Positions 1 to 64,000 of a DNA stretch of 64,000 nucleotides are shown one piece after another (the first letter of the stretch is position 1; each line of letters begins with the position of its first letter). The stretch spans positions 62,001 to 126,000 of the forward strand of contig JACVCD010000001.1 in the NCBI GenBank assembly GCA_016742275.1. The letters are read 5' to 3'. The stretch comes from Gemmatimonadaceae bacterium (GTDB lineage Bacteria > Gemmatimonadota > Gemmatimonadetes > Gemmatimonadales > Gemmatimonadaceae). Below the pieces are notes generated by a model, which had not been told where the DNA came from, did not search any database, and worked only from the letters and a program-made list of their open reading frames with translations. A program made the position numbers and the translations under genes.

Positions 1-12
1 ACGAGACGACAG

Positions 13-37
13 GGGCCTCGGCACAACGCCGGGGCCC
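13..37 (+). terminator. Hairpin terminator of a gene upstream of the window
   Basis: A 10-bp stem (GGGCCTCGGC / GCCGGGGCCC, one G-U pair) with a 5-nt loop is followed by a moderately T-rich stretch (ttcgtctttg). It probably ends a gene lying left of the window and sits about 30 bp before coaE. Confidence 0.55.
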
Positions 38-66
38 TTCGTCTTTGTCGGTGATATGTTGAGGCT

Positions 67-675
67 ATGCTTTATGTCGGCCTCACGGGCAGTATCGCCT
101 CCGGAAAATCCACGGTGTCGTCCGCGTTGGCTGCTCGCGGCGCAACACTCATCGATTCCGACCAACTCGCTCGCGAGGTCGTGGAGCCCGACTCCGCTGG
201 GCTCGCGGCAATCGTGGAGCGATTCGGTGGCGAAGTGCTGCAGCACGACGGCACACTCGATCGGGCGGCCGTCCGCCATCGCATATTCTCCGACCCCGCT
301 GCTCGCGATGCGCTGAATGCGATCGTGCATCCAGCGGTGCGTGCCTTGAGAGCGCGTCGTGTGGAAGAAGCCCGTGCACGCGGTGATCGCATCGTGATTG
401 CCGACATTCCCCTGCTCTTCGAGCTCGGCCTGCAGCAGACGTTCGATGCAATCATCGTGGTCGACGCCAGCGAATCGATCCGGCGTGATCGCCTCGTGGG
501 TACTCGTGGCCTCGGCGTGGCCGAAGCCCAGGCCATGATCAATTCCCAATGGCCAACCGAGAGGAAGCGCGCTGGTGCCACCTGGGTCATCGACAACAAC
601 GGATCATTGGATGACCTCAGTCCACAGATTGCCTCGCTCTGGCAGGCCCTGGAGGCTCGCGCCGACACCGCGTAG
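67..675 (+). CDS. coaE: Dephospho-CoA kinase
   Basis: This enzyme phosphorylates the ribose 3'-hydroxyl of dephospho-CoA with ATP, the last step of cytosolic coenzyme A synthesis. The 202-residue protein is the usual CoaE length. It starts with the P-loop GLTGSIASGKST (residues 6-17), followed by the family motif DSDQLAREVV (about 31-40) and the lid/substrate region DIPLLFELG (about 112-120). All are family hallmarks. The ATG at 67 places the P-loop at the very N-terminus, as expected; the ORF at 56 is another frame. gcvH follows about 100 bp downstream on the same strand, with no functional link implied. Confidence 0.95.
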   Translation: MLYVGLTGSIASGKSTVSSALAARGATLIDSDQLAREVVEPDSAGLAAIVERFGGEVLQHDGTLDRAAVRHRIFSDPAARDALNAIVHPAVRALRARRVEEARARGDRIVIADIPLLFELGLQQTFDAIIVVDASESIRRDRLVGTRGLGVAEAQAMINSQWPTERKRAGATWVIDNNGSLDDLSPQIASLWQALEARADTA

Positions 676-771
676 CCCCCTGATCCGTAACCGGCACCCC
701 CGCTTCCGGAACGGCCTGCCAACGCGGATACTTCCCGCTGGATCATTTTCCTTTTCGCCTTGGAGCACTCC

Positions 772-1158
772 GTGTCGAATATCCCAGCCGACCTGCAGTA
801 TACGAAGGACCACGAATACGTTCGCCCCACGACGGAAGCCGGTGTCGTGGCCATTGGCATCACCGACTATGCGCAGGGTGAGCTGGGCGACATCGTCTAC
901 GTCGAACTGCCGAAGCCCGGCACCGCGTATTCCTCGCACGATGTGTTCGGGACTGTCGAAGCCGTAAAGGCCGTGTCCGAACTGTTCATGCCCGTGGCCG
1001 GTGAGATCGTGGAAATCAACGGCCGTCTCGACGGCGAGCCCGCGCTCATCAACACCGATCCCTACGGCGATGGCTGGATGATCAAGGTGCGTGTGGCGCC
1101 GGGTGGCGATGCAGGGCTGATGAGCGCCGACGAATACAAGACTCAGCTGGGTGAGTGA
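772..1158 (+). CDS. gcvH: Glycine cleavage system H protein
   Basis: GcvH is the lipoylated shuttle protein of the glycine cleavage system; its lipoyl arm carries the aminomethyl group from GcvP to GcvT. The 128-residue product starts MSNIPADLQYTKDHEYV and carries the lipoyl-lysine motif VEAVKAVSELFMP, where the K is the attachment site, plus the family C-terminal segment PYGDGWMIKV. I chose the GTG at 772 because GGAG sits 6 nt before it; the ORF-track TTG at 760 overlaps that Shine-Dalgarno sequence. gcvP converges from the other side of a palindromic repeat, and a LipM-like octanoyltransferase that could modify this protein lies beyond gcvP. No gcvT is in the window. Confidence 0.95.
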   Translation: MSNIPADLQYTKDHEYVRPTTEAGVVAIGITDYAQGELGDIVYVELPKPGTAYSSHDVFGTVEAVKAVSELFMPVAGEIVEINGRLDGEPALINTDPYGDGWMIKVRVAPGGDAGLMSADEYKTQLGE

Positions 1159-1161
1159 CCC

Positions 1162-1320
1162 GAGAATCTGAGGAACCGATGGCGTGAGGTTCTGAGGATT
1201 CGAGGATAAGAGAGCGGGCCCCGGGAACACCCTGTACTTCGGGTGCTCCCGGGGCCCGCACTCTTATCCTCAGATCCTTAAATCCTCACGCCATCTGTTC
1301 TCAAATCCTCCAGAACCTCA
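1162..1320. repeat. Intergenic palindromic element, 8-bp repeat arms (copy 1)
   Basis: The left arm is a degenerate tandem of 8-bp units beginning GAG (GAGGTTCT, GAGGATTC, GAGGATAA). It runs into a 19-bp GC-rich stem (GCGGGCCCCGGGAACACCC) with an 8-nt loop and one mismatch. The right arm has the same units inverted (ATCCTC). The element fills the gap between the convergent gcvH and gcvP, and its right end reaches the gcvP stop. A second copy lies at 45676-45835 between another convergent pair. A bidirectional terminator role is likely; the tandem arms suggest a dispersed repeat family. Confidence 0.85.
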
Positions 1321-4206
1321 AGCGTATTCCTCGATGGGAGGACACGCACACACGAGGTTACGATCACCGAAGGCGCTCTCTACACGACGCACCGTCGGCC
1401 AGAACTTGCGGTCACGCGTCCACGCCGTGGGGTATGCTGCCTGCTGACGCGTGTACTTGTGCGTCCATTCGTCGGCGGTGCAGTGCGCAGCCGTGTGCGG
1501 CGCGTTCTTGAGGACATTGTCCTCGCGATCCGCTTCGCCGCGCTCGATGGCAGCGATTTCTTCGCGCATGCCGATCATCGCTTCGATGAAGCGATCGAGC
1601 TCCACCTTCGACTCGCTCTCGGTGGGCTCCACCATCAGCGTGCCGGCGACGGGAAATGACAGTGTCGGCGCATGGAAGCCGTAGTCCATGAGACGCTTGG
1701 CCAGATCCTCAGCTTCGATGCCCGCCAAGGCCTTGAGTGAGCGCGTGTCGAGAATGCACTCATGCGCCACCAGACCATTCTGCCCCTGATACAGCACCGG
1801 GTAGTGGGCTTCGAGCCGCTTGGCGATGTAGTTGGCGTTGAGGATGGCCACCTTCGTCGCATAGGCCAGCCCTTCGCCACCCATCATCTTGATGTACACG
1901 TACGAGATGGGGAGAATGCTCGCACTGCCCCATGGTGCCGCCGATACCGGTCCGATTGCCGTGGCCGAATCATGCGACGCCACCACCGGGTGTGTGGGCA
2001 GGAACGGCACCAGCTGCGGTGCCACACCAATAGGCCCCATGCCCGGTCCGCCGCCACCGTGCGGAATGCAGAACGTCTTGTGCAGGTTGAGATGGCACAC
2101 ATCGGCACCGAGGTCGCCCGGACGCGCCACACCCACCATGGCGTTCATGTTCGCCCCGTCCATGTACACCTGGCCACCGTGCTCATGAATGATGGCGGTG
2201 ATGTCCTTGATGCTCGATTCGAACACGCCGTGCGTGCTCGGATACGTCACCATCAGCGCGGCAAGATTCGGCGCGTGCTGCTCGGCCTTCGCGCGAAGAT
2301 CCGCAACATCAATGTTACCATCGGTGTCAGTCTTCACGACAACCACCTGGAAACCCACCATCACCGCCGATGCCGGATTGGTACCGTGCGCCGACTGTGG
2401 AATGAGGCAGACCGTGCGATGGCCTTCACCACGCGCTTCGTGATAGGCTTTGATGACGAGCAGGCCGGCATACTCACCCTGCGAGCCCGCATTGGGCTGT
2501 AGTGACACACCAGCAAAACCCGTGACTTCGGCAAGATCATGCTCGAGCTCACGGAACATCTGCGCATAGCCTTCCGCTTGCGCGCGCGGCACGAAGGGGT
2601 GGATCTGTCCGAATTCGGGCCACGTCACGGGAATCATTTCCGCCGTGGCGTTGAGCTTCATCGTGCACGATCCCAGCGGGATCATGCCATGCACGAGCGA
2701 GAAGTCCTTGGCCTGCAGCGAGTAGAGATAGCGGAGCATCTCCGTCTCGCTGTGATAGCGATGGAACGTGGGGTGTGTCAGGAACGGCGACACACGACGG
2801 AAGCGCTCGTCGTAGCGTGCATCGGTGGTGGACGCCACGTCAGCATAGGAAAAATCGGGCGCCGCGTTGCCATTGAACACGCGCCAGAGATCGAGCACAT
2901 CGTTTTCGCTGCTCGTTTCGTCGAGCGCGATCGTGAGTGTCCCCGGCTCGATGCGACGCAAATTGATGCGATGCGATGCGGCGGCCGCAAGAATGTCCTG
3001 TTCACCATGCGCGCCCACTTCCACACGCACCGTGTCGAAGAAGTGCTCGTGCGTGATCGAGAAACCCAAACGCTCGAGACCTGCGGCAAGCGTCACGGCA
3101 CGACCATGCACACGCGAGGCAATCTGCGTGAGCCCCTCGGGGCCATGATACACGGCATACATGCTGGCCATCACGGCCAGCAGCACCTGCGCCGTGCACA
3201 CATTGCTCGTCGCCTTTTCGCGGCGGATGTGCTGCTCACGCGTCTGGAGCGCCATGCGCAGTGCCGGCTTGCCCTCCACATCGCGAGAAAGACCGATGAT
3301 ACGTCCCGGCAAGAGACGCTTGAACTCATCGCGCGTCGACAGGAATGCTGCGTGCGGGCCGCCATATCCCATCGGCACGCCGAACCGCTGCGAGTTGCCC
3401 ACCACAATGTCCGCGCCCCATTCGCCCGGCGGTGTGAGCAGACACAGGGCGAGCAAATCGCTGGCGACCGTGACCAACGCACCAGCTGTGTGTGCCGCTT
3501 CGGTCACGCTGCGATAGTCCACCACCGCGCCATCGGTACCCGGATACTGGAGCAACACACCGAACACGGTGTCATCGAGCACGAAGTCCTGCACCGGCGC
3601 GACCTTGATCTTCGCGCCACGCGCGATCGCACGGGCTTCGACCACCGCAATCGTTTGCGGATGACAGTCGGCCGCGACCAGGAACAGATTGCGGGTCGCG
3701 TTGCCACGTGCACCATGAGCAAGCGCCATGGCTTCAGCGGCGGCCGTACCTTCATCCAGCAGCGATGCGTTGGCGATCTCGAGACCGGTGAGATCGATGA
3801 TCAGCGTCTGGTAATTGAGCAGCGCTTCGAGACGCCCCTGTGCAATTTCGGCCTGGTACGGCGTGTATGCCGTGTACCAGGCCGGATTTTCCATCACGTT
3901 GCGGAGAATCACATTCGGCGTATGGGTACCGTAGTAACCCATGCCGATGAAGGAACGCCAGAGCTGATTCTTGCCGGCAATGGCCTTGAGCGAGGCCAGC
4001 ACATCGGCTTCCGTCTGTTCAGGGCCAGTAGCCAGCGTGGCGCGGAAACGAATCTGTTCGGGGACCACCGCATCGATGAACGCATCGAGCGTGTCGTAGC
4101 CCAACGTCTTCAGCATGGCCTGCTGTTCGACGGGGCTCGGGCCAACATGTCGGGAGATGAACGAATCGACCGCGTCGGGCGCGACCGAATTGGTGGGCGT
4201 GGCCAT
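1318..4206 (-). CDS. gcvP: Glycine dehydrogenase (decarboxylating), P protein
   Basis: The P protein decarboxylates glycine with pyridoxal phosphate and passes the aminomethyl group to lipoyl-GcvH. From the chosen start the product is 962 residues, the full length of the single-chain (unsplit) form. The PLP-binding lysine lies in [20 protein letters not shown] near residue 700, and the tail [11 protein letters not shown] is typical. I use the ATG at 4206 ([11 protein letters not shown]) because GAGG precedes it by 6 nt; the ORF track extends 60 codons upstream without homology-like sequence. The gene converges on gcvH across the palindromic element and diverges from the LipM-like gene across about 125 bp, which must hold both promoters. 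Confidence 0.95.
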
Positions 4207-4331
4207 GACCATCCTCGAGGAAGACATGCACAGCCATCGACAGCGCCGACGGCCGTGCGGATGCGTGAAACACTGCACAACACTTCCACAACACTGCGGT
4301 TCGCGGCCGCAGCCTTGGTAATTTAACCGCA

Positions 4332-5132
4332 ATGCTTTCCACCCGAACGGTCCCGTCCTGGCAGGTATGGGAGTGCCCTCCGGCACCCGGCATCGTCAAC
4401 ATGGCCACCGATGCCGCGCTCCTGGCGAGCGTGGGACCGGACATGGCCGTGTGGCGTTGGTATTCCTGGGCCCGACCCACCGTTTCGTTCGGCCGGAATG
4501 AGCAGATCAAGGGGCGCTATTCAGCCGAATCACTCGCGCGCTCGGGTTTCGACGCCGTCAGACGTCCGACGGGCGGTCGGGCGCTGCTGCACGACCAGGA
4601 ACTCACCTATTCGGTCGTCTTGCCGGTGGCGCGCCAGATTGGCTGGCGCGAGCCCTATCGCGCGATCTCCACCCTCCTGCTCGAGGCGCTTCGGGAGGTT
4701 GGCGTTCCCGTCGAGTCAGCGCCTCCGCGCCTGGGCCAACGACCGGATGGGCCGGTCTGCTTCGACGCCCCTGACGCTGGCGAATTGCTGCTTCACGGGC
4801 GGAAGCTCGTGGGGAGTGCGGTATGGCGTCAGGACAACGTATACCTCCAGCATGGCAGCATTCTGCTGGCGGATCGGCAAGGAGATCTGGCCGATGCAGC
4901 GGATGCGCCTCTTCCGCCCGTTCCACCGGCCGCGGCATTGAACCGTGTTGCGGGCGCAGAGCAGTTGCCCGCGCTAGTGGCCAGACTCAAACTGGCGATA
5001 TCCCACCGACTGGCGGCGTGGAACGAAAGCACCGCATTGCCCCTGGCATTTGCCCCGAACGACACACTGCTGCAGCAGATCGAGAGAGAAACCTCGCAAT
5101 TCAGTCGGGACACATGGCTCTGGCGCCGCTGA
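4332..5132 (+). CDS. LipM-like octanoyltransferase / lipoate-protein ligase family
   Basis: This member of the BPL/LplA/LipB superfamily probably transfers octanoate or lipoate to lipoyl domains such as GcvH. Visible motifs are [12 protein letters not shown] (about residues 77-88) and [21 protein letters not shown]. The Cys of the CFDAP motif matches the nucleophile of B. subtilis LipM, whereas ATP-using LplA ligases lack it, so octanoyltransferase is favoured. Length (266 aa) is family-like. The ATG has no Shine-Dalgarno; a TAATTT -10-like hexamer ends 7 nt upstream, so the mRNA may be leaderless (weak). A classical lipB is also present at 29.7 kb. It sits head-to-head with gcvP, which fits a role in GcvH lipoylation. 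Confidence 0.85.
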
Positions 5133-5184
5133 TCACGGTTTCGCATTGTACGAGGTCGCTCCCACCCTCCGTCTCGCCCATCAC

Positions 5185-6861
5185 ATGACGCACCGCCCCC
5201 TGATACGTCGTTCGATTGCCGGCATCGCTATCGGCATGACCGCTGCCTGTGGTGGCTCGGGCGATTCGTCCAACACCGGCGCCGATGGCGGAACGCTTAT
5301 CGCCGTGGTACCTGCGGAGCCGCAGACGTTGCTGCCGCCATTGGTCACGGTGACCCATGATGCGGCCATTGTCAGCACCATCTTCGACAAGCTGGCGGAC
5401 ATCGGACCGGCCTTCGAAACCTATGGTGACGGCGGATTCCGTCCGCGCTTGGCGAAGACATGGCAATGGGCGCCTGATTCCATGTCGATCGCATTCGCGA
5501 TTGACTCGAGTGCACGGTGGCATGATGGTCCACCGGTCACGGCGGCTGATGTGCAGTACACGTTCCGCGTGTACACCAGTGATTCGGTAGGTTCAGAATT
5601 CCGCTCGCTCGTCAGCAACATTGATTCGGTGTCCACGGTCGGAACGCACACGGCCGTGTTTTGGTTCAAGCGTCGTACGCCGCAGCAGTTCTACGATGCG
5701 ACCTACCACATGCACGTCCTGCCGTCGCACTTGCTGGATACGATACCGATGTCGGGACTGGCGGCGTCGAGCTTTGCGCGCAGCCCGGTGGGTTCCGGCC
5801 GTTTCCGCTTCATGCGGTGGGATCCCGCTCAGCGCGTCGAGGTCATCGCCGACACCACGCATCCGCAGGGCCGGCCGCATCTAGATCGTGTGATCTGGAG
5901 TATCGCGCCCGACTTCGGCGCCGCCACCGTGAAGTTGTTCGCCGGCGAAGCAGATTTCTTCGAAAGCATTCGGCCGGAAAATCTGGCGCAGGTGGCACGC
6001 ACGCCGGCCCTCCGCCTCGCAGACAATCGGGCGCTGCAGTATTCGTTCCTCGGATTCAACATGCGGAATCCTGCGGCACCGAATACACCACACCCCATCT
6101 TCGGTGATCCAGTCGTACGTCGCGCCCTCAGTATGGCCGTGGATCGCGAGCGCATCGTGCGCAACGTCTACGACTCGCTGGGTATGGTGGCTCTGGCGCC
6201 GGCACCGCGCGCACTTATTCCGGACACCACAGCATTCAAAGGATTGCCGCACGATCTGGCTCGCGCCCGCGCCATGCTCGACTCAGCCGGATGGCGCGAT
6301 ACCGACAACGACGGCGTGCGTGAGCGGAACGGCGTAGCGCTCGCCTTTGACGTGCTCGTCCCCAACTCAAGTGCGGCACGCCAGCGGCTCGCCATCCTGC
6401 TGCAGGAGCAGCTCAAGGCAGTCGGCGCCAAGGTGACGCCGCAGATTCTTGAGATCAACACGCTGGTATCGCGCATCGACAGCAAGAAGTTCGACAGCTA
6501 CATGGGTGGGTGGGCGTCGAGCCCCGGATTGGTTGGCATGCCGCAGACATGGAGCAGCAAAGGTGCCGCCAATTCGATCGGCTATCGCAACACGGCATTT
6601 GATGCCGCCGTCGATAGTGCACTCACCACATTCGATCGCACGACCAGTCACCGTTTGTGGGCACGGGCATTTCAGCTGATCATTGACGACGCCCCTGCCA
6701 TCTGGCTTGCCGAGCAGACTGCTCCGGTGGCGATTCACCGTCGGTTCATCATTCCACCGCTTCGTCCGGATGGCTGGTACTCGGATCTCGCGGAATGGCG
6801 AGTCGACCCGGCGCAGCGCATTGATCGCGATCGCATTGGACTCGGCGGAGCCTCGCGCTGA
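5185..6861 (+). CDS. ABC transporter substrate-binding lipoprotein, family 5 (peptide/nickel type)
   Basis: This extracytoplasmic solute receptor belongs to the SBP_bac_5 family and feeds the permease and ATPase genes that follow. At 558 residues it is family-sized. The N-terminus MTHRPLIRRSIAGIAIGMTAAC is a lipoprotein signal with lipobox TAAC. The mature part has family features such as FRPRLAKTWQWAPD and the RRALSMAVDRERIV region. I chose the ATG at 5185 because it gives a clean lipoprotein signal; the track ORF starts 45 codons earlier inside the preceding gene. No strong Shine-Dalgarno is seen. The DppB-like gene begins 23 nt after its stop. Peptides are the likeliest substrate given the operon; nickel or other ligands cannot be excluded. 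Confidence 0.9.
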   Translation: MTHRPLIRRSIAGIAIGMTAACGGSGDSSNTGADGGTLIAVVPAEPQTLLPPLVTVTHDAAIVSTIFDKLADIGPAFETYGDGGFRPRLAKTWQWAPDSMSIAFAIDSSARWHDGPPVTAADVQYTFRVYTSDSVGSEFRSLVSNIDSVSTVGTHTAVFWFKRRTPQQFYDATYHMHVLPSHLLDTIPMSGLAASSFARSPVGSGRFRFMRWDPAQRVEVIADTTHPQGRPHLDRVIWSIAPDFGAATVKLFAGEADFFESIRPENLAQVARTPALRLADNRALQYSFLGFNMRNPAAPNTPHPIFGDPVVRRALSMAVDRERIVRNVYDSLGMVALAPAPRALIPDTTAFKGLPHDLARARAMLDSAGWRDTDNDGVRERNGVALAFDVLVPNSSAARQRLAILLQEQLKAVGAKVTPQILEINTLVSRIDSKKFDSYMGGWASSPGLVGMPQTWSSKGAANSIGYRNTAFDAAVDSALTTFDRTTSHRLWARAFQLIIDDAPAIWLAEQTAPVAIHRRFIIPPLRPDGWYSDLAEWRVDPAQRIDRDRIGLGGASR

Positions 6862-6884
6862 TCGCCATCGTTACTCGCGTCGTC

Positions 6885-7877
6885 ATGCGGCTGCTGCAGG
6901 GTGCGCTGGTTGTGCTCGCCGCAGCCTCCGTTGCTTTTGTCTGCGTGCATCTGGCCCCCGGAGATCCGGCCACGGCGTTGGGTGACGGTGTGCCAGCCGA
7001 CGTGCGTGAACGTCTGCGCGCGGTGTACCGTTACGACGCGCCGCTCGCCGAACAGTTCGTGCGTTGGATCGGCGCATATGCGCGCGGGGAACTGGGCTGG
7101 AGCCGATCGCAGAACCGACCCGTCCTGACTGTTGTGCTGGAAGCCACCGCCAACAGCCTGATGCTGGTGATGCCCGCGTTTATCCTGAGTGTTGCCGGTG
7201 GTATGCTGCTTGGCGCATGGCAGGCCGTGCACGCAGGTACACGTCGCGATCGATGGACATCAGCAGCGACACTGTCCGTGTACTCCATACCGGAGTTCTG
7301 GCTGGCCTTCATGCTCGTTCTGGTCTTCTCCCGCTATGGGGGCGTGCTCCCTACTACGGGCATGACGGATGACATGTATGACTACCTGACTACCGGTCAA
7401 CGCATCAAGGATCGGTTGAAGCACATGGTATTGCCGGTGGCAACCATCGCCTGCATCGGCATTGCCACCTTTGCGCGATTCCAGCGCGACAGCATGCGGA
7501 CCATGTTGGAGCAACCCTTTGTGCGCACCGCACATGCTGCTGGTATTCCGCAGTTTCGTGTTTGGCGGGACACATGGCGCGCGGCGTTGCTGCCGGTCAT
7601 TACCGTTGCGGGGTTACTGCTTCCCTCCTACGTGACCGGCGTCGTGGTGGTGGAACAGGTATTCAGCTGGCACGGCATTGGACAAACCATGCTGATGGCC
7701 ATTGCCGCGCGCGATGAAATGCTGGTGGCCGGTTGTGTTGTCGCGGGAAGTTGCATCACCGTGCTCGGTGCCATGTGCGCCGACGGTTTGCGCCAACTGG
7801 CAGATCCACGACTGCGCGACGCGCACACGCAAAACCGTAATACGGTGAGTACAGCGCGATCAGGGCTTCGGGCCTAA
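6885..7877 (+). CDS. ABC transporter permease, DppB/OppB-like
   Basis: This is the first inner-membrane permease of the peptide ABC importer. The 330-residue protein has an N-terminal hydrophobic segment followed by the family motif VHLAPGDPATAL. It has several further membrane segments and the EAA-type loop (RTAHAAGIPQFRVWRDTWRAALLP) that contacts the ATPases. The end VEQVFSWHGIGQTM...AIAARDEMLVAG is characteristic of DppB. Its stop codon overlaps the next ATG by one base (TAATG), so translation is coupled to the DppC-like gene. An upstream non-ATG start in the same frame would add about 9 residues. Confidence 0.92.
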   Translation: MRLLQGALVVLAAASVAFVCVHLAPGDPATALGDGVPADVRERLRAVYRYDAPLAEQFVRWIGAYARGELGWSRSQNRPVLTVVLEATANSLMLVMPAFILSVAGGMLLGAWQAVHAGTRRDRWTSAATLSVYSIPEFWLAFMLVLVFSRYGGVLPTTGMTDDMYDYLTTGQRIKDRLKHMVLPVATIACIGIATFARFQRDSMRTMLEQPFVRTAHAAGIPQFRVWRDTWRAALLPVITVAGLLLPSYVTGVVVVEQVFSWHGIGQTMLMAIAARDEMLVAGCVVAGSCITVLGAMCADGLRQLADPRLRDAHTQNRNTVSTARSGLRA

Positions 7878-8728
7878 TGCCGCAGCGCATGACACAACAG
7901 CGTATGATGCAACAACGCCTGACGTATCGACGCGCCTGGGTGTTGCTGGCTCTGCTGATCATGGTTCCTTTGGCTGCTCCGTGGCTCGCCCCGCACGATC
8001 CCAATGCCTCACTCGATCTGATCGCACTCAAGAGTCATCCGCCAACGATTGCGCACCCATTTGGTACCGACAGCTATTCGCGCGATGTACTGAGCCGGGT
8101 ACTCCATGGCAGTCGCATATCTCTTGCGGTTTCCGTGTGTTCGGTAGCGGTGGTGCTGGTGCTCGGCACGCTGTATGGCGCGCTCACCACGTTCGCGCCT
8201 CGCGCACTCTCCGGGTTGCTTCGACGCGTGCTGGATGTCGCACTGGCCATGCCCCGTATCCTTCTGCTTCTCACGGTTACGGCGTTTGCCGGGAGCTTGT
8301 CCCTCAAGCAGTTGGTGCTGCTGATCGGAAGCACCGGATGGTTTGCCGTTGCACGACAGGTGACCGACGAACTGGATGCCCTGGTGACCAGAGACTTCGC
8401 CATGGCCGCGCGCGCGCAGGGCGTTCGCACACCGCGACTCATCATCCGACACTTGCTACCGCATGTCCTGCCCGTGCTGATGGTGCTCGCCACGTTTGGC
8501 GTCGCCAGCACCATCGCACTCGAAACCGCTATCAGTTACCTCGGACTTGGTGTTCAGCCACCAACCGCCAGCTGGGGTTCCATCATGCGCGATGGCGCTA
8601 CGGTGATGGAGAGCGCGTGGTGGCTCACCGTGTTTCCCGGTATGGCAACTATCTTGGCGGCACTGGCCTGCAACACTATCGGAGATGCCTTGCGCGAGCA
8701 TCTGGCGCCGGGGCACGTTCCGTCGTGA
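7877..8728 (+). CDS. ABC transporter permease, DppC/OppC-like
   Basis: This is the second permease of the importer. The 283-residue protein has an N-terminal segment (AWVLLALLIMVPLAAPWLAPHDPN) and the DppC-type motif HPFGTDSYSRDVLSRVLHGSRISL. The EAA loop (ARAQGVRTPRLIIRHLLPHVLP) and the C-terminal LGLGVQPPTASWGSIMRDG are also family features. It overlaps the DppB-like gene by 1 nt and the DppD-like gene by 4 nt (GTGA). The first 15 residues are Gln/Arg-rich and might reflect a start somewhat upstream of the true one. Confidence 0.92.
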   Translation: MPQRMTQQRMMQQRLTYRRAWVLLALLIMVPLAAPWLAPHDPNASLDLIALKSHPPTIAHPFGTDSYSRDVLSRVLHGSRISLAVSVCSVAVVLVLGTLYGALTTFAPRALSGLLRRVLDVALAMPRILLLLTVTAFAGSLSLKQLVLLIGSTGWFAVARQVTDELDALVTRDFAMAARAQGVRTPRLIIRHLLPHVLPVLMVLATFGVASTIALETAISYLGLGVQPPTASWGSIMRDGATVMESAWWLTVFPGMATILAALACNTIGDALREHLAPGHVPS

Positions 8729-9804
8729 CCCTTCCCCTCGTCTCCACCGTTCTGCTCGACGTGCAGTCCCTGCAGGTTGAGTTCCCGTCGCAGGGCCCAC
8801 CACTGCGCGCGGTCGATGGTGTGTCCTTCACTGTGGCCAACGGCGAAACCGTCTGCCTGGTGGGTGAGTCGGGGTGCGGTAAGTCGCTCACCGCGCTGGC
8901 GTTATTGCGCCTTGTGCCAGAGCCGGGTCGCATCGGCCCCAGCAGCCGTTTGCACTTCGAGGGTGTGGACGTCCTTGCGCTTGCATCAGAGCCATTGCGT
9001 CAACTGCGTGGTCGGCGCATGGCGATGATTTTTCAGGAGCCGATGACGGCGCTCAATCCCGTGCGCACGGTCGGCGATCAGATCGCCGAAGTCGTGCGGG
9101 CTCACACCCAGCGCAGCAAACGGGAAGCGTGGCAGGACGCGGTGAAGATGCTCGCATTGGTGGGCATCGCCGATCCCGATGCACGTGCGCGGCAATATCC
9201 GCATGAATTGTCTGGCGGCATGCGTCAGCGCGTCATGATCGCCATGGCACTCGTGCTCGACCCGCAGTTGCTCATTGCTGATGAGCCAACCACGGCGCTC
9301 GATGTGACCATTCAGGCGCAGATTCTTGAGTTGTTGCGGGAAATGCGCGAGCGCACGGGCATGGCGCTGCTGCTCATCACGCACGATCTCGGTGTGGTGG
9401 CGGAAATGGCATCACGCGTGCTTGTCATGTACGGTGGGCGCATTGTTGAAGAGGCACCGGTTGATGCGTTGTTTGCCCATGCCGCACACCCGTATTCACA
9501 AGGCTTGTTGGCGGCCATGCCGCGACTCCATGTGAGCTCTGGTTCCACAGCAGATGCTGAAGTAGACGTTGACACCGTCGACGAACCGGAACGCCTGGCA
9601 ACAATCGGCGGCTCTGTTCCAGCACTGGGCAGCTTCCCCACTGGATGTGCATTTCGGGATCGCTGTCCGCTGGCGTGGGAACGATGCGCAAAGGAAGAGC
9701 CACCACTTTATCAGGTCGGCCCCGCACATCGTGCCCGCTGTCACCTGGTGCAGGAACGCCCGTCGGAGAACCTGAAACTCACCGGCGCCGGAGACCAGGC
9801 GTGA
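8725..9804 (+). CDS. ABC transporter ATP-binding protein, DppD/OppD-like
   Basis: This is one of two cytosolic ATPases of the importer. The GTG at 8725 overlaps the preceding stop (GTGA) and gives 359 residues beginning [20 protein letters not shown]; the track ORF begins 248 codons too early inside dppC. Visible are the Walker A motif GESGCGKS, the signature [15 protein letters not shown], Walker [13 protein letters not shown] and the switch ITHDLGVV. The oligopeptide-transporter C-terminal cysteine motif [15 protein letters not shown] is also present. It couples through GTGA to the next ATPase gene. Confidence 0.93.
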
Positions 9805-10793
9805 CGCCCCTGCTTCAGGTCCGCGATCTCACGAAGCACTTCCCGATCCGGCGCGGCATACTGCAACGCGTGACGGGGCATGTGCGCGCAGTGGATGGTG
9901 TGTCATTCGATCTCGCGCGCGGTGAGACACTCGCTCTGGTTGGTGAAAGTGGGTGCGGCAAGACCACGACCGGTCGCGCATTGCTCCGCTTGACGGAACC
10001 CACATCGGGTACGGTGACGGTCAATGGAACGGACTTTCTCGCCCTGCGCGGTGAGGAGCTCCGGCGCATGCGACGACACATGCAGATCGTGTTTCAGGAT
10101 CCCTATGGCTCGCTCAATCCGCGCATGACGGTTGGCGCAGCCATTCGCGAAGGGCTGATTGTCCATCAGATCGCGGAAGGCGCAGAGGCCGATCGTCGCG
10201 TCGCCAACTTGCTCGAGGAGGTAGGGCTTCGCGGCGAATACGCCGCCCGACTTCCGCACGAGTTCTCCGGCGGTCAACGCCAGCGCATCGGCATTGCTCG
10301 TGCTCTCGCTGTAGAACCGTCATTCATCGTATGCGATGAGCCGGTGTCGGCCCTCGATGTCAGTGTGCAGGCGCAGGTCATCAATCTGCTGCGCGATCTG
10401 CAGCGCGAGCGTGGTCTGGCCTATCTGTTCATCGCCCACGATCTGGCCGTGGTTTCCCATATGGCTGATCGTGTAGCGGTCATGTACCTCGGCCGCATTG
10501 TCGAACTCGCACCACGACGCGCCCTGTTTGCCACTCCCCGCATGCCGTACACGCGGGCACTACTGTCTGCCGTTCCGGTGCCAGAGCCGGGAGCGACTCG
10601 CAGACGTATACTTCTTCCAGGCGACCCCCCATCGCCTGCCTCCCCGCCCTCCGGTTGCGTGTTTCACCCGCGTTGTCCGCATCCCGCCAAGGACGCCGTG
10701 TGTTCACGTCTCGCGCCGGTGCTCGAAGAAAAGGCTCCTGGCCATTTCGTCGCGTGCCACAAGGAACCCATCACCTCCGCCCCCCTCTCGTGA
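9801..10793 (+). CDS. ABC transporter ATP-binding protein, DppF/OppF-like
   Basis: This is the partner ATPase of the importer. The start at GTG 9801 overlaps the upstream stop by 4 nt and gives 330 residues beginning [21 protein letters not shown]; the track ORF is 52 codons too long. Visible are Walker [13 protein letters not shown]-loop [11 protein letters not shown], signature [15 protein letters not shown], Walker [13 protein letters not shown], and the C-terminal [17 protein letters not shown] oligopeptide motif. Its stop overlaps the GTG start of the POT transporter gene by 4 nt, so all genes from dppB to the symporter appear to be one translational relay. Confidence 0.93.
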
Positions 10794-12343
10794 GCCCTGT
10801 CGCCGCACCAACCCAGGACCGCTCGTTCTTCGGACATCCGAAGGGACTCGGGCTATTGTTCGCCACCGAGATGTGGGAGCGTTTCTCCTACTACGGCCTT
10901 CGCCCGCTGCTCATCCTGTTCATGTCGGCAGCGCTCGCGCAGGGCGGCTTCGGATTTGAACGCACCCAGGCATCGGCCATTGTCGGTATCTACGCTGCTT
11001 GTGTCTATCTCGCATCGCTGCCCGGTGGATGGATTGCTGACCGATGGCTCGGCTTGCGTCGAGCCATCCTCACCGGCGCCGTGCTCATCACGAGTGGACA
11101 CCTCGCGATTGGTGTATCCGGATTCGCCGGCGATGGCGTGGGCAAACCGTTCTTCTTTCTCGGACTCATTCTCATCGTCATGGGAACGGGTCTGCTCAAG
11201 CCCAACATCTCGGCGATCGTTGGCGATTTGTATCCGGAAGGTGGTGCACGCCGTGATGCCGGTTTCGCGATTTTCTACATGGGCATCAACACCGGCGCCT
11301 TCATTGGGCAGCTGGTCACCGGATATCTCGGCGAGCGCGTGAGTTGGCATTGGGGTTTCGGCGCTGCGGGTATTGGCATGGCGTTTGGCCTTCTCAGTTT
11401 CTGGCTTGGCGCGGGTAAGCTGCTCGGCACGATCGGCGAAGACATTGTCCGCGACCCTGATCCTGCAATTCAGGCGAAGCGCGAGCGCACGGTGCGTAAC
11501 AGCACCTTTGCCGGACTTGGTGTTCTGGCGTTGGTGTTCGCGATGGCTACAGCAGGTGTCGTGACACTCAGCCCGCAGGCAATCGGCAGCGCCATGACCT
11601 TCATTCTCGTCGGTCTGGCCGTCGCGTACTTCGCCTACATTTTCTCGTTCGGCGGTCTGGTTGGCGAAGAGAAAAAGCGCATCGCGGTGATTTTCGTGCT
11701 GTTCGTTTTCGCGGCGATCTTCTGGGCTGCATTTGAGCAGGCGCCCACGTCGCTGCAATTGTTCGCCAATGATTTCACCGACCGAAACATCTTCGGCTTC
11801 AATGTGCCGGCGACATGGTTCCAGTCGGTGAATTCGGCATTCATCATTCTGCTTTCCCCCGTGTTCGCGGCCATGTGGGGTGCGCTCGCAGCACGACGCA
11901 TCGACCTTTCGAGTCCAGCCAAGTTCGCCATCGGTCTCGCGCTCGCGGGCGTTGGATTCCTGCTCATGGTGTTTGCCGCCAACAGTGTCGTGGCGAGCGG
12001 TGGTACGGTGCTCGTCTCGCCGTGGTGGCTCATCGCGAGCTACTTCTTCCAGACTGCCGGTGAGCTGTTCGTGAGCCCTGTTGGTCTTTCCTCGATGACC
12101 AAGCTGTCACCTCGTCGCTATGTCGGGCAGATGATGGGCATCTGGTTCCTGGCCACCTCAGTCGGCAATCTCGTGGCAGGTCTGGTGGGTGGACATGTCG
12201 ATCCCACCAAGCTGGAGCAGACACCGACTGTCTTTAGCGGCACGGCGATCGCTCTGTTCATCTCCACCGTCATTCTGGCCATCATGATCGCCCCAATTCG
12301 TCGCATGATGGCGGGCGTCAAGGACGAAGGCGCCACCGCCTGA
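10790..12343 (+). CDS. Proton-dependent oligopeptide transporter (POT/PTR2 family)
   Basis: This is a major-facilitator-type symporter for di- or tripeptides in the inner membrane. From the GTG at 10790 (overlapping dppF by 4 nt) the protein has 517 residues. The N-terminal PTR2 signature [27 protein letters not shown] and the second signature [20 protein letters not shown] are both clear. Many hydrophobic segments are consistent with 12-14 helices. The track ORF begins 45 codons upstream inside dppF. An ABC peptide importer and a POT symporter in one coupled operon point to a dedicated peptide-uptake unit. It ends at a strong bidirectional hairpin. Confidence 0.93.
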
Positions 12344-12357
12344 TCCAGGCTGACATC

Positions 12358-12405
12358 AAACCCGTCGCGCGTTCCTGCCATCAGCAGTGAACGCGCGACG
12401 GGTTT
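12358..12405. terminator. Bidirectional hairpin terminator
   Basis: A perfect 17-bp inverted repeat (AAACCCGTCGCGCGTTC and its complement) with a 14-nt loop starts 14 bp after the POT gene stop and ends just before the converging outer-membrane protein gene. The A-rich and T-rich flanks suit termination in both directions. Confidence 0.9.
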
Positions 12406-12411
12406 GTCATT

Positions 12412-14220
12412 TCAGGGCCAGGTGAAGATCGATGTGGGCGCCGTGCGTTCGCGACTAGCCGCCACATCCTGCGGGTCGCGCCAGAAGTTGCGGCTGCGAT
12501 CTAGCCCCGTAAACCGAATTTCGAATCGTTTGAGCGGGTCGTTGCTGACGGGCACGGCGAAATCCACGCGCCATAGACGACGCGAGCGTGGCGGCACCGC
12601 TGCAAGCAACGAAACACCAAAAGCCCCGCGCCACGGCGCATCCACGGAATACGGCACCGAACTCTCTCGCCAAAGTCGCCCGGCTTCGGCAAATCCCGCG
12701 AGTCCGATATCCGCCACGTTGAATCGCGTCGGCACAACCAATCGCTGTTCGGCGCGCAGCACCATGCGCCTCGCTCCTGCTGACCAGGAATTGCGATGCC
12801 CCATGATGCCACCTTCGCGGTCAGCCAACGACAGCTGAAACGGTACCTGCATTCTCCGGCCAGTCGCCCATTCCGCTTGCATCACTGTGGTTTGCCGAAC
12901 AGCCGGACGGAAATACCATGCCGCACGTCCACTGCCGATCACGTTTTCCCAGCGAGCCCGATCCACGTGATAGCGTGCCTCCGTGATGCCCTGAAGTCCG
13001 ACGTACCAGCGGTCGCCTGCAGCACCGGCGTACACATTCGATGCAAAAAACCGATCGCGATCGATAGCCGCACTGGTGGCGAGCGAGTGGCCGACGACAA
13101 AGCCCGCCTGCACACCTACGCGCACGTCTTGCGCGCCCGTGAGTGCATCGAAACCCTGCACCTGCTTGAATCGAATGGCGCGCATGCCAAGCAGCAGATT
13201 GGCGCGCAACACATTCTGCGAATCAAACAACGGTGGCGCAGCCGGGAACGTGTCCGGCTTCACACCTTCCGGCGTGAGCAACACGGCACCTTCATCCGTG
13301 CGATGCGTTTCGCGTGTGATGGACGCACCAAGCAACTTGAGTCGACCAACCGGACCCACTCGCACCAGCCCACCGATGTTCCCGTATTCGCGACGCACGG
13401 TGACCGCATTCGCCGGAAACGACTCCCGCTGAAAACGCATCGGCTCACGCGTGCCACCGACTGAACCAAGCCATGCGAAACGTTGCAGATCTGTATAGTA
13501 AGGACGCAGAACTTCGAGATTCATGCGCTGCCCGAACAGATTGCGTCGTCCCTCGACGCGCAGTTCGTTGCGACCGCCGCCGAACTGATAGTCCGTGAAC
13601 TGCACTCCCAGCACATCGTTGTAGTTGACGCCATCGCGCCACTCGAGTGCTGCCATGGTTGCACTGCCGCCGAGATTCGTTTCGCCGAGACGCATGCCGC
13701 GCACGAACGGCAACGACGTACGAATCAACGGCTCGAAGATGAGACTGAAATCGTCCCGCGTCTCGACATCCAGGCGTACGCCGCCACGCTCATCGTCGTA
13801 TACGTGGATGCGAGCATCAACGAGATACGGTTGCGCACGCAAAATGCGCTCCGACTCGGCGCGCTGAATCTGATTGCACGCATCGCCGGGCTTGAGCAAC
13901 AGAAACTGACGAATCACTTCGTCGTGCGTGTTGACATGCAACCGGCGCACAGTGCGCCGCACCCACTCAAGATCCTGTGGCAGTCGCTCAGTGAACGGCG
14001 GCTGGGTGATGATGACGATATCGCTGATCGGTTGCCCAGAGCAGCCAGTCACCGCCAAACGACCGCGGCTCGCCACAGGTGGCTGCCGCTTGCCGTCGTC
14101 GACACCCGCGCGCGAGTTCTGCGTTCGCACGTTCTGCGCGCGTGCGCACTCGCATGCCACACACAGCGGAGCAGACGCGGCAAGCACCGCGTGCGCCAAC
14201 CGCCGACCCCACCGAATCAT
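12412..14220 (-). CDS. POTRA-like and beta-barrel outer-membrane protein
   Basis: The 602-residue protein starts with a signal-like segment (LAHAVLAASAPLCVACECARA). A region of about residues 65-150 follows with POTRA-like features (RTVRRLHVNTHDEVIRQFLLLKPGDACNQIQRAESERILRAQPYLVDARIHV), similar in pattern to BamA/TamA POTRA domains that begin with a beta strand and end in Q.Y..DV. The remainder alternates polar and aromatic residues, as in a beta-barrel, and ends in FTWP. An Omp85-superfamily-like role in outer-membrane biogenesis is an inference; the C-terminus is not a canonical BamA barrel end. Its ATG overlaps the stop of the upstream coiled-coil gene (ATGA), so the two are translationally coupled. 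Confidence 0.7.
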   Translation of the reverse strand: MIRWGRRLAHAVLAASAPLCVACECARAQNVRTQNSRAGVDDGKRQPPVASRGRLAVTGCSGQPISDIVIITQPPFTERLPQDLEWVRRTVRRLHVNTHDEVIRQFLLLKPGDACNQIQRAESERILRAQPYLVDARIHVYDDERGGVRLDVETRDDFSLIFEPLIRTSLPFVRGMRLGETNLGGSATMAALEWRDGVNYNDVLGVQFTDYQFGGGRNELRVEGRRNLFGQRMNLEVLRPYYTDLQRFAWLGSVGGTREPMRFQRESFPANAVTVRREYGNIGGLVRVGPVGRLKLLGASITRETHRTDEGAVLLTPEGVKPDTFPAAPPLFDSQNVLRANLLLGMRAIRFKQVQGFDALTGAQDVRVGVQAGFVVGHSLATSAAIDRDRFFASNVYAGAAGDRWYVGLQGITEARYHVDRARWENVIGSGRAAWYFRPAVRQTTVMQAEWATGRRMQVPFQLSLADREGGIMGHRNSWSAGARRMVLRAEQRLVVPTRFNVADIGLAGFAEAGRLWRESSVPYSVDAPWRGAFGVSLLAAVPPRSRRLWRVDFAVPVSNDPLKRFEIRFTGLDRSRNFWRDPQDVAASRERTAPTSIFTWP

Positions 14221-14783
14221 CTGCCGAATTTGCGCTTGAGATCCGCGAGGCGGGCTTCGGCGTCCGCTTCCCGTTCGGCACGCGAACGGCGCGAGGGAGG
14301 GGGCGTATCACTCAAATCGAGAGATGCGTCTGGATCATCAGAAAACAGCGCATCCACTTCACGCTGTGCCTGCTGCTCCGGCGTTGCGCCACCAGGTGCC
14401 ACTCCAGACATGATGCGACGCAATTCAGCCGTCATCGTATCGTAGTCGCGCTCCGCGAGCGATAGCTCCTGCTGCTGCGACATACGCTTGCTTTCCAGCA
14501 TGGCCACGCGGTCGGCGTGCTGCGCCGCAAAACGCTCGGCAATCGCCACGGTCTCGTTGTCCCCGATATCCGCCGCATACCCCATGCGACGACGCACCGT
14601 ATCCAGTTCGGCCTGCTCAGCCGCCAGCCGGGACTCGGTTCCACTCAACCCCGTTCGCAGATCCTGCAGGGCCAGCTTGGCATGGACCAGCGCATCGCGC
14701 ATGCCGCTCGCCATGCGACGCCGCTCGTCAGGATCGAGGCGGCCGCCGAAGGCACGAAGGGTGTCACGGAGATCATCGAGCAT
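14217..14783 (-). CDS. Coiled-coil protein of unknown function
   Basis: A 188-residue soluble protein without signal peptide. Residues about 20-125 are Ala/Glu/Arg/Leu-rich with heptad spacing (RDALVHAKLALQDLRTGLSGTESRLAAEQAELDTVRRRM), so an extended coiled coil is likely. The tail is charged and ends in EARLADLKRKFGR. No catalytic motif is recognised. Its stop overlaps the start of the POTRA/barrel gene by 4 nt, suggesting joint expression and perhaps a shared role at the envelope. The glycosyltransferase gene diverges about 40-145 bp away. Confidence 0.75.
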   Translation of the reverse strand: MLDDLRDTLRAFGGRLDPDERRRMASGMRDALVHAKLALQDLRTGLSGTESRLAAEQAELDTVRRRMGYAADIGDNETVAIAERFAAQHADRVAMLESKRMSQQQELSLAERDYDTMTAELRRIMSGVAPGGATPEQQAQREVDALFSDDPDASLDLSDTPPPSRRSRAEREADAEARLADLKRKFGR

Positions 14784-14928
14784 CGGACGAACGAAAAAGG
14801 CTCATGCCTGAGGGCGCAAGATGGGAGCATTGGAAGCCCGACTCTGTTATTATCGGACACAATGTCCCCGTAGGCGTCACACCGACCGTGTCGCGTCCCT
14901 CGGTCCGCCCGTCCCTCCACCGGTTCCT

Positions 14929-17235
14929 GTGCTTTACCTCGCCATCCCCGCGTACAACGAGGTCGAAACCATCGGCGTGCTGCTTTGGCGGCTGCGCACG
15001 GTGCTTGCCGAGTTTCCTCGCGAATACGAAGTGGTTGTGTATGACGACGCGAGCACGGACGAGACGGCAGAAGTGGCGGCGCAGTACGAGCGAGCCATGC
15101 CGGTGTCGGTCATTCGTGGCCGAACCCATCTCGGGTATGCCGGCGCCGTAGAGGCGCTGCTGCGTGATGTCGCGGGACGCACCCGATATCCTCGCCGGGA
15201 CGCGGTGCTGCTCCTTCAGGGCGACTTCACGGATCCACCAGGCATGGTGCCGGAATTTGCCCGTCGTTTCGAGGGTGGTGCGGATCTCGTCGTCGGTGAG
15301 CGGCTGGTCGTGGCGGACGCTCCCACCGCAGTAAAACGCCTCTTCAAGGGCGCACAGTGGGCCATGCGACCGTTTGTGCGTGTGGATGGTGTTCGCGATC
15401 TCACCGCATCCATGCGCCTCATGCGCATCTCGGTGTTGCGTGATGCACTCCGTTCCGTGCCAGGCGCCCTGCTCTCCGGCGACAGTTGGACGGCCAACGC
15501 CGACCTGCTCCTGCACCTGGTCCCGCATGCGCGTCGTGTGGAGGCCGTGCCACTCGAGCCCACCTATGGCGTCCGCATGCGCGAGACGCGTCGTGTGGCA
15601 TTCCGTGATGCGCTGGCTTCGCTCAAGTGGGCCTGGGCGGCCCGTGGCCGCCGTGCGGTGGCCGGTTCGGCCCCGGATCAAAGTGGAGATCAGGACCGTC
15701 GCCAGCGCCAGCAGAGTCGCCGCCGCGATGAGTCCGAACCCCTGTCGGTCGAACGCCTGCGCGAAAAGGTGCGAGAGCGCGATGGCACCCATGGTCTCGA
15801 TGGCACGTCAAACGATGGCCGTCGCGACAAGCGACGCGGCCGTGAGCGCGCCGCCGCCACCGACACGAGAGAGTTCGTGGACCCGGCAGCGGGACCGCGC
15901 AATGAGCGTGCGGAACGGAGTGAACGCTCGGATCGTGGTGAGCGGCAGGATCGCCCGGAGCGCACACCTCGCACTGAAAAGAGTGAGCGTCCCGAGCGCC
16001 CCAACCGACCGGAACGCAATACGCGTGGTGACAAGCCCGATCGTACCGAACGTGAACAGACCCGCGAGCCCGCTCGTGATCAGGGCCCCGGTCGCAAGAA
16101 TCGCGATGGCCGTGAACGCCCCGCGCGCACGGAGCGCATCGATGAGCGGGCGGAGACGCCGGAAATCACGCGGGACTCTGGTCGCGAATCGATTCATGAG
16201 TCGGCCATCGATTTCGACGATCCGTTTGCTCCGCGTACCCCGCGAGTCGATCCGTTTCAGCGTGCGCTGAACACCGGCACTACGCCGACCTACGAGCCGC
16301 CCGCCGACGACTCCGCTCCGACAGAGCGTCGCCCTGCACGCCAGCCGGCTCGCCTCGACGACTCGTTGTATGACGATGTCGCCGCCGGACGTCCGCGCGA
16401 TCGTGGCACAACGGACAGCACCCCGACGGAAGCCCCGGTTTGGCGCCCCCCGACAGAGGATGCGATCGGTGGGACGACATCGGCACCGCCCTCGAGTGGT
16501 GGGCGCCGACGGGATTCCCAGAAGGACGTTCGTTCCTATGATCCAGCGGCCGTGCCGCAGGAACGCGCACGCCCGCTGCAGCGTACCGACGCCCATGATG
16601 TCGAAGAGGGCGCTGCTGAAGGACCGCTCGCCGATGTGGATCTCGATGACGAAGCGGCGTCGCGTGTGACTGGCGAATTCGCCTATGGTATGGCCTCCGC
16701 CGCGCCTCCGGAAACCGAGGAAGAATCGGAGGACGATGCCGATGGCGCCTCGGTCGATGATGGCGAGTCCGAAGAAGACGTTGCGTCGGAAACCGGTGCT
16801 CCACGTAAGCGTAGACGCAATCGCCGGTCACGCCGCGGTCGCCGCCGTCGTGGCGAAAAGACAACGGGAGAAGAGCCGGATAGCGGCGGCACCGCCGATT
16901 CTGATGGCGATGAGCCCGAGTCGAGCAACGCCGATTCAGGCGCCGCAGCTCGTGACAGCTGGCGACCTGGCCCCGGCGATCATGTGGACGGTGAGCCCGT
17001 TCGCCGCGCAGACAGCGACGCCGACGACAGCGATGATGATCTCGACGACGACGCTCCCGATGGCGATGACCGGCATGGTGAAAGCATGTCGGATGGCGCC
17101 CCGCGCCCCCGTCGTCGCGGCCGGCGCGGCCGGCGTGGTGGCGCGCGCCGCTCCCGCAATCGCCGGGAGCGTTCGGACGGCGATTCGAGTGGTGATACCG
17201 GTGACAGCCAGGACTCCGGAAACAACGCGCACTGA
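14929..17235 (+). CDS. Family 2 glycosyltransferase with long charged disordered tail
   Basis: The first roughly 245 residues form a GT-A fold glycosyltransferase. They open VLYLAIPAYNEVETIGVLLW and carry VVVYDDASTDET (nucleotide-sugar and metal region) and LLQGDFTDPPGMV (DxD-like). The acceptor and sugar are unknown; dolichol-phosphate-mannose-synthase-type enzymes look similar. From about residue 255 to 768 the protein is low complexity: long Arg/Asp/Glu runs (ERSERSDRGERQDRPERT, RRRRNRRSRRGRRRRG, DADDSDDDLDDDAPDG), predicted disordered and possibly RNA- or polyanion-binding. I use the GTG at 14929, where the GT fold begins; the ATG at 14821 has a better Shine-Dalgarno (GAGG) and would add 36 atypical residues. 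Confidence 0.8.
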   Translation: MLYLAIPAYNEVETIGVLLWRLRTVLAEFPREYEVVVYDDASTDETAEVAAQYERAMPVSVIRGRTHLGYAGAVEALLRDVAGRTRYPRRDAVLLLQGDFTDPPGMVPEFARRFEGGADLVVGERLVVADAPTAVKRLFKGAQWAMRPFVRVDGVRDLTASMRLMRISVLRDALRSVPGALLSGDSWTANADLLLHLVPHARRVEAVPLEPTYGVRMRETRRVAFRDALASLKWAWAARGRRAVAGSAPDQSGDQDRRQRQQSRRRDESEPLSVERLREKVRERDGTHGLDGTSNDGRRDKRRGRERAAATDTREFVDPAAGPRNERAERSERSDRGERQDRPERTPRTEKSERPERPNRPERNTRGDKPDRTEREQTREPARDQGPGRKNRDGRERPARTERIDERAETPEITRDSGRESIHESAIDFDDPFAPRTPRVDPFQRALNTGTTPTYEPPADDSAPTERRPARQPARLDDSLYDDVAAGRPRDRGTTDSTPTEAPVWRPPTEDAIGGTTSAPPSSGGRRRDSQKDVRSYDPAAVPQERARPLQRTDAHDVEEGAAEGPLADVDLDDEAASRVTGEFAYGMASAAPPETEEESEDDADGASVDDGESEEDVASETGAPRKRRRNRRSRRGRRRRGEKTTGEEPDSGGTADSDGDEPESSNADSGAAARDSWRPGPGDHVDGEPVRRADSDADDSDDDLDDDAPDGDDRHGESMSDGAPRPRRRGRRGRRGGARRSRNRRERSDGDSSGDTGDSQDSGNNAH

Positions 17236-17280
17236 AGCCAGTTTTCAGGAATCGGCAGATATCCGAGACCCCTAACGATC

Positions 17281-17317
17281 AAGAGGCCGACTACGCTGTC
17301 CGCGCAGTCGGCCTCTT
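17281..17317. terminator. Bidirectional hairpin terminator
   Basis: A perfect 12-bp stem (AAGAGGCCGACT / AGTCGGCCTCTT) with a 13-nt loop lies between the glycosyltransferase gene and the converging small membrane protein gene. T-rich sequence (tgtctatctgt) follows. Confidence 0.85.
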
Positions 17318-17356
17318 GTCTATCTGTAACTCAAAACCGCACTGGCGGCCCCGCAA

Positions 17357-17572
17357 TCAGCTCCGGATAGCCCGCTCGATCCGTTCCGCAGTTGCCGGAC
17401 TCACCACACGAATGACGAAGTAAATCACCGCGCCAATCAGGAGCACCTTGAAAGCCAAACCAAGGAGCCAGAAAAGCAGCGAAACCAGCGGTCCAAGAAG
17501 CCCAAACAGCAGACGGAGGGCGATCAGGCCGCCAAGTGCGAGCAGTCCAACAGTGAACAGTGTGCGAAACAT
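17357..17572 (-). CDS. Small membrane protein of unknown function
   Basis: A 71-residue, very hydrophobic protein with two apparent membrane segments (about residues 5-25 and 28-58: LFTVGLLALGGLIALRLLFG and LVSLLFWLLGLAFKVLLIGA) and a short basic/acidic tail ending AERIERAIRS. GAGG lies 5 nt before the ATG, which supports translation. No family recognised. It converges on the glycosyltransferase gene and diverges from lipA. Confidence 0.65.
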   Translation of the reverse strand: MFRTLFTVGLLALGGLIALRLLFGLLGPLVSLLFWLLGLAFKVLLIGAVIYFVIRVVSPATAERIERAIRS

Positions 17573-17757
17573 GGGCGCCTCGGCGCATGAAAGTGTCGAA
17601 ATCCACTACGCACAGATGGGCAATTTGGTTTCGCGATCAACGCCCGAACCGGTTATTTTACGATTGAAGGTTACCCTAGTGTTTCCGGTTGTGGTACACC
17701 GGAGTACCTTCACCATCTCACGGTTCGGACCACCCTCCGAGCCTCTACCCGCAAGGT

Positions 17758-18669
17758 ATGGCTGAGCAGCTCGTACAGATCATGGGACGCCACCGCCGCG
17801 ACCCGCTCCCGGAGCGGAAGCCGCAGTGGCTCAAGGTGAAGGCTCCGGGCGGCGAGAACTACATCCGCCTCAAGCACATGATGAAGGAGCTCAAGCTCCA
17901 TTCCGTGTGCGAGGAAGCCCATTGCCCCAACATCGGAGAATGTTGGCAGCACGGCACGGCCACGTTCATGATCCTTGGCAGCGTCTGTACGCGAAACTGC
18001 GCGTATTGCGCGGTATCGCACGGTCGCCCGCCCGAATACGACATCGAAGAGCCCAATCGCGTCGCCGAGGCCATCGCGCAGATGAACCTTCGGCATGCGG
18101 TCATCACCTCAGTTGATCGCGACGACCTGCCCGACTTCGGCGCGTACATCTTCGCCGAAACGATCCGGCAGATTCATCAGCGCCTCCCGGGCTGCTCGGT
18201 TGAGGTGCTGGTGCCAGACTTCCAGGGCAATGTCGACTCCATTCGCGCCGTGCTCGAAGCGCGACCGGAGATCTACAACCACAACACGGAGACGGTACCG
18301 CGGCTGTTCAAGCGCGCCCGTCCCGGTGGTCGTTATGAGCGTGTGCTGGAAATCTTCCGCACCTCCAAGCGCATCGCCCCCGACATTCCCACCAAGACCG
18401 GCATCATCCTCGGTCTCGGCGAAACAAATGAAGAAGTGATCGAGGTCATGAAGGACCTGCGATCGGTGGACGTCGACATTCTTACGCTCGGGCAGTATCT
18501 GCGCCCGTCCGACGCCCACATCGAACTCGATCGCTACGTCACGCCGGAAGATTTCCGGATGCTGTACGAAGTCGGCATGCAGATGGGCTTCCGGCATGTC
18601 GAGAGCGGCCCACTTGTGCGCTCGAGCTATCACGCCTGGGAGCAGGTGCAGGCCGCGTCGCTCGCCTGA
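17758..18669 (+). CDS. lipA: Lipoyl synthase
   Basis: LipA is a radical-SAM enzyme that inserts two sulfurs into octanoyl groups on lipoyl domains. The 303-residue product has the auxiliary-cluster motif CEEAHCPNIGEC, the radical-SAM motif CTRNCAYC, and the C-terminal RSSY that ligates the auxiliary cluster. All family-essential residues are visible. I start at ATG 17758 (MAEQLVQIMGRHRRDPLPERKPQWLK); the track ORF adds 23 unlikely residues. It is immediately upstream of pdhA, pdhB and pdhC, whose E2 subunit needs lipoylation, and upstream of lipB, which supplies the octanoyl substrate. Confidence 0.96.
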   Translation: MAEQLVQIMGRHRRDPLPERKPQWLKVKAPGGENYIRLKHMMKELKLHSVCEEAHCPNIGECWQHGTATFMILGSVCTRNCAYCAVSHGRPPEYDIEEPNRVAEAIAQMNLRHAVITSVDRDDLPDFGAYIFAETIRQIHQRLPGCSVEVLVPDFQGNVDSIRAVLEARPEIYNHNTETVPRLFKRARPGGRYERVLEIFRTSKRIAPDIPTKTGIILGLGETNEEVIEVMKDLRSVDVDILTLGQYLRPSDAHIELDRYVTPEDFRMLYEVGMQMGFRHVESGPLVRSSYHAWEQVQAASLA

Positions 18670-18724
18670 GCGACCGCGCCTGCCTTTGCCCTGACCCTCG
18701 ACTCGACACTCCCTCCGTCGTTCG

Positions 18725-19744
18725 ATGCCCTCGAAGAAGAAATCCGACCAGCAGGTGGCCGTGAAACCTGAAAACACCGCGGCGCTGAACCGCGAACTGC
18801 TGTACTCCATGCTCATGCAGCGTCGCTTTGAAGAGCGCTGCGCTGAGATGTATGCCATTGGCCGTATTGGTGGATTCTGCCACCTCTACATCGGACAGGA
18901 AGCCGTTTCCACCGGCATCATTTCCCTGCTCCGCCCCGACGACTACATCATCACGACCTACCGTGATCATGGGCAGGCGCTCGCGCGTGGTATGACGCCG
19001 CGTGCGGTCATGTCCGAGCTCTTTGGCCGCCAGGATGGCTGCGCCAAGGGCAAGGGCGGGTCCATGCACATGTTCGACAAGCAGCTCGGCTTCCTTGGCG
19101 GACATGGTATCGTCGGCGGACATGTGCCGATTGCCGCTGGAGTCGGCTTCGCCATCCGCTATCGCGGTGGCGATCAGGTCATCGCCTGCTTCATGGGTGA
19201 GTCGGTGGTGAACACGGGTGCCTTCCACGAAGCGCTCAACATGGCCGCGCTCTGGAAGCTGCCCTGCGTGTTCATCATCGAAAACAATCGCTACGGCATG
19301 GGCACCGCACTCGAGCGTGCGTCGTCCATTCACGACATCTACAAGCGCGGCGCCTCGTACGACATGCCGCGCGAAGTCGTCGATGGACAGGATGTGCTCG
19401 CGGTGCGCAAGGCGACGGCCGAAGCCATTGAGCGCGCGCGGAAGGAAAGCATGCCCACGCTGCTCGAAATCCGCACCTACCGCTTCATGGGGCACTCCAT
19501 GTCGGACGCGGTGAGCGGCACGTATCGCACCAAGGAAGAACTCGAACAGTATCTCAAGCGCGACCCCATCGTGCTGCATCGTCAGCGCATGGAAGAAGCC
19601 GGCGAGATCTCGGCAGCCGAAGTCACGGCCATGGACGAAGAGATCAAGAAGATCGTGCAGGACAGCATCGACTTTGCGGAAGCGAGCCCGGAGTTGCCAC
19701 TCGAGGCGCTCATGGAAGACATCCTCGTCGAAACCACGAGCTGA
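18725..19744 (+). CDS. pdhA: Pyruvate dehydrogenase E1 component, alpha subunit
   Basis: This is the thiamine-diphosphate subunit that decarboxylates pyruvate (or a related 2-oxoacid) and pairs with the E1 beta subunit that follows. At 339 residues it matches the alpha2beta2 type. Visible are TTYRDHGQALARG, the GGSMHMFD segment, and IIENNRYGMGTALERASSIHDIYKRGASY with its phosphorylation-loop-like region. Oddity: the ThDP/Mg motif, usually GDGxxNxGxFHEALN, reads GESVVNTGAFHEALN, so the metal-binding Asp is Glu and the following Gly is Ser. The rest is conserved. It lies 13 bp upstream of pdhB. Confidence 0.94.
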   Translation: MPSKKKSDQQVAVKPENTAALNRELLYSMLMQRRFEERCAEMYAIGRIGGFCHLYIGQEAVSTGIISLLRPDDYIITTYRDHGQALARGMTPRAVMSELFGRQDGCAKGKGGSMHMFDKQLGFLGGHGIVGGHVPIAAGVGFAIRYRGGDQVIACFMGESVVNTGAFHEALNMAALWKLPCVFIIENNRYGMGTALERASSIHDIYKRGASYDMPREVVDGQDVLAVRKATAEAIERARKESMPTLLEIRTYRFMGHSMSDAVSGTYRTKEELEQYLKRDPIVLHRQRMEEAGEISAAEVTAMDEEIKKIVQDSIDFAEASPELPLEALMEDILVETTS

Positions 19745-19757
19745 GGCGCGCACCGAC

Positions 19758-20738
19758 ATGGCCATCATTACGTATCGTGACGCGCTGAATCAGGCGCTCC
19801 GTGAAGAGATGCACCGCGACGATCGCGTCTTCCTGATGGGTGAGGAAGTCGCCGTCTATCAGGGCGCCTACAAGGTGTCCAAGGGATTGCTGCAGGAGTT
19901 CGGCGAAATGCGCGTGGTCGACACGCCCATCACCGAACTCGGATTTGCCGGTGTGGGTGTTGGTGCGGCAATGGCGGGACTGCGTCCCATCATCGAATTC
20001 ATGACCTGGAACTTTGCGCTGCTCGCGCTCGACCAGGTGGTGAACGCCGCCGCCAAGATGCTGTACATGTCGGGCGGTCAGTTCCCGATGCCGATGGTGT
20101 TCCGCGGCCCCAATGGATCGGCACTGCAACTTGGTGCACAGCACTCACAGGCGTGGGAGTCGTGGCTTGCCCACATCCCGGGTCTCAAGGTCGTTGCGCC
20201 GGGCACGCCGTATGACGCCAAGGGTCTGCTCAAGGCGGCCATCCGCGATGACAACCCGGTGTGCTTCCTCGAAGGCGAAATGCTGTACAACACCAAGGGT
20301 GAAGTGCCCGAGGAGGAGTACATCATTCCGCTCGGCAAGGCCGATCTCAAGCGCGAGGGCGAACACGTTTCGCTCATCACGCATGGCAAGATGGTGCTGG
20401 TGGCCATGCAGGCCGCCGACCAGATGGCCAAGGAAGGCATTACGTGTGACGTCGTCGATCTTCGCACCATTCGCCCGATGGACATCGACGCCATCACGGC
20501 GTCGGTGAAGAAGACATCGCGCTGCGTGGTCGTGGAAGAAGGCTGGGAAGTGTGCGGTGTGGGCGCGCAAGTCGTGGACTACGTGCAGCGCCACTGCTTC
20601 GACTACCTCGACGCGCCGGTACTGCGCGTGCATCAGGCGGATGCGCCGATGCCGTACACGAAGAGTCTCGAAAAGGCCGCCAAGCCGGATCTGCCGAAGA
20701 CGATCGCGGCAATCCGTCAGGTCCTCTACCTCGACTGA
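19758..20738 (+). CDS. pdhB: Pyruvate dehydrogenase E1 component, beta subunit
   Basis: This is the partner of PdhA; it completes the ThDP active site and binds the E2 core. The 326-residue protein begins MAIITYRDALNQALREEMHRDDRVFLMGEEVAVYQGAYKVSKGLL. It contains the family segments DTPITELGFAGVGVGAAMAGLRPI and LRTIRPMD. I start at the ATG at 19758; the track ORF begins 28 codons earlier within pdhA. The gene lies between pdhA and pdhC with 13- and 10-bp gaps, so one transcript is likely. Confidence 0.95.
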   Translation: MAIITYRDALNQALREEMHRDDRVFLMGEEVAVYQGAYKVSKGLLQEFGEMRVVDTPITELGFAGVGVGAAMAGLRPIIEFMTWNFALLALDQVVNAAAKMLYMSGGQFPMPMVFRGPNGSALQLGAQHSQAWESWLAHIPGLKVVAPGTPYDAKGLLKAAIRDDNPVCFLEGEMLYNTKGEVPEEEYIIPLGKADLKREGEHVSLITHGKMVLVAMQAADQMAKEGITCDVVDLRTIRPMDIDAITASVKKTSRCVVVEEGWEVCGVGAQVVDYVQRHCFDYLDAPVLRVHQADAPMPYTKSLEKAAKPDLPKTIAAIRQVLYLD

Positions 20739-20748
20739 CCCACCGACC

Positions 20749-22068
20749 ATGGCAACCAAAGTGATGATGGAAGCGCTCTCTCCGACAATGGAGGAAGGGC
20801 GCCTGGTGAAGTGGGTGAAGAACGTGGGTGATGCCGTGAAGAGCGGCGACACGATTGCCGAAGTCGAAACCGACAAGGCCATCATGGAGCTCGTGGCGCG
20901 TGGTGATGGTGTGCTGCGCGCGCAGTTCATCACCGAGGGCACCACGGGGCCGATTGGTCAGATCATCGGTGTGATTGCTGCGGCTGATGAAGACATCTCG
21001 GGCATCGGTGGAGGCTCGGCGCCGGCCGCGGCGGCTCCCACCGCGGCTCCTGCTGCGACGTCGGAAGCTCCGGCACCTGCGGCGGTCTCCGCGAACAGCG
21101 CACACGGAGCCGCTGAGGGAACAGGAGCCGCAGAGGCGACCGCTGGTGCTACGCGTTCCTCGCCGCTCGCGCGCAAGCTCGCGGCGGAGAAGGGTCTCAG
21201 CCTTTCAAGCATTCAGGGCAGTGGTCCTGGCGGTCGCATCATCAAGCGCGACATTGATGCCGCCTCCTCTGCGACTCCTGCAGCCTCTGCTGCTCCGCGC
21301 GCGCAGTCGGACGCCCCCGCCGCACCGAGCGCCCCGAGCAGTGCCACCAAGCCTACCTCTGTGGCTCCCGCCATTCAGATCGACGGCGAGTACAAGGACA
21401 TCACCCTCACCCAGATGCGCAAGACGATTGCGCGTCGCCTCGGTGAGTCGATCGGCCCCATCCCCACATTCTTCCTCACGTCGGAAATCGACATGACGAA
21501 CGTGGGCAAGCTGCGCGAGCAGATGACGGCCGCCGGTGACCAGTTCAAGGTGTCGGTCAACGACATCATCCTGAAGGCCGTAGCCATCGCGCTCACGCGT
21601 CATCCGGAAGTGAACGCGCACTGGATGGGCGATCATATCCGCTACTTCAGTGCGGCCCACATCGGTATGGCCGTGGCCACCGATGATGGTCTCATCGTAC
21701 CGGTCATTCGTGACGCACATCTCAAGGGACTTGGCGCCATCGGCAAGGAAGCACGCGAACTCGCCAAGCGGGCCCGCGAACGCAAGCTGCAGCCGGCCGA
21801 GTTCACCGGTGGCACATTCAGCGTGTCCAATTTGGGCATGTTCGGCATCGATCAGTTCACCGCCATCATCAACCCGCCCGAGGCCGCAATCCTCGCGGTC
21901 GGTGCGACGGAAACCAAGCCGGTGTGGGAGAATGGTCAGTTCGTCCCACGTCAGCGTATGCGGGTAACCATGAGCTGTGACCATCGCATCATTGACGGTG
22001 CCGTTGGAGCACGGTTCCTTCAGACATTCAAGCAACTGCTCGAAAGTCCGCTCATGATGTTGTTCTGA
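20749..22068 (+). CDS. pdhC: Dihydrolipoamide acetyltransferase (pyruvate dehydrogenase E2)
   Basis: This is the E2 core: it accepts the acetyl group on its lipoyl arm and transfers it to CoA. The 439-residue protein has one lipoyl domain (residues 1-80, lysine in EVETDKAIMEL). An Ala/Pro-rich linker, an E3/E1-binding domain (about 137-175, SPLARKLAAEKGLSLSSIQGSGPGGRIIKRDI) and a second Ala/Pro linker follow. The catalytic domain carries the active-site motif SCDHRIIDGAVGARFL. I start at ATG 20749; the track ORF is 64 codons too long. The E3 gene (lpdA) is 6 kb away, beyond two lipoprotein genes. Confidence 0.95.
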   Translation: MATKVMMEALSPTMEEGRLVKWVKNVGDAVKSGDTIAEVETDKAIMELVARGDGVLRAQFITEGTTGPIGQIIGVIAAADEDISGIGGGSAPAAAAPTAAPAATSEAPAPAAVSANSAHGAAEGTGAAEATAGATRSSPLARKLAAEKGLSLSSIQGSGPGGRIIKRDIDAASSATPAASAAPRAQSDAPAAPSAPSSATKPTSVAPAIQIDGEYKDITLTQMRKTIARRLGESIGPIPTFFLTSEIDMTNVGKLREQMTAAGDQFKVSVNDIILKAVAIALTRHPEVNAHWMGDHIRYFSAAHIGMAVATDDGLIVPVIRDAHLKGLGAIGKEARELAKRARERKLQPAEFTGGTFSVSNLGMFGIDQFTAIINPPEAAILAVGATETKPVWENGQFVPRQRMRVTMSCDHRIIDGAVGARFLQTFKQLLESPLMMLF

Positions 22069-22107
22069 TGCGGCCGACCGGGCATCTGATGCCCTCGTGA
22101 GGCCCGC

Positions 22108-24381
22108 ATGATTCACACAACGCTCCGATTCGTGGCTGCACTGCGCACGATCGGAGCGTTGTGTGTTTTGGTCCTGTGCCTGGGCAGTTGTCGCGATGAA
22201 CCCACCAAGGTGGAGGAAGGGCGTGCGCAATTCACCGTGGCAATCGCCGGATTGCCGACCGGTGTTGATGGCGATGTGCGCATTACCGGTCCTGGCGGAT
22301 ATGCACGAACCATTGGCACCACACAGGTACTCGGCGATCTGCTGCCCGGCCGATATCAGCTGCGCGCCAACGATGTGCGATTGAATGGCTTCACGTGGAG
22401 CGGCGCTCCTGCGTCACTCGAAGCAACTTTTGCTGCCGGCGACACGGTCTTCGCAGGCGTCGTCTACACCATCGCCACCGGTGCCCTCCGCATCACCATT
22501 AACGGCCTGCCAAGTGGTGCGGCAGGATCGGTGCGCATTGTCGGTCCCGGCGGAGTGGCGCGCACCGCAACAAACACGGTGACGTTTGGTGATCTGCCGC
22601 CCGGTGAGTATCTGGTCACGACTGACTCGGTCAACACGGGTGGCACGGGATGGCGTGGCTCCAATCCGATTGTCGTGCAGGTGCCGGCATCCTTGTCGCC
22701 GGCCGCCGTGCAAATCACCTACCGCAACGTCACCGGCGTGTTCGCGTTCGTGGCGGCCAATGTGCCAAGCGACGCGGTTCCCACCGCTCGTGTGCAAGGC
22801 CCCTTGCTGTTTGATCGCACCGTGCGCAGCGGCGACGTGCTGCGAGTGCCGGTCGGGAGTTATGTCGTCACACCACTCCCTGCATTTCGACAGTTGACCG
22901 TGTTGCCACGATTGTTCGTGCCCGTGGTACGGTCGGTTACGCGTGCGATCGGCGATCAACTCGCCGACTCCATCGTCGTACCGTATGCCGCCAGTGCGGC
23001 ACCGGTCAACGTGATCCTCGACAATGTGGTCGTCACACAGGCCGTTCAACGCAGCGACAATGGCATCCCCCTGGTGGCGGGTCGCGAAGCACTACTGCGC
23101 GCGTTCGTTATTGCAGATCGCGAGGGAGTGACACCACCGCGAGGCGTCGTGCGCCTCTACGAAGGCGCCAATCAGATCGGCACCTTGCAACTCACGCCCC
23201 CCACTGGGCCTCTACCGTTGGTGACGCGTGAGGACATGGACAGCGCGGCCTACACTACGCGATTGGCCCCCGATCTCATTCGCAATTCACTTCGGTTGGT
23301 TGTCGACATCGACCCCGACAGCACGATTGGTGAACCCCAACGCGGTGACAATGTGTGGCCCACTGGGGGAGTGGCACGTGCGCTCACCACCACCAGCGTA
23401 CCAACGTTCACGGTACGATTCGTACCCATCGTGATTGGCGGACAAATGGGAACCGTCACGGAGGCGAGGCAGAATGCCATGCTGGCTGCGGCACGCGCAC
23501 TCTGGCCACTCGCACAGGTGGAGTCTGAAGTGCGAGCGCCATTCATTTCCTCGGTGTCGGCGCTCACGCCCACCGATGCTAATGCATCATGGACGACGGT
23601 GCTCAACGAACTGCGCGCGCTACGTGTTGCCGATGGTGCACCGAATTCAGTGCACTACTACGGCGTCGTACGAGTACCCTACGACAGCGGACTCTTTGGA
23701 CTTGGTCTCATCGGCAGCCCCACAGCCATTGGATGGGACCGTGAAAATGCACCGGCAATCGCCGCGCATGAATGGGGGCACAACTTCGGCCGCGTGCACA
23801 CGCCATGCGGTGACCCACCTTCACCTGACCCATCATATCCAATCCTCGGCGGCTTTACTGCCAGCATCGGATGGGATGTGCGAAGCAATCGCATCATGCC
23901 TCCGACAACACCGGATGTCATGGGCTACTGTGCGAACCCATGGGTCTCGGAGTTCAGCTACACGAAGGCCCTGGCCTTTCGGCAGGCGAATGCGTCGACA
24001 CGTCTCACCGCTCTACGTGCTCGATCACGCGCTGAACCAACCGACACCTCCGAGTCCGACGCCCTCTTGGTGTGGGGGCGCGTACAGAATGGCCGGCTGA
24101 TTCTGGAACCGGTCAGGCCAATGCGTTCGTATGTCGCGACTATCGAGACCGCATCAGAACGTGCAACAGCAAGTGAGATGCACGCGGCAACGCATATCGT
24201 CGAGTTGCTCGACGCATCAGGCACCGTGTTGTACCGCACGACGACCGCAACTGATGCCGTCGACCACGTGCGAGACACTCACGTCTTTGCACTGGCGGTA
24301 CCGAGAACGATCGGCGCTGTTGCCATTCGAGTGAGTGATATCCGCAGTCCCCTGATCGCGGTGCAACGACTATTGCCCTGA
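22108..24381 (+). CDS. Metzincin-like zinc metalloprotease lipoprotein (shorter paralogue)
   Basis: A 757-residue predicted lipoprotein with signal and lipobox LCLGSC. Two to three repeats of about 85 residues follow (FTVAIAGLPTGVDGDVRITGPGGYART..., ITINGLPSGAAGSVRIVGPGGVART...). A CARDB-like beta region (VVVTQAVQRSDNGIPLVAGREALLRAFV) precedes the catalytic part with AAHEWGHNFGRVHTPC, the extended HExxHxxGxxH zinc motif, and a DVMGYC Met-turn. It is therefore probably an active, cell-surface metalloendopeptidase; the substrate is unknown. A close paralogue follows. A 16-bp perfect hairpin lies within its first 20 codons. It and its paralogue separate pdhC from lpdA. Confidence 0.8.
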   Translation: MIHTTLRFVAALRTIGALCVLVLCLGSCRDEPTKVEEGRAQFTVAIAGLPTGVDGDVRITGPGGYARTIGTTQVLGDLLPGRYQLRANDVRLNGFTWSGAPASLEATFAAGDTVFAGVVYTIATGALRITINGLPSGAAGSVRIVGPGGVARTATNTVTFGDLPPGEYLVTTDSVNTGGTGWRGSNPIVVQVPASLSPAAVQITYRNVTGVFAFVAANVPSDAVPTARVQGPLLFDRTVRSGDVLRVPVGSYVVTPLPAFRQLTVLPRLFVPVVRSVTRAIGDQLADSIVVPYAASAAPVNVILDNVVVTQAVQRSDNGIPLVAGREALLRAFVIADREGVTPPRGVVRLYEGANQIGTLQLTPPTGPLPLVTREDMDSAAYTTRLAPDLIRNSLRLVVDIDPDSTIGEPQRGDNVWPTGGVARALTTTSVPTFTVRFVPIVIGGQMGTVTEARQNAMLAAARALWPLAQVESEVRAPFISSVSALTPTDANASWTTVLNELRALRVADGAPNSVHYYGVVRVPYDSGLFGLGLIGSPTAIGWDRENAPAIAAHEWGHNFGRVHTPCGDPPSPDPSYPILGGFTASIGWDVRSNRIMPPTTPDVMGYCANPWVSEFSYTKALAFRQANASTRLTALRARSRAEPTDTSESDALLVWGRVQNGRLILEPVRPMRSYVATIETASERATASEMHAATHIVELLDASGTVLYRTTTATDAVDHVRDTHVFALAVPRTIGAVAIRVSDIRSPLIAVQRLLP
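22114..22165. promoter_or_regulatory. Strong hairpin at the 5' end of the metalloprotease gene
   Basis: A perfect 16-bp inverted repeat (CACACAACGCTCCGAT / ATCGGAGCGTTGTGTG) with a 20-nt loop starts 3 nt after the ATG at 22108 and is followed by TTTTGG. It lies inside signal-peptide codons and about 45 bp after the pdhC stop. It may terminate or attenuate transcription from the pdh genes; that role is inference. Confidence 0.7.
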
Positions 24382-24474
24382 GCGTGACAGTGGTCACCGT
24401 GTGTTCATGAGCTGGCCGTCACCTGCTGCTGGGCTCAGTCGTCTTTTCGGCGAACCTGCGCCCAGACGCCGACT

Positions 24475-27400
24475 ATGCCTCAGCACCGCCACGCCCTTAT
24501 TGCCGTATTCGCTGCCCTGACCCTTGCCGCCTGCGGTGGTGGTGACGGCGGTTCAGCACCTCCTACGGCTCCGCCGGTTGTTCCTCCGCCGGCGCAAAAC
24601 CCAGTGCCTCCCGGTTTTCTGGCCGTGAGCGCGGCGGGACTTCCGGAAGGCGTGGCGCTTTCCGTTTCCGCGACCGGTCCACTGCCGGGAAGCAGTTTTC
24701 AGCGTTCGGCATCGGCAGCCGTCACCTGGACCGATGTTCCGTCGGGCCGCTACACAATCGCCGTCGCAGCCGTCCGTGGTCCCAATGGGCGATTTGTCGG
24801 CGCACCGCAAAGCTTCGAAGTGGATGTCCCTGCCGGTGGCCCGGTCAGTCCGGCCGTGGCGACGTACCGACCGGCTCCTTCCTCGCTCATTGTCGAAAGT
24901 GTCGGTCTTCCCAATGATGCGCCGAGCGCATTGGCGGTCACCCCGCCCAATGGCGTAGCCACACCCGCAACATCCGGCGCTACGCTCACATCGCAGCAGG
25001 CGGCAAGCGGCGCGAACACGCCGGACAGCTGGCGCGTGACAGCGGCTCCCGTTGTGCATCAGGGTGCGCGCTATACGCCGCAGCGAAGCAGCCTGGACAC
25101 CATCGTCCTCTTCGGTGACACCGCCCGCGTTCGCATGACCTATGACATCGCCACCGGATCGGTGGCCGTCGTAGTGAGTGGACTGCCCACGGGTATGGCA
25201 GGTGCAGTACGACTGCTCCGTGGCGATTCACTGATGCAGACGCTGACCAGCACGACCACCGTGACTGGCCTCGAGCCGGGGAGCTATCGCTTGATTGCAC
25301 AGTCTGTCGTGCAGCAGGGCATCACCTATCGCGCGGCATCAGACACACAGGCAGTGCAAGTCACTGCCTCATTGATTGCCGCACCGGCCACTGTGCAGTA
25401 CGCAGCGCAAATCGGCCGCCTCACTCTTACAGTGAATGGGCTGCCAACAGGCGTGCCTGCCGCACTGCAGTTGTCGGGCAATGGTGTGCAACGCACACTC
25501 ACAGGCAATGCCACGATCGATTCGCTTCCGGAAGGCACATATCAACTGAGCGCGTCGGGCATCATCACCAACGGTGACCGCTATGGCCCGTCACCTCTGA
25601 CCCAGAGTGTGCGCATCACCACCGGTACGCTCTCCGCTGCCGCCGTCTCGTATTCGTTGCTGCCAACAGTGGTCGATATCCCTGTCAGCGGCTTGCCGAG
25701 CAATGTGCAGGCCAGTGTCACGGTGATCGGGCCCGATGGCGAGAGCTATACCGTGACGGAGTCGCGTCGCGTGTATCCCGCGCGCGCTGGACGTTGGCGT
25801 CTGTCGGCGTCAGCGGTCACGCATTCGAGTGGATCGTATACGCCAACGCCGGTAGGCCGCGATACGACCGTCACGGCCGGTGATACGCTGCGCCTGCCCG
25901 TGCAGTACACCCTCACCACGGGTTCTCTCGCCGTCGCCGTACTCGGCTTGCCGGGTGGTGCATCGGCGGCCGTGAATGTCAGTGGTCCGGCTGGATTCTC
26001 CCGCGCACTTACCGGCACGTCGACATTGACGGCACTCACACCGGGCCAGTACACGGTGACCGCCGCCACGGTGACCAGTGGCAATGCGACGTATCTCGCC
26101 ACGCCGTCCAGTCAGACCGTCACGGTGTCTGCCGGTGTGACTGCGGCACCAGCCACAGTGAGCTACTCGGTTGGAACCGGCTCCATTGTCCTCATCGCCA
26201 GCGGCGTCCCCAATGGCAGCTCGCCGTCCTTTGTGCTGACGAGCAGTGGACAGTCCACACGTACCGTGAATGGCACCAGCACGGTGACCGGACTTGCCGC
26301 CGGTAGCTGGACGGTCACCCCGCAAAGCATCGCAACGAGCGGTGGCACCTTCACTGCAACACCCGCATCCAGCGTGGTCAGTGTGACGGTCGGTGGTCAG
26401 ACCACGGCAAGCTTCACCTACGCCTCGTCCGGCGGCGGTGGTGGTGGTGGTGGCGGCGGCGGCGGCGGCGCGAGTGGCCCCAACTATCGCATCGCTCACG
26501 TCTACCTCACGCAGTCGGTGCAGCGTCTCGATGGATCCGTGCCCCTCGTCGCCAACCGCGATGCACTGCTTCGCGTGTTCGTGCTGGCCGAACAGGCCAA
26601 TAGCGCGCGCCCCGATGTTCGTGTGCGTCTCTACGACGGAGCGGCACTGGTCCAGACCACCACAGTGTCCGCACCGGAAGCCAGCGTACGGACCAGCCTC
26701 GCCGAAGGCACACTTGGTTCCACGTGGAACGTGAGTGTCCCAGCCATGCACATGCGGACCTCCCTACGTGTGCAGGTGGAGCTCGATCCCACACAGGCAG
26801 TACCAGACAGCAATCGGACCGACAATCAGTGGCCCAGCTCGGGCACGCAGGCCATCAGCGTAAACAACGTGCCCACGTTCAACCTGCGTTTCGTTCCTGT
26901 CATTACGGGCGCGCTGACCGGAAACGTGTCCACGCTGAACAAGGAGCAGTACCTCGTCAGCACGCGTCGCATGTTCCCGCTGCGCGATGTCGTGAGCGAC
27001 GTCCGAGCACCCTTCACATCGAGCGCCACTGAACTCCAGAGCGGTGATGGCAATGGTCAGTGGCTCACGGTACTGAGCGAAATCAACGCCCTGCGCGCCA
27101 CCGATGGCGCCCCGTCGACGACGCACTACTACGGCGTGGTGAAGGTGGCCTACAACAGCGGCATTGCGGGCTATGGCTATCAGCCGGGTCGCACGGCCAT
27201 TGGCTGGGATCACCTGCCGAGTGGCGACAACGTGGCCGCCCACGAATGGGGCCACAACTTCTCACGCCCGCACGCGCCGTGTGGTGTGAGCGGCGATCCA
27301 TTGTACCCGTACGCCGGCGGCATCATCGGGCAGTGGGGATGGAACAGCGGCACCGGGGCGTTGGTGTCCTCGAGCGCCACGGACATCATGAGCTATTGCA

Positions 27401-28044
27401 GCAACAACTGGGTCAGTGACTACACCTGGAACGCCGTCATGCAGCATCGTGCAGGCACCGGCATCTCTACTTCTGCGCTCAATGCAGGCGAGAGCACGGG
27501 TGAGGGTCTGCTGGTCTGGGGGCATGTGCGTGGCGGCCAGATCGTTCTCGAACCCGCGTTCCGCGTGCAGGCGCCAGCAACCCGCACGGTATCCGGTGCT
27601 ACGCACCGCCTGGAACTGCTCGACACCGACGGTGCGTCCCTACTCAGCGCACCACTCGAGGCACCAGTGGTTGATCATGCCCCTGGTGGCGATGAACGTC
27701 AGTTTGCCGTGGTCGTACCGTGGTCTGAAGCGCTCGAGCAGCGACTGGCCGCCGTTCGCGTGCAGGACATCCGTGTCCCCACACGCAGCACCATCCGACG
27801 CTCACCGCGGTTTGCCGCCTTGACCCAGGGCGCCGCCGTGGCACCCTCGGCCGCCCTTGAAGTGGTTGGCACCCGAGCCACCGTGCGTTGGTCTGCTAGC
27901 GAGGCCAGCATGGCCATGGTAACCGATGCTACGACGGGCCAGCTCATGGGCTTTGTCCGACGTGCCGGTGACGCCGTGGTCACCGGAGGTCGTGCGGTTC
28001 GCGTTCAGCTCTCCGACGGCGTTCGTACGCGCGACCTCCGCTGA
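24475..28044 (+). CDS. Large metzincin-like metalloprotease lipoprotein with seven repeat domains
   Basis: A 1189-residue lipoprotein (lipobox LAAC) paralogous to the preceding gene. Residues about 40-640 hold roughly seven repeats of about 85 residues with the pattern GSLxVxVxGLP...V.GP.G..R.LTGTSTLT.L.PG.YTV.A. A 13-Gly linker then leads to YRIAHVYLTQSVQRLDGSVPLVANRDALLRVFVLAE. The catalytic motif AAHEWGHNFSRPHAPC and the Met-turn DIMSYCSNNWVSDYTW follow. In the zinc motif the usual Gly is Ser (HExxHxxSxxH), yet all three zinc ligands are kept. The C-terminal roughly 200 residues look like beta-sandwich. Role: surface or secreted proteolysis; substrate unknown. Confidence 0.8.
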   Translation: MPQHRHALIAVFAALTLAACGGGDGGSAPPTAPPVVPPPAQNPVPPGFLAVSAAGLPEGVALSVSATGPLPGSSFQRSASAAVTWTDVPSGRYTIAVAAVRGPNGRFVGAPQSFEVDVPAGGPVSPAVATYRPAPSSLIVESVGLPNDAPSALAVTPPNGVATPATSGATLTSQQAASGANTPDSWRVTAAPVVHQGARYTPQRSSLDTIVLFGDTARVRMTYDIATGSVAVVVSGLPTGMAGAVRLLRGDSLMQTLTSTTTVTGLEPGSYRLIAQSVVQQGITYRAASDTQAVQVTASLIAAPATVQYAAQIGRLTLTVNGLPTGVPAALQLSGNGVQRTLTGNATIDSLPEGTYQLSASGIITNGDRYGPSPLTQSVRITTGTLSAAAVSYSLLPTVVDIPVSGLPSNVQASVTVIGPDGESYTVTESRRVYPARAGRWRLSASAVTHSSGSYTPTPVGRDTTVTAGDTLRLPVQYTLTTGSLAVAVLGLPGGASAAVNVSGPAGFSRALTGTSTLTALTPGQYTVTAATVTSGNATYLATPSSQTVTVSAGVTAAPATVSYSVGTGSIVLIASGVPNGSSPSFVLTSSGQSTRTVNGTSTVTGLAAGSWTVTPQSIATSGGTFTATPASSVVSVTVGGQTTASFTYASSGGGGGGGGGGGGGASGPNYRIAHVYLTQSVQRLDGSVPLVANRDALLRVFVLAEQANSARPDVRVRLYDGAALVQTTTVSAPEASVRTSLAEGTLGSTWNVSVPAMHMRTSLRVQVELDPTQAVPDSNRTDNQWPSSGTQAISVNNVPTFNLRFVPVITGALTGNVSTLNKEQYLVSTRRMFPLRDVVSDVRAPFTSSATELQSGDGNGQWLTVLSEINALRATDGAPSTTHYYGVVKVAYNSGIAGYGYQPGRTAIGWDHLPSGDNVAAHEWGHNFSRPHAPCGVSGDPLYPYAGGIIGQWGWNSGTGALVSSSATDIMSYCSNNWVSDYTWNAVMQHRAGTGISTSALNAGESTGEGLLVWGHVRGGQIVLEPAFRVQAPATRTVSGATHRLELLDTDGASLLSAPLEAPVVDHAPGGDERQFAVVVPWSEALEQRLAAVRVQDIRVPTRSTIRRSPRFAALTQGAAVAPSAALEVVGTRATVRWSASEASMAMVTDATTGQLMGFVRRAGDAVVTGGRAVRVQLSDGVRTRDLR

Positions 28045-28056
28045 GATCGCGACACC

Positions 28057-28137
28057 ACTCAATACCCGGCACTCAAACTCACAAGCCGGAACCGATCAGT
28101 TTCGAGTTATGGGTTCAGGTGCCGGGTTCTGAGTTTT
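28057..28137. repeat. Imperfect inverted array of about 7-bp units
   Basis: Downstream of the large metalloprotease gene, ACTCAAT, ACCCGGC, ACTCAAA and CTCACAA follow each other at exactly 7-bp spacing. The complement-like units GAGTTAT, GTGCCGG and GAGTTTT appear in the right half. ACCCGGCAC (28064-28072) pairs perfectly with GTGCCGGGT (28119-28127). It may act as a terminator before lpdA. Confidence 0.5.
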
Positions 28138-28214
28138 CGTCAGGCTCCTGAGTTCGATTCGGAGTGCGTGGTGACTAGATTCCGGGGTCCCCTTCACCGC
28201 TTTCCCGGAAAGTC

Positions 28215-29618
28215 ATGGCTTCCTTCGACGTTATCGTGCTTGGCGGCGGACCCGCCGGCTATGTCTGTGCCATTCGTTGCGCTCAACTCGGCATGCAAGT
28301 CGCTGTTGTCGAGCGCGAAGCGCTCGGTGGCACCTGTGTGCTCTGGGGCTGCATTCCTGCCAAGTCGCTGCTAGAAAGCGCTGGTCTCGCCCAGAAGATC
28401 GGCAAGGCAGCCGAACACGGCATCACCATCGATGGTGTGACGCTCGACTTCGGTCCCGCCATGAAGCGCTCGCGCGGCATCAGCTCGCAGAACTCCAAGG
28501 GTGTCGAGTTCCTGTTCAAGAAGCACAAGGTGCAGTGGATTCGCGGCGAAGGTACGCTCGAAAAGGGCAAGAAGGTTTCCGTCGTCGGCACCGATGGCAA
28601 GAAGGAAACGCACGACGCAAAGAAGGCCGTGGTCATCGCGACCGGCTCGCGCGTGAAGGGTCTGCCGCAGGTTGGCCTTGAACTCGACAAGAACGTCGTA
28701 CTCTCCAGCGACGACGTACTCATTGCCGAAAAGGCTCCCGCCACGATGGCCGTTGTCGGCGCCGGTGCGGTGGGTGTGGAGTTTGCCGATGTGTTCGCGA
28801 GCTTCGGCACGAAGGTCACGCTGCTCGAAGTGGCGCCGACCATCCTGCCCATTGAAGACGCCGATTGCAGCGCGGAACTCGCCAAGGCGTTCAAGAAGCG
28901 CAAGATCGAGGTGGTGACCGGTGCCAAGATCTCGAACGTCAAGGTTGGCAAGACTGGCGCGACCATGACGGTGGAAGCCGGCGGACAGTCGCAGTCCCTC
29001 GAAGTCGAGAAGGTGCTCGTGGCCGCGGGCCGTGCACCAAACGTCGAGAAGATTGGTCTCGAAGCCATCGGCATCACCAAGAGCGAGCGTGGCTTCGTGA
29101 AGGTGAATGCCAAGTTCGAAACCAACGTGCCGGGCTACTACGCCATCGGTGACGTGGCCGGCAATCAGATGCTCGCCCACAAGGGCCAGCGCGAAGGCCA
29201 TGTGCTCGCCGATCTCCTCGGCGGTCTGCATGCGCATCCGGTCAACTACAACAACATCCCGAGCTGCACCTACTGCCATCCGGAAGTGGCCAGCATTGGT
29301 CTCACGGAACAGGCGTGCAAGGACCAGAAGCTCGACTACAAGGTCGGCAAGTTCCCGTTCAGTGCGAACGGTCGTGCGCGTACGAGCGGCGAGACCGACG
29401 GCTTCGTGAAGATCATTCGCGATGCCAAGCACGGTGAAATCCTCGGCGCCCACATCATCGGCGCGCACGCGACGGAAATGATTCACGAACTCGTCGTCGC
29501 CCGCGAAAACGAATTCACCGTCGAGGAGATCGATCTCGCCATCCATGCGCACCCGACGCTGTCAGAAGCCATCGGCGAGGCTGTGCTGGATTCACTCGGC
29601 AAGATGCTGCACGCGTAA
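28215..29618 (+). CDS. lpdA: Dihydrolipoamide dehydrogenase (E3)
   Basis: E3 reoxidises the dihydrolipoyl arms of PDH (and of GcvH) with FAD and NAD+. The 467-residue protein has the N-terminal FAD motif VLGGGPAGYVCAIRCAQLG, the redox-active disulfide GGTCVLWGCIPAKS, the NAD motif VVGAGAVGVEFADVF and the active-site His-Glu stretch HAHPTLSEAIGEA. The disulfide loop CVLWGC differs from the common CLNVGC, with the Cys spacing kept. The gene follows the two metalloprotease genes rather than pdhC directly, and precedes lipB across a heptad-repeat hairpin. Confidence 0.96.
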   Translation: MASFDVIVLGGGPAGYVCAIRCAQLGMQVAVVEREALGGTCVLWGCIPAKSLLESAGLAQKIGKAAEHGITIDGVTLDFGPAMKRSRGISSQNSKGVEFLFKKHKVQWIRGEGTLEKGKKVSVVGTDGKKETHDAKKAVVIATGSRVKGLPQVGLELDKNVVLSSDDVLIAEKAPATMAVVGAGAVGVEFADVFASFGTKVTLLEVAPTILPIEDADCSAELAKAFKKRKIEVVTGAKISNVKVGKTGATMTVEAGGQSQSLEVEKVLVAAGRAPNVEKIGLEAIGITKSERGFVKVNAKFETNVPGYYAIGDVAGNQMLAHKGQREGHVLADLLGGLHAHPVNYNNIPSCTYCHPEVASIGLTEQACKDQKLDYKVGKFPFSANGRARTSGETDGFVKIIRDAKHGEILGAHIIGAHATEMIHELVVARENEFTVEEIDLAIHAHPTLSEAIGEAVLDSLGKMLHA

Positions 29619-29630
29619 CGCCTCTGAACG

Positions 29631-29719
29631 ACAGTGCTGAGTTGTCAGTGATCAGTGTCGAGTGCGAGTGGGAGTCGCCCCCTCGCACTCGTTACTGAAC
29701 ACTGAATACTCAGCACTGT
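29631..29719. repeat. Inverted array of 7-bp units forming a long hairpin
   Basis: Left arm: AGTGCTG, AGTTGTC, AGTGATC, AGTGTCG, AGTGCG at 29633, 29640, 29647, 29654 and 29661. Right arm: ACT at 29687, 29694, 29701, 29708 and 29715, an exact 7-bp period, giving the inverted units. The outer 12 bp (ACAGTGCTGAGT) and inner 10 bp (CGAGTGCGAG) pair perfectly. It lies between lpdA and lipB, on the same strand. Confidence 0.8.
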
Positions 29720-29732
29720 TGTTAGGCAAACA

Positions 29733-30455
29733 ATGATGCCCTCACTGTACTCCCTCGACCTTGGCCTCACGCCCTACGACGAGGCCTGGGATCTGCAAAA
29801 GCGGGCCGCCGCGGCTCGTATTCGCGGCACATTGGCCGAGGATCTGCTTATCCTCGTGCAGCACCCGCCGGTCGTGACCCTCGGACGCGGCACGAAGCCC
29901 GGACATCTGCTGGCGAGCGCCGCATCCCTCGAATCGCGTGGCATTCAAGTGCGCGATGTCGAGCGCGGCGGTGACGTGACCATTCACGAGCCCGGCCAGC
30001 TGGTCGCATACCCCATCATCGATCTCAAACGCCATCGTCAGGACCTTCACTGGTACCTGCGGCAGATCGAGGAAGCCATCATGCGCGCACTGACCACCTT
30101 TGGCCTCGACACCATGCGCGTGGCTGGCTTGACGGGAGTATGGCGCGAAGACGCACGTGGCCAACGTAAGCTTGCCAGTATCGGCGTCAAGGCGCGCGAT
30201 TGGGTGACCTGGCATGGGGTCGCCCTCAATGTCGAGAACACATTGGCCACGTTCGATCACACCGTCCCGTGCGGTATCGATGGTGTAACCATGAGTACCG
30301 TCGTGGCTGAATGCACCGCACAGAGTCTGCCTGTCCCCTCGTTCGAGGCAGTACAGTCCGCTGTCGTCCGAGCCATGGGCGATGTGTTTACGCTCCCGCT
30401 CGTTCCGATCACGCGTGCAGCACTTGAACCAGCTCTCGTGGAACACACCGCGTAG
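29733..30455 (+). CDS. lipB: Lipoyl(octanoyl) transferase
   Basis: LipB moves the octanoyl group from acyl carrier protein to lipoyl domains, giving the substrate of LipA. The 240-residue protein shows LVQHPPVVTLGRGTKPGHLL, the family signature RGGDVTIHEPGQLVAYPIIDL, the catalytic Lys in KLASIGVKARDWVTWHG and the catalytic Cys in TVPCGIDG. The signature reads TIHEPGQ where most members have TYHGPGQ. Either of two consecutive ATGs could start. The downstream lipoprotein gene is about 200 bp away. A second octanoyltransferase-like gene lies at 4.3 kb. Confidence 0.95.
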   Translation: MMPSLYSLDLGLTPYDEAWDLQKRAAAARIRGTLAEDLLILVQHPPVVTLGRGTKPGHLLASAASLESRGIQVRDVERGGDVTIHEPGQLVAYPIIDLKRHRQDLHWYLRQIEEAIMRALTTFGLDTMRVAGLTGVWREDARGQRKLASIGVKARDWVTWHGVALNVENTLATFDHTVPCGIDGVTMSTVVAECTAQSLPVPSFEAVQSAVVRAMGDVFTLPLVPITRAALEPALVEHTA

Positions 30456-30476
30456 TGGAGCGATAGTAGGGAACAA

Positions 30477-30511
30477 ATTCGCGTTTGGTGTGACGCATCA
30501 CACAAGCGAAT
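30477..30511. promoter_or_regulatory. Imperfect palindrome, possible regulator site
   Basis: Between lipB and the Ig-like lipoprotein gene, an imperfect inverted repeat contains TGTGACGCATCACA. The TGTGA and TCACA halves resemble CRP/FNR-family half-sites, but the 4-bp spacer differs from the 6 bp of CRP sites. It may also be a terminator stem for lipB. The rest of the 196-bp gap shows no clear promoter. Confidence 0.25.
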
Positions 30512-30651
30512 CGTCGTGCGGATCTTTTCTGCCTGTGGTACGCCAGTTAGTGTCACAAGTCCCACCACTCAGCAGGTAAGGTCCAGTGCTGGTGGCCGAC
30601 GCTACGAGTGTACGTCGGTGGACGCCCTTCCCCACCTCATTGCCCCCTCTC

Positions 30652-32916
30652 ATGAGACGCGCGACTCTCTCGTGGCCAGTTCTGGCCCTCTCGCTTACGT
30701 CGCTGCTGGCCGCTTGTAACAGTGACGACGGCCCGCGCCAACCAGCCGCCATCGCAGCCGTGAGCAGCGGCACCGTGGTGGGTACGGTCGGTGAATTCAT
30801 CGCAGAGCCCATCGCGGTTCGCATCACGGACAACGGCGGTTCGCCAGTCGGCGGAGTCGTTGTCACGTTTACCGTGACCGAAGGTGGTGGTACGGTCACC
30901 CCATCGGTGGATACAACGGACAATCAGGGTAACGCAGGCACGCGGTGGCGCCTTGGCAATACTGCCGGCACGCAGCGCGTCTCAGCGTCTGTTGCGGGTG
31001 TCTCGACCGCTGCGACGTTCACCGCCACGGCATCAGCCGGCGCGGCGTCTGTCGTTGCCGTGAATGGTGGTGACAATCAGACTGCCGTCGGCGGCGCCGC
31101 TGTGGCCACTGCCCCGTCGGTGATCGTGCGTGACCGCTTCAACAATCCAGTGTCGGGCACCTCGGTGTTCTTCACGGTGTCAGCCGGTAGTGGTTCGGTT
31201 GACGGCGCTGGTGCCATCACCAACGCCCAGGGTATCGCGCAGGTCGGTTCCTGGCGCCTCGGCCCGAACGCTGGTGCCAACCGCCTCACGGCGCTGGTGC
31301 TCTCGAATGGCGTTACCGCCAATCCGATCACCTTCAATGCCACGGCCACGTCGGGCGGTGCCGCGACCGTTACGGCCACCAGCACCACGGCCATCAACGC
31401 CGTCGTCGGCGCGCTCGTGACGCCGATCCCCGGCATTCGCGTCACCGATGCCAACGGCAACCCCGTGTCCGGCACGCAGGTGACGTTCACCGCCTCGACG
31501 GGTTCGAGCGTGGTGGGTGGAACCAAGAACACCGACGCCAACGGCAATGCGGCACCTGATGGCTGGCAGCTTGGCACCACGGCGCAGAACTACACGCTGA
31601 CCGCGCAGGTCGGTACGCTGCCCGCAGTGACCTACACGGCCACGGCACGCGCTGGTGCCGCCGCGACCGTGACGTTGTCGGCTGGCAATGGCCAGTCGGT
31701 CCCGGTTGGTCGCGTACTTCCGATCGACCCGGCCGTTCGCGTCGCTGACTCCTTTGGCAACCCGATTGCTGGCGTCGAAGTGCTGTTCGAAGTGATCAGC
31801 GGTGGTGGCTCGGCTGTTGCGCGTCGCCCGGTCACGAACGCGCAGGGTATCGCCACGGTTGGCGGCTGGACGCTCGGTGACGACATCGGCGCCAACACGC
31901 TCCGCGCGACGGTACAGGGCCAGAACATCACGGGCAATCCGATCACGTTCACGGCCACGGCCACGGCAGGCGCCCCGACCTCGTTCACGATGTCGTCGGG
32001 CAACAACCAGACGGCCACGGTGGGCCAGGCCGTTGCTGTGCCGCCCAGCGTGATTGTGCGTGACAACCGCGGCAACCCGGTTCCGGGTGTCGGCGTCACG
32101 TTCCTCATCGGCAGCGGTGGTGGCACGGTGACCGGTGGTTCGGCCGTCACGGGCAGCAACGGTATCGCCAGTGTGGGCGGCTGGACGCTCGGTGCCACGG
32201 CCGGTGCGCAGACCCTGATTGCTCGCGTCAACAACATGCCTGACGTGACGTTCACGGCCACGGCCACGGCTGGTGCCGCTTCGGTGGTGACGGCCCAGAG
32301 CACGCAGAACATGGGCAATGTGGTCGTCAGCACGAATCAGGCGGCTCCGTCATTGCCGTCGGTCCGTGTGACGGATTCACAGGGCAATCCAGTGGCCGGT
32401 ATCGTGGTGACCTTCGAGCTGGGTAACCTCACCTCTGGCTCGATCACTGGCGCAACACAGACCACCAACGCCAGCGGTATTGCGACGCTGACCTCGTGGA
32501 CTCTGCCGACGACCACGGGCATCGCCTCGGTCGTGGCGTCCATTCCGAACGTCACCGGCATCACATTCACCGCGAACATGGTGGCGTCGGCAGCGACTCG
32601 CATCGTCCTGATCTCGTCCGGCGCGCCGGCGACCAACGCCGTTGCGGGTGCGGCATACCTGGTCACCTTCCGTCTGCAGGACGCGTTCGGCAACAATGTG
32701 CTGCAGGCAGGCGTGAACATCGCACTCGGCCCGAATGCTTCGGGTGGAACGACACCGGTGGCTGGTTCAGTGTCGCCGAATCCAGCGGCGACTGACGCCA
32801 ACGGCTTGGTTACCGTTACCTGGACCATGGGTACCGGAGCAGGTTCGACGCAGACACTGACGGCGCAGTCCGGCGCACTGACAAGCGCCACCGCCACATC
32901 CCAAGTGGCGCCGTAA
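30652..32916 (+). CDS. Lipoprotein with about seven bacterial Ig-like (Big_1/invasin-type) domains
   Basis: A 754-residue lipoprotein starting MRRATLSWPVLALSLTSLLAAC (lipobox LAAC). The mature chain is about seven repeats of 90-100 residues. Their pattern is V.VRD..GNPV.GV.VTF....GGGTV.....VT...GIA.VG.WTLG...G...LTA.......FTATATAGA, as in Big_1 domains of invasin and intimin. No catalytic region is visible, so a surface adhesin or structural role is inferred. I use the ATG at 30652 because it gives the signal peptide; the track ORF adds 22 residues. A perfect terminator hairpin follows. Confidence 0.8.
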   Translation: MRRATLSWPVLALSLTSLLAACNSDDGPRQPAAIAAVSSGTVVGTVGEFIAEPIAVRITDNGGSPVGGVVVTFTVTEGGGTVTPSVDTTDNQGNAGTRWRLGNTAGTQRVSASVAGVSTAATFTATASAGAASVVAVNGGDNQTAVGGAAVATAPSVIVRDRFNNPVSGTSVFFTVSAGSGSVDGAGAITNAQGIAQVGSWRLGPNAGANRLTALVLSNGVTANPITFNATATSGGAATVTATSTTAINAVVGALVTPIPGIRVTDANGNPVSGTQVTFTASTGSSVVGGTKNTDANGNAAPDGWQLGTTAQNYTLTAQVGTLPAVTYTATARAGAAATVTLSAGNGQSVPVGRVLPIDPAVRVADSFGNPIAGVEVLFEVISGGGSAVARRPVTNAQGIATVGGWTLGDDIGANTLRATVQGQNITGNPITFTATATAGAPTSFTMSSGNNQTATVGQAVAVPPSVIVRDNRGNPVPGVGVTFLIGSGGGTVTGGSAVTGSNGIASVGGWTLGATAGAQTLIARVNNMPDVTFTATATAGAASVVTAQSTQNMGNVVVSTNQAAPSLPSVRVTDSQGNPVAGIVVTFELGNLTSGSITGATQTTNASGIATLTSWTLPTTTGIASVVASIPNVTGITFTANMVASAATRIVLISSGAPATNAVAGAAYLVTFRLQDAFGNNVLQAGVNIALGPNASGGTTPVAGSVSPNPAATDANGLVTVTWTMGTGAGSTQTLTAQSGALTSATATSQVAP

Positions 32917-32937
32917 GTTCAGATCCTGACCGAATGC

Positions 32938-32973
32938 AAACGCCCCGGATACGATGAGTATCCGGGGCGTTTT
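32938..32973 (+). terminator. Rho-independent terminator
   Basis: A 15-bp perfect stem (AAACGCCCCGGATAC and complement) with loop GATGA is followed by a T run (gttttgtttt). It ends the Ig-like lipoprotein gene and can also serve the converging small lipoprotein gene. Confidence 0.93.
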
Positions 32974-33025
32974 GTTTTCAGCTACCATACGAAGAATCGC
33001 GGAACTTCGACCAACGCCGCTACGA

Positions 33026-33475
33026 CTACTGCTTGGGTGTCTGAGCCTGCGAAATGGAGTCCAGGCGTTCCTTGTCCCGATACGGATTCGGAATGCCAAG
33101 CTCACCCGCCTTGTCGTCGTAGAAACTCCATCCCTTGCCGACAACTGTGTCAGCATGAAGGAGAATGGGCGTCTCCTGTTCACGCGTAATGGGATCTTCG
33201 ATGCTTCCGGCGGCTTCGCGATACCAGATCACGCGATACTGGCTGCCATTGGCGAGAAAGATCTGTGTGCGGAAGCCGTGGTAGAGTCGAATGGAGTCCG
33301 TCGGCTGCAGCGGCGTCAGCGGACCATTGCCAATGATCTCGGCCACCCGCGCGATTGGCATGCCTCCTTCGATCGGACCGAGCTTCTTGTCGCCGACAAG
33401 ATCGGAAGGCCCGCAGGCAACCATGACAGAACCAAGTGCAGCAACGGCTGCGATGCGGACAAAGGCAGTGGACAT
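33026..33475 (-). CDS. Small lipoprotein of unknown function
   Basis: A 149-residue protein starting MSTAFVRIAAVAALGSVMVAC (lipobox MVAC). The mature part begins GPSDLVGDKKLGPIEGGMPIARVAEIIGNGPL, which resembles the start of SmpA/OmlA-type small beta-alpha lipoproteins in having a short helix and a ...GM....V..I.G.P motif; this resemblance is weak. The C-terminus is charged. The ATG at 33475 is preferred over the track start 17 codons upstream. It lies downstream of a related-looking small lipoprotein gene, with a terminator between them. Confidence 0.65.
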   Translation of the reverse strand: MSTAFVRIAAVAALGSVMVACGPSDLVGDKKLGPIEGGMPIARVAEIIGNGPLTPLQPTDSIRLYHGFRTQIFLANGSQYRVIWYREAAGSIEDPITREQETPILLHADTVVGKGWSFYDDKAGELGIPNPYRDKERLDSISQAQTPKQ

Positions 33476-33512
33476 GGCGTCTCTATCGTAAAAGTCGTGG
33501 ATATATAAAAAT

Positions 33513-33536
33513 GGCTGCGCCAGCAACGGCGCAGCC
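33513..33536 (-). terminator. Terminator of the upstream minus-strand lipoprotein gene
   Basis: A perfect 9-bp stem (GGCTGCGCC / GGCGCAGCC) with a 6-nt loop. Read on the minus strand it is followed by ATTTTTATATAT. It lies about 70 bp after the stop of the 183-residue lipoprotein gene. Confidence 0.85.
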
Positions 33537-33606
33537 TTGAAACATAGCAGGTTCTACACGGCTCGCAGGGGACGTTCCCGGCGCTACAACAATTCTTAAT
33601 GCTGAT

Positions 33607-34158
33607 TCAGCGATCGCACCCCTTTACGGGCCGATGCGTCGCTTGCGGGTGGCAGTCACCGACCACCCGACGAATGACTCCCCCCTCAGGGGTTCTCGTC
33701 AGAGTCACAAAGGTACGGGACATGTCCATGCCGTCCCAAATGGCTTCGACACTGCTGGAGTCAGAGGCCACGCTGAAGTAAGAAGGCCCCCCCATGCGCT
33801 CAAAGTACGGGAGACCGATGGTGGTATTCCACTGCATCTCCAACGAACTCTTGCCATCGAGAGCCACCACTCTGGGACCGTCCTGAATGCCCACAATGGT
33901 GTCCTGATGCAGCGTGAATGCTGAGCCACCGGGAAGGGTGCACTCCACCAACACGCCCAGCGGGATAGAGTCGCGAACGCATGTCGCAGCCTTCAACAGG
34001 CTATCCGTTGGAACCGTGAGCAGTTTGAGCTCCGGAATGCGGGCATTGATGAGAGCAATGCTGTCCGCCTGGCTCTTTGCCGCGGCGGCGGAGCGATCGG
34101 CGACACCGCAGGCGGAAACGGTCATGGCCGCCGTGAGAAGCAGGATGGTCTGGCGCAT
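33607..34158 (-). CDS. Small lipoprotein of unknown function
   Basis: A 183-residue protein starting MRQTILLLTAAMTVSAC (lipobox VSAC), so the ATG at 34158 is preferred to the track start 32 codons upstream. The mature chain is mixed alpha/beta by composition and has three further Cys (ATCVRDS, LVECTLPGG, VVGDCHPQ). The end RPVKGCDR adds another, so internal disulfides are possible. No family recognised. It sits between terminators on both sides, so it is probably transcribed alone. Confidence 0.65.
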   Translation of the reverse strand: MRQTILLLTAAMTVSACGVADRSAAAAKSQADSIALINARIPELKLLTVPTDSLLKAATCVRDSIPLGVLVECTLPGGSAFTLHQDTIVGIQDGPRVVALDGKSSLEMQWNTTIGLPYFERMGGPSYFSVASDSSSVEAIWDGMDMSRTFVTLTRTPEGGVIRRVVGDCHPQATHRPVKGCDR

Positions 34159-34222
34159 TCGCGGATCGTAAGCCGCGCGACGCGGGCATTCAAGGCCAAG
34201 ACAATTTGAGCCTAAAAGCAAA

Positions 34223-34254
34223 TTGGGGAGGCATCCCGAAGGATGCCTCCCCAA
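34223..34254 (-). terminator. Terminator of the giant lipoprotein gene
   Basis: A perfect stem (TTGGGGAGGCATCC / GGATGCCTCCCCAA) with tetraloop CGAA. On the minus strand it is followed by a T-rich tract (TTGCTTTTAGG). It lies 43 bp after the giant gene's stop. Confidence 0.92.
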
Positions 34255-34296
34255 CCTGCTTTCACCCGCTCAGTGAAGAGCGTGGGTCAGTCTGCC

Positions 34297-37200
34297 TTAC
34301 GGCAGCGGACCGGTGAAGCCGAAGTTCACAACCGCCTGGTAGTCCGTCGCCGTGGTCGAACCCTGGAGGACGATGCCAGAGACGATGGCGTTCGGACGCG
34401 GGTTCGGCGTCGCGGCGAAGTCGCCGGCCACCATGCCTGCGTTGACCGTACCGGTCGTCTGGCCACCCGACGTCGTCACGTCGGCCGTGGCGTTGACGCG
34501 CCAGACCTGCGTGTTGAGCGTCAGGATACGGTTGATGGACACGTTGTACGTGCCATTGACCGGGGCGTTGATGACCAGCGGCGTGCCCGTGACACCGTTC
34601 ACGTCGATGAAGCCACCCGTGCCAGCGTAAGCCGAGCTCGTCACGCGCACCGTGTAGGCGATGCCGTTCGGGAGGTTGTTCGGCGCGCCACCGATCGAGG
34701 TCAGGTTGACCGTGATCGTCGGCTGGGCCAAGGCGTACGTGACCGTAGCAACCGGCACTGTGGCCGACGTGTTCGCGTTGGCCTGGACGACCGTGGCGTT
34801 GTACACGAGGCCGCCAACCGTGACCGAGTTAGCGGTCGTGGTGCAGGTGGCGTTGTTGTTCGTGGCCGTGTTACCGACGTTGTACGTGTTCGAACCCGTG
34901 GTGGCGATGGCCTGCGGACCGAAGCCCGCGCCACCGGCGCACGAGAGCGAGACGTTCGGCGTCACGCCGACCGGGGCCGTCACCGCCACAGCAACGCGGA
35001 GCGACTGGTTGGTGTAGGTCACCGAAGCCGTGGCAGGCGTGGAGCCAACCACAACGTTGATCGGGTTGCCAGCAGCGACGACACCGTACTGGAGGCCACC
35101 GATCGTCTGCGTACCAGCCGCAGTGATCGTGTAGGTACCAGCGCCCGGCACGTTGAGCAGACGCGTGCCGTTGGCATCCGTGAAGTTACCCGTGAAGCCG
35201 TTCGGACCGCTGATCGAGTAAGCACCCGAGCCGCTCTGCAAGCCGGACGTGGTGATGCTGATCTGCGTGGCCGCGATGCCGTAGTTGACAGTCGCGTTGG
35301 TCAGGCCAGACACGCTGATCGCCTGGATACCCGTGGTCGGGCCGTAGTTGACGTTGTTCACGACAACCGGGTTACCGGACACGAAGTACGTCGTACCAGC
35401 AGCACCCGGGACCGTGTAGATACCCGAGCCGTTGACCGTCAGGCTGAAGCCCGCGCCATCGGAGATGGTCACGTTACCCTGGCCGCCGGCCGGGAGACCC
35501 GTGATCGTCAGGTTGATGGCGTTGCCACCGATGACACCAGACGTGGCCAGACCAGCGCCGTTCGCACGGACACCGATGGCGAGGATGGCGTCGCCGATCT
35601 GCACCGGCGCCTGCGTGGTTTCGAGCGAGTTCGGACGCTTGGCGTACTGGGCATCCGGCAGCGTGAACGTGAACGCACGGTCAGTGCCGAGCGTGCCCAC
35701 GTCCGCGGTGGCGGCCGTGTTGGCCGAACCGAGGTACTGCCAGTGCTGCGCACCGAAGTCGGCCGTCGCCGCCGAGAGGCGGAAGAAGTCGACGCGGACG
35801 AACGCCTGGTTGGTCACGTTCGTGCCCGAGACGAGCTGGGCCTTCAGACCGGCCGGGGCGTTGAAGCCCGCAGCAGTCGTCGGCATCACGCTCCACGAGT
35901 TGTATCCGCCACCCGTACCCGTGTTGAACGAGTTGAGCGCCGGGATACCCTGCGAGATGTAGCCGCTCGAGGCCGAGATGGCCTGGTTGTTGGCCACGTT
36001 CCAGATCTGCAGCTGGGCAGTCTGAACCGTGGTCGGGATCACGCTCATGCTGGTGTGGACACCGAAGATGTACGGTGCCGGCACCGTGACCGACGCCTGC
36101 GCACCCGCCACCGGCGAGTTCACGTTGTCGTTGAAGCGCGCGTCAACCAGGGTCTGCGGGTAACGCAGGATCTGGCTGGTCGGCAGGTCAACGTACGTGT
36201 TGGCGAGCGTGGTGGCGCGGATTTCGACGTTGTCCTGCGCGTTGTAGCCGATCACCGGGGCGGCCGAGGCCGAGACGGTGGCGGGCATCAACACGTCGGC
36301 AATCGTCGGGCTGCTGGCCTGGACGGCCACACGGCGACGGATCGTCTCCGAGACGTTACCGGCACGGTCGCGAGCGAACGTGAGGTAGTGGTACAGGCCT
36401 TCCACGTTCTCGAGCTGGGCCGCATGACCGATGCGGTAGCCATCGCTCGTCTGGCCGATGTTGACAGCCGAGGTCGGCGTCTCAGTGGCGCAGTTCGGAG
36501 CGGTGAGGAACGTCGCGCCTGCGTTCAGCGTGGTGCCGCTGCTCGTCAGAGCAGTGGTCAGACCGTAGTTCGGACCCGTGTTGTTCGGGTTCACGCAGAT
36601 GGCCTTGGTCGACGTCACGTTGGTGTTGAAGCCACCAGCGCGCGAAGCGACGTGAGCCTGCGCGCGGACCGAAGCGGCCAGCGAGCCGGTGACGCCCGTC
36701 GACGACTTGGTCGGGGCCGGTACAACCGCGTTGAAGGCGGTTTCGTTGCCGTCGATGAAGCCGGCGCGTTCGTCGATGAACTCGGCCTGGAACGTCGTGC
36801 CCGCCGAAAGCGAGGTGACGATGGCCGTGTCAGCGCGCGACGCGGTCGAGAAGCGGATGAGCGGCACCGTCTTGTCGACGCCGAACACATCGGAACCAGC
36901 CGACGTGCGGACGTTCAGGAGGCGGTCAGCTTCCGTGTACAGCGTGCGGTACGGGCCGCCCGAACGGGTCGTGCCGGCCGTGCCGTCCCAACCACCGATC
37001 AGGTTCGTCGCGCACTCGGGGATGTCGGCGCCAGTGGCGTTCGGCATCGCAACCCAGTTCGTGTCCGAGCAAGCCGGCGAACCAGCGGTGCCCGCACCCT
37101 TGTAGTACCACGTACGAGCGCCCGGCGTGCCGACACCAGCGTCCGTCGACGCAGCCGTGTTGCTCTGGAAGTTGAACGACGCGTTGACCCAGCCCGTCAC

Positions 37201-39180
37201 CGACGGCGAGGCACGACGGATGTCCGGCGTGGTCGTCGCAGGCGCGTTGTAGTCAAGGCGGTTGGCGACCGGGCGAGCCACGGCCGTCGAGAAGCGGTAA
37301 CCATTGGCGAACGTGACGAGCGGGCCACCGTTGTTCTGGTTGTCCGTCGCGGCGATGACGCCCATGATGTTCTGCTGGTCAGCAGCCGGGTGCTCGTAGC
37401 CCAAGCACTCGATGTTGCCGTTGCCGGCGGTCGTGAAGTTGTTCGCAGCGCCCGAGGCAGCCGTCATGCGGCCAACGCTGGCGTTGTACGTGGCGCGGAA
37501 CGGAGCCGCCGTGTACGTCTCGGTGCTGATGCCCTGACCGTTCTGCGTCGGGGTCGACTGGCCGGCCTGGTTACAGATGGCCGACGTGAACGTGATACCC
37601 TGGCGCATGCCGAGCGTGAGGCTCGAAATCTGACGGCCGGCCGTGTAGAACACAGGCACGATCGTCGCCGAACCCTGACCTTCGGCGCCCGGGCCGCCCC
37701 ACCAGTTCAGACCGTTGGCCGGGTTGTTGGCCGTACGGGTCGGGTTGGTGTACTGCGCGGCGTAACCGTCGATGTTGTTGAAGTTGACGGTCTGGCGGTT
37801 GTTCACAGCGTTCTGAACTTCCTTGGCCGTCGTGCCTTCGGTGGTGAAGACCGAGACCGAGATCAGCTTCTGGCCGTTCGGGTAGAACACATCGGCCGTG
37901 CCGGCCGTGAAGTTCGCCGTGAAGTCAGCCGTGTTGACGAACAGCGTGATGTCGCCGGCGTTGGCCGTGCCGTTCGAGTACAGCTGACGGGCAGCCGCAC
38001 GACGGTTCGAGCCATCGGCATTGGCGATGAACACCACCACCGAGTCGACGCGCTGGCCGTTCGGCTGGAGGTTCGTCACAACCTGGATCTGGTCACGAAC
38101 GTTCGTGATGTCGATCGGCTGGTTGACCTGGACGTTGTTCGCCGAAAGGATACCGGCCTGGATGTCGCCGTTGCCGTCCGTGGTGTTCACGTACGACGTG
38201 TAGATCGGACCCTGCGTGATCGTCTGGATGGTCACGTTCGCCGAGGGCGAAACCGTCACCGGGACGAGCTGGGTGATCGTCGACGCGGCGTAGTTCGCGT
38301 TCGCAGCCGAGGTGGCCGTGACCGTGATGACCGCCGTGCCGGGCGTCACGCCCGTGACGAGGCCCGTGGCCGACACCGTGGCGACCGACGGAACCGTCGT
38401 GCCGTAGGTGATCTGCGCCTGGGTCGCGCCCGAGGGCTGCTGCGCCGAAGCCGAGATCTGCGCCGTGCTGCCGAGCGCGATCGCGAGCTGCGTCGGCTGG
38501 ACGTTGAGCGCCGTGATGCCCTGCGGGAGGGCCGCAACGGTCACCGTCGAGGCACCCGTCAGGGTGGCCGTCGAGTAGCCCGTGCCCGAACCCGTCGCCG
38601 TCACCGTGATGGTCGCGACGCCAGGCGCCACAGCCGTCACGACACCCGTCGTCGCGTTGACCGTAGCGATCGCGGTCGACGAGGAGACGTAGGCGTAGTT
38701 CACCACCACAGCCGTGGCGGCCTTATTCACCGTCGGAACGATCGTCACCGACTGGCCAACAGCGATGTTGGACGAGGTCGGGGAGATCGTGAGGTTGTTG
38801 ATCGCCGCTGCCGGGGCGTTCACCGTGATCGAAGCGGCCGCGACCTGACCGGTCGAAGCTGCAGCGGTCACCGTGGCGTTACCGGCCGCAAGGGCGGTCA
38901 CGCGGCAAGCCGAGCCCGTCACCGCGGCCGAGGCCACGGAGGTGTTGCTCGAGGTGCAGCTCGCGAGCGTCGGAGCCGCCGTCGCACTGCCACCCGTGAT
39001 CTGCACCGCGAAGTTCAGGGATTCCTGAACATTCATGGTCGCCGAAGGCGGCGTGATGGTCACCGTAACCGGCTGGGGCGCTGGGCCCTCAACCGTGACG
39101 TCGTCACCGCAAGCACCAAGCGCCACGAGGGCGCTGAGGCTAAGCAGTGCGAACGCCTTCTTCCGAGAGAAGAGTTGCAT
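34297..39180 (-). CDS. Giant (1627-residue) Ig-like surface lipoprotein
   Basis: The N-terminus MQLFSRKKAFALLSLSALVALGAC is a lipoprotein signal. Residues about 35-310 contain three or so Big_2-type Ig domains (VTITPPSATMNVQESLNFAV...., LTISPTSSNIAVGQSVTIVP..., LNVQPTQLAIALGSTAQISA...). The middle (about 320-1200) is a unique region rich in Thr/Asn/Ala with YTNPTRTANNPANGLNWWGG and several Cys pairs. The end has three to four copies of the roughly 85-residue repeat found in the metalloprotease lipoproteins (LTITGLPAGGQGNVTISDGAGFSLTV...). No enzyme motif was found; a structural or adhesive surface role is inferred. An equally long antisense ORF (1690 aa) is an artefact. Confidence 0.85.
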   Translation of the reverse strand: MQLFSRKKAFALLSLSALVALGACGDDVTVEGPAPQPVTVTITPPSATMNVQESLNFAVQITGGSATAAPTLASCTSSNTSVASAAVTGSACRVTALAAGNATVTAAASTGQVAAASITVNAPAAAINNLTISPTSSNIAVGQSVTIVPTVNKAATAVVVNYAYVSSSTAIATVNATTGVVTAVAPGVATITVTATGSGTGYSTATLTGASTVTVAALPQGITALNVQPTQLAIALGSTAQISASAQQPSGATQAQITYGTTVPSVATVSATGLVTGVTPGTAVITVTATSAANANYAASTITQLVPVTVSPSANVTIQTITQGPIYTSYVNTTDGNGDIQAGILSANNVQVNQPIDITNVRDQIQVVTNLQPNGQRVDSVVVFIANADGSNRRAAARQLYSNGTANAGDITLFVNTADFTANFTAGTADVFYPNGQKLISVSVFTTEGTTAKEVQNAVNNRQTVNFNNIDGYAAQYTNPTRTANNPANGLNWWGGPGAEGQGSATIVPVFYTAGRQISSLTLGMRQGITFTSAICNQAGQSTPTQNGQGISTETYTAAPFRATYNASVGRMTAASGAANNFTTAGNGNIECLGYEHPAADQQNIMGVIAATDNQNNGGPLVTFANGYRFSTAVARPVANRLDYNAPATTTPDIRRASPSVTGWVNASFNFQSNTAASTDAGVGTPGARTWYYKGAGTAGSPACSDTNWVAMPNATGADIPECATNLIGGWDGTAGTTRSGGPYRTLYTEADRLLNVRTSAGSDVFGVDKTVPLIRFSTASRADTAIVTSLSAGTTFQAEFIDERAGFIDGNETAFNAVVPAPTKSSTGVTGSLAASVRAQAHVASRAGGFNTNVTSTKAICVNPNNTGPNYGLTTALTSSGTTLNAGATFLTAPNCATETPTSAVNIGQTSDGYRIGHAAQLENVEGLYHYLTFARDRAGNVSETIRRRVAVQASSPTIADVLMPATVSASAAPVIGYNAQDNVEIRATTLANTYVDLPTSQILRYPQTLVDARFNDNVNSPVAGAQASVTVPAPYIFGVHTSMSVIPTTVQTAQLQIWNVANNQAISASSGYISQGIPALNSFNTGTGGGYNSWSVMPTTAAGFNAPAGLKAQLVSGTNVTNQAFVRVDFFRLSAATADFGAQHWQYLGSANTAATADVGTLGTDRAFTFTLPDAQYAKRPNSLETTQAPVQIGDAILAIGVRANGAGLATSGVIGGNAINLTITGLPAGGQGNVTISDGAGFSLTVNGSGIYTVPGAAGTTYFVSGNPVVVNNVNYGPTTGIQAISVSGLTNATVNYGIAATQISITTSGLQSGSGAYSISGPNGFTGNFTDANGTRLLNVPGAGTYTITAAGTQTIGGLQYGVVAAGNPINVVVGSTPATASVTYTNQSLRVAVAVTAPVGVTPNVSLSCAGGAGFGPQAIATTGSNTYNVGNTATNNNATCTTTANSVTVGGLVYNATVVQANANTSATVPVATVTYALAQPTITVNLTSIGGAPNNLPNGIAYTVRVTSSAYAGTGGFIDVNGVTGTPLVINAPVNGTYNVSINRILTLNTQVWRVNATADVTTSGGQTTGTVNAGMVAGDFAATPNPRPNAIVSGIVLQGSTTATDYQAVVNFGFTGPLP

Positions 39181-39537
39181 TCATCCCCCTCTTACGAGGT
39201 AGTGGAGGTCGTCGCTATCCACGGGGTCGGGTTCCCCATCGATAACTGTGTTGCGTTCGTGAGCGCTCGCCCCAGTGGCGCGCACTCCATTACGGCTCGG
39301 TGGCAGAGGACCTGATCTCATCTCGGGGAGCGGCCGATCAGAGGACAGCGTCTTACCGCACGACGTAATGCCCGAACAACATCTGCTTCAGTCGGATGAC
39401 CGTTGCAGCCCCACTCTCGAATACCAGACGGTCCAAGCTCCGCTGACATCCGAGCCCTTCACCTACTCTCACGAAAGCAGGCCCGTCACCCAAGGATAGG
39501 GTGCCGGACACACTCCTCGCGACAATAGCAAGCGCAA

Positions 39538-39566
39538 AACCTAGGGGTGCGCCCCAATGCGGTCAA
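39538..39566 (-). promoter_or_regulatory. Candidate sigma-70 promoter for the giant lipoprotein gene
   Basis: On the minus strand TTGACC is followed after exactly 17 bp by TAGGTT, near-consensus -35 and -10 boxes. Transcription would start near 39531 and leave a roughly 350-nt 5' untranslated leader before the ATG at 39180. Prediction from sequence only. Confidence 0.45.
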
Positions 39567-39773
39567 GCATCAGGTTCCCCAAAGTTTCGGCTTGCGGCTA
39601 TCACATACTGTTACGGGAGGCCAAATCGCTGGCTTATCCACATCATTGACCCCCTGCACCCCCCGCCCACGTCGGCACCGGAGGGTTCAAACGTACCGGA
39701 CGAGCCGCGAACCGCAGGGTCACGGAGTTGGCAATTGGAGGCACGTTCCGGAAGTAAGCAAACGGTTAGCTGC

Positions 39774-39890
39774 GGAGGCGTAGAGACGGAAGCGAATGGC
39801 GGAAGCGATACCCCGGAAGCCACGGCCGGGACAGCCGTCGTCTCGCTTCCGCTTCGCGCTGCCGGTCTGCGCTTCCGCCCCTTCGCTTCC
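39774..39890. repeat. Inverted array of 13-14-bp units (4 forward, 4 reverse)
   Basis: Forward units start at 39774 (GGAGGCG), 39788, 39801 (both GGAAGCG) and 39815 (GGAAGCC). Reverse units start at 39844 (CGCTTCC), 39857 (CGCTGCC), 39870 and 39884 (both CGCTTCC). Spacing is 13-14 bp on both sides around a roughly 20-bp centre. No gene lies between the arms. It has the same plan as the larger array at 52594-53467, with different unit sequence, and lies about 65 bp before the helicase gene. Confidence 0.75.
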
Positions 39891-39954
39891 GCTATTTGCA
39901 GTTCCGTGAGATGACAACCGACTGACTCCTCCCCCTACTACTCTTAGGGCAGAC

Positions 39955-42072
39955 ATGTCCGACCTGCCCCGCATCCATCTGCCGGCCACGCGGCCCGTCC
40001 TGCCACCGCAGCCCAGCGCCGACGGTCCCGCCCTCAATGCCGCACAGGCCGACGCCGCGAGTCACGGGGATTTACCCCTCCTCATCGTCGCCGGCGCGGG
40101 ATCTGGCAAGACACGCACCCTCATCTATCGGGTCGCCAATCTCATTGGCCGCGGTGTGGCGCCTCATCGCATCCTGCTGCTGACATTCACACGGCGCTCC
40201 GCCCAGGACATGCTGTCACGCTGCGAGCGCCTCGTTGGCTCGGCCTCCCAGCAGGTTCAGGGCGGGACATTCCACGGCATTGCGCATCGCCTGCTGCGTC
40301 GCTTCGGCCCCTCTGCTGGCCTTCCGTCGGACTTCACCATTCTTGATCAGTCCGACGCCGGCGACCTCATGGGGCTCTCGCGTTCGAGTCTGGGTTACGG
40401 CGATCTCAAGAACGCACCGCGTGGGGTACCGCGGTTTCCGCGAGCCGAGACCCTGCTCTCGATCTACTCGCGGCACGTGAACACCGAGCAGCCGATTGCC
40501 GATGTGCTGAGTGAGCAGTGGCCGCACTTCCTGTCGTGGGCCGGCGACATCGAGCGCTGCTGCGCAGACTATGTGAAGCGCAAGAGTGAGCGCAATCTGC
40601 TCGACTACGACGACCTCTTGCTGTCATGGGCGCTACTGCTTGAACAGGCGCCCCCGATCGCGGAGCAGATGCGTGCCCTCTACGACCACGTGCTGGTCGA
40701 CGAATATCAGGACACCAATCCGCTGCAGTCGCGCATTCTCCGCGGACTCTGCACCAACGGGCGCATCACCGTGGTGGGCGATGATGCACAGAGCATTTAC
40801 GCATTCCGCGGCGCGACCATCCGCAACATCCTCGACTTCCCGCAGCAGTTTCCCGGCACACGCATCGTGACACTGGAGCAGAACTATCGCTCCATCGCAC
40901 CCATTCTCGAGACCACCAACACACTCATCTCACGGAGCACGGAGCGCTATAGCAAGCGCCTCTGGACGGAACGTGAAGGTGGCGATGCGCCGTGGCTCGT
41001 AACGGTGCGTGATGAATCCGCACAAACCGCATTCGTGGTGGACCGATTGCTCGAACTGCACGAGCAGGGCACTCCACTACGCGAAATCGCCGTGCTGTTC
41101 CGCGCCGGCTATCTCTCGGCGGATCTCGAGATCGAGCTCGCCAATCGACGCATCCCCTACGAGAAGTGGGGCGGTCTCAAATTCCTCGAAGCTGCGCATA
41201 TCAAGGACATGCTGGCGTTTCTTCGTATCCTGGAGAATCCGCGAGACGAAGTAAGCTGGTATCGGCTGCTGCGCCTGCTTCCCGGTGTTGGTGATGCGAC
41301 GGCACGTTCCGCCATAGAACTGCTCTCTCTGCACAACTGGGAAGCGATGGCCATCGGCGCCGTGCGGGCACCTGCGCGCGCGCGTCCTGGCCTGCAGGCA
41401 ATCGGTGCGCTCTTCGACGGCATGCGCCGCGTCGAGCGTGCGGACACGCCGCACAGCCCAGCGGAGAGTATTCGATTGTCGCGGCAGCTCTACGACCCGA
41501 TCCTGCACGCCACCTACGACGACGCACCACCCCGATTGGCCGATCTCGATCAACTCGAAATCATTGCCGCAGGTTATGCCGACCGCACCAGCTTTCTCGC
41601 TGCGCTCGCACTCGAACCGCCTGCCAATACGCAAGACCTCGCCGTTGGCAGCACCGACGAGGATGACGCACTGATTCTCTCCACGGTGCACTCGGCCAAA
41701 GGCAAGGAGTGGGATGTCGTGTTCGTCATCCATGCCAGCGACGGCGTATTTCCCATGGCGCGCGCGGCCGTGGACGACGCGCAGATCGAAGAAGAGCGGC
41801 GACTGCTCTACGTGGCGATGACGCGTGCCCGAAACGAACTCATGGTCACGTATCCATTGCACAGCTACGCCACACGCACTGGCGCGGATTTCGCCTATAC
41901 CCAGATGTCGCGCTTTCTCGATCATGGTGTGCGGCGCACAATGCAACGCGTCACGCTTGGTGATCAACACGAACCGCCAGCATTGCCTGGGCCGCGCGAA
42001 GGGGCGGTCATTGAACCGGTGGTGGACCTTCGCGCACTTTTGCGAGGGCGATTCGGATCACCTCCGGTATGA
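39955..42072 (+). CDS. UvrD/PcrA/Rep-like ATP-dependent DNA helicase (superfamily 1)
   Basis: A 3'-5' SF1A DNA helicase for repair or replication restart. The 705-residue protein has Walker A VAGAGSGKTRTLIYR (about residues 44-58), motif Ia LLLTFTRRSAQDM, and DEAD-like box LVDEYQDTNPLQ. Motif III (VVGDDAQSIYAFRGA), motif IV (LEQNYRS), motif V (STVHSAKGKEWDVVFVI) and motif VI (LLYVAMTRAR) are also visible. It is slightly short of full UvrD and lacks the usual C-terminal Tudor-like extension; the final residues RALLRGRFGSPPV are unique. Which of UvrD, PcrA or Rep it corresponds to is not resolved. Confidence 0.92.
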   Translation: MSDLPRIHLPATRPVLPPQPSADGPALNAAQADAASHGDLPLLIVAGAGSGKTRTLIYRVANLIGRGVAPHRILLLTFTRRSAQDMLSRCERLVGSASQQVQGGTFHGIAHRLLRRFGPSAGLPSDFTILDQSDAGDLMGLSRSSLGYGDLKNAPRGVPRFPRAETLLSIYSRHVNTEQPIADVLSEQWPHFLSWAGDIERCCADYVKRKSERNLLDYDDLLLSWALLLEQAPPIAEQMRALYDHVLVDEYQDTNPLQSRILRGLCTNGRITVVGDDAQSIYAFRGATIRNILDFPQQFPGTRIVTLEQNYRSIAPILETTNTLISRSTERYSKRLWTEREGGDAPWLVTVRDESAQTAFVVDRLLELHEQGTPLREIAVLFRAGYLSADLEIELANRRIPYEKWGGLKFLEAAHIKDMLAFLRILENPRDEVSWYRLLRLLPGVGDATARSAIELLSLHNWEAMAIGAVRAPARARPGLQAIGALFDGMRRVERADTPHSPAESIRLSRQLYDPILHATYDDAPPRLADLDQLEIIAAGYADRTSFLAALALEPPANTQDLAVGSTDEDDALILSTVHSAKGKEWDVVFVIHASDGVFPMARAAVDDAQIEEERRLLYVAMTRARNELMVTYPLHSYATRTGADFAYTQMSRFLDHGVRRTMQRVTLGDQHEPPALPGPREGAVIEPVVDLRALLRGRFGSPPV

Positions 42073-42222
42073 CGTGAGGTACGGATAGGCACGCATTCCC
42101 AACGTCAGAACACTGTATCCGAGAATGGCGCCATTAGTTTTCTTCGCGCCACACCCGTTCATACCGACAGAGACATCGTGCCCTTGCTGCAATGGGGCAA
42201 CTCCACTCCACGCTCACCTCAC

Positions 42223-42771
42223 ATGACACGCCCGCGTCCATCGCTTTCCACCTCGCTGCCTGTTCTCTGGACGGTCGTCCTCCTGGTCGCCTGCACCCCC
42301 AGTGACGACGTAACGCTCACGGACAGCACCGCGGCAGCACCGGGGACGGTGGCATCAGCAGCACCACCCACTCCGGCCCTCAGCACACCAGCCGAAGCTG
42401 CACCAGTCTCGCAGCTCCCTGCATCAGTGGTTCAGAAGGGCAAGAACAATCAGTCGGCCGAATACCTCTCGCTGTTCGAGGCCCCGGCACAGCTCGTGGT
42501 TCTCGCTCCGACCACATCCCTTCCGTTGTGGGATCTCATTGGCACGGCGGCTAATGCCGTGGAAGATCCCAAGGCACTACTTGATCCCGGAATGTCGATG
42601 TGGACGCAGGTCGAAGGCCCTGCCACACGGATCACAGAAGGCGGCACTCTCAGAGCCAACGCCGCTATTGGTCCTGACGCAATCAACCAGAATCTCACAT
42701 ATCGCCTGAGCATCACGAATGCATCAGGAGGTCGTACGGTTGAAGTGCGGGTCAAGATCGAAAAGAAGTAG
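42223..42771 (+). CDS. Lipoprotein of unknown function
   Basis: A 182-residue protein from ATG 42223 (MTRPRPSLSTSLPVLWTVVLLVAC, lipobox LVAC). A Ser/Ala/Pro/Thr-rich linker of about 50 residues follows, then a compact domain (KGKNNQSAEYLSLFEAPAQLVVLAPTTSLPLWDLI...VEVRVKIEKK) with beta-strand character at the end. No family recognised. The track start (GTG 42178) would put 15 residues before the signal peptide. The M16 protease gene starts 43 bp downstream, so the two may be co-transcribed. Confidence 0.65.
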   Translation: MTRPRPSLSTSLPVLWTVVLLVACTPSDDVTLTDSTAAAPGTVASAAPPTPALSTPAEAAPVSQLPASVVQKGKNNQSAEYLSLFEAPAQLVVLAPTTSLPLWDLIGTAANAVEDPKALLDPGMSMWTQVEGPATRITEGGTLRANAAIGPDAINQNLTYRLSITNASGGRTVEVRVKIEKK

Positions 42772-42814
42772 TACGACGAAGTCGCGAACCTCACCCTTTC
42801 CGGTGTTCACTACA

Positions 42815-45676
42815 ATGGTCCGATTGACACTCGCTCACATCCTTTTTGCGGCTCCAATTCTCCTACTCCCGCATGAGGGTGAGACGCAAAGTGTCTCGCG
42901 AAGCGGCGCAGCCCGTGCACCAACTGCTGCCGTTCGTGATTCGTTTGCACTGACCGCATCGCTACCCATGGATCGTGCGGTGAAGGTTGGCAAGCTGCCG
43001 AATGGCATCACCTACTACATCCGCCGCAACGCCAAACCGGAAAAGCGCGCCGAGCTCCGGCTGGTGGTGAATGCGGGATCGATTCTCGAGGACGAGGATC
43101 AGCTGGGACTTGCGCACTATGTTGAGCATATGGCGTTCAACGGCACGACGTCTTTTGCCAAGAACGACATCGTGAAGTATCTCGAATCGATCGGTGTGCG
43201 ATTCGGAGCTGATCTCAATGCCTTCACAGGCTTCGATGAGACGGTATACATCCTGCCTGTGCCCACAGACAGCCCCGGCATTCTCGAGCGCAGCTTCCGC
43301 TTCCTCGGTGATGTGGCGAGCGGCATTCGTTTCGACTCTCTGGAAGTCGTGAACGAACGCGGTGTGGTACTCAGCGAGTGGCGTAACGGTCTCGGTGCCG
43401 GTGAACGGCTTCGCGACAAGCAGTTCCCCGTGCTGCTGCGCGGCTCGCGTTATGCGGAACGCCTGCCGATCGGCAAGCCAGCCATTCTGGAGAATGCCAA
43501 CCCCGCGCCGCTCAAGCGATTCTGGCGCGACTGGTATCGCCCCGACCTTATGGCAGTCATCGCCGTAGGCGACGTAGAACCGGCAGTACTCGAGCAGCAT
43601 ATCCGTCGCACATTCAGTGGCATTCCGGCACGTCCACGCGCTCGTGCCCGCACGCAGGCGGCGGTCCCCGGGCATGATTCCACGCTGGTCTCGATTGCCA
43701 CCGACAAGGAGCTCACCACGTCGTCAGTGGAAGTGCTGTGGAAGCGCCCACCACGCTCCACGCGTACGGTAGGTGATCTGCGCAGCGATCTGCTGGAGCG
43801 ACTGTACAACACCATGCTGAGCCAGCGATTCAACGAACTCGCACTCAAGCCGGACGCACCATTCACAAGTGCCGGTGCAAGCAGTGGCGGTTTTGTACGT
43901 GGCAGCGAATACAACGCGCTCGGAGCAGGTGCCAAGGAAGGCAAGCTGATCGAGACGCTCCAGGCGGTGCTCGTGGAAGCCGAACGCGTGCAACGTCACG
44001 GTTTCCTCGCCAGTGAACTCGATCGTGCACGTACCAATCTGCTGCGTGCCTACGAACGCGCCTATGAAGAACGAGACAAATCGGAAAGTGCCGAGTTTGT
44101 CGAGGAATACATCCAGCACTACCTGCAGGGTGACGGCACACCGGGGATCGCATTCGAATACGCCGCGGTGCAGAAGCTGATGCCAGCTATCACGCTTGCT
44201 GACGTAAACGGATTGGCGAATGCGCGCGGCGGTGCGGCCAATCGTGTGGTGATGGTCACGTTACCCGAGAAGGAAGGACTCGCGGTACCGACAGAGGCGG
44301 AGATCCGTCGCGTATTCGGCACCGTTGTCGCAAGCACGATTGCACCATGGACGGAAACGGTCGCCGAAGGCGCGTTGGTGGCCAAAGTCCCGACCCCGGG
44401 CAAGGTCGTGCGAGAGCGGACCATCGCGCCGCACGGCATCACCGAGTGGACGCTGTCCAACGGCATCACCGTGCTCATCAAGCCCACAGACTTCAACGCC
44501 GATCAGATTCTGATGAGCGCATGGAGCCCGGGCGGAGCAAGTCTGGTAAGCGACACGGATGTGTTCAAGACATCCATGACGCCGCTGGTGATTGCCGCTG
44601 GTGGCGTGGGAGAATTCTCCGCAGTTGATCTGCGCAAGAAGCTCACCGGCAAAGCCGCCAGTGCTCAACCGGGCATCGCGGATTTGAGCGAGACCATTGT
44701 CGGTGGCGCATCACCACGCGATCTCGAAACACTCATGCAGCTCACGTGGCTGCGGTTCACGTCGCCTCGTGCCGATACGACGGTGTTCCAGGCCAACATG
44801 CAGGCGTTTGAATCGCAGCTGCGCAACAAGGACGCCAATCCCGCGTCGGTGTTCAGCGACACGGTTCAGATGACGCTGGCCAACGGGCATCCGCGTGTTC
44901 GTCCGCTCAATACGGAGATGCTGAAGGAGCTGCAACTCGACGACATGCTCAAGATCTACAAGGATCGATTCGGCGACGCCGGCGATTTCACCTTTGTGTT
45001 CGTAGGCAATGTAGACGCGGCCGTACTCAAGCCACTCGCGGAACAGTGGCTGGCATCCTTGCCCGCGGCCGGCCGCCGCGAAACACCGCGTGACGTAGGC
45101 CCCAAGCAGTTCACCGGCCAGATCGACAAGGTCGTGCGCAAGGGCATTGCCCCACAGAGTCAGACGGCCCTGCTCATTGCCGGTGTAGCTCCGTGGTCGC
45201 GTGAAGACGCCTACCTGCTGTCTTCAGTCGGCGATCTGCTCGAACAACGCCTGCTGGATCGCCTGCGTGAAGCACTCGGCGCCACCTATTCCGTTTCCGT
45301 CAGCACGGGATTCTCACGCCGCCCAAGACAGGAATGGCAGGTCGTCGTGAGCTACGGATCGGCCCCGGACAAGGCGGATTCGTTGTTCGCTGCCGTACGC
45401 TCCGAGCTCGATTCGCTTCGCCGCGTGCCTCCGAGCCAGGCGGAAGTGGATCGTGTGCGCGAGAAGCAGCGCCGCGCTCTGGAAGTACAGCGCAAACAGA
45501 ACAACTACTGGACCGGCGCCATCCGCTCACGGGTCGAGAATGGTGATCCGCTGGAAGGACTCGCAAAGGAAGAGGAGCTCTACGCCTCGCTCAGCATCGA
45601 GAAGCTCGCGGCAGCGGCGAAGAAGTTCTTCGATGAGACGAACAGGGCCCGCTTCGTCCTCCTCCCAGAAAAGTGA
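42815..45676 (+). CDS. M16 family zinc metalloprotease (pitrilysin/insulinase type)
   Basis: A 953-residue secreted or periplasmic zinc protease with a hydrophobic N-terminus (LTLAHILFAAPILLLPHEGETQS). The inverted zinc motif HYVEHMAFNGT (HxxEH, about residues 107-111) is intact, and the distal Glu ligand is expected in NERGVVLSEWRNG. Two M16 halves are visible, the second (about residue 540 onward, ITEWTLSNGITVLIKPTDFNADQ) without a zinc motif, as in full-length family members. I start at ATG 42815, which gives the signal segment; the track ORF is 32 codons longer. Substrates are probably peptides; peptide uptake is encoded elsewhere in the window. Confidence 0.9.
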   Translation: MVRLTLAHILFAAPILLLPHEGETQSVSRSGAARAPTAAVRDSFALTASLPMDRAVKVGKLPNGITYYIRRNAKPEKRAELRLVVNAGSILEDEDQLGLAHYVEHMAFNGTTSFAKNDIVKYLESIGVRFGADLNAFTGFDETVYILPVPTDSPGILERSFRFLGDVASGIRFDSLEVVNERGVVLSEWRNGLGAGERLRDKQFPVLLRGSRYAERLPIGKPAILENANPAPLKRFWRDWYRPDLMAVIAVGDVEPAVLEQHIRRTFSGIPARPRARARTQAAVPGHDSTLVSIATDKELTTSSVEVLWKRPPRSTRTVGDLRSDLLERLYNTMLSQRFNELALKPDAPFTSAGASSGGFVRGSEYNALGAGAKEGKLIETLQAVLVEAERVQRHGFLASELDRARTNLLRAYERAYEERDKSESAEFVEEYIQHYLQGDGTPGIAFEYAAVQKLMPAITLADVNGLANARGGAANRVVMVTLPEKEGLAVPTEAEIRRVFGTVVASTIAPWTETVAEGALVAKVPTPGKVVRERTIAPHGITEWTLSNGITVLIKPTDFNADQILMSAWSPGGASLVSDTDVFKTSMTPLVIAAGGVGEFSAVDLRKKLTGKAASAQPGIADLSETIVGGASPRDLETLMQLTWLRFTSPRADTTVFQANMQAFESQLRNKDANPASVFSDTVQMTLANGHPRVRPLNTEMLKELQLDDMLKIYKDRFGDAGDFTFVFVGNVDAAVLKPLAEQWLASLPAAGRRETPRDVGPKQFTGQIDKVVRKGIAPQSQTALLIAGVAPWSREDAYLLSSVGDLLEQRLLDRLREALGATYSVSVSTGFSRRPRQEWQVVVSYGSAPDKADSLFAAVRSELDSLRRVPPSQAEVDRVREKQRRALEVQRKQNNYWTGAIRSRVENGDPLEGLAKEEELYASLSIEKLAAAAKKFFDETNRARFVLLPEK

Positions 45677-45835
45677 GGATTTGAGGAAACGATGGCGTGA
45701 GGATTTGAGGATCTGAGGATGAGAGAGCGGGCCCCGAGGGCACCCGATGTGGCTGGGTGCTCTCGGGGCACGCACCTCATATCCTCAAATCCTCTGATCC
45801 TCGCGCCATCTGTTGCTCACATCCTCATTTCCCCT
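45676..45835. repeat. Intergenic palindromic element, 8-bp repeat arms (copy 2)
   Basis: Same plan as 1162-1320: GAGGATTT, GAGGAAAC, GATGGCGT, GAGGATTT, GAGGATCT units lead to a 19-bp stem (GCGGGCCCCGAGGGCACCC) with two imperfect pairs and a 9-nt loop. Inverted ATCCTC units follow. CGATGGCGTGAGG is identical in both copies. It begins at the M16 stop codon and overlaps the stop of the converging COG4324-like gene. Confidence 0.85.
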
Positions 45836-46871
45836 CGGAAACGGCAATGACACGGCGAATCGCCTCCCTCAAATCCCCGCCTGCCGCGACGTACACGGAG
45901 TCGAAGTAGTCGAGGCGTTCCGCATACACCCGCCGCGACATGAGGACAGCATTGTTGAGTGGAACACGCGTGACCCAGTCAGCAGGATAGGTCTTGAGCT
46001 GCGGACCGATGGAGTCGACGAGGCGTTTGCGGGCGTGGGTGTACACGGTGTCGCGCGCTGCGATGCGTTCGGTGCGCGCCGAGTCGGGGAGCAATGCAAA
46101 TACACTATCGATTTCGCGTGCGGTGCGCTCCCAGAATGCGCCCAAGAGGAGATCATCGTGCCAGTCATCCTGCGCACGACGGAGCCGTAGCGTATCGCCC
46201 GCAGCGCGAAAGAAGTGTTCCGCGCCGCGCCCTCCGACGAATGTGGCAAAAGACTCATTGAAGCTCACCTTGCCCTTGGCGAAAAACGTGGTGTGCAGGA
46301 GTTCATGCAACACGGTGTTCACCAAAGTCACAGAGTCCGCCTTTACCGTGGTGCTCACGAGTGGGTCATTGAACCATCCGAGTGTGCTGAACGCACTGGA
46401 CGGACCCACGACCACATCGTAGCCCTCTTCCTTGAGCTGATGCGCGGTTTCGAGCGCCTTGCCGAAATCAAAGAATCCCTTGTAGGGAAAACTTCCAACG
46501 ACAGGGAACCACCAGGTCTTGCGTGCAAGGCGGTCCGGGTAGGCGGCAGACACGACCAGCACCAGCGTATCGCGATCGAGCTGTGAGAACGTCGTGAAGC
46601 TCTCTTCGGCCTTGAGTCCCACCGAATCAATCGCAAAGCGGCGCGCTGCCAGTACCAGTTGCAGCTTGGCTTTGAGCGCAGGCTCCGTATTGTCACGAAC
46701 CACCAGCCGTTCAATGGGCTGTCGCTTGGCGAGAATGCGCGCCTCTTCGTACGCGGCGCGCGACAAGTAGCACCCCATGGGTGTCAAGGCCAGAAACAGC
46801 ACGAGTGCGCTGCCAATCATGGCACTTCCACGAGAGAGCAACTGCCGAGCAGAGAGTCGTCGCTGTATCAT
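45825..46871 (-). CDS. Predicted zinc aminopeptidase (COG4324/Aminopep-like) lipoprotein
   Basis: A 348-residue protein with signal and lipobox LTPMGC near residue 33; a start at the internal ATG (MIGSALVLFLAL) would also serve. It matches the COG4324 pattern: YLSRAAYEEARIL near the start, then KTWWFPVVGSFPYKGFFD. The HEXXH-type HELLHTTFFAKGKVSFNESFATFVGG combines the zinc motif with the downstream Glu in NESFA, consistent with a gluzincin. Activity is inferred from family assignment, and periplasmic or outer-membrane location from the lipobox. It converges on the M16 protease gene through the palindromic element and starts only 8 bp from the dnaE start on the opposite strand. Confidence 0.8.
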   Translation of the reverse strand: MIQRRLSARQLLSRGSAMIGSALVLFLALTPMGCYLSRAAYEEARILAKRQPIERLVVRDNTEPALKAKLQLVLAARRFAIDSVGLKAEESFTTFSQLDRDTLVLVVSAAYPDRLARKTWWFPVVGSFPYKGFFDFGKALETAHQLKEEGYDVVVGPSSAFSTLGWFNDPLVSTTVKADSVTLVNTVLHELLHTTFFAKGKVSFNESFATFVGGRGAEHFFRAAGDTLRLRRAQDDWHDDLLLGAFWERTAREIDSVFALLPDSARTERIAARDTVYTHARKRLVDSIGPQLKTYPADWVTRVPLNNAVLMSRRVYAERLDYFDSVYVAAGGDLREAIRRVIAVSEGK

Positions 46872-46879
46872 TCAGGGTT

Positions 46880-49800
46880 ATGTCGTTCGTTCATCTGCAC
46901 TGCCACTCCGAGTATTCGCTCCTCGACGGCGCGAATCGCATCGATGATCTGATCAAGCGTGCGCAGCATTTGGAAATGCCCGCGCTGGCTATCACCGATC
47001 ACGGAAACATGCACGCCGCCTGGGAATTTCAGGAGAAGGCGAAAAAAGCCGGTGTGAAGCCCATCCTCGGGATGGAAGCGTATGTGGCGCCCGGTGATCG
47101 TCGGACACGTGGACGACCAGCCCCAGGTGCGAAACCATACTACCATCTCGTGCTGCTCGCCCGTGATCTGGTGGGCTATCGCAATCTGGTCAAGCTCACC
47201 TCGCTCGGATACACCGAAGGCTTCTACACGAAGCCGCGTATCGATCGCGAGTTGCTCGCCCAGTACTCTGAAGGGTTGATCGTGTCCTCCGCGTGTCTGG
47301 CCGGTGAAGTCGCCAGTCATCTGATGGATGATCGGATCGAGCAGGCACGTGAGGCTGCCGCCTGGTATGCCGAACTGTTCAAGGATCGGTACTACCTCGA
47401 GGTGCAGGCGCACACCAGCGAAGGTCAGGCGACGCTCAACGCCAAGATTCTGTCGCTGGCCGACGACATGAATCTTCCGGTCGTCGCGACCAACGATGCG
47501 CACTTCCTCAAGCACGAGGATCACGACGCGCACGACGTGCTGCTGTGCATCGGACTCGGCAAGGATCGCAACGATCGCGATCGCATGAAGTACGACGATG
47601 GATTGTACTTCAAGTCAGCTGATGAGATCCGCCCGTACTTCCCTGGCCGCGAGGATGTGCTCACCAACACACTCGCGATTGCCGATGCGGTGGACGTGCA
47701 GTTCGGCAAGAAGTATTACGTGCCGTCGTTCCCACTCCCCGCGGGCGTGGACACAGAGAACGACCTGCTCGTGCAACTGGCCACGGACGGCGCCAAGGAG
47801 CGGTACGGTGACCCACTGCCGGCGCATGTGCAGGAACGACTCGATTACGAACTCGGTGTCATCACCAAGACGGGCTACTCCGGATACTTCCTGATCACGG
47901 CCGACTTTATCAAGGCTGCACGGGATCGGGGCATTCCAGTGGGCCCGGGTCGTGGTTCTGCCGCCGGTTCATTGGTCGCGTACGCGACGCGCATCACGGA
48001 TGTGTGTCCGCTCGAATTCGACCTGCTCTTCGAGCGCTTTCTGAATCCGGAGCGCGTGTCCATGCCCGACGTGGACGTGGACTTCTGCTTTGAGCGCCGC
48101 GGCGAAGTCATCGACTACGTGCGTCAGAAGTACGGCAAGGACAGCGTCGGACAGATCGTCACGTTTGGAACGATGAAGTCGCGCGCCGCCGTGAAGGATG
48201 TGGGGCGTGCGCTGGGCTTCACACCGACCGAAACAGACGCGCTGGCGAAACTGATCCCGAACGCACCGAACAATTCTCTCACGGTGGCCGAAGCCATCGT
48301 TCAGGTGCCCGAGGTCAAGCAGCTGTATCAGCAGGATGCGCGATACAGTCAGTTGCTGGACTTCGCAATCAAGCTTGAAGGATTGTCGCGCCACACCGGT
48401 GTGCACGCAGCCGGTGTGGTCATCGCGCCTGGTCCACTCGATGAATTTGTTCCCATCTGCACGCAGGCCAGCAAGGGCTCCGGCAGCGATGGAGACGAAC
48501 GCATCATCGTGACGCAGTACGACATGACGGCCCTGGAAAAGGCCGGCATGCTCAAGATGGACTTCCTCGGTCTCACCACGCTCACCGTCATCACCGACAC
48601 GCTCAAGAACATCAAGGAGCGCTCGGGGAAGGATGTGGTACTCGAGGAGCGTGGCTTCACTGATCCGGAAACGTATCGGGTGCTGCGTGCGGGTCGCACG
48701 GGCGGCGTGTTCCAGTTCGAATCCGCGCTGGCAACCGACGTGCTCAAGCGCATGCGCTGCGACCGATTCGACGACCTTGTTGCATCGAACGCGTTGTTGC
48801 GCCCCGGTCCGCTCGACGCCGGCATGCACAACGTGTACATCCGACGCAAACGCGGCGAAGAAGAGACAGTTTACGCGCTGCCCGAGCTCGAACCGATTCT
48901 CTCCAACACCTACGGCGTCATCACCTACCAGGAACAGGTGATGCGTATTGCCCAGGTGTTGGCGGGCATCTCGCTCGCCGAAGCCGACGTACTGCGAAAG
49001 GCCGTGGGTAAGAAGGACGCGGAGCTCATCAAGAAGGAGCTCGGTAAGTTCTCCGAGAAGTCCATCGCGCGCGGCTACGACAAGAAAATCATCGAGGAGT
49101 TGGCCGGTCAGATTGAAACGTTCGGTCGATACGGCTTCAACAAGTCGCACTCGGTCGCGTATTCCGTTGTCGCGTACCACACCGCATTCCTCAAGACACA
49201 CTATCCGGCTGAGTTCATGGCCGCGTTGCTGTCGTCGAACATCGGGAAGACGGAAGAAGTCATCAAGTACATCGCCGAAGCACGTGAAATGGGGCTCGAG
49301 GTGCTGCCCCCTGACGTGAACGAATCGGGATGGCGTTTCACGGTCGTTGGTGATCAGCGCATCCGGTTCGGGCTCGGCGCCATTCGTAACGTGGGCCGTG
49401 GTGCGATCGACTCCCTGCTCGCGGCACGCGCAGATGGACCCTTCGAGTCATTGCATGATCTCTGCGCACGGGTCGATCTTCGCGTATTCAACAAGCGGGT
49501 GTTCGAAGCGCTGATTGCCGCTGGTGCATGCGACAGCATGGGTGGGCACCGAGCGCAGTTATTGGCCGCGCTCGATACCGCCATCAGTGAAGCCGCGCTG
49601 CAGCAGGAAGAGGCGGAGAAGGGACAGGGTTCGTTGTTCGGTGATCTGCTTGGCGCACCAGCTGACGATGTCGGCAACAGCGATGGCAAAAAGCCGACGG
49701 CACCGTCACTTCCCAACGTGCCCACTTGGACGGAAAGCGAACGCCTGCAGCGTGAGAAGGAGCTGCTGGGCTTTTACATTTCAGGACATCCGCTCGAGAA

Positions 49801-50386
49801 GTACCGAACGGAATGCGAACTCTTTGCCACCCACACGGTGCCGCAATTGGGGACCTGGGTGCCTGAGCCGGTCACCATTGGTGTCGTGGTGACTTCCATC
49901 AAGCGGCAGATCTCCAAGAAGTCCGGGAACGAGTTCGCCCGGTTGACAGTCGAGGATTTTTCCGGATCTTCCGAAGTGTTGGTCTTTCCGGAAGCTTGGG
50001 GGGTGATATCGGAACGGGTCCGTGCCGATGTGCCCCTGCTGCTCAAGGGCAGCTATTCCAAGAGAGACCAGGGCGTGGAAAACGCCACCTTCATCGTAAA
50101 CGAGGTGCAGCGCTTCGAAGAAGTGCGCGCCAGCGGTGAGGTGGCCGTGGCGATTGATCTGGCCCCCGGGCTTGATCTACCCGCCGCGATCATGGCGGAC
50201 GTGCGTGCGGCGGTGGAGGCCCATGAAGGGTCGGCACCGCTCGAACTGCGGTGGCGGGATGGGAACGGACAGCCGGTGCGCTTCCGTTCGCGCTCACTCA
50301 CCGTGACAGCGTCCGCTGCCATTCTTTCAGACCTGCGCGCGTTGCTTGGCGCTGATCGGGTGCGACTCGTTCGCGCCGGCAGCTGA
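46880..50386 (+). CDS. dnaE: DNA polymerase III alpha subunit
   Basis: This is the catalytic subunit of the replicative polymerase. From ATG 46880 (MSFVHLHCHSEYSLLDGANRI, AGGG just upstream) the protein has 1168 residues, full DnaE1 size. The PHP domain is at the N-terminus with HLHCHSEYS and ITDHGNMHA. The polymerase core contains GPGRGSAAGSLVAYATRITDVCPLEF and the catalytic aspartates MPDVDVDF at about residues 394-401. Later come the fingers (GYGFNKSHSVAYSVVAYHTAFLK), the helix-hairpin-helix, and the OB fold (GVVVTSIKRQISKKSGNEFARLTVEDFSGS). The track ORF adds 33 residues from the divergent gene. accA follows after 31 bp. Confidence 0.97.
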   Translation: MSFVHLHCHSEYSLLDGANRIDDLIKRAQHLEMPALAITDHGNMHAAWEFQEKAKKAGVKPILGMEAYVAPGDRRTRGRPAPGAKPYYHLVLLARDLVGYRNLVKLTSLGYTEGFYTKPRIDRELLAQYSEGLIVSSACLAGEVASHLMDDRIEQAREAAAWYAELFKDRYYLEVQAHTSEGQATLNAKILSLADDMNLPVVATNDAHFLKHEDHDAHDVLLCIGLGKDRNDRDRMKYDDGLYFKSADEIRPYFPGREDVLTNTLAIADAVDVQFGKKYYVPSFPLPAGVDTENDLLVQLATDGAKERYGDPLPAHVQERLDYELGVITKTGYSGYFLITADFIKAARDRGIPVGPGRGSAAGSLVAYATRITDVCPLEFDLLFERFLNPERVSMPDVDVDFCFERRGEVIDYVRQKYGKDSVGQIVTFGTMKSRAAVKDVGRALGFTPTETDALAKLIPNAPNNSLTVAEAIVQVPEVKQLYQQDARYSQLLDFAIKLEGLSRHTGVHAAGVVIAPGPLDEFVPICTQASKGSGSDGDERIIVTQYDMTALEKAGMLKMDFLGLTTLTVITDTLKNIKERSGKDVVLEERGFTDPETYRVLRAGRTGGVFQFESALATDVLKRMRCDRFDDLVASNALLRPGPLDAGMHNVYIRRKRGEEETVYALPELEPILSNTYGVITYQEQVMRIAQVLAGISLAEADVLRKAVGKKDAELIKKELGKFSEKSIARGYDKKIIEELAGQIETFGRYGFNKSHSVAYSVVAYHTAFLKTHYPAEFMAALLSSNIGKTEEVIKYIAEAREMGLEVLPPDVNESGWRFTVVGDQRIRFGLGAIRNVGRGAIDSLLAARADGPFESLHDLCARVDLRVFNKRVFEALIAAGACDSMGGHRAQLLAALDTAISEAALQQEEAEKGQGSLFGDLLGAPADDVGNSDGKKPTAPSLPNVPTWTESERLQREKELLGFYISGHPLEKYRTECELFATHTVPQLGTWVPEPVTIGVVVTSIKRQISKKSGNEFARLTVEDFSGSSEVLVFPEAWGVISERVRADVPLLLKGSYSKRDQGVENATFIVNEVQRFEEVRASGEVAVAIDLAPGLDLPAAIMADVRAAVEAHEGSAPLELRWRDGNGQPVRFRSRSLTVTASAAILSDLRALLGADRVRLVRAGS

Positions 50387-50417
50387 CGAGCATCGCGTCG
50401 CCATATCAGGATTCGTC

Positions 50418-51386
50418 ATGGCTGCTGCCCCGGTTCTCGAGTTCGAGCGTCCCATTGCGGAACTCGAGAAGCAGATCGAGGAGCTCAAGCGTCTCGCATC
50501 AGAACGCTCGCTCGACGTGGCCGATGAGTTGGCCCCGCTCCAGAAGAAGCTCGGCGAGATGCGCGTGCAGATCTATCAGAATCTCACGCCGCTGCAGCGC
50601 GTGCAGGTTGCGCGCATGTCTCGCCGTCCGTTCACGTCGGACTATCTGAAGCACGCGTTCACCGACTTCATTGAGTTGCACGGTGACCGCGCCTTTCGCG
50701 AAGACGCGGCCATCATGGGTGGCTGGGCACGTCTCGAAGGCGAGACGGTCATGCTCATCGGTCATGAGCGTGGGCGCGACACCAAGGAAAATCTGAAGCG
50801 CAATTTCGGCATGCCCCACCCCGAGGGCTATCGCAAGGCGCTCCGTCTGATGAAGCTGGCCGAGAAGTTCCAGGTACCGGTCATCACGTTCATTGATACG
50901 CCGGGTGCGTGGCCTGGACTTGGCGCGGAAGAGCGTGGTCAGAGCGAAGCCATTGCCCGCAATCTGCTCGAGATGAGCCAGCTGCAGGTGCCCATCATTG
51001 CTACCGTAATTGGTGAGGGCGGCTCGGGCGGCGCACTCGCGCTTGGTGTGGCGGACCGTGTGCTGATGCTCGAGAACTCGGTGTACTCCACGATTTCCGT
51101 CGAAGGCTGCGCCGCCATTCTCTGGAAGGATGGCAAGAGTCCGGAAATGCGTGAGAAGGCGGCACAGTCGTTGCGTCTCACGGCCGGCGATCTGGTCGAG
51201 CTGCGCGTGATTGATGAAGTAATTCCTGAGCCACCTGGTGGCGCACACTCCGATCATGTGGCGACCGCCACAGCGCTGCGCGAGACGCTCGTACGCAATC
51301 TGGAAGAACTCAAGCGGCTCAAGCCGGACAAGCTGGTGCGGCGTCGACGTGAGAAGTTCCTGCGCATGGGTCAGTTCACCGAGTAA
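50418..51386 (+). CDS. accA: Acetyl-CoA carboxylase carboxyltransferase subunit alpha
   Basis: With AccD this subunit transfers CO2 from carboxybiotin to acetyl-CoA, the first step of fatty acid synthesis. The 322-residue protein has an N-terminal coiled segment (IAELEKQIEELKRLASERS), the segment HGDRAFREDAAIMGGWARL, and GHERGRDTKENLKRNFGMPHPEGYRKALRLM. The oxyanion-hole region FIDTPGAWPGLGAEERGQSEAIARNL and IGEGGSGGALAL follow, all family signatures. AGGA lies 6 nt before the ATG at 50418; the track ORF is 24 codons too long. The gene sits between dnaE and the RicT-like gene, all closely spaced. Confidence 0.97.
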   Translation: MAAAPVLEFERPIAELEKQIEELKRLASERSLDVADELAPLQKKLGEMRVQIYQNLTPLQRVQVARMSRRPFTSDYLKHAFTDFIELHGDRAFREDAAIMGGWARLEGETVMLIGHERGRDTKENLKRNFGMPHPEGYRKALRLMKLAEKFQVPVITFIDTPGAWPGLGAEERGQSEAIARNLLEMSQLQVPIIATVIGEGGSGGALALGVADRVLMLENSVYSTISVEGCAAILWKDGKSPEMREKAAQSLRLTAGDLVELRVIDEVIPEPPGGAHSDHVATATALRETLVRNLEELKRLKPDKLVRRRREKFLRMGQFTE

Positions 51387-51397
51387 TCGGAACCGCC

Positions 51398-52594
51398 GTG
51401 GCGCATCTCATCGAAGTCGCGTTCCGCGGCAATCGCAAGGAGTTCTTCTCGTGGGACGGTGATGCACCGCCGCCGCTCAAGGCGGGCATCATCGTTGAAG
51501 CAGATCGCGGAGAAGACTTCGGGCGTGTGCACAGCACTGGCGAACTCGCCGAAGTGCGGTGCAATGGTTGCGCACATGGGTGTGGCACGACGCCACCGGC
51601 TCGACGCGCGTTGCGCCTGGCATCATCGGATGATGCGGCGGCAGACCGCGTTTTCGACGTTGACAACGAGCAGGCGCGTCGTCAGTCGATGGAGCGTGTG
51701 AAAGCGCACGGCCTGGTCATGAAGCTGACGGACGCCGAGTGGCAGTGGGACCGGCGAAAGCTCACGATCTTCTTCACGGCCGAGAAGCGTGTCGACTTCC
51801 GCAATCTCGTGCGCGATTTGGCGGCGCTCTTCAAGACACGAATCGAACTCAAGCAGATCGGTGTACGCGACGAGGCCAAACGTCTTGGTGGTGTTGGCCG
51901 CTGTGGACGCGAGTATTGCTCGTCGTCATGGCTGCCCGATCTGCGCCCGGTCAATCTTGGTGTCGCCAAAGATCAGCGCCTGTCGCTCAACCCGCAGCAG
52001 ATTTCCGGCGCATGCGGGCGACTCATGTGCTGCCTGCGGTATGAACATGAATTCTACGTACTGAGCCGCCGCAAATTCCCGAAGGAAGGGAAAATTCTCT
52101 CCACCTCGCGCGGTGAAGAGAAGGTGATAAGCTGCGACATCTTCAGCGAGCGTGTCACGCTGCGCACGGCGGAAGGTGACTCGCGTGTGCTGTCGCTGGT
52201 CGACCTTCGTACGGAAGTGGAACAGCACGACACCTTGGCGATGCTCGACCCCGGCGTAACTGCGGAGATGCCGATTTCGCTCGACGCGGCGCAGGTGTCG
52301 ATGCTCGACACGGCCGAATACGAAGTTGTGGCGCTGCGTGATCCGAGTATTGCGCCGCGGCCGATGATGGAGACGGCGGTGGCGGCAGAGCCAGTGCCGG
52401 ACGCTGCGGCTGACGTTGAAGCCGATGATGAAGACGAAGGTGACGAGGATGACGCGCCGGACGCACCTGACGCGTCGACCGGAGCGGCTGATGGAGCCCC
52501 GCGTCGGAAGCGGCGGCGGGGGCGGAGAGGGGGACGGAGGCTGAGGGCGGCGGAAGAAAAGCGGAAGGCGGAGGAGGGGGGAGACGCAGTCTAG
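51398..52594 (+). CDS. PSP1/RicT-like protein
   Basis: The 398-residue protein starts at GTG 51398, 11 bp after accA. It has a PSP1 C-terminal-type domain with cysteine motifs CNGCAHGCG (about 56-64), GRCGREYCSSSW (about 168-179) and SGACGRLMCCLRYE (about 206-219), as in B. subtilis RicT (YaaT). RicT works with RicA and RicF in an Fe-S complex that affects RNase Y. Residues about 325-398 are an acidic then basic low-complexity tail (ADDEDEGDEDDAPDAPD, PRRKRRRGRRGGRRL). The last base of its TAG stop is the first base of the 20-bp repeat array, so the array begins exactly at the end of the gene. Confidence 0.85.
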   Translation: MAHLIEVAFRGNRKEFFSWDGDAPPPLKAGIIVEADRGEDFGRVHSTGELAEVRCNGCAHGCGTTPPARRALRLASSDDAAADRVFDVDNEQARRQSMERVKAHGLVMKLTDAEWQWDRRKLTIFFTAEKRVDFRNLVRDLAALFKTRIELKQIGVRDEAKRLGGVGRCGREYCSSSWLPDLRPVNLGVAKDQRLSLNPQQISGACGRLMCCLRYEHEFYVLSRRKFPKEGKILSTSRGEEKVISCDIFSERVTLRTAEGDSRVLSLVDLRTEVEQHDTLAMLDPGVTAEMPISLDAAQVSMLDTAEYEVVALRDPSIAPRPMMETAVAAEPVPDAAADVEADDEDEGDEDDAPDAPDASTGAADGAPRRKRRRGRRGGRRLRAAEEKRKAEEGGDAV

Positions 52595-52788
52595 GGAACT
52601 GCTACTGCGGTCTTGGGAACTACCACTGCGGTTGTGGACTGCAACTGCAGTTTGCGGGAAACGCTACTGCAGTTAAGGGACTGCCACTGCGGTTGGGGCT
52701 ACTGCACCTGCAGTTTGGGAATGCCAACGCAGTTGAACTGCAACGGCGGTCTTGGAAATCCACCGCCGTTGGGGGACCGCGGTCTGGG
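52594..52788. repeat. Left array: about 10 degenerate 20-bp direct repeats
   Basis: Units with consensus GGGAACTGCnACTGCGGTTnT start at 52594, 52615, 52636, 52656, 52677, 52696, 52717, 52735, 52754 and 52772, a period of 18-21 bp. Each is degenerate, but the core ACTGC(A/G)GTT recurs. The first unit overlaps the stop codon of the RicT-like gene. The matching array on the other side of the four-helix-bundle gene is inverted. Confidence 0.9.
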
Positions 52789-52880
52789 CTAGGTGCGGCG
52801 GAGCTGGTGATTGCGTTCCAATGGCACCGTGTGCGGAGAATGGGTGCAACCCCTGATTGAGCTGGCATCTATCGTCAGCC

Positions 52881-53255
52881 ATGGCCTCGCATCAGGATCT
52901 CAAAGTATGGCAGCTGGCGCAGCATGTGGCCGCACAAGTTCATCGCGCCACGCGCGGCCGCGCGTCAAACGAAGTTCCCGCCGTAGTAGATCAAATTCGG
53001 CGATCCTCGCAGTCTGTCTCGGCCAACATCGCAGAGGGTCGCGCTCTCGGCAGCAGTGCACAATTCAAGCGCCATCTGAGCATCGCGTTGGGATCTGCCG
53101 CGGAGACTGACTCACACATGGCGGCGCTCCTCGCGCTCGACCTAGTCGAGCCTGACGAGGCGCTGCGTATCCTCGACGACCTCGCAGCGATTCAGCGGAT
53201 GCTGGTCTCCCTTCAGCGCGCCATTATGCATGGGAGTAAGCCGAGACCGCGGTAG
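52881..53255 (+). CDS. Four-helix-bundle protein, S23 / 23S rRNA intervening-sequence family
   Basis: A 124-residue protein with the family pattern: QDLKVWQLAQHVAAQVHRATRG at the start, VVDQIRRSSQSVSANIAEGRALGSSAQFKRHLSIALGSAAET in the middle, and a final helix (ALRILDDLAAIQRMLVSLQRAI). This matches TIGR02436/PF05635, whose members form four-helix bundles and include the Avd accessory proteins of diversity-generating retroelements. Biochemical function is unknown; no catalytic residues are evident. I use ATG 52881; a TTG at 52857 would add 8 residues. The gene stands alone between inverted 20-bp repeat arrays, and its last codons overlap the first unit of the right array. No reverse transcriptase is nearby. 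Confidence 0.88.
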   Translation: MASHQDLKVWQLAQHVAAQVHRATRGRASNEVPAVVDQIRRSSQSVSANIAEGRALGSSAQFKRHLSIALGSAAETDSHMAALLALDLVEPDEALRILDDLAAIQRMLVSLQRAIMHGSKPRPR

Positions 53256-53467
53256 GCCCCGACCGCAGTCCCGAGACGGCGGTTGCTGTCCAAAGCTGCA
53301 GAGGCGGTTGAACCGCAGTGGCTTCCCCAGACCGCAGGTGCTGTAGCCCTAGCTGTGGTTGCAGTTCCCCAACTGCGGTAGCGTTTCCCCCCGACCGCCG
53401 TGGCAGTCCCAAACCGCAGTTGCAGCTCCGCCAACTGCAGTTGAAGCCCCCACCCGCAGTAGATTCC
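53243..53467. repeat. Right array: about 11 degenerate 20-bp repeats, inverted to the left array
   Basis: Units of consensus AACCGCAGTTGCAGTTCCCC, the reverse complement of the left-array unit, run from 53243 to 53467 with clear boundaries at 53311, 53329, 53351, 53371, 53393, 53411, 53433 and 53452 (period 18-22 bp). The last unit ends 3 nt before the metG ATG. The terminal units of both arrays share CTACTGCGG when read in the same orientation. Confidence 0.9.
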
Positions 53468-53470
53468 GAA

Positions 53471-55015
53471 ATGCCCCGATTCTATCTGACCACCGCCATC
53501 GACTATGCCAACGGCGATCCCCACCTCGGCCACGCCCTCGAGAAGATTGGCGCCGACGTGATCGCCCGATATCGCCGTCTGTGCGGCGATGACGTCCATT
53601 TGCTCATCGGCATGGACGAGCATGGTCAGAAAGTGCAGCAGACGGCGGCCAAGGAAGGCGTCGCTCCGCAGGCCTTTACCGATACCATCGCGGCCCGCTT
53701 TCAGGACATGTGGACGCGGCTCGGCATTTCGTACGATCAGTTCATTCGCACCACCGAAGCTCATCACAAGGCCGGTGTGCAGGCATTGATCCGGACCATT
53801 GCCGAACGCAATCCAGATGACTTCTACGAGCGATCCTACACCGGCATGTACTGTGTCGGCTGCGAGTCGTTCAAGCAGGACGCCGACATCGTCGAAGGCA
53901 AATGCGTGTTGCATCCGACGCGCACCCTTGAGGAAGTCGAAGAGCGCAACTGGTTCTTCCGCCTCAGCAAGTATCAGGGTTTTCTGCAGGATCTGCTGGC
54001 AAAGAATCCATCGTTCATCGAACCTGAAAGCCGTCGCAACGAAATTCTCGGCCTGCTCGCGCAGGGGCTCGAAGACATTTCCGCATCGCGAGCGCGACTC
54101 GATTGGGCGGTGCCGTTTCCGCTGCCACTCAGTAACGGCGAGACTCAGGGCACCTATGTGTGGTTCGACGCACTGCCCAACTACCTCACGGCAACGGGCT
54201 ATCCGGAGGCGGGATACGATGCACGCTGGCCTGCCGACATCCACATCATCGGCAAGGACATCACCCGCTTTCACGTCGTGATTTGGCCGGCCATGCTGCA
54301 TGCCGCCGGTGTGCCACTGCCCAAGCAGGTCTGGGCGCATGGTTTTGTGTCATTGGGCGGTGAACGCTTCAGCAAGAGCGCCGGCGTCAAGCTCGACCTC
54401 GGTGAAGCCGTTGATCGTTTTGGCGCCGATGCGTTCCGTTATGTACTGCTCCGCGAAGTGCCGTTCGACGGTGACGGTAACTTCTCGTGGGAGCGATTCG
54501 AAGAGCGCTACACCGCCGATCTGGCCAACGCATTTGGCAATCTGGCCAGTCGTGCCATGGCCATGGTGGAGAAGTACTTCGATGGCGTGGTGCCAAGCGC
54601 CGCACGACCCGATGCAGAAATCGAAGACGATGCCGATGTGACGGCATATCACGCCGCCATGCACGGCGAGAACGGCTGGCTTCTGCACGAGGGGCTCGCT
54701 GCTGTGTATCGCATGGCACAGCGTGCCAACGAGTACACCGCATCGACAGCACCGTGGGCTGTCGCCAAGGATCCCGCACGTCGTGCGGAGCTGGAGCAGA
54801 TCCTCAACTCGCTCATCCGTCGTGTGGCCAAACAGACGGTGTTGTACGCGCCCTTCATGCCCAACAAGTCGCAGCAGGTGTGGGCGCAATTGGGTGGCCC
54901 AGGTGAAGTTGCCGCCCAGCGAATCGACCAGCTCGACACTATCGATCCTACCGGCTGGCGCGTCAGCAAAGGCGATATTCTCTTCCCCCGCCCCGCAACG
55001 GAAAAGACCGCCTGA
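53471..55015 (+). CDS. metG: Methionyl-tRNA synthetase
   Basis: A class I aminoacyl-tRNA synthetase that charges tRNA-Met. The 514-residue protein has the HIGH-type motif GDPHLGHALEKIGADVIARY near the start, a zinc-knuckle region with CVGCESF, and the KMSKS equivalent RFSKSAGVKLD at about residue 299. It lacks the C-terminal tRNA-binding extension, as do many short bacterial MetG proteins. The ATG at 53471 is set by the family N-terminus; the track ORF extends 51 codons upstream only through the repeat array. No Shine-Dalgarno is seen, because the array reaches to 3 nt from the start. A perfect terminator overlaps its stop codon. Confidence 0.96.
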   Translation: MPRFYLTTAIDYANGDPHLGHALEKIGADVIARYRRLCGDDVHLLIGMDEHGQKVQQTAAKEGVAPQAFTDTIAARFQDMWTRLGISYDQFIRTTEAHHKAGVQALIRTIAERNPDDFYERSYTGMYCVGCESFKQDADIVEGKCVLHPTRTLEEVEERNWFFRLSKYQGFLQDLLAKNPSFIEPESRRNEILGLLAQGLEDISASRARLDWAVPFPLPLSNGETQGTYVWFDALPNYLTATGYPEAGYDARWPADIHIIGKDITRFHVVIWPAMLHAAGVPLPKQVWAHGFVSLGGERFSKSAGVKLDLGEAVDRFGADAFRYVLLREVPFDGDGNFSWERFEERYTADLANAFGNLASRAMAMVEKYFDGVVPSAARPDAEIEDDADVTAYHAAMHGENGWLLHEGLAAVYRMAQRANEYTASTAPWAVAKDPARRAELEQILNSLIRRVAKQTVLYAPFMPNKSQQVWAQLGGPGEVAAQRIDQLDTIDPTGWRVSKGDILFPRPATEKTA

Positions 55016-55033
55016 GCCAAAGCTCAGGCGGTC
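55006..55033 (+). terminator. Terminator overlapping the metG stop codon
   Basis: A perfect 12-bp stem (GACCGCCTGAGC / GCTCAGGCGGTC) with loop CAAA contains the TGA stop and is followed by ccccctttacg. It may also limit read-through from the converging lemA operon. Confidence 0.88.
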
Positions 55034-55037
55034 CCCC

Positions 55038-55131
55038 TTTACGCTGTTCAGCTAACGCATTTCAGCTTACGCCCCATCGGTCGCCTGCAGTTCCTTCCCG
55101 CAGTGAAAACCTTACGCCCTTCTCCTTACGC
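55038..55131. repeat. Degenerate 14-bp direct repeats (TTACGC core)
   Basis: TTACGC or TAACGC occurs at 55039, 55053, 55067, 55112 and 55126, that is at 14-bp steps within each cluster, between the metG terminator and the lemA stop. No inverted arm is visible. It may be a remnant of the array type seen elsewhere. Confidence 0.4.
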
Positions 55132-55134
55132 AGT

Positions 55135-55746
55135 CTACTTGGAGAAATCGACCGTAGGTGCCGCACGCGACGCGGGATCTGTCACCTCGAAGTATTCCCG
55201 CGGCTTTGCGCCGGTCGCCTTCGCAGTAAGCACCTGCGGGAACTTGCGGATGTACTCGTTGTACTGCCGGACCGCGCTGTTGTAGTCGGTGCGCGACACC
55301 GCAATGCGATTTTCCGTGCCCGTGAGCTCATCCTGCAAACGCAGGAAGTTTTCGTTCGACTTAAGCTCCGGATACGCCTCTACTGCGACCGTGAGGCGTC
55401 CCAACGCACCAGTGAGCTGTGCATTCGCGTTTGCCAGCTCAGCCGGATTCGAACCACCCGGCTTCTGCAATGCGCCCATCAGGCCAGCACGCGCCTGCGT
55501 GACTTCAGTCAGTACCTTCTCTTCCTGCGCGGCGAATCCCTTGACCGTGTTCACGAGATTCGGGATGAGATCCGCGCGACGCTGCAGCTGCGCATCGATG
55601 TTCTGCTTGGCCTGCGCCGCCTGCTCATCGAACGACTGAATGGAGTTGTAGCCACAGGCGCTGAGCGAAAGCGGAAGCACAACCGCCGCCAGCATCGTCA
55701 TCCGGCGAACGGAAGAACGAAACAGTGTGCGTCGTGTCATGAACAT
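55135..55746 (-). CDS. lemA: LemA family lipoprotein
   Basis: A 203-residue protein with signal MTMLAAVVLPLSLSAC (lipobox LSAC). The mature part has the LemA signature YNSIQSFDEQAAQAKQNIDAQLQRRADLIPNLVNTVKGFAAQEEKVL, followed by the long helical region ELKSNENFLRLQDELTGTENRIAVSRTDYNSAVRQYNEYIRKFP. LemA proteins are membrane-anchored helical bundles of uncertain function, often encoded beside TPM-domain proteins, as here. It is the last gene of the minus-strand trio TPM, nucleotidyltransferase-like, lemA, starting 20 bp after the preceding stop. Confidence 0.93.
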   Translation of the reverse strand: MFMTRRTLFRSSVRRMTMLAAVVLPLSLSACGYNSIQSFDEQAAQAKQNIDAQLQRRADLIPNLVNTVKGFAAQEEKVLTEVTQARAGLMGALQKPGGSNPAELANANAQLTGALGRLTVAVEAYPELKSNENFLRLQDELTGTENRIAVSRTDYNSAVRQYNEYIRKFPQVLTAKATGAKPREYFEVTDPASRAAPTVDFSK

Positions 55747-55766
55747 GAATCGGATCCTCGAGAGGG

Positions 55767-56543
55767 TCAGCGGGAAACGGGAGACAGCACGGCAGGCGCC
55801 GCATCAGGCGGCGAGAACTGATCGAGATACGTCACCAGTGCCGTCATCCCGGTAACGTACGATTCCAACAACGCCGGGGTGTCACCAGTCGACAGTGACG
55901 CTCCACGCTTGAGTTGCAACACACGATGATACGGCGTCGCATCGAATCCGGTGCGAGCAGCAACGGCATCGATCACCTGATCGGCGTCACGCGGGGGCAC
56001 CTCACCGTGCAATCGCATCAGCGAACGGAACAGCACGAGCAAGGCACTAAGACTCGCGCGCAACAAATCCTGCTGACGCACCGTGTCTGTGCCTGCCGTC
56101 ATGACACCGCGACGCAGACGCAGCAACTTCCCCATCGCCTCCTGCTCCACCTGGAGACGGAGATCGCTCAGCTTGACGTGCACACCGTCGAGCGGCAGCG
56201 CACCATGCAACACCCGATGGCGCTCGAAAATATCGGCGTACTCCATCGGAAAGATGTCGGCAGACGATTGCCACTCCGACGTGGTCAGTTCGAGAACCGG
56301 TGGATTTCCAGCCTCCTGCCATGCGCGCATGGTCTGGCCGAGCGCGCGCATCGCCTCAAACGAGATCGAATCCGAGATGACCATCACGTTCACATCGGAA
56401 ACACCCGCGAGATTCTCGTCGGTGGCCGCAGAACCATAGAGCACGATGGCACGCAACGCGGCACCATGCACCGCCTGCAACTGCGTGACCAACACGTCGA
56501 GTGAAAAGGTCGTGCGCTTGTCAGCCTTACCAGTCTGAGCCAC
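55767..56543 (-). CDS. Nucleotidyltransferase-like protein
   Basis: The chosen GTG at 56543 (GGAG 6 nt upstream, within three consecutive GTGs) gives 258 residues and a 17-nt overlap with the TPM gene. The track ORF at 56699 reads the Gly-rich tail of the TPM gene in another frame. Residues about 25-60 resemble the minimal polymerase-beta-type core: RAIVLYGSAATDENLAGVSDVNVMVI, where GS and the later D.N.. stand for the GS-x-DxD motif. The second Asp of DxD is Asn, so activity is uncertain. The rest is helical with no recognised domain. Its place between TPM and LemA genes suggests an envelope-related role. Confidence 0.65.
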   Translation of the reverse strand: MAQTGKADKRTTFSLDVLVTQLQAVHGAALRAIVLYGSAATDENLAGVSDVNVMVISDSISFEAMRALGQTMRAWQEAGNPPVLELTTSEWQSSADIFPMEYADIFERHRVLHGALPLDGVHVKLSDLRLQVEQEAMGKLLRLRRGVMTAGTDTVRQQDLLRASLSALLVLFRSLMRLHGEVPPRDADQVIDAVAARTGFDATPYHRVLQLKRGASLSTGDTPALLESYVTGMTALVTYLDQFSPPDAAPAVLSPVSR

Positions 56544-57381
56544 CACCACCTCCGCTGAATCCACCGCCGCCGCCAAAGCCACCGAATCCACCACCACCGC
56601 CGCCACCGAATCCGCCGCCACTCCATCCACCGCCGGACCATCCGCCATGATGGATCGACGGCCCGGGAATTGGCAACGGAATGCAGCCAACGCAGCCACG
56701 CCGGCGTCCGCCCTTCGAGCTGGCGATGATGAACAGGATCACCACCAGCACCAGTAGGATGAATGCGGGACTGTCTCCGTCATCACGTGAGCGCGAGCGC
56801 TCCTGCCGCGGCTGTCCGTCAAGCGTTACCCCGAATGCCGCCGCATAGCGATCGCCAACAGCAAACGCCATGCGCTCCATCGCTTCCGAATACTGCTGCG
56901 CCTGAAACAGCGGCGTCATACTACGGCAAATCGCACCAGCGGTGGCGTCGGTAATGAAGCCCTCGGCGCCCTGCCCCGTTTCAATCCGGCAACGTCCGCG
57001 CCCATCACTGGCTGTTTCCTTTGGCACCAGCAGGATGACCACGCCCGCATTGCGCGCCTGATCTCCAATTGCGGCATCGGATCCGATCTTCCACTCACGC
57101 CCCAGTCGCAGCGCGACTTCTTCTACCGGTCGCCCACCGAGATCCGGCAAAGTCACGACCACCAGATCGCCACGCGTCGCACTGTTGACGCGCCGTGCCA
57201 GGTCATCCAGGCGCGCCTTGGCGTCAGCACTGATGACATTGGCAAAATCGTTCACATAGCCGACCGGCTGCGGCAGCGCTGGAGGCTGGGCACGCAATGG
57301 GACAGGCGATGGGATCGGAAGCAGACCGGCCAGAACGAGCGCCAGAAGCAGTCGAATGATCACAGATGAATGATAACCCAA
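56527..57381 (-). CDS. TPM-domain membrane protein (YgcG family)
   Basis: A 284-residue protein with an N-terminal signal (IIRLLLALVLAGLLPIPSPVPLRA). A TPM domain at about residues 39-170 (VNDFANVISADAKARLDDLARRVNSATRGDLVVVTLPDLGGRPVEEVALRLGREW) continues through GVVILLVPKE and ICRSMTPLFQAQQYSEAM. A membrane helix (AFILLVLVVILFIIAS) and a Gly-rich tail ending GGGGGSDW follow. The domain was first described as a putative phosphatase. It heads the minus-strand operon with the nucleotidyltransferase-like gene and lemA. Confidence 0.88.
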   Translation of the reverse strand: MGYHSSVIIRLLLALVLAGLLPIPSPVPLRAQPPALPQPVGYVNDFANVISADAKARLDDLARRVNSATRGDLVVVTLPDLGGRPVEEVALRLGREWKIGSDAAIGDQARNAGVVILLVPKETASDGRGRCRIETGQGAEGFITDATAGAICRSMTPLFQAQQYSEAMERMAFAVGDRYAAAFGVTLDGQPRQERSRSRDDGDSPAFILLVLVVILFIIASSKGGRRRGCVGCIPLPIPGPSIHHGGWSGGGWSGGGFGGGGGGGFGGFGGGGGFSGGGGGSDW

Positions 57382-57465
57382 TGGTTGAGTTCCGTTCTAT
57401 ACCATCCAGGCGCGCACGGGCCGAGACCCTGAACGTCGGGCCCGGTACAGTGTAGGTTTCCCCGA

Positions 57466-58188
57466 ATGTCCGTCATGCGTTTTGCCTCCTTTGCCGCTGC
57501 CCTCCTGCTGCTGACAGGTGCCGCTGGCTCCTGCGGTTCCGCCGACTCCAAGAGCACAGCGGATTCTGCCGCCAAGCCGACGACACCCGCAGACAGCCTG
57601 CGCGATGCCGCGCTCATGAACAAAGCCGATCAGAGTCGGATTCTCGGGCCCGATACGGCGATGTGGGTTGTCATGATCAGCGACTTTCAGTGCCCGTACT
57701 GCAAGCGCTGGCACGATGAGTCCATGGTCAACTTCAAGCGGGAATTCGTAGACAAGGGCAAGGTCCGCTTCGCCTATCTGCATTTGCCGCTCGAATCCAT
57801 TCACCCGCATGCCCGTGCGCAGGCTGAGGCGTCGCTGTGCGCTGGTGTGCAAGGGAAGTTCTGGCAATACGAGGACGCCATCTTTGCCGGTTTCGAAACC
57901 GTGAAAGGCATGAGCAGTGTGTCACCTCTGCTCTCGCGCTATGCCAAGGACCTGCAGCTCGATGTACCCGCGTTCGAACAGTGCCGGAAGTCACCCGCCA
58001 TCAAAGCGCTGGTATCGAACGACATTGCGCAGGCCTCACAGGCGGGTGTGCAATCCACGCCATCGTTCATCCTTGGCGAGTATCTGGTGCAGGGTGCACT
58101 GCCCTGGCCAGACTTCCGTCGCGCAGTGGACTCCGCGCTCGCAATGCACAATCGCGTGCGCGCCAAGGGCACACCGTCGCGCAAGTGA
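57466..58188 (+). CDS. DsbA-like thioredoxin-fold lipoprotein
   Basis: A 240-residue protein with signal and lipobox GSC (LLLLTGAAGSC). The mature part has a Ser/Ala/Thr linker and then a thioredoxin-like fold: VVMISDFQCPYCKRWHDESMVNFKREF. The CPYC redox motif lies at about residues 76-79, and the cis-Pro is expected in QSTPSFILGEYLVQG. DsbA/Thioredoxin_4 family members oxidise or isomerise disulfides in the periplasm; the CPYC dipeptide alone does not settle the direction. The stop overlaps the waaA start by 4 nt (GTGA), so the two are translationally coupled. Confidence 0.88.
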   Translation: MSVMRFASFAAALLLLTGAAGSCGSADSKSTADSAAKPTTPADSLRDAALMNKADQSRILGPDTAMWVVMISDFQCPYCKRWHDESMVNFKREFVDKGKVRFAYLHLPLESIHPHARAQAEASLCAGVQGKFWQYEDAIFAGFETVKGMSSVSPLLSRYAKDLQLDVPAFEQCRKSPAIKALVSNDIAQASQAGVQSTPSFILGEYLVQGALPWPDFRRAVDSALAMHNRVRAKGTPSRK

Positions 58189-59477
58189 ACCCGCTGCTCG
58201 GCGCATTGTACGGCGCCGGCGTGGCGCTCGCTGACACCCTGTCAGCTGTTGCGCCGAGTAGCGAGAGCAAGATATGGCACTCGCTACGCGCACGTCGTGG
58301 TCTACTCGATCGCTGGCGTGCGCAGGCGGCCTCGCGCGATCATGCACGCCCACTCGTGTGGATGCATGCTCCATCAGTTGGTGAAGGATTGCAGGCACGC
58401 CCGGTCGCACACGCGCTCCGCGCAACGCATGCAGACTGGCAGCAAGCCTATTCTTTCTTTTCGCCGAGTGCGGAGCGATTCGCTACATCAGTCAGTGCGG
58501 AGTTCTGCGACTATTTGCCGTTCGACAGCACACGCGCGGCAGACACACTGCTGCAATTGCTGTCGCCACACGCACTCGTCTTCTCCAAGCTCGATGTGTG
58601 GCCAGTGCTCGTGGCGCGTGCCAGGCACGCCGGGGTACCCGTTGCGATGATCAGCGCGACGCTAGCCGCACAATCATCGCGGCGCGGCGGACTCTCATCG
58701 GCACTCCTTCGTGACGCCTATGCTGCGCTCGACGCAGTGGGAGCGATCGACGCCGAGAACGCTGAGCGGCTGGTATCTCTCGGCGTTCGGCGGGATGTCA
58801 TTCGCGTGACAGGAGACACGCGGTTCGATCAGGTAGCCCAGCGTGCAGCTACAGTTGATCGCACATCTCCGCTTCTGACCCTGCTGGCCTCCGACCGCCC
58901 GACATTGGTGGCGGGCTCCACATGGCCGGCAGATGAGGCCATGCTGTGTGCGGCATGGGAGTCCGTGCACTATTCGACTCCATCGGCTCGTTTGATCATC
59001 GCACCACACGAGCCAACGTCAACACATGTGCAGCCGCTACTGAACTGGGCGCGGACAAATGCACTCGAAGCAATGACACTTTCCGAAGCCGAATCACGTG
59101 GGCGCGCGGACAGTCTGGATGTAATCGTTGTCGATCGCGTTGGTGTGCTTGGTGAACTGTACGCCCTGGCCAACGTGGCCTTCGTCGGCGGTGGCTTCCA
59201 TACAGCCGGTCTGCATTCTGTCATTGAGCCCGCTGCATTTGGCATACCGGTGCTTTTCGGTCCGCGGCATCACATGAGTCGCGAGGCGGGTCTCCTCCTT
59301 GAATCGCGCGGAGCCGAATCCGTAGACTCGGCTCCTGCCATTGCTGACATGCTGAACCGATGGATCTCCGCTCATGAGATTCGTGAAGAAGCCGGCATGC
59401 GCGCGCGCCTGCTGGTGGAGGCAGAGTTGGGATCAACCGGTCGATCTGTTGGCCTGATCGAGTCTCTCATACCTTAG
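58185..59477 (+). CDS. waaA: 3-deoxy-D-manno-octulosonic acid transferase (Kdo transferase)
   Basis: WaaA adds Kdo to lipid A in LPS synthesis at the inner membrane. The 430-residue protein starts at GTG 58185. It has the N-terminal acceptor-binding motif WMHAPSVGEGLQARPV, a GT-B fold with the segment STWPADEAMLCAAWESV, IIAPHEP, and the C-terminal donor-binding GGGFHTAGLHSVIEPAAFGIPVLFGPR. These are the WaaA/KdtA patterns. The track ORF starts 116 codons too early inside the preceding gene. Its presence supports a LPS-containing outer membrane. The catalytic Glu is expected in SVGEG. Confidence 0.94.
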   Translation: MNPLLGALYGAGVALADTLSAVAPSSESKIWHSLRARRGLLDRWRAQAASRDHARPLVWMHAPSVGEGLQARPVAHALRATHADWQQAYSFFSPSAERFATSVSAEFCDYLPFDSTRAADTLLQLLSPHALVFSKLDVWPVLVARARHAGVPVAMISATLAAQSSRRGGLSSALLRDAYAALDAVGAIDAENAERLVSLGVRRDVIRVTGDTRFDQVAQRAATVDRTSPLLTLLASDRPTLVAGSTWPADEAMLCAAWESVHYSTPSARLIIAPHEPTSTHVQPLLNWARTNALEAMTLSEAESRGRADSLDVIVVDRVGVLGELYALANVAFVGGGFHTAGLHSVIEPAAFGIPVLFGPRHHMSREAGLLLESRGAESVDSAPAIADMLNRWISAHEIREEAGMRARLLVEAELGSTGRSVGLIESLIP

Positions 59478-59537
59478 CGGACAATTCCGTACGGCACCCT
59501 CGCCGCGCTGCCGAATTCCCCACATGTTTATTGCACT

Positions 59538-61013
59538 GTGCTTATCCCGCGTCGGCTGCCCCTCATCCGCTGCGCTGTACGATTCAGCATTCTGATTGCC
59601 CTGGTCGCGTGTGGCACCGTGCCTGGGACACAGCCAGTCGTGCCATTCAGTCCGCTTCGCGAGTCCATCAAGGCGCCACCGGGCACATCAGGCTACACGG
59701 CGCTCAAGGGCATACTGTTTGATTCGCTTGTACAGATCGACACACTGCGCGGCGCGCTGATTCAGCTCGAAGGGCGCGCGAGTATCGTATCGTCCGATCA
59801 ACGCGGGCATTTCCATTTCGACAGCGTCGAACGTGGCGTGCAACGACTGATCGTGCGACACCCTGTTCTGGATTCACTGGGAATTGGCGCGCTCCCTCTG
59901 CCAATCCTCGTCACATCGGGTGATCAAGGGATCGTGGCTCTACCGTCTGCCGAGGCGTATTACGCCTCGTTGTGCAGAAGCCCAAAGGGCAGCATGCTCG
60001 AAGGGGCCGTGATCGGCACTGTGCGGCGCGCAGAAGACGATTCTCCCATCCCCAACGTCGAAGTTGCTGGGTTTTGGCGGACAGCAGACTCTTCATACGC
60101 CGGCGCCAGGAGCCGTCCACGATCACGCAGTCGAACGGACAGCGTCGGTCATTTCGTACTGTGCAATGTTCCGCGCTTTCAGCCCGTCGAAGTCGGCGCC
60201 GGCATGAGCACGGAGTCGGAGCGGATTCGCGTCCAGTTGGGAGACCGTACACTGGCCGCGCATGATCTGACATTCGAGACACCGGATTCATTGCGTCGCG
60301 TCGGATCCGCCTCGTCAGTACGATTGGCGGTTCAACCCGGCACTGTACACGGGCGCATCGTGAATCCCGATGGAGAGGGAATACCGGATGTCCTGGTAGC
60401 GTTCGATCGACCGGTCTTGCGGGTACGCACGGATTCTGAAGGGCGATTCGCAATGCCCAACGTACCACCGGGGATTCGTACCCTTGAAGTGCGAGCCATC
60501 GGATATCAACCGATGCGGCTTGGCCTCAGCGTGCGCTCTGGCCACGAAGAATCGCAGACCATTACCATCGATCGTCGCGTCGCTGTTCTTGGCGCAGTGA
60601 CCGTTCGCGCCGATCGATTTACGACGTGGGACTCGTCAGGATTTGAAGAACGTCGCCGACGCGGTAGCGGCTACTTCCTGACGGCCGAAGATCTGAATGG
60701 CGTTGTGGACCTATCCACCGCATTGCGCATGGTGCCAGGGTTGCGAGGACGATCGAATGATCGCACGCAACGTTTGATCGCCGGTCGTGGAGCCGGATGT
60801 CTTCCGGCGTTCGTCGTGAATCAGGTACTGTTTGCGCCCGGTGGCTCAATCGGCCCTGAGGCCATGATTCGCGCGAGCGACATTCGCGCCATGGAAGTGT
60901 TTACCAGCCGACTGGCGACACCACCACAGTACCAACGCTACAGCGATTGCGCGGTCATCGTCATCTGGCTTCGAGATCCACAGCGAGAAATCGAAGCCAA
61001 AGCGCGAAGGTAG
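59538..61013 (+). CDS. Carboxypeptidase-regulatory-like and TonB-plug-like protein without barrel
   Basis: A 491-residue protein with N-terminal signal (IRCAVRFSILIALVACG; lipobox-like VAC) after a GTG start. Two or more carboxypeptidase-regulatory-like folds follow (GRASIVSSDQRGHFHFDSVERGVQRLIV..., VHGRIVNPDGEGIPDVLVAFDRPVLRVRTDSEGRFAMPNVPPGIRTLEVRAIGYQ). A plug-like domain comes next (RRRRGSGYFLTAEDLNGVVDLSTALRMVPGLRG...DIRAMEVFTS) and the protein ends DCAVIVIWLRD. No beta-barrel follows, so it is not a complete TonB-dependent receptor. It converges on a second protein with the same plan. Confidence 0.7.
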   Translation: MLIPRRLPLIRCAVRFSILIALVACGTVPGTQPVVPFSPLRESIKAPPGTSGYTALKGILFDSLVQIDTLRGALIQLEGRASIVSSDQRGHFHFDSVERGVQRLIVRHPVLDSLGIGALPLPILVTSGDQGIVALPSAEAYYASLCRSPKGSMLEGAVIGTVRRAEDDSPIPNVEVAGFWRTADSSYAGARSRPRSRSRTDSVGHFVLCNVPRFQPVEVGAGMSTESERIRVQLGDRTLAAHDLTFETPDSLRRVGSASSVRLAVQPGTVHGRIVNPDGEGIPDVLVAFDRPVLRVRTDSEGRFAMPNVPPGIRTLEVRAIGYQPMRLGLSVRSGHEESQTITIDRRVAVLGAVTVRADRFTTWDSSGFEERRRRGSGYFLTAEDLNGVVDLSTALRMVPGLRGRSNDRTQRLIAGRGAGCLPAFVVNQVLFAPGGSIGPEAMIRASDIRAMEVFTSRLATPPQYQRYSDCAVIVIWLRDPQREIEAKARR

Positions 61014-61045
61014 GAAATCAGGACTTCCGTGTAGCAGACGCTGGA

Positions 61046-62377
61046 TCAGCGCGTCCAAACGATGACGGCACCGCAATCGGTTCCTGCGCGTTGGAACTCG
61101 CTGGGCACAGCGGTGCCTCTTGGATACACCTCGACAGCAGCCACCATGTCGATGGGAACCATGTTATCCAGGCGTCCTTCGATGGTATTCACCAACGTGC
61201 CGTCGACGATGAGCGCCATCGGACAGTATCCAGCCATGATACTGAGGCGCGGCCCGAAGATCTGTGTTTCTCCCGCTCCATTGCGCTGCACCATGATCTG
61301 ATTGCGCCCGCGCAGGAGATCGCTCAACAGCTGCGGCTTGCGCATGGCAATTTCCTCGCGATCGATGAACACGCCATACAAACGGGCTTTGCGATCTTCA
61401 AAGCCACGCAACCGTCGACTCATGCGATCGTAGTCAGCGGTGACACGCATCGTGTCGAGGTTCGTGCCGGCCCCCGCGACAAACGGTGTGAACGTAACGG
61501 CCGCGTCGAGCGTGTCGATCGAGGCCAGCGTGGCCGTAAACACCACGGGCTCGAATCCTACTTTGCGCGCGCGCATGAAATACGGACCGGCTTCAAGATC
61601 GCGGAAGAAGAATCGCCCCGCAGAGTCGGTCATGGTCAGATGATTTGTTCCCAGCGCCGTGATCTGTGCACGCGCAACCGGTTCACCACCAGTTGAGATG
61701 ACACGTCCTGTCAGCAGATTGGCCGGCGAACCGGGTCGACGCGGTCCATCGGTTCTCGCTCCACCTGGGAGAGCGCTCACCCCAGGCGCTCCGCGGCGAA
61801 GCTGTACCGCATCAGCAGCCGCGCCTGCCTTCGCTGCAGACGAATCGGACACAGCCATCGCACCACTTCTTCCGCGTACGGCCGCGGCAGCCACGCTATC
61901 GGCACGCGCCAATGAATCAGTGGCCTTCCGCACGAGATGCCACACCTCATCGGCCACCAGGCGCACACGAACTTCCACGGTGATCTGATCGGCGATCTGC
62001 ACGTCGAAGCCGGCGGGCTCGTAGGCTTCGCGTTGCACTTCAAGACGCAGTGAACCCGGCACCAATCCTTCGATCTTGAACAGACCGAGGGAGTCCGATG
62101 TCGTAAACCATCGACGCGGCACCGTCGTACCACGCACATTCTCTCGCATGATGAGCTGTGCACCGGCAACCGGTGCACCCGTGCTGTCCACCACGACGCC
62201 CTTGATGCCGGTGAATCGGGCGATCGTTCGGTCCTGCTCAGCGCGATCCCGACCCGACTGTGCGACAAGTGGAGCGGTTGCTGTCGTGCACAGGCACGCG
62301 AGCACGAGTACCGACATCAAGAACGTCGTTGCTGACGAACCCACAGGGAACAGTATCCGTACCACCCTGCTTCTCAC
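61046..62377 (-). CDS. Carboxypeptidase-regulatory-like and TonB-plug-like protein without barrel (second)
   Basis: The 443-residue protein starts at GTG 62377, overlapping the upstream stop by 4 nt. After a signal segment (FLMSVLVLACLCTTATAPLVAQS) it has two regulatory-like folds (IKGVVVDSTGAPVAGAQLIMRENVRG..., LTGRVISTGGEPVARAQITALGTNHLTMTDSAGRFFFRDLEAG). A linker rich in Ala/Ser/Arg lies between them. A plug-like end follows (RKARLYGVFIDREEIAMRKPQLLSDLLRGRN...MVAAVEVYPRGTAVPSEFQRAGTDCGAVIVWTR). It shares the C-terminal pattern of the neighbouring 491-residue protein and, like it, has no barrel. Confidence 0.72.
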   Translation of the reverse strand: MRSRVVRILFPVGSSATTFLMSVLVLACLCTTATAPLVAQSGRDRAEQDRTIARFTGIKGVVVDSTGAPVAGAQLIMRENVRGTTVPRRWFTTSDSLGLFKIEGLVPGSLRLEVQREAYEPAGFDVQIADQITVEVRVRLVADEVWHLVRKATDSLARADSVAAAAVRGRSGAMAVSDSSAAKAGAAADAVQLRRGAPGVSALPGGARTDGPRRPGSPANLLTGRVISTGGEPVARAQITALGTNHLTMTDSAGRFFFRDLEAGPYFMRARKVGFEPVVFTATLASIDTLDAAVTFTPFVAGAGTNLDTMRVTADYDRMSRRLRGFEDRKARLYGVFIDREEIAMRKPQLLSDLLRGRNQIMVQRNGAGETQIFGPRLSIMAGYCPMALIVDGTLVNTIEGRLDNMVPIDMVAAVEVYPRGTAVPSEFQRAGTDCGAVIVWTR

Positions 62378-62943
62378 TTGGCTCTGGCGTTGAGGTAGAT
62401 CTTCACATCAGCGGCGATGCGATCTTCCAGCACACCTGTTGACGAACACGATACACCGGATCCCGGGAAGTTGGGATTTTCTGCTGTCGCCTGAATCACC
62501 GTCGTCAAACGTGACTGTCCACCTTCGACCGCAGCGACGCTGGACAATATCGACATACGAAGCGAGTAGGTGTCCGCATTTGGCATGCCGGAGGTTCCAC
62601 CGCAGTCGAGAATACGCCGCGCCGTCAGATCACCAAGCTTGCGACGGAACTTGAGTCCTTCGTTGCCGATGACCCATTTGGCAGGATCTCTGACCGACAT
62701 GGGAACCTGCAGGATGGGATACACGGCATCGAGCGCGGCGAACACCTGCGCAGGAGTAGCGGCCAGCTTCTCTTCAATTCCGTCTGCACGCTTGGTGACC
62801 TCCACGCCGACCCCTCGCGCGCCAGAACCTCCCGTTGCCACACTGGTGGTCGGTGCGGCGCCAACACCAGCTGCTGGTGCAGCCGCACACCCACCGAGTA
62901 ACACGCCGGAGAGCACCACGGCTCCAATCGCTACTGCGTTCAT
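62374..62943 (-). CDS. Lipoprotein of unknown function
   Basis: A 189-residue protein with signal MNAVAIGAVVLSGVLLGGC (lipobox LGGC). A Gly/Ala-rich linker follows, then a domain with three Cys (ILDCGGTSG, GVSCSSTG) and the segment KLAATPAQVFAALDAVYPILQVPMSVRDPAKWVIGNEGLKFRRKLGDLTARRILDCGG. No family recognised. It couples to the second plug-like gene through a GTGA overlap, so the two are probably co-expressed and may act together at the outer membrane. Confidence 0.65.
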   Translation of the reverse strand: MNAVAIGAVVLSGVLLGGCAAAPAAGVGAAPTTSVATGGSGARGVGVEVTKRADGIEEKLAATPAQVFAALDAVYPILQVPMSVRDPAKWVIGNEGLKFRRKLGDLTARRILDCGGTSGMPNADTYSLRMSILSSVAAVEGGQSRLTTVIQATAENPNFPGSGVSCSSTGVLEDRIAADVKIYLNARAK

Positions 62944-62981
62944 CCGTCCTCCCGTCCCAAATTGTCAGGCCGTGAGCAGCG

Positions 62982-63016
62982 AACGCCGTCATCCTCCGCT
63001 GGAGCATGACGGCGTT
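62982..63016 (-). terminator. Hairpin terminator after the DUF4397 lipoprotein gene
   Basis: A perfect 11-bp stem (AACGCCGTCAT / ATGACGGCGTT) with a 13-nt loop lies about 85 bp past the stop of the minus-strand DUF4397 gene and before the next minus-strand gene. Confidence 0.7.
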
Positions 63017-63101
63017 GCCGCAAGATGGATTCTCGGCAGGTATAGCGCACTCAAGTGCTCGTGTGCGCCACGCCGACCGAACTTCGAAGTGCTACCCGCG
63101 A

Positions 63102-63986
63102 TCAGCGTCCCGGTTCAGTCGAGTCGAGACTCTGGTCAGGAAGGAAGCGCATGCCGAGCGATGCGTATTCGCCGCCCTGCGGTGCACGTGAACCGGCGAC
63201 CGACGGGCCAAACGCGATAGCCGTGATGACACTGCGGCCAATCTGGAAGCCGGCCAGCGGGTTGGATGACGATGTACCAGCCTGCCCCGGCAATCCACTG
63301 CTGGGCGACACCGCCAGCGCCGTGGTGCCACCAGCCGCGGCGAGGTCCCAACGATAGACCAGCGCACCACCAACCGGACGCGACGTCAGCGTGACGTAGG
63401 GCGTTGCCGCAAGCGCTGCGACGTTGCGCGCGACCGGTGTGGCACCTGCGATACCTGCAGGCGACTCACTGGTCTGCACGTACACATCGAGAGGACCGGC
63501 AGCCGGTGCGGCATGGATGGTACGTGCTCCCACCGATGTGGCGGCCAGCGTGGTGGGGAACACATCCTCGATGATCACCAGACGATGCCGCGGCGAAGCC
63601 GTAGCTCTGGCAAAACCATACGAGATGATCGTGTATCGCTTACCCGCTTCGAAGTTGAACGACGTGTCGACGTGCTTCTGCTGCGCCACAGCGATATCGC
63701 TGCCGTAGGGGAGCGGATTGGTGAACACCGCAATACGCCGCGACCCGGCGCGCGCGCGCTGATACACCGTGAACTGTCGATAGGCAATTGACGGGAACTG
63801 CGGCGAGTTCTCGACATTACCATCGGTAAAACGGAAATCCAGTGCACTGGTGTCGGGCACGGCATTTACATACCGCACGAGTGCCGCAGGCTCCAACTCG
63901 GTGCGGGTCCCGCTCACCTCATCGGAGTTGCAGCCCGCGAGGGCCGCCGCACCAAAGAGCAGGATTGAAAGATGACGAAAACGCAT
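63102..63986 (-). CDS. DUF4397 domain lipoprotein
   Basis: A 294-residue protein with signal MRFRHLSILLFGAAALAGC (lipobox LAGC). The body matches the DUF4397 pattern: ALVRYVNAVPDTSALDFRFTDG, a middle stretch ARAGSRRIAVFTNP and GKRYTIISYGFARA, then a second half beginning RTIHAAPAAGPLDVYVQTSE. Two such halves are visible. Proteins of this type are secreted or anchored beta-sandwiches of unknown function. The full gene is inside the window, ending 14 bp from the right edge. Confidence 0.82.
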   Translation of the reverse strand: MRFRHLSILLFGAAALAGCNSDEVSGTRTELEPAALVRYVNAVPDTSALDFRFTDGNVENSPQFPSIAYRQFTVYQRARAGSRRIAVFTNPLPYGSDIAVAQQKHVDTSFNFEAGKRYTIISYGFARATASPRHRLVIIEDVFPTTLAATSVGARTIHAAPAAGPLDVYVQTSESPAGIAGATPVARNVAALAATPYVTLTSRPVGGALVYRWDLAAAGGTTALAVSPSSGLPGQAGTSSSNPLAGFQIGRSVITAIAFGPSVAGSRAPQGGEYASLGMRFLPDQSLDSTEPGR

Positions 63987-64000
63987 CTAGTGACTCCGGA

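Follow-up and report, generated by a model that had tools for sequence, protein, structure and literature searches.

Among the described systems closest to the array reported here are the intervening sequences (IVSs) of bacterial 23S rRNA genes and the REPIN/RAYT repeats. In the 23S IVS of Coxiella burnetii, three to four GACAGAT heptamers precede an S23p frame, and a terminal stem of 28 bp is present; heptamer number differs between strains, and the IVS has already been called selfish, with mobility suggested by earlier authors (PMC4990558). REPINs are dispersed, mirrored repeats without a gene, of species-specific types, present as singlets and doublets alongside a RAYT (Y1 transposase) gene that lies within its own repeats (PMC3116915). 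The G-rich heptamers of Xanthomonas and Nostoc (GGGAATC and GGGGAYT) form dispersed intergenic arrays in which four units are preferred, with 70–75 convergent heptamer pairs per Xanthomonas genome (PMC4692102). TAACTGA repeats in Beggiatoaceae and cyanobacteria are direct rather than mirrored and have been read as post-transcriptional regulation, with a link to S23 not considered (PMC4679880). The role of S23/IVP proteins, the origin of 23S rRNA intervening sequences, and the existence of genomes full of mirrored heptamers in runs of about four have so far been three separate puzzles. Our search found no literature joining S23 or IVSs with dispersed heptamer repeats, although subscription papers lay mostly outside its reach.

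We analysed a 64,000-nucleotide stretch of a Gemmatimonadaceae genome (hereafter the window), in which a mirrored, gene-less array occupies positions 39774–39890. The first-pass annotation had placed here four forward and four reverse units at 13–14-bp spacing just before a helicase gene, and every element of that description holds. The forward units start at 39774 (GGAGGCG), 39788 and 39801 (both GGAAGCG), and 39815 (GGAAGCC), and the reverse units at 39844 (CGCTTCC), 39857 (CGCTGCC), and 39870 and 39884 (both CGCTTCC); five of the eight are exact, and those at 39774, 39815 and 39857 have one mismatch each. Successive steps are 14, 13 and 14 bp in the forward arm and 13, 13 and 14 bp in the reverse arm. 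The unit is better delimited as CGGAAGC plus a variable spacer of 6–7 bp, which gives a plus-strand left arm at 39773–39820 (units at 39773, 39787, 39800 and 39814) and a minus-strand right arm at 39845–39891 (GCTTCCG-type units at 39845, 39858, 39871 and 39885). The 24-bp loop between them (39821–39844) is unique and contains no S23 frame. Outside the arms lie a left terminal segment, GGAAGTAAGCAAACGGTTAGCTG (39750–39772, plus strand), which, compared with other array ends in the genome, matches the family end GGAACAGCAAACAG in diverged form, and a right terminal segment, CTATTTGCAGTTC (39892–39904, minus strand; family end CTGTTTGCTGTTC); both boundaries are approximate. A UvrD/REP-family helicase gene (39955–42072, plus strand) starts 64 bp after the array. 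Just left of the intergenic region, the minus strand carries a 1627-aa open frame with Ig-like-looking repeats (34297–39180). Within the window the array is the sole one of its kind (two overlapping 6-mers score).

The array is a real, gene-less member of a family of mirrored repeat arrays linked to S23 genes. It meets the criterion for that family, namely mirrored phased arrays of one unit with the G-rich strand inward, and its unit is that of the arrays around an S23 gene of the same genome. Its period is 13–14 bp and not exactly 7, corresponding to roughly a pair of heptamers with only one of the two conserved; other genera typically show period 7, but membership does not require it. The family shares with the 23S IVS an S23 frame within terminal inverted repeats, and the 28-bp IVS stem is the length of four heptamers (PMC4990558). 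However, IVSs lie in rRNA genes and are excised by RNase III. The array described here has protein genes on both sides, encloses no gene and is one of a dispersed family; with neither an rRNA location nor an S23 frame of its own, it does not qualify as an IVS. The array resembles MITEs in being short and gene-less with inverted ends, and internal-deletion derivatives are seen in the wider family, but no DDE transposase partner has been identified, no target-site duplication was seen, and loops are not common to the copies. Nor is there a parent with a known transposase, as the MITE definition demands; S23 is the only gene found enclosed by the CGGAAGC unit. The best reading is of a REPIN-like, non-autonomous array that is maintained or spread by an S23 partner.

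Pattern searches and DNA searches located the members of this family across the genome (G000). They recovered 40 exact CGGAAGCG-spacer-CGGAAGC pairs, compared with 0–4 in each of 29 congeners searched, and these group into ∼24 places including the array at 39774–39890. About 12 places are two-armed, mostly with four units per arm, and about 12 are single-armed, again mostly with four units. Arms terminate in GGAACAGCAAACAG or its complement, and the arrays are intergenic, near gene ends. Units are constant, while spacers vary from copy to copy and loops differ among all copies. Just one copy encloses a gene, and that gene is S23 (L014, at C29:291431), which sits between 4+4 CGGAAGC units. The genome scan proposed in the first-pass annotation thus yields ∼23 further arrays of the GGAAGCG-type unit and one enclosed S23-family gene, and it supports the annotation's reading of the locus as the plan of an S23 element without the gene and with a different unit: the window's S23 gene has CTGCGGT-type units, and the GGAAGCG unit belongs to L014.

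In all, a profile search identified six S23 genes (PF05635, 23S_rRNA_IVP) in this genome. Another of these (L012) is enclosed by CGTAAAG arrays. The window's own S23 element (52585–53465) consists of a left array of CTGCGGT/CTGCAGT-type units (52585–52790, plus strand), a gene for a 124-aa four-helix-bundle protein (52881–53255, plus strand) and an inverted right array (53256–53465, minus strand), with a period of ∼20 bp and a unit family that differs from that at 39774–39890. Congeners have orthologously placed S23 genes with inverted arrays, in which the unit is species-specific and common to both arms. There are variants of this layout. In G006 and G008, two complete mirrored arrays bracket the S23 gene (L142 and L143) instead of one arm per side, and in G014 (L144) the AGCTCGCGCCC arrays flanking the gene are apparently direct rather than inverted. 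Relocation of the L014 gene was considered and rejected, since the gene and its left flank are at the same place in G006, G008 and G014.

The association of S23 genes with inverted heptamers is observed across phyla. We sampled S23 loci from the wider family and from 80 named genomes of many phyla and applied a strict test, an exact tandem pair on each side of the gene in mirrored order. At period 7, 28 of 96 loci passed, made up of 18 of the 70 named loci and 10 of the 26 family loci; every other period between 4 and 15 scored 4 or less, and off-centre controls gave 0/172. Most S23 loci (68/96) failed this test. A looser test, one 7-mer at least 3+3 around the gene, was passed by 33 of 117 S23 loci (named 13/69, family 7/27, genus 10/16, own genome 3/5) versus 1 of 236 controls. 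The S23 genes of Mesorhizobium and Phormidium, for example, are flanked by (TAGGCAG)4/(CTGCCTA)3 and (GGGAGTC)4/4, and further inverted tandem heptamers surround S23 genes in Nodularia, Nostoc, Ruminococcus, Planctomycetota and Cloacimonadota. The G-rich strand points toward the gene in 27 of 30 cases. Unit distance declines as S23 identity rises (Mantel r = −0.32, p = 0.0002), a correlation that shared descent alone could explain.

These repeats might instead be passive, the products of slippage, G-quadruplex propensity and ordinary recombination, with S23 genes merely sitting among heptamer arrays. The four-unit-preferring heptamers of Xanthomonas and Nostoc have indeed been described as quadruplex-forming, with no mention of S23 (PMC4692102), and homologous sites such as L285 and L286 differ in their number of units. 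Slippage, however, yields neither mirrored arms, nor a period around S23 genes that is almost exclusively 7, nor polarity toward the gene. A counterexample comes from the genome of a relative, G067, where (GTATCAG)n arrays flank an S23 gene (L123) on both sides. Tandem GTATCAG pairs number 181 in G067 and 19 in its congener G106, and are absent from the other seven of the eight further genomes searched. Of the GTATCAG places in G067, 16 were read; 14 of them are convergent arrays without a gene, each arm having two or more units (mostly 2–5 forward and 2–11 reverse), and their loops are unrelated. Neither GTATCAG nor CGGAAGC meets the G-quadruplex criterion of four runs of three or more G. GTATCAG, although it lacks any GGG, occurs dispersed in mirrored arrays of 3–5 units; G-quadruplexes alone therefore do not account for the preference for four units. 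We regard purely passive repeats as unlikely.

A second alternative gives the arrays a host function as binding or processing sites (a terminator, an RNase III substrate or a nucleoid site), with S23 as a regulator and no mobility. It suits the intergenic position of the arrays near gene ends, the retention of several sites between species, and the cutting of the 23S IVS stem by RNase III (PMC4990558). Four other array sites of the present genome are shared with G006 and G008, where the units are different and species-specific. Such sharing indicates that copies persist while their units change in concert, and that many copies have long been in place and seldom move. S23 genes, too, are often at orthologous places, which counts against a mobility reading. 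On the other side, unit sequence differs between close species at the same site, and presence or absence at 94–99% identical flanks, together with internal-deletion derivatives, suits a mobile unit.

The plasmid observations are as follows. On Nostoc plasmid C052 and in N. edaphicum, an S23 cassette separates a TraM-like gene from the gene that follows; at the same site the cassette is missing from two C057 plasmids, and ATCC 53789 has a gene-less mirrored array in its place. The Nostoc cassettes are 99.2% identical (gene 362/363), compared with 82.7% and 91.4% for the flanks, although the right boundary of this step is gradual and the step could reflect gene conversion through the flanks. Two other Nostoc plasmids carry an internally deleted copy comprising the left heptamers, the leader, the final 41 bp of the S23 frame and the right heptamers. 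In Anabaena sp. 90 an S23 cassette splits cas6 and cas4, and a 98.7% identical Dolichospermum plasmid lacks it; such interruption of gene pairs also counts against a host function, which we consider a rather doubtful explanation. In its cas6–cas4 interval, the Dolichospermum plasmid (L292, 1119–1365) has a palindromic repeat of another kind, GTAGGTTGGGTT. A two-plasmid pair from Calothrix (L283 and L284) was dropped as evidence of mobility, as it falls within a larger shared region. We saw no target-site duplication, and none is evident at the Nostoc tra site.

At the corresponding place between genes, where the flanks are ∼80% identical, G006 and G008 lack the array found at 39774–39890, and it is also missing upstream of the helicase gene in congener G003. 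No clean empty site was found, the G006 and G008 flanks being too diverged. G008 has TCACGGGACTGGCACCAGTACCGTGA near the left flank of the matching site. Insertion of the array into the tip of a palindrome was considered and not upheld: divergence is too great on the right-hand side, and CAGTTC is part of the family end as well.

S23 homologues form pentameric rings and have the same fold as Avd, a subunit of reverse-transcriptase complexes of diversity-generating retroelements, and to our knowledge S23-family proteins have no known function; they lack a recognisable catalytic motif. The proteins of L014 and of the window's S23 gene both score above the cut-offs for PF05635 and TIGR02436. The structure of the window protein is predicted with high confidence (pLDDT 92.6) and matches the S23 structures 2GSC (Xanthomonas XCC0516) and 2RLD, with Avd (4DWL) and the DGR ribonucleoprotein 8UB7 as weaker matches. 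Sequence searches with the S23 protein returned 2GSC and 2RLD alone. The resemblance to Avd raises the idea that S23 partners a reverse transcriptase as Avd does, the arrays being copied from RNA. TM values of 0.7–0.8 to 4DWL and 8UB7, a weak bAvd profile match for L247 and a single reverse-transcriptase-like gene in the genome speak for this route. That gene's RVT_1 match is marginal, however (30.3 bits versus a cut-off of 29.6), and no reverse transcriptase is annotated beside the plasmid S23 genes inspected, leaving the route improbable at present. The lone reverse-transcriptase-like frame (L302, C4:68494–68940) carries YVDD.

Movement of the arrays as REPINs or REPs by a RAYT would follow the same population logic, with dispersed mirrored pairs, singlets, species-specific types and a gene within its own repeats (PMC3116915), here S23. 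The array behaves like a REPIN population, but the lack of a RAYT excludes it from the REPINs: no Y1 transposase (Y1_Tnp, PF01797) was found in the genome, which is 99.6% complete. In addition, the repeats form a phased array where a REPIN has one palindrome, and the associated gene is S23. A RAYT was accordingly rejected as the mover, and this origin is very improbable. Chance clustering of a common GC-rich word can be ruled out for practical purposes; although CGGAAGCG is slightly over-represented in the window (12 observed versus 4.9 expected), the composition-matched control proposed in the first-pass annotation gave no comparable array in 500 third-order Markov windows, and the reversed pattern has no match in a genome with ∼23 further arrays.

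We therefore return to the S23-linked reading, and consider it likely that the array at 39774–39890 belongs, as a non-autonomous copy without a gene, to a repeat family associated with a single S23 gene of the same genome, with S23 most likely copying or converting arrays in trans. A full element would comprise a short end, about four inward-facing units, the S23 gene, about four mirrored units and an end; a gene-less copy would retain only the mirrored units. The S23 protein most likely recognises its own unit, which it would probably meet as a hairpin or in single-stranded form, and, with an unidentified nuclease or polymerase, would copy or convert arrays in trans. Under this proposal units would be homogenised genome-wide and differ between species. 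The anatomy, the unit shared with one S23 gene, the association across the genome and across phyla, the presence/absence polymorphism and the deletion derivatives are read directly from the DNA; that S23 is the agent, in what form it meets the nucleic acid, and what acts as catalyst are best inferences, and S23 has not been shown to drive the arrays.

S23/IVP proteins, 23S IVSs and mirrored heptamer repeats can now be placed on one anatomical plan, which fits the 23S rRNA IVSs and the Xanthomonas and Nostoc heptamers and, occurring in many bacterial phyla, may represent an unrecognised kind of small mobile element. A broader conjecture, for which we judge the case evenly balanced, is that S23 proteins are mobility or homing factors of bacteria-wide minimal elements with inverted heptamer arrays, that gene-less arrays are their non-autonomous passengers, and that 23S rRNA IVSs, the Xanthomonas GGGAATC repeats and the cyanobacterial heptamer repeats are all included. 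If S23 does spread or homogenise arrays, it would drive a bacterial REPIN-like system with a four-helix-bundle protein of Avd-related fold and no known nuclease. The hypothesis is directly testable, as each S23 gene identifies its own repeat. One further locus in the genome has an unusual layout: at L264 (C29:306579–307884), two full GGAAGC-type elements flank ∼1.1 kb, and G006 and G008 have a single array site without that ∼1.1 kb, an arrangement that resembles a composite insertion.
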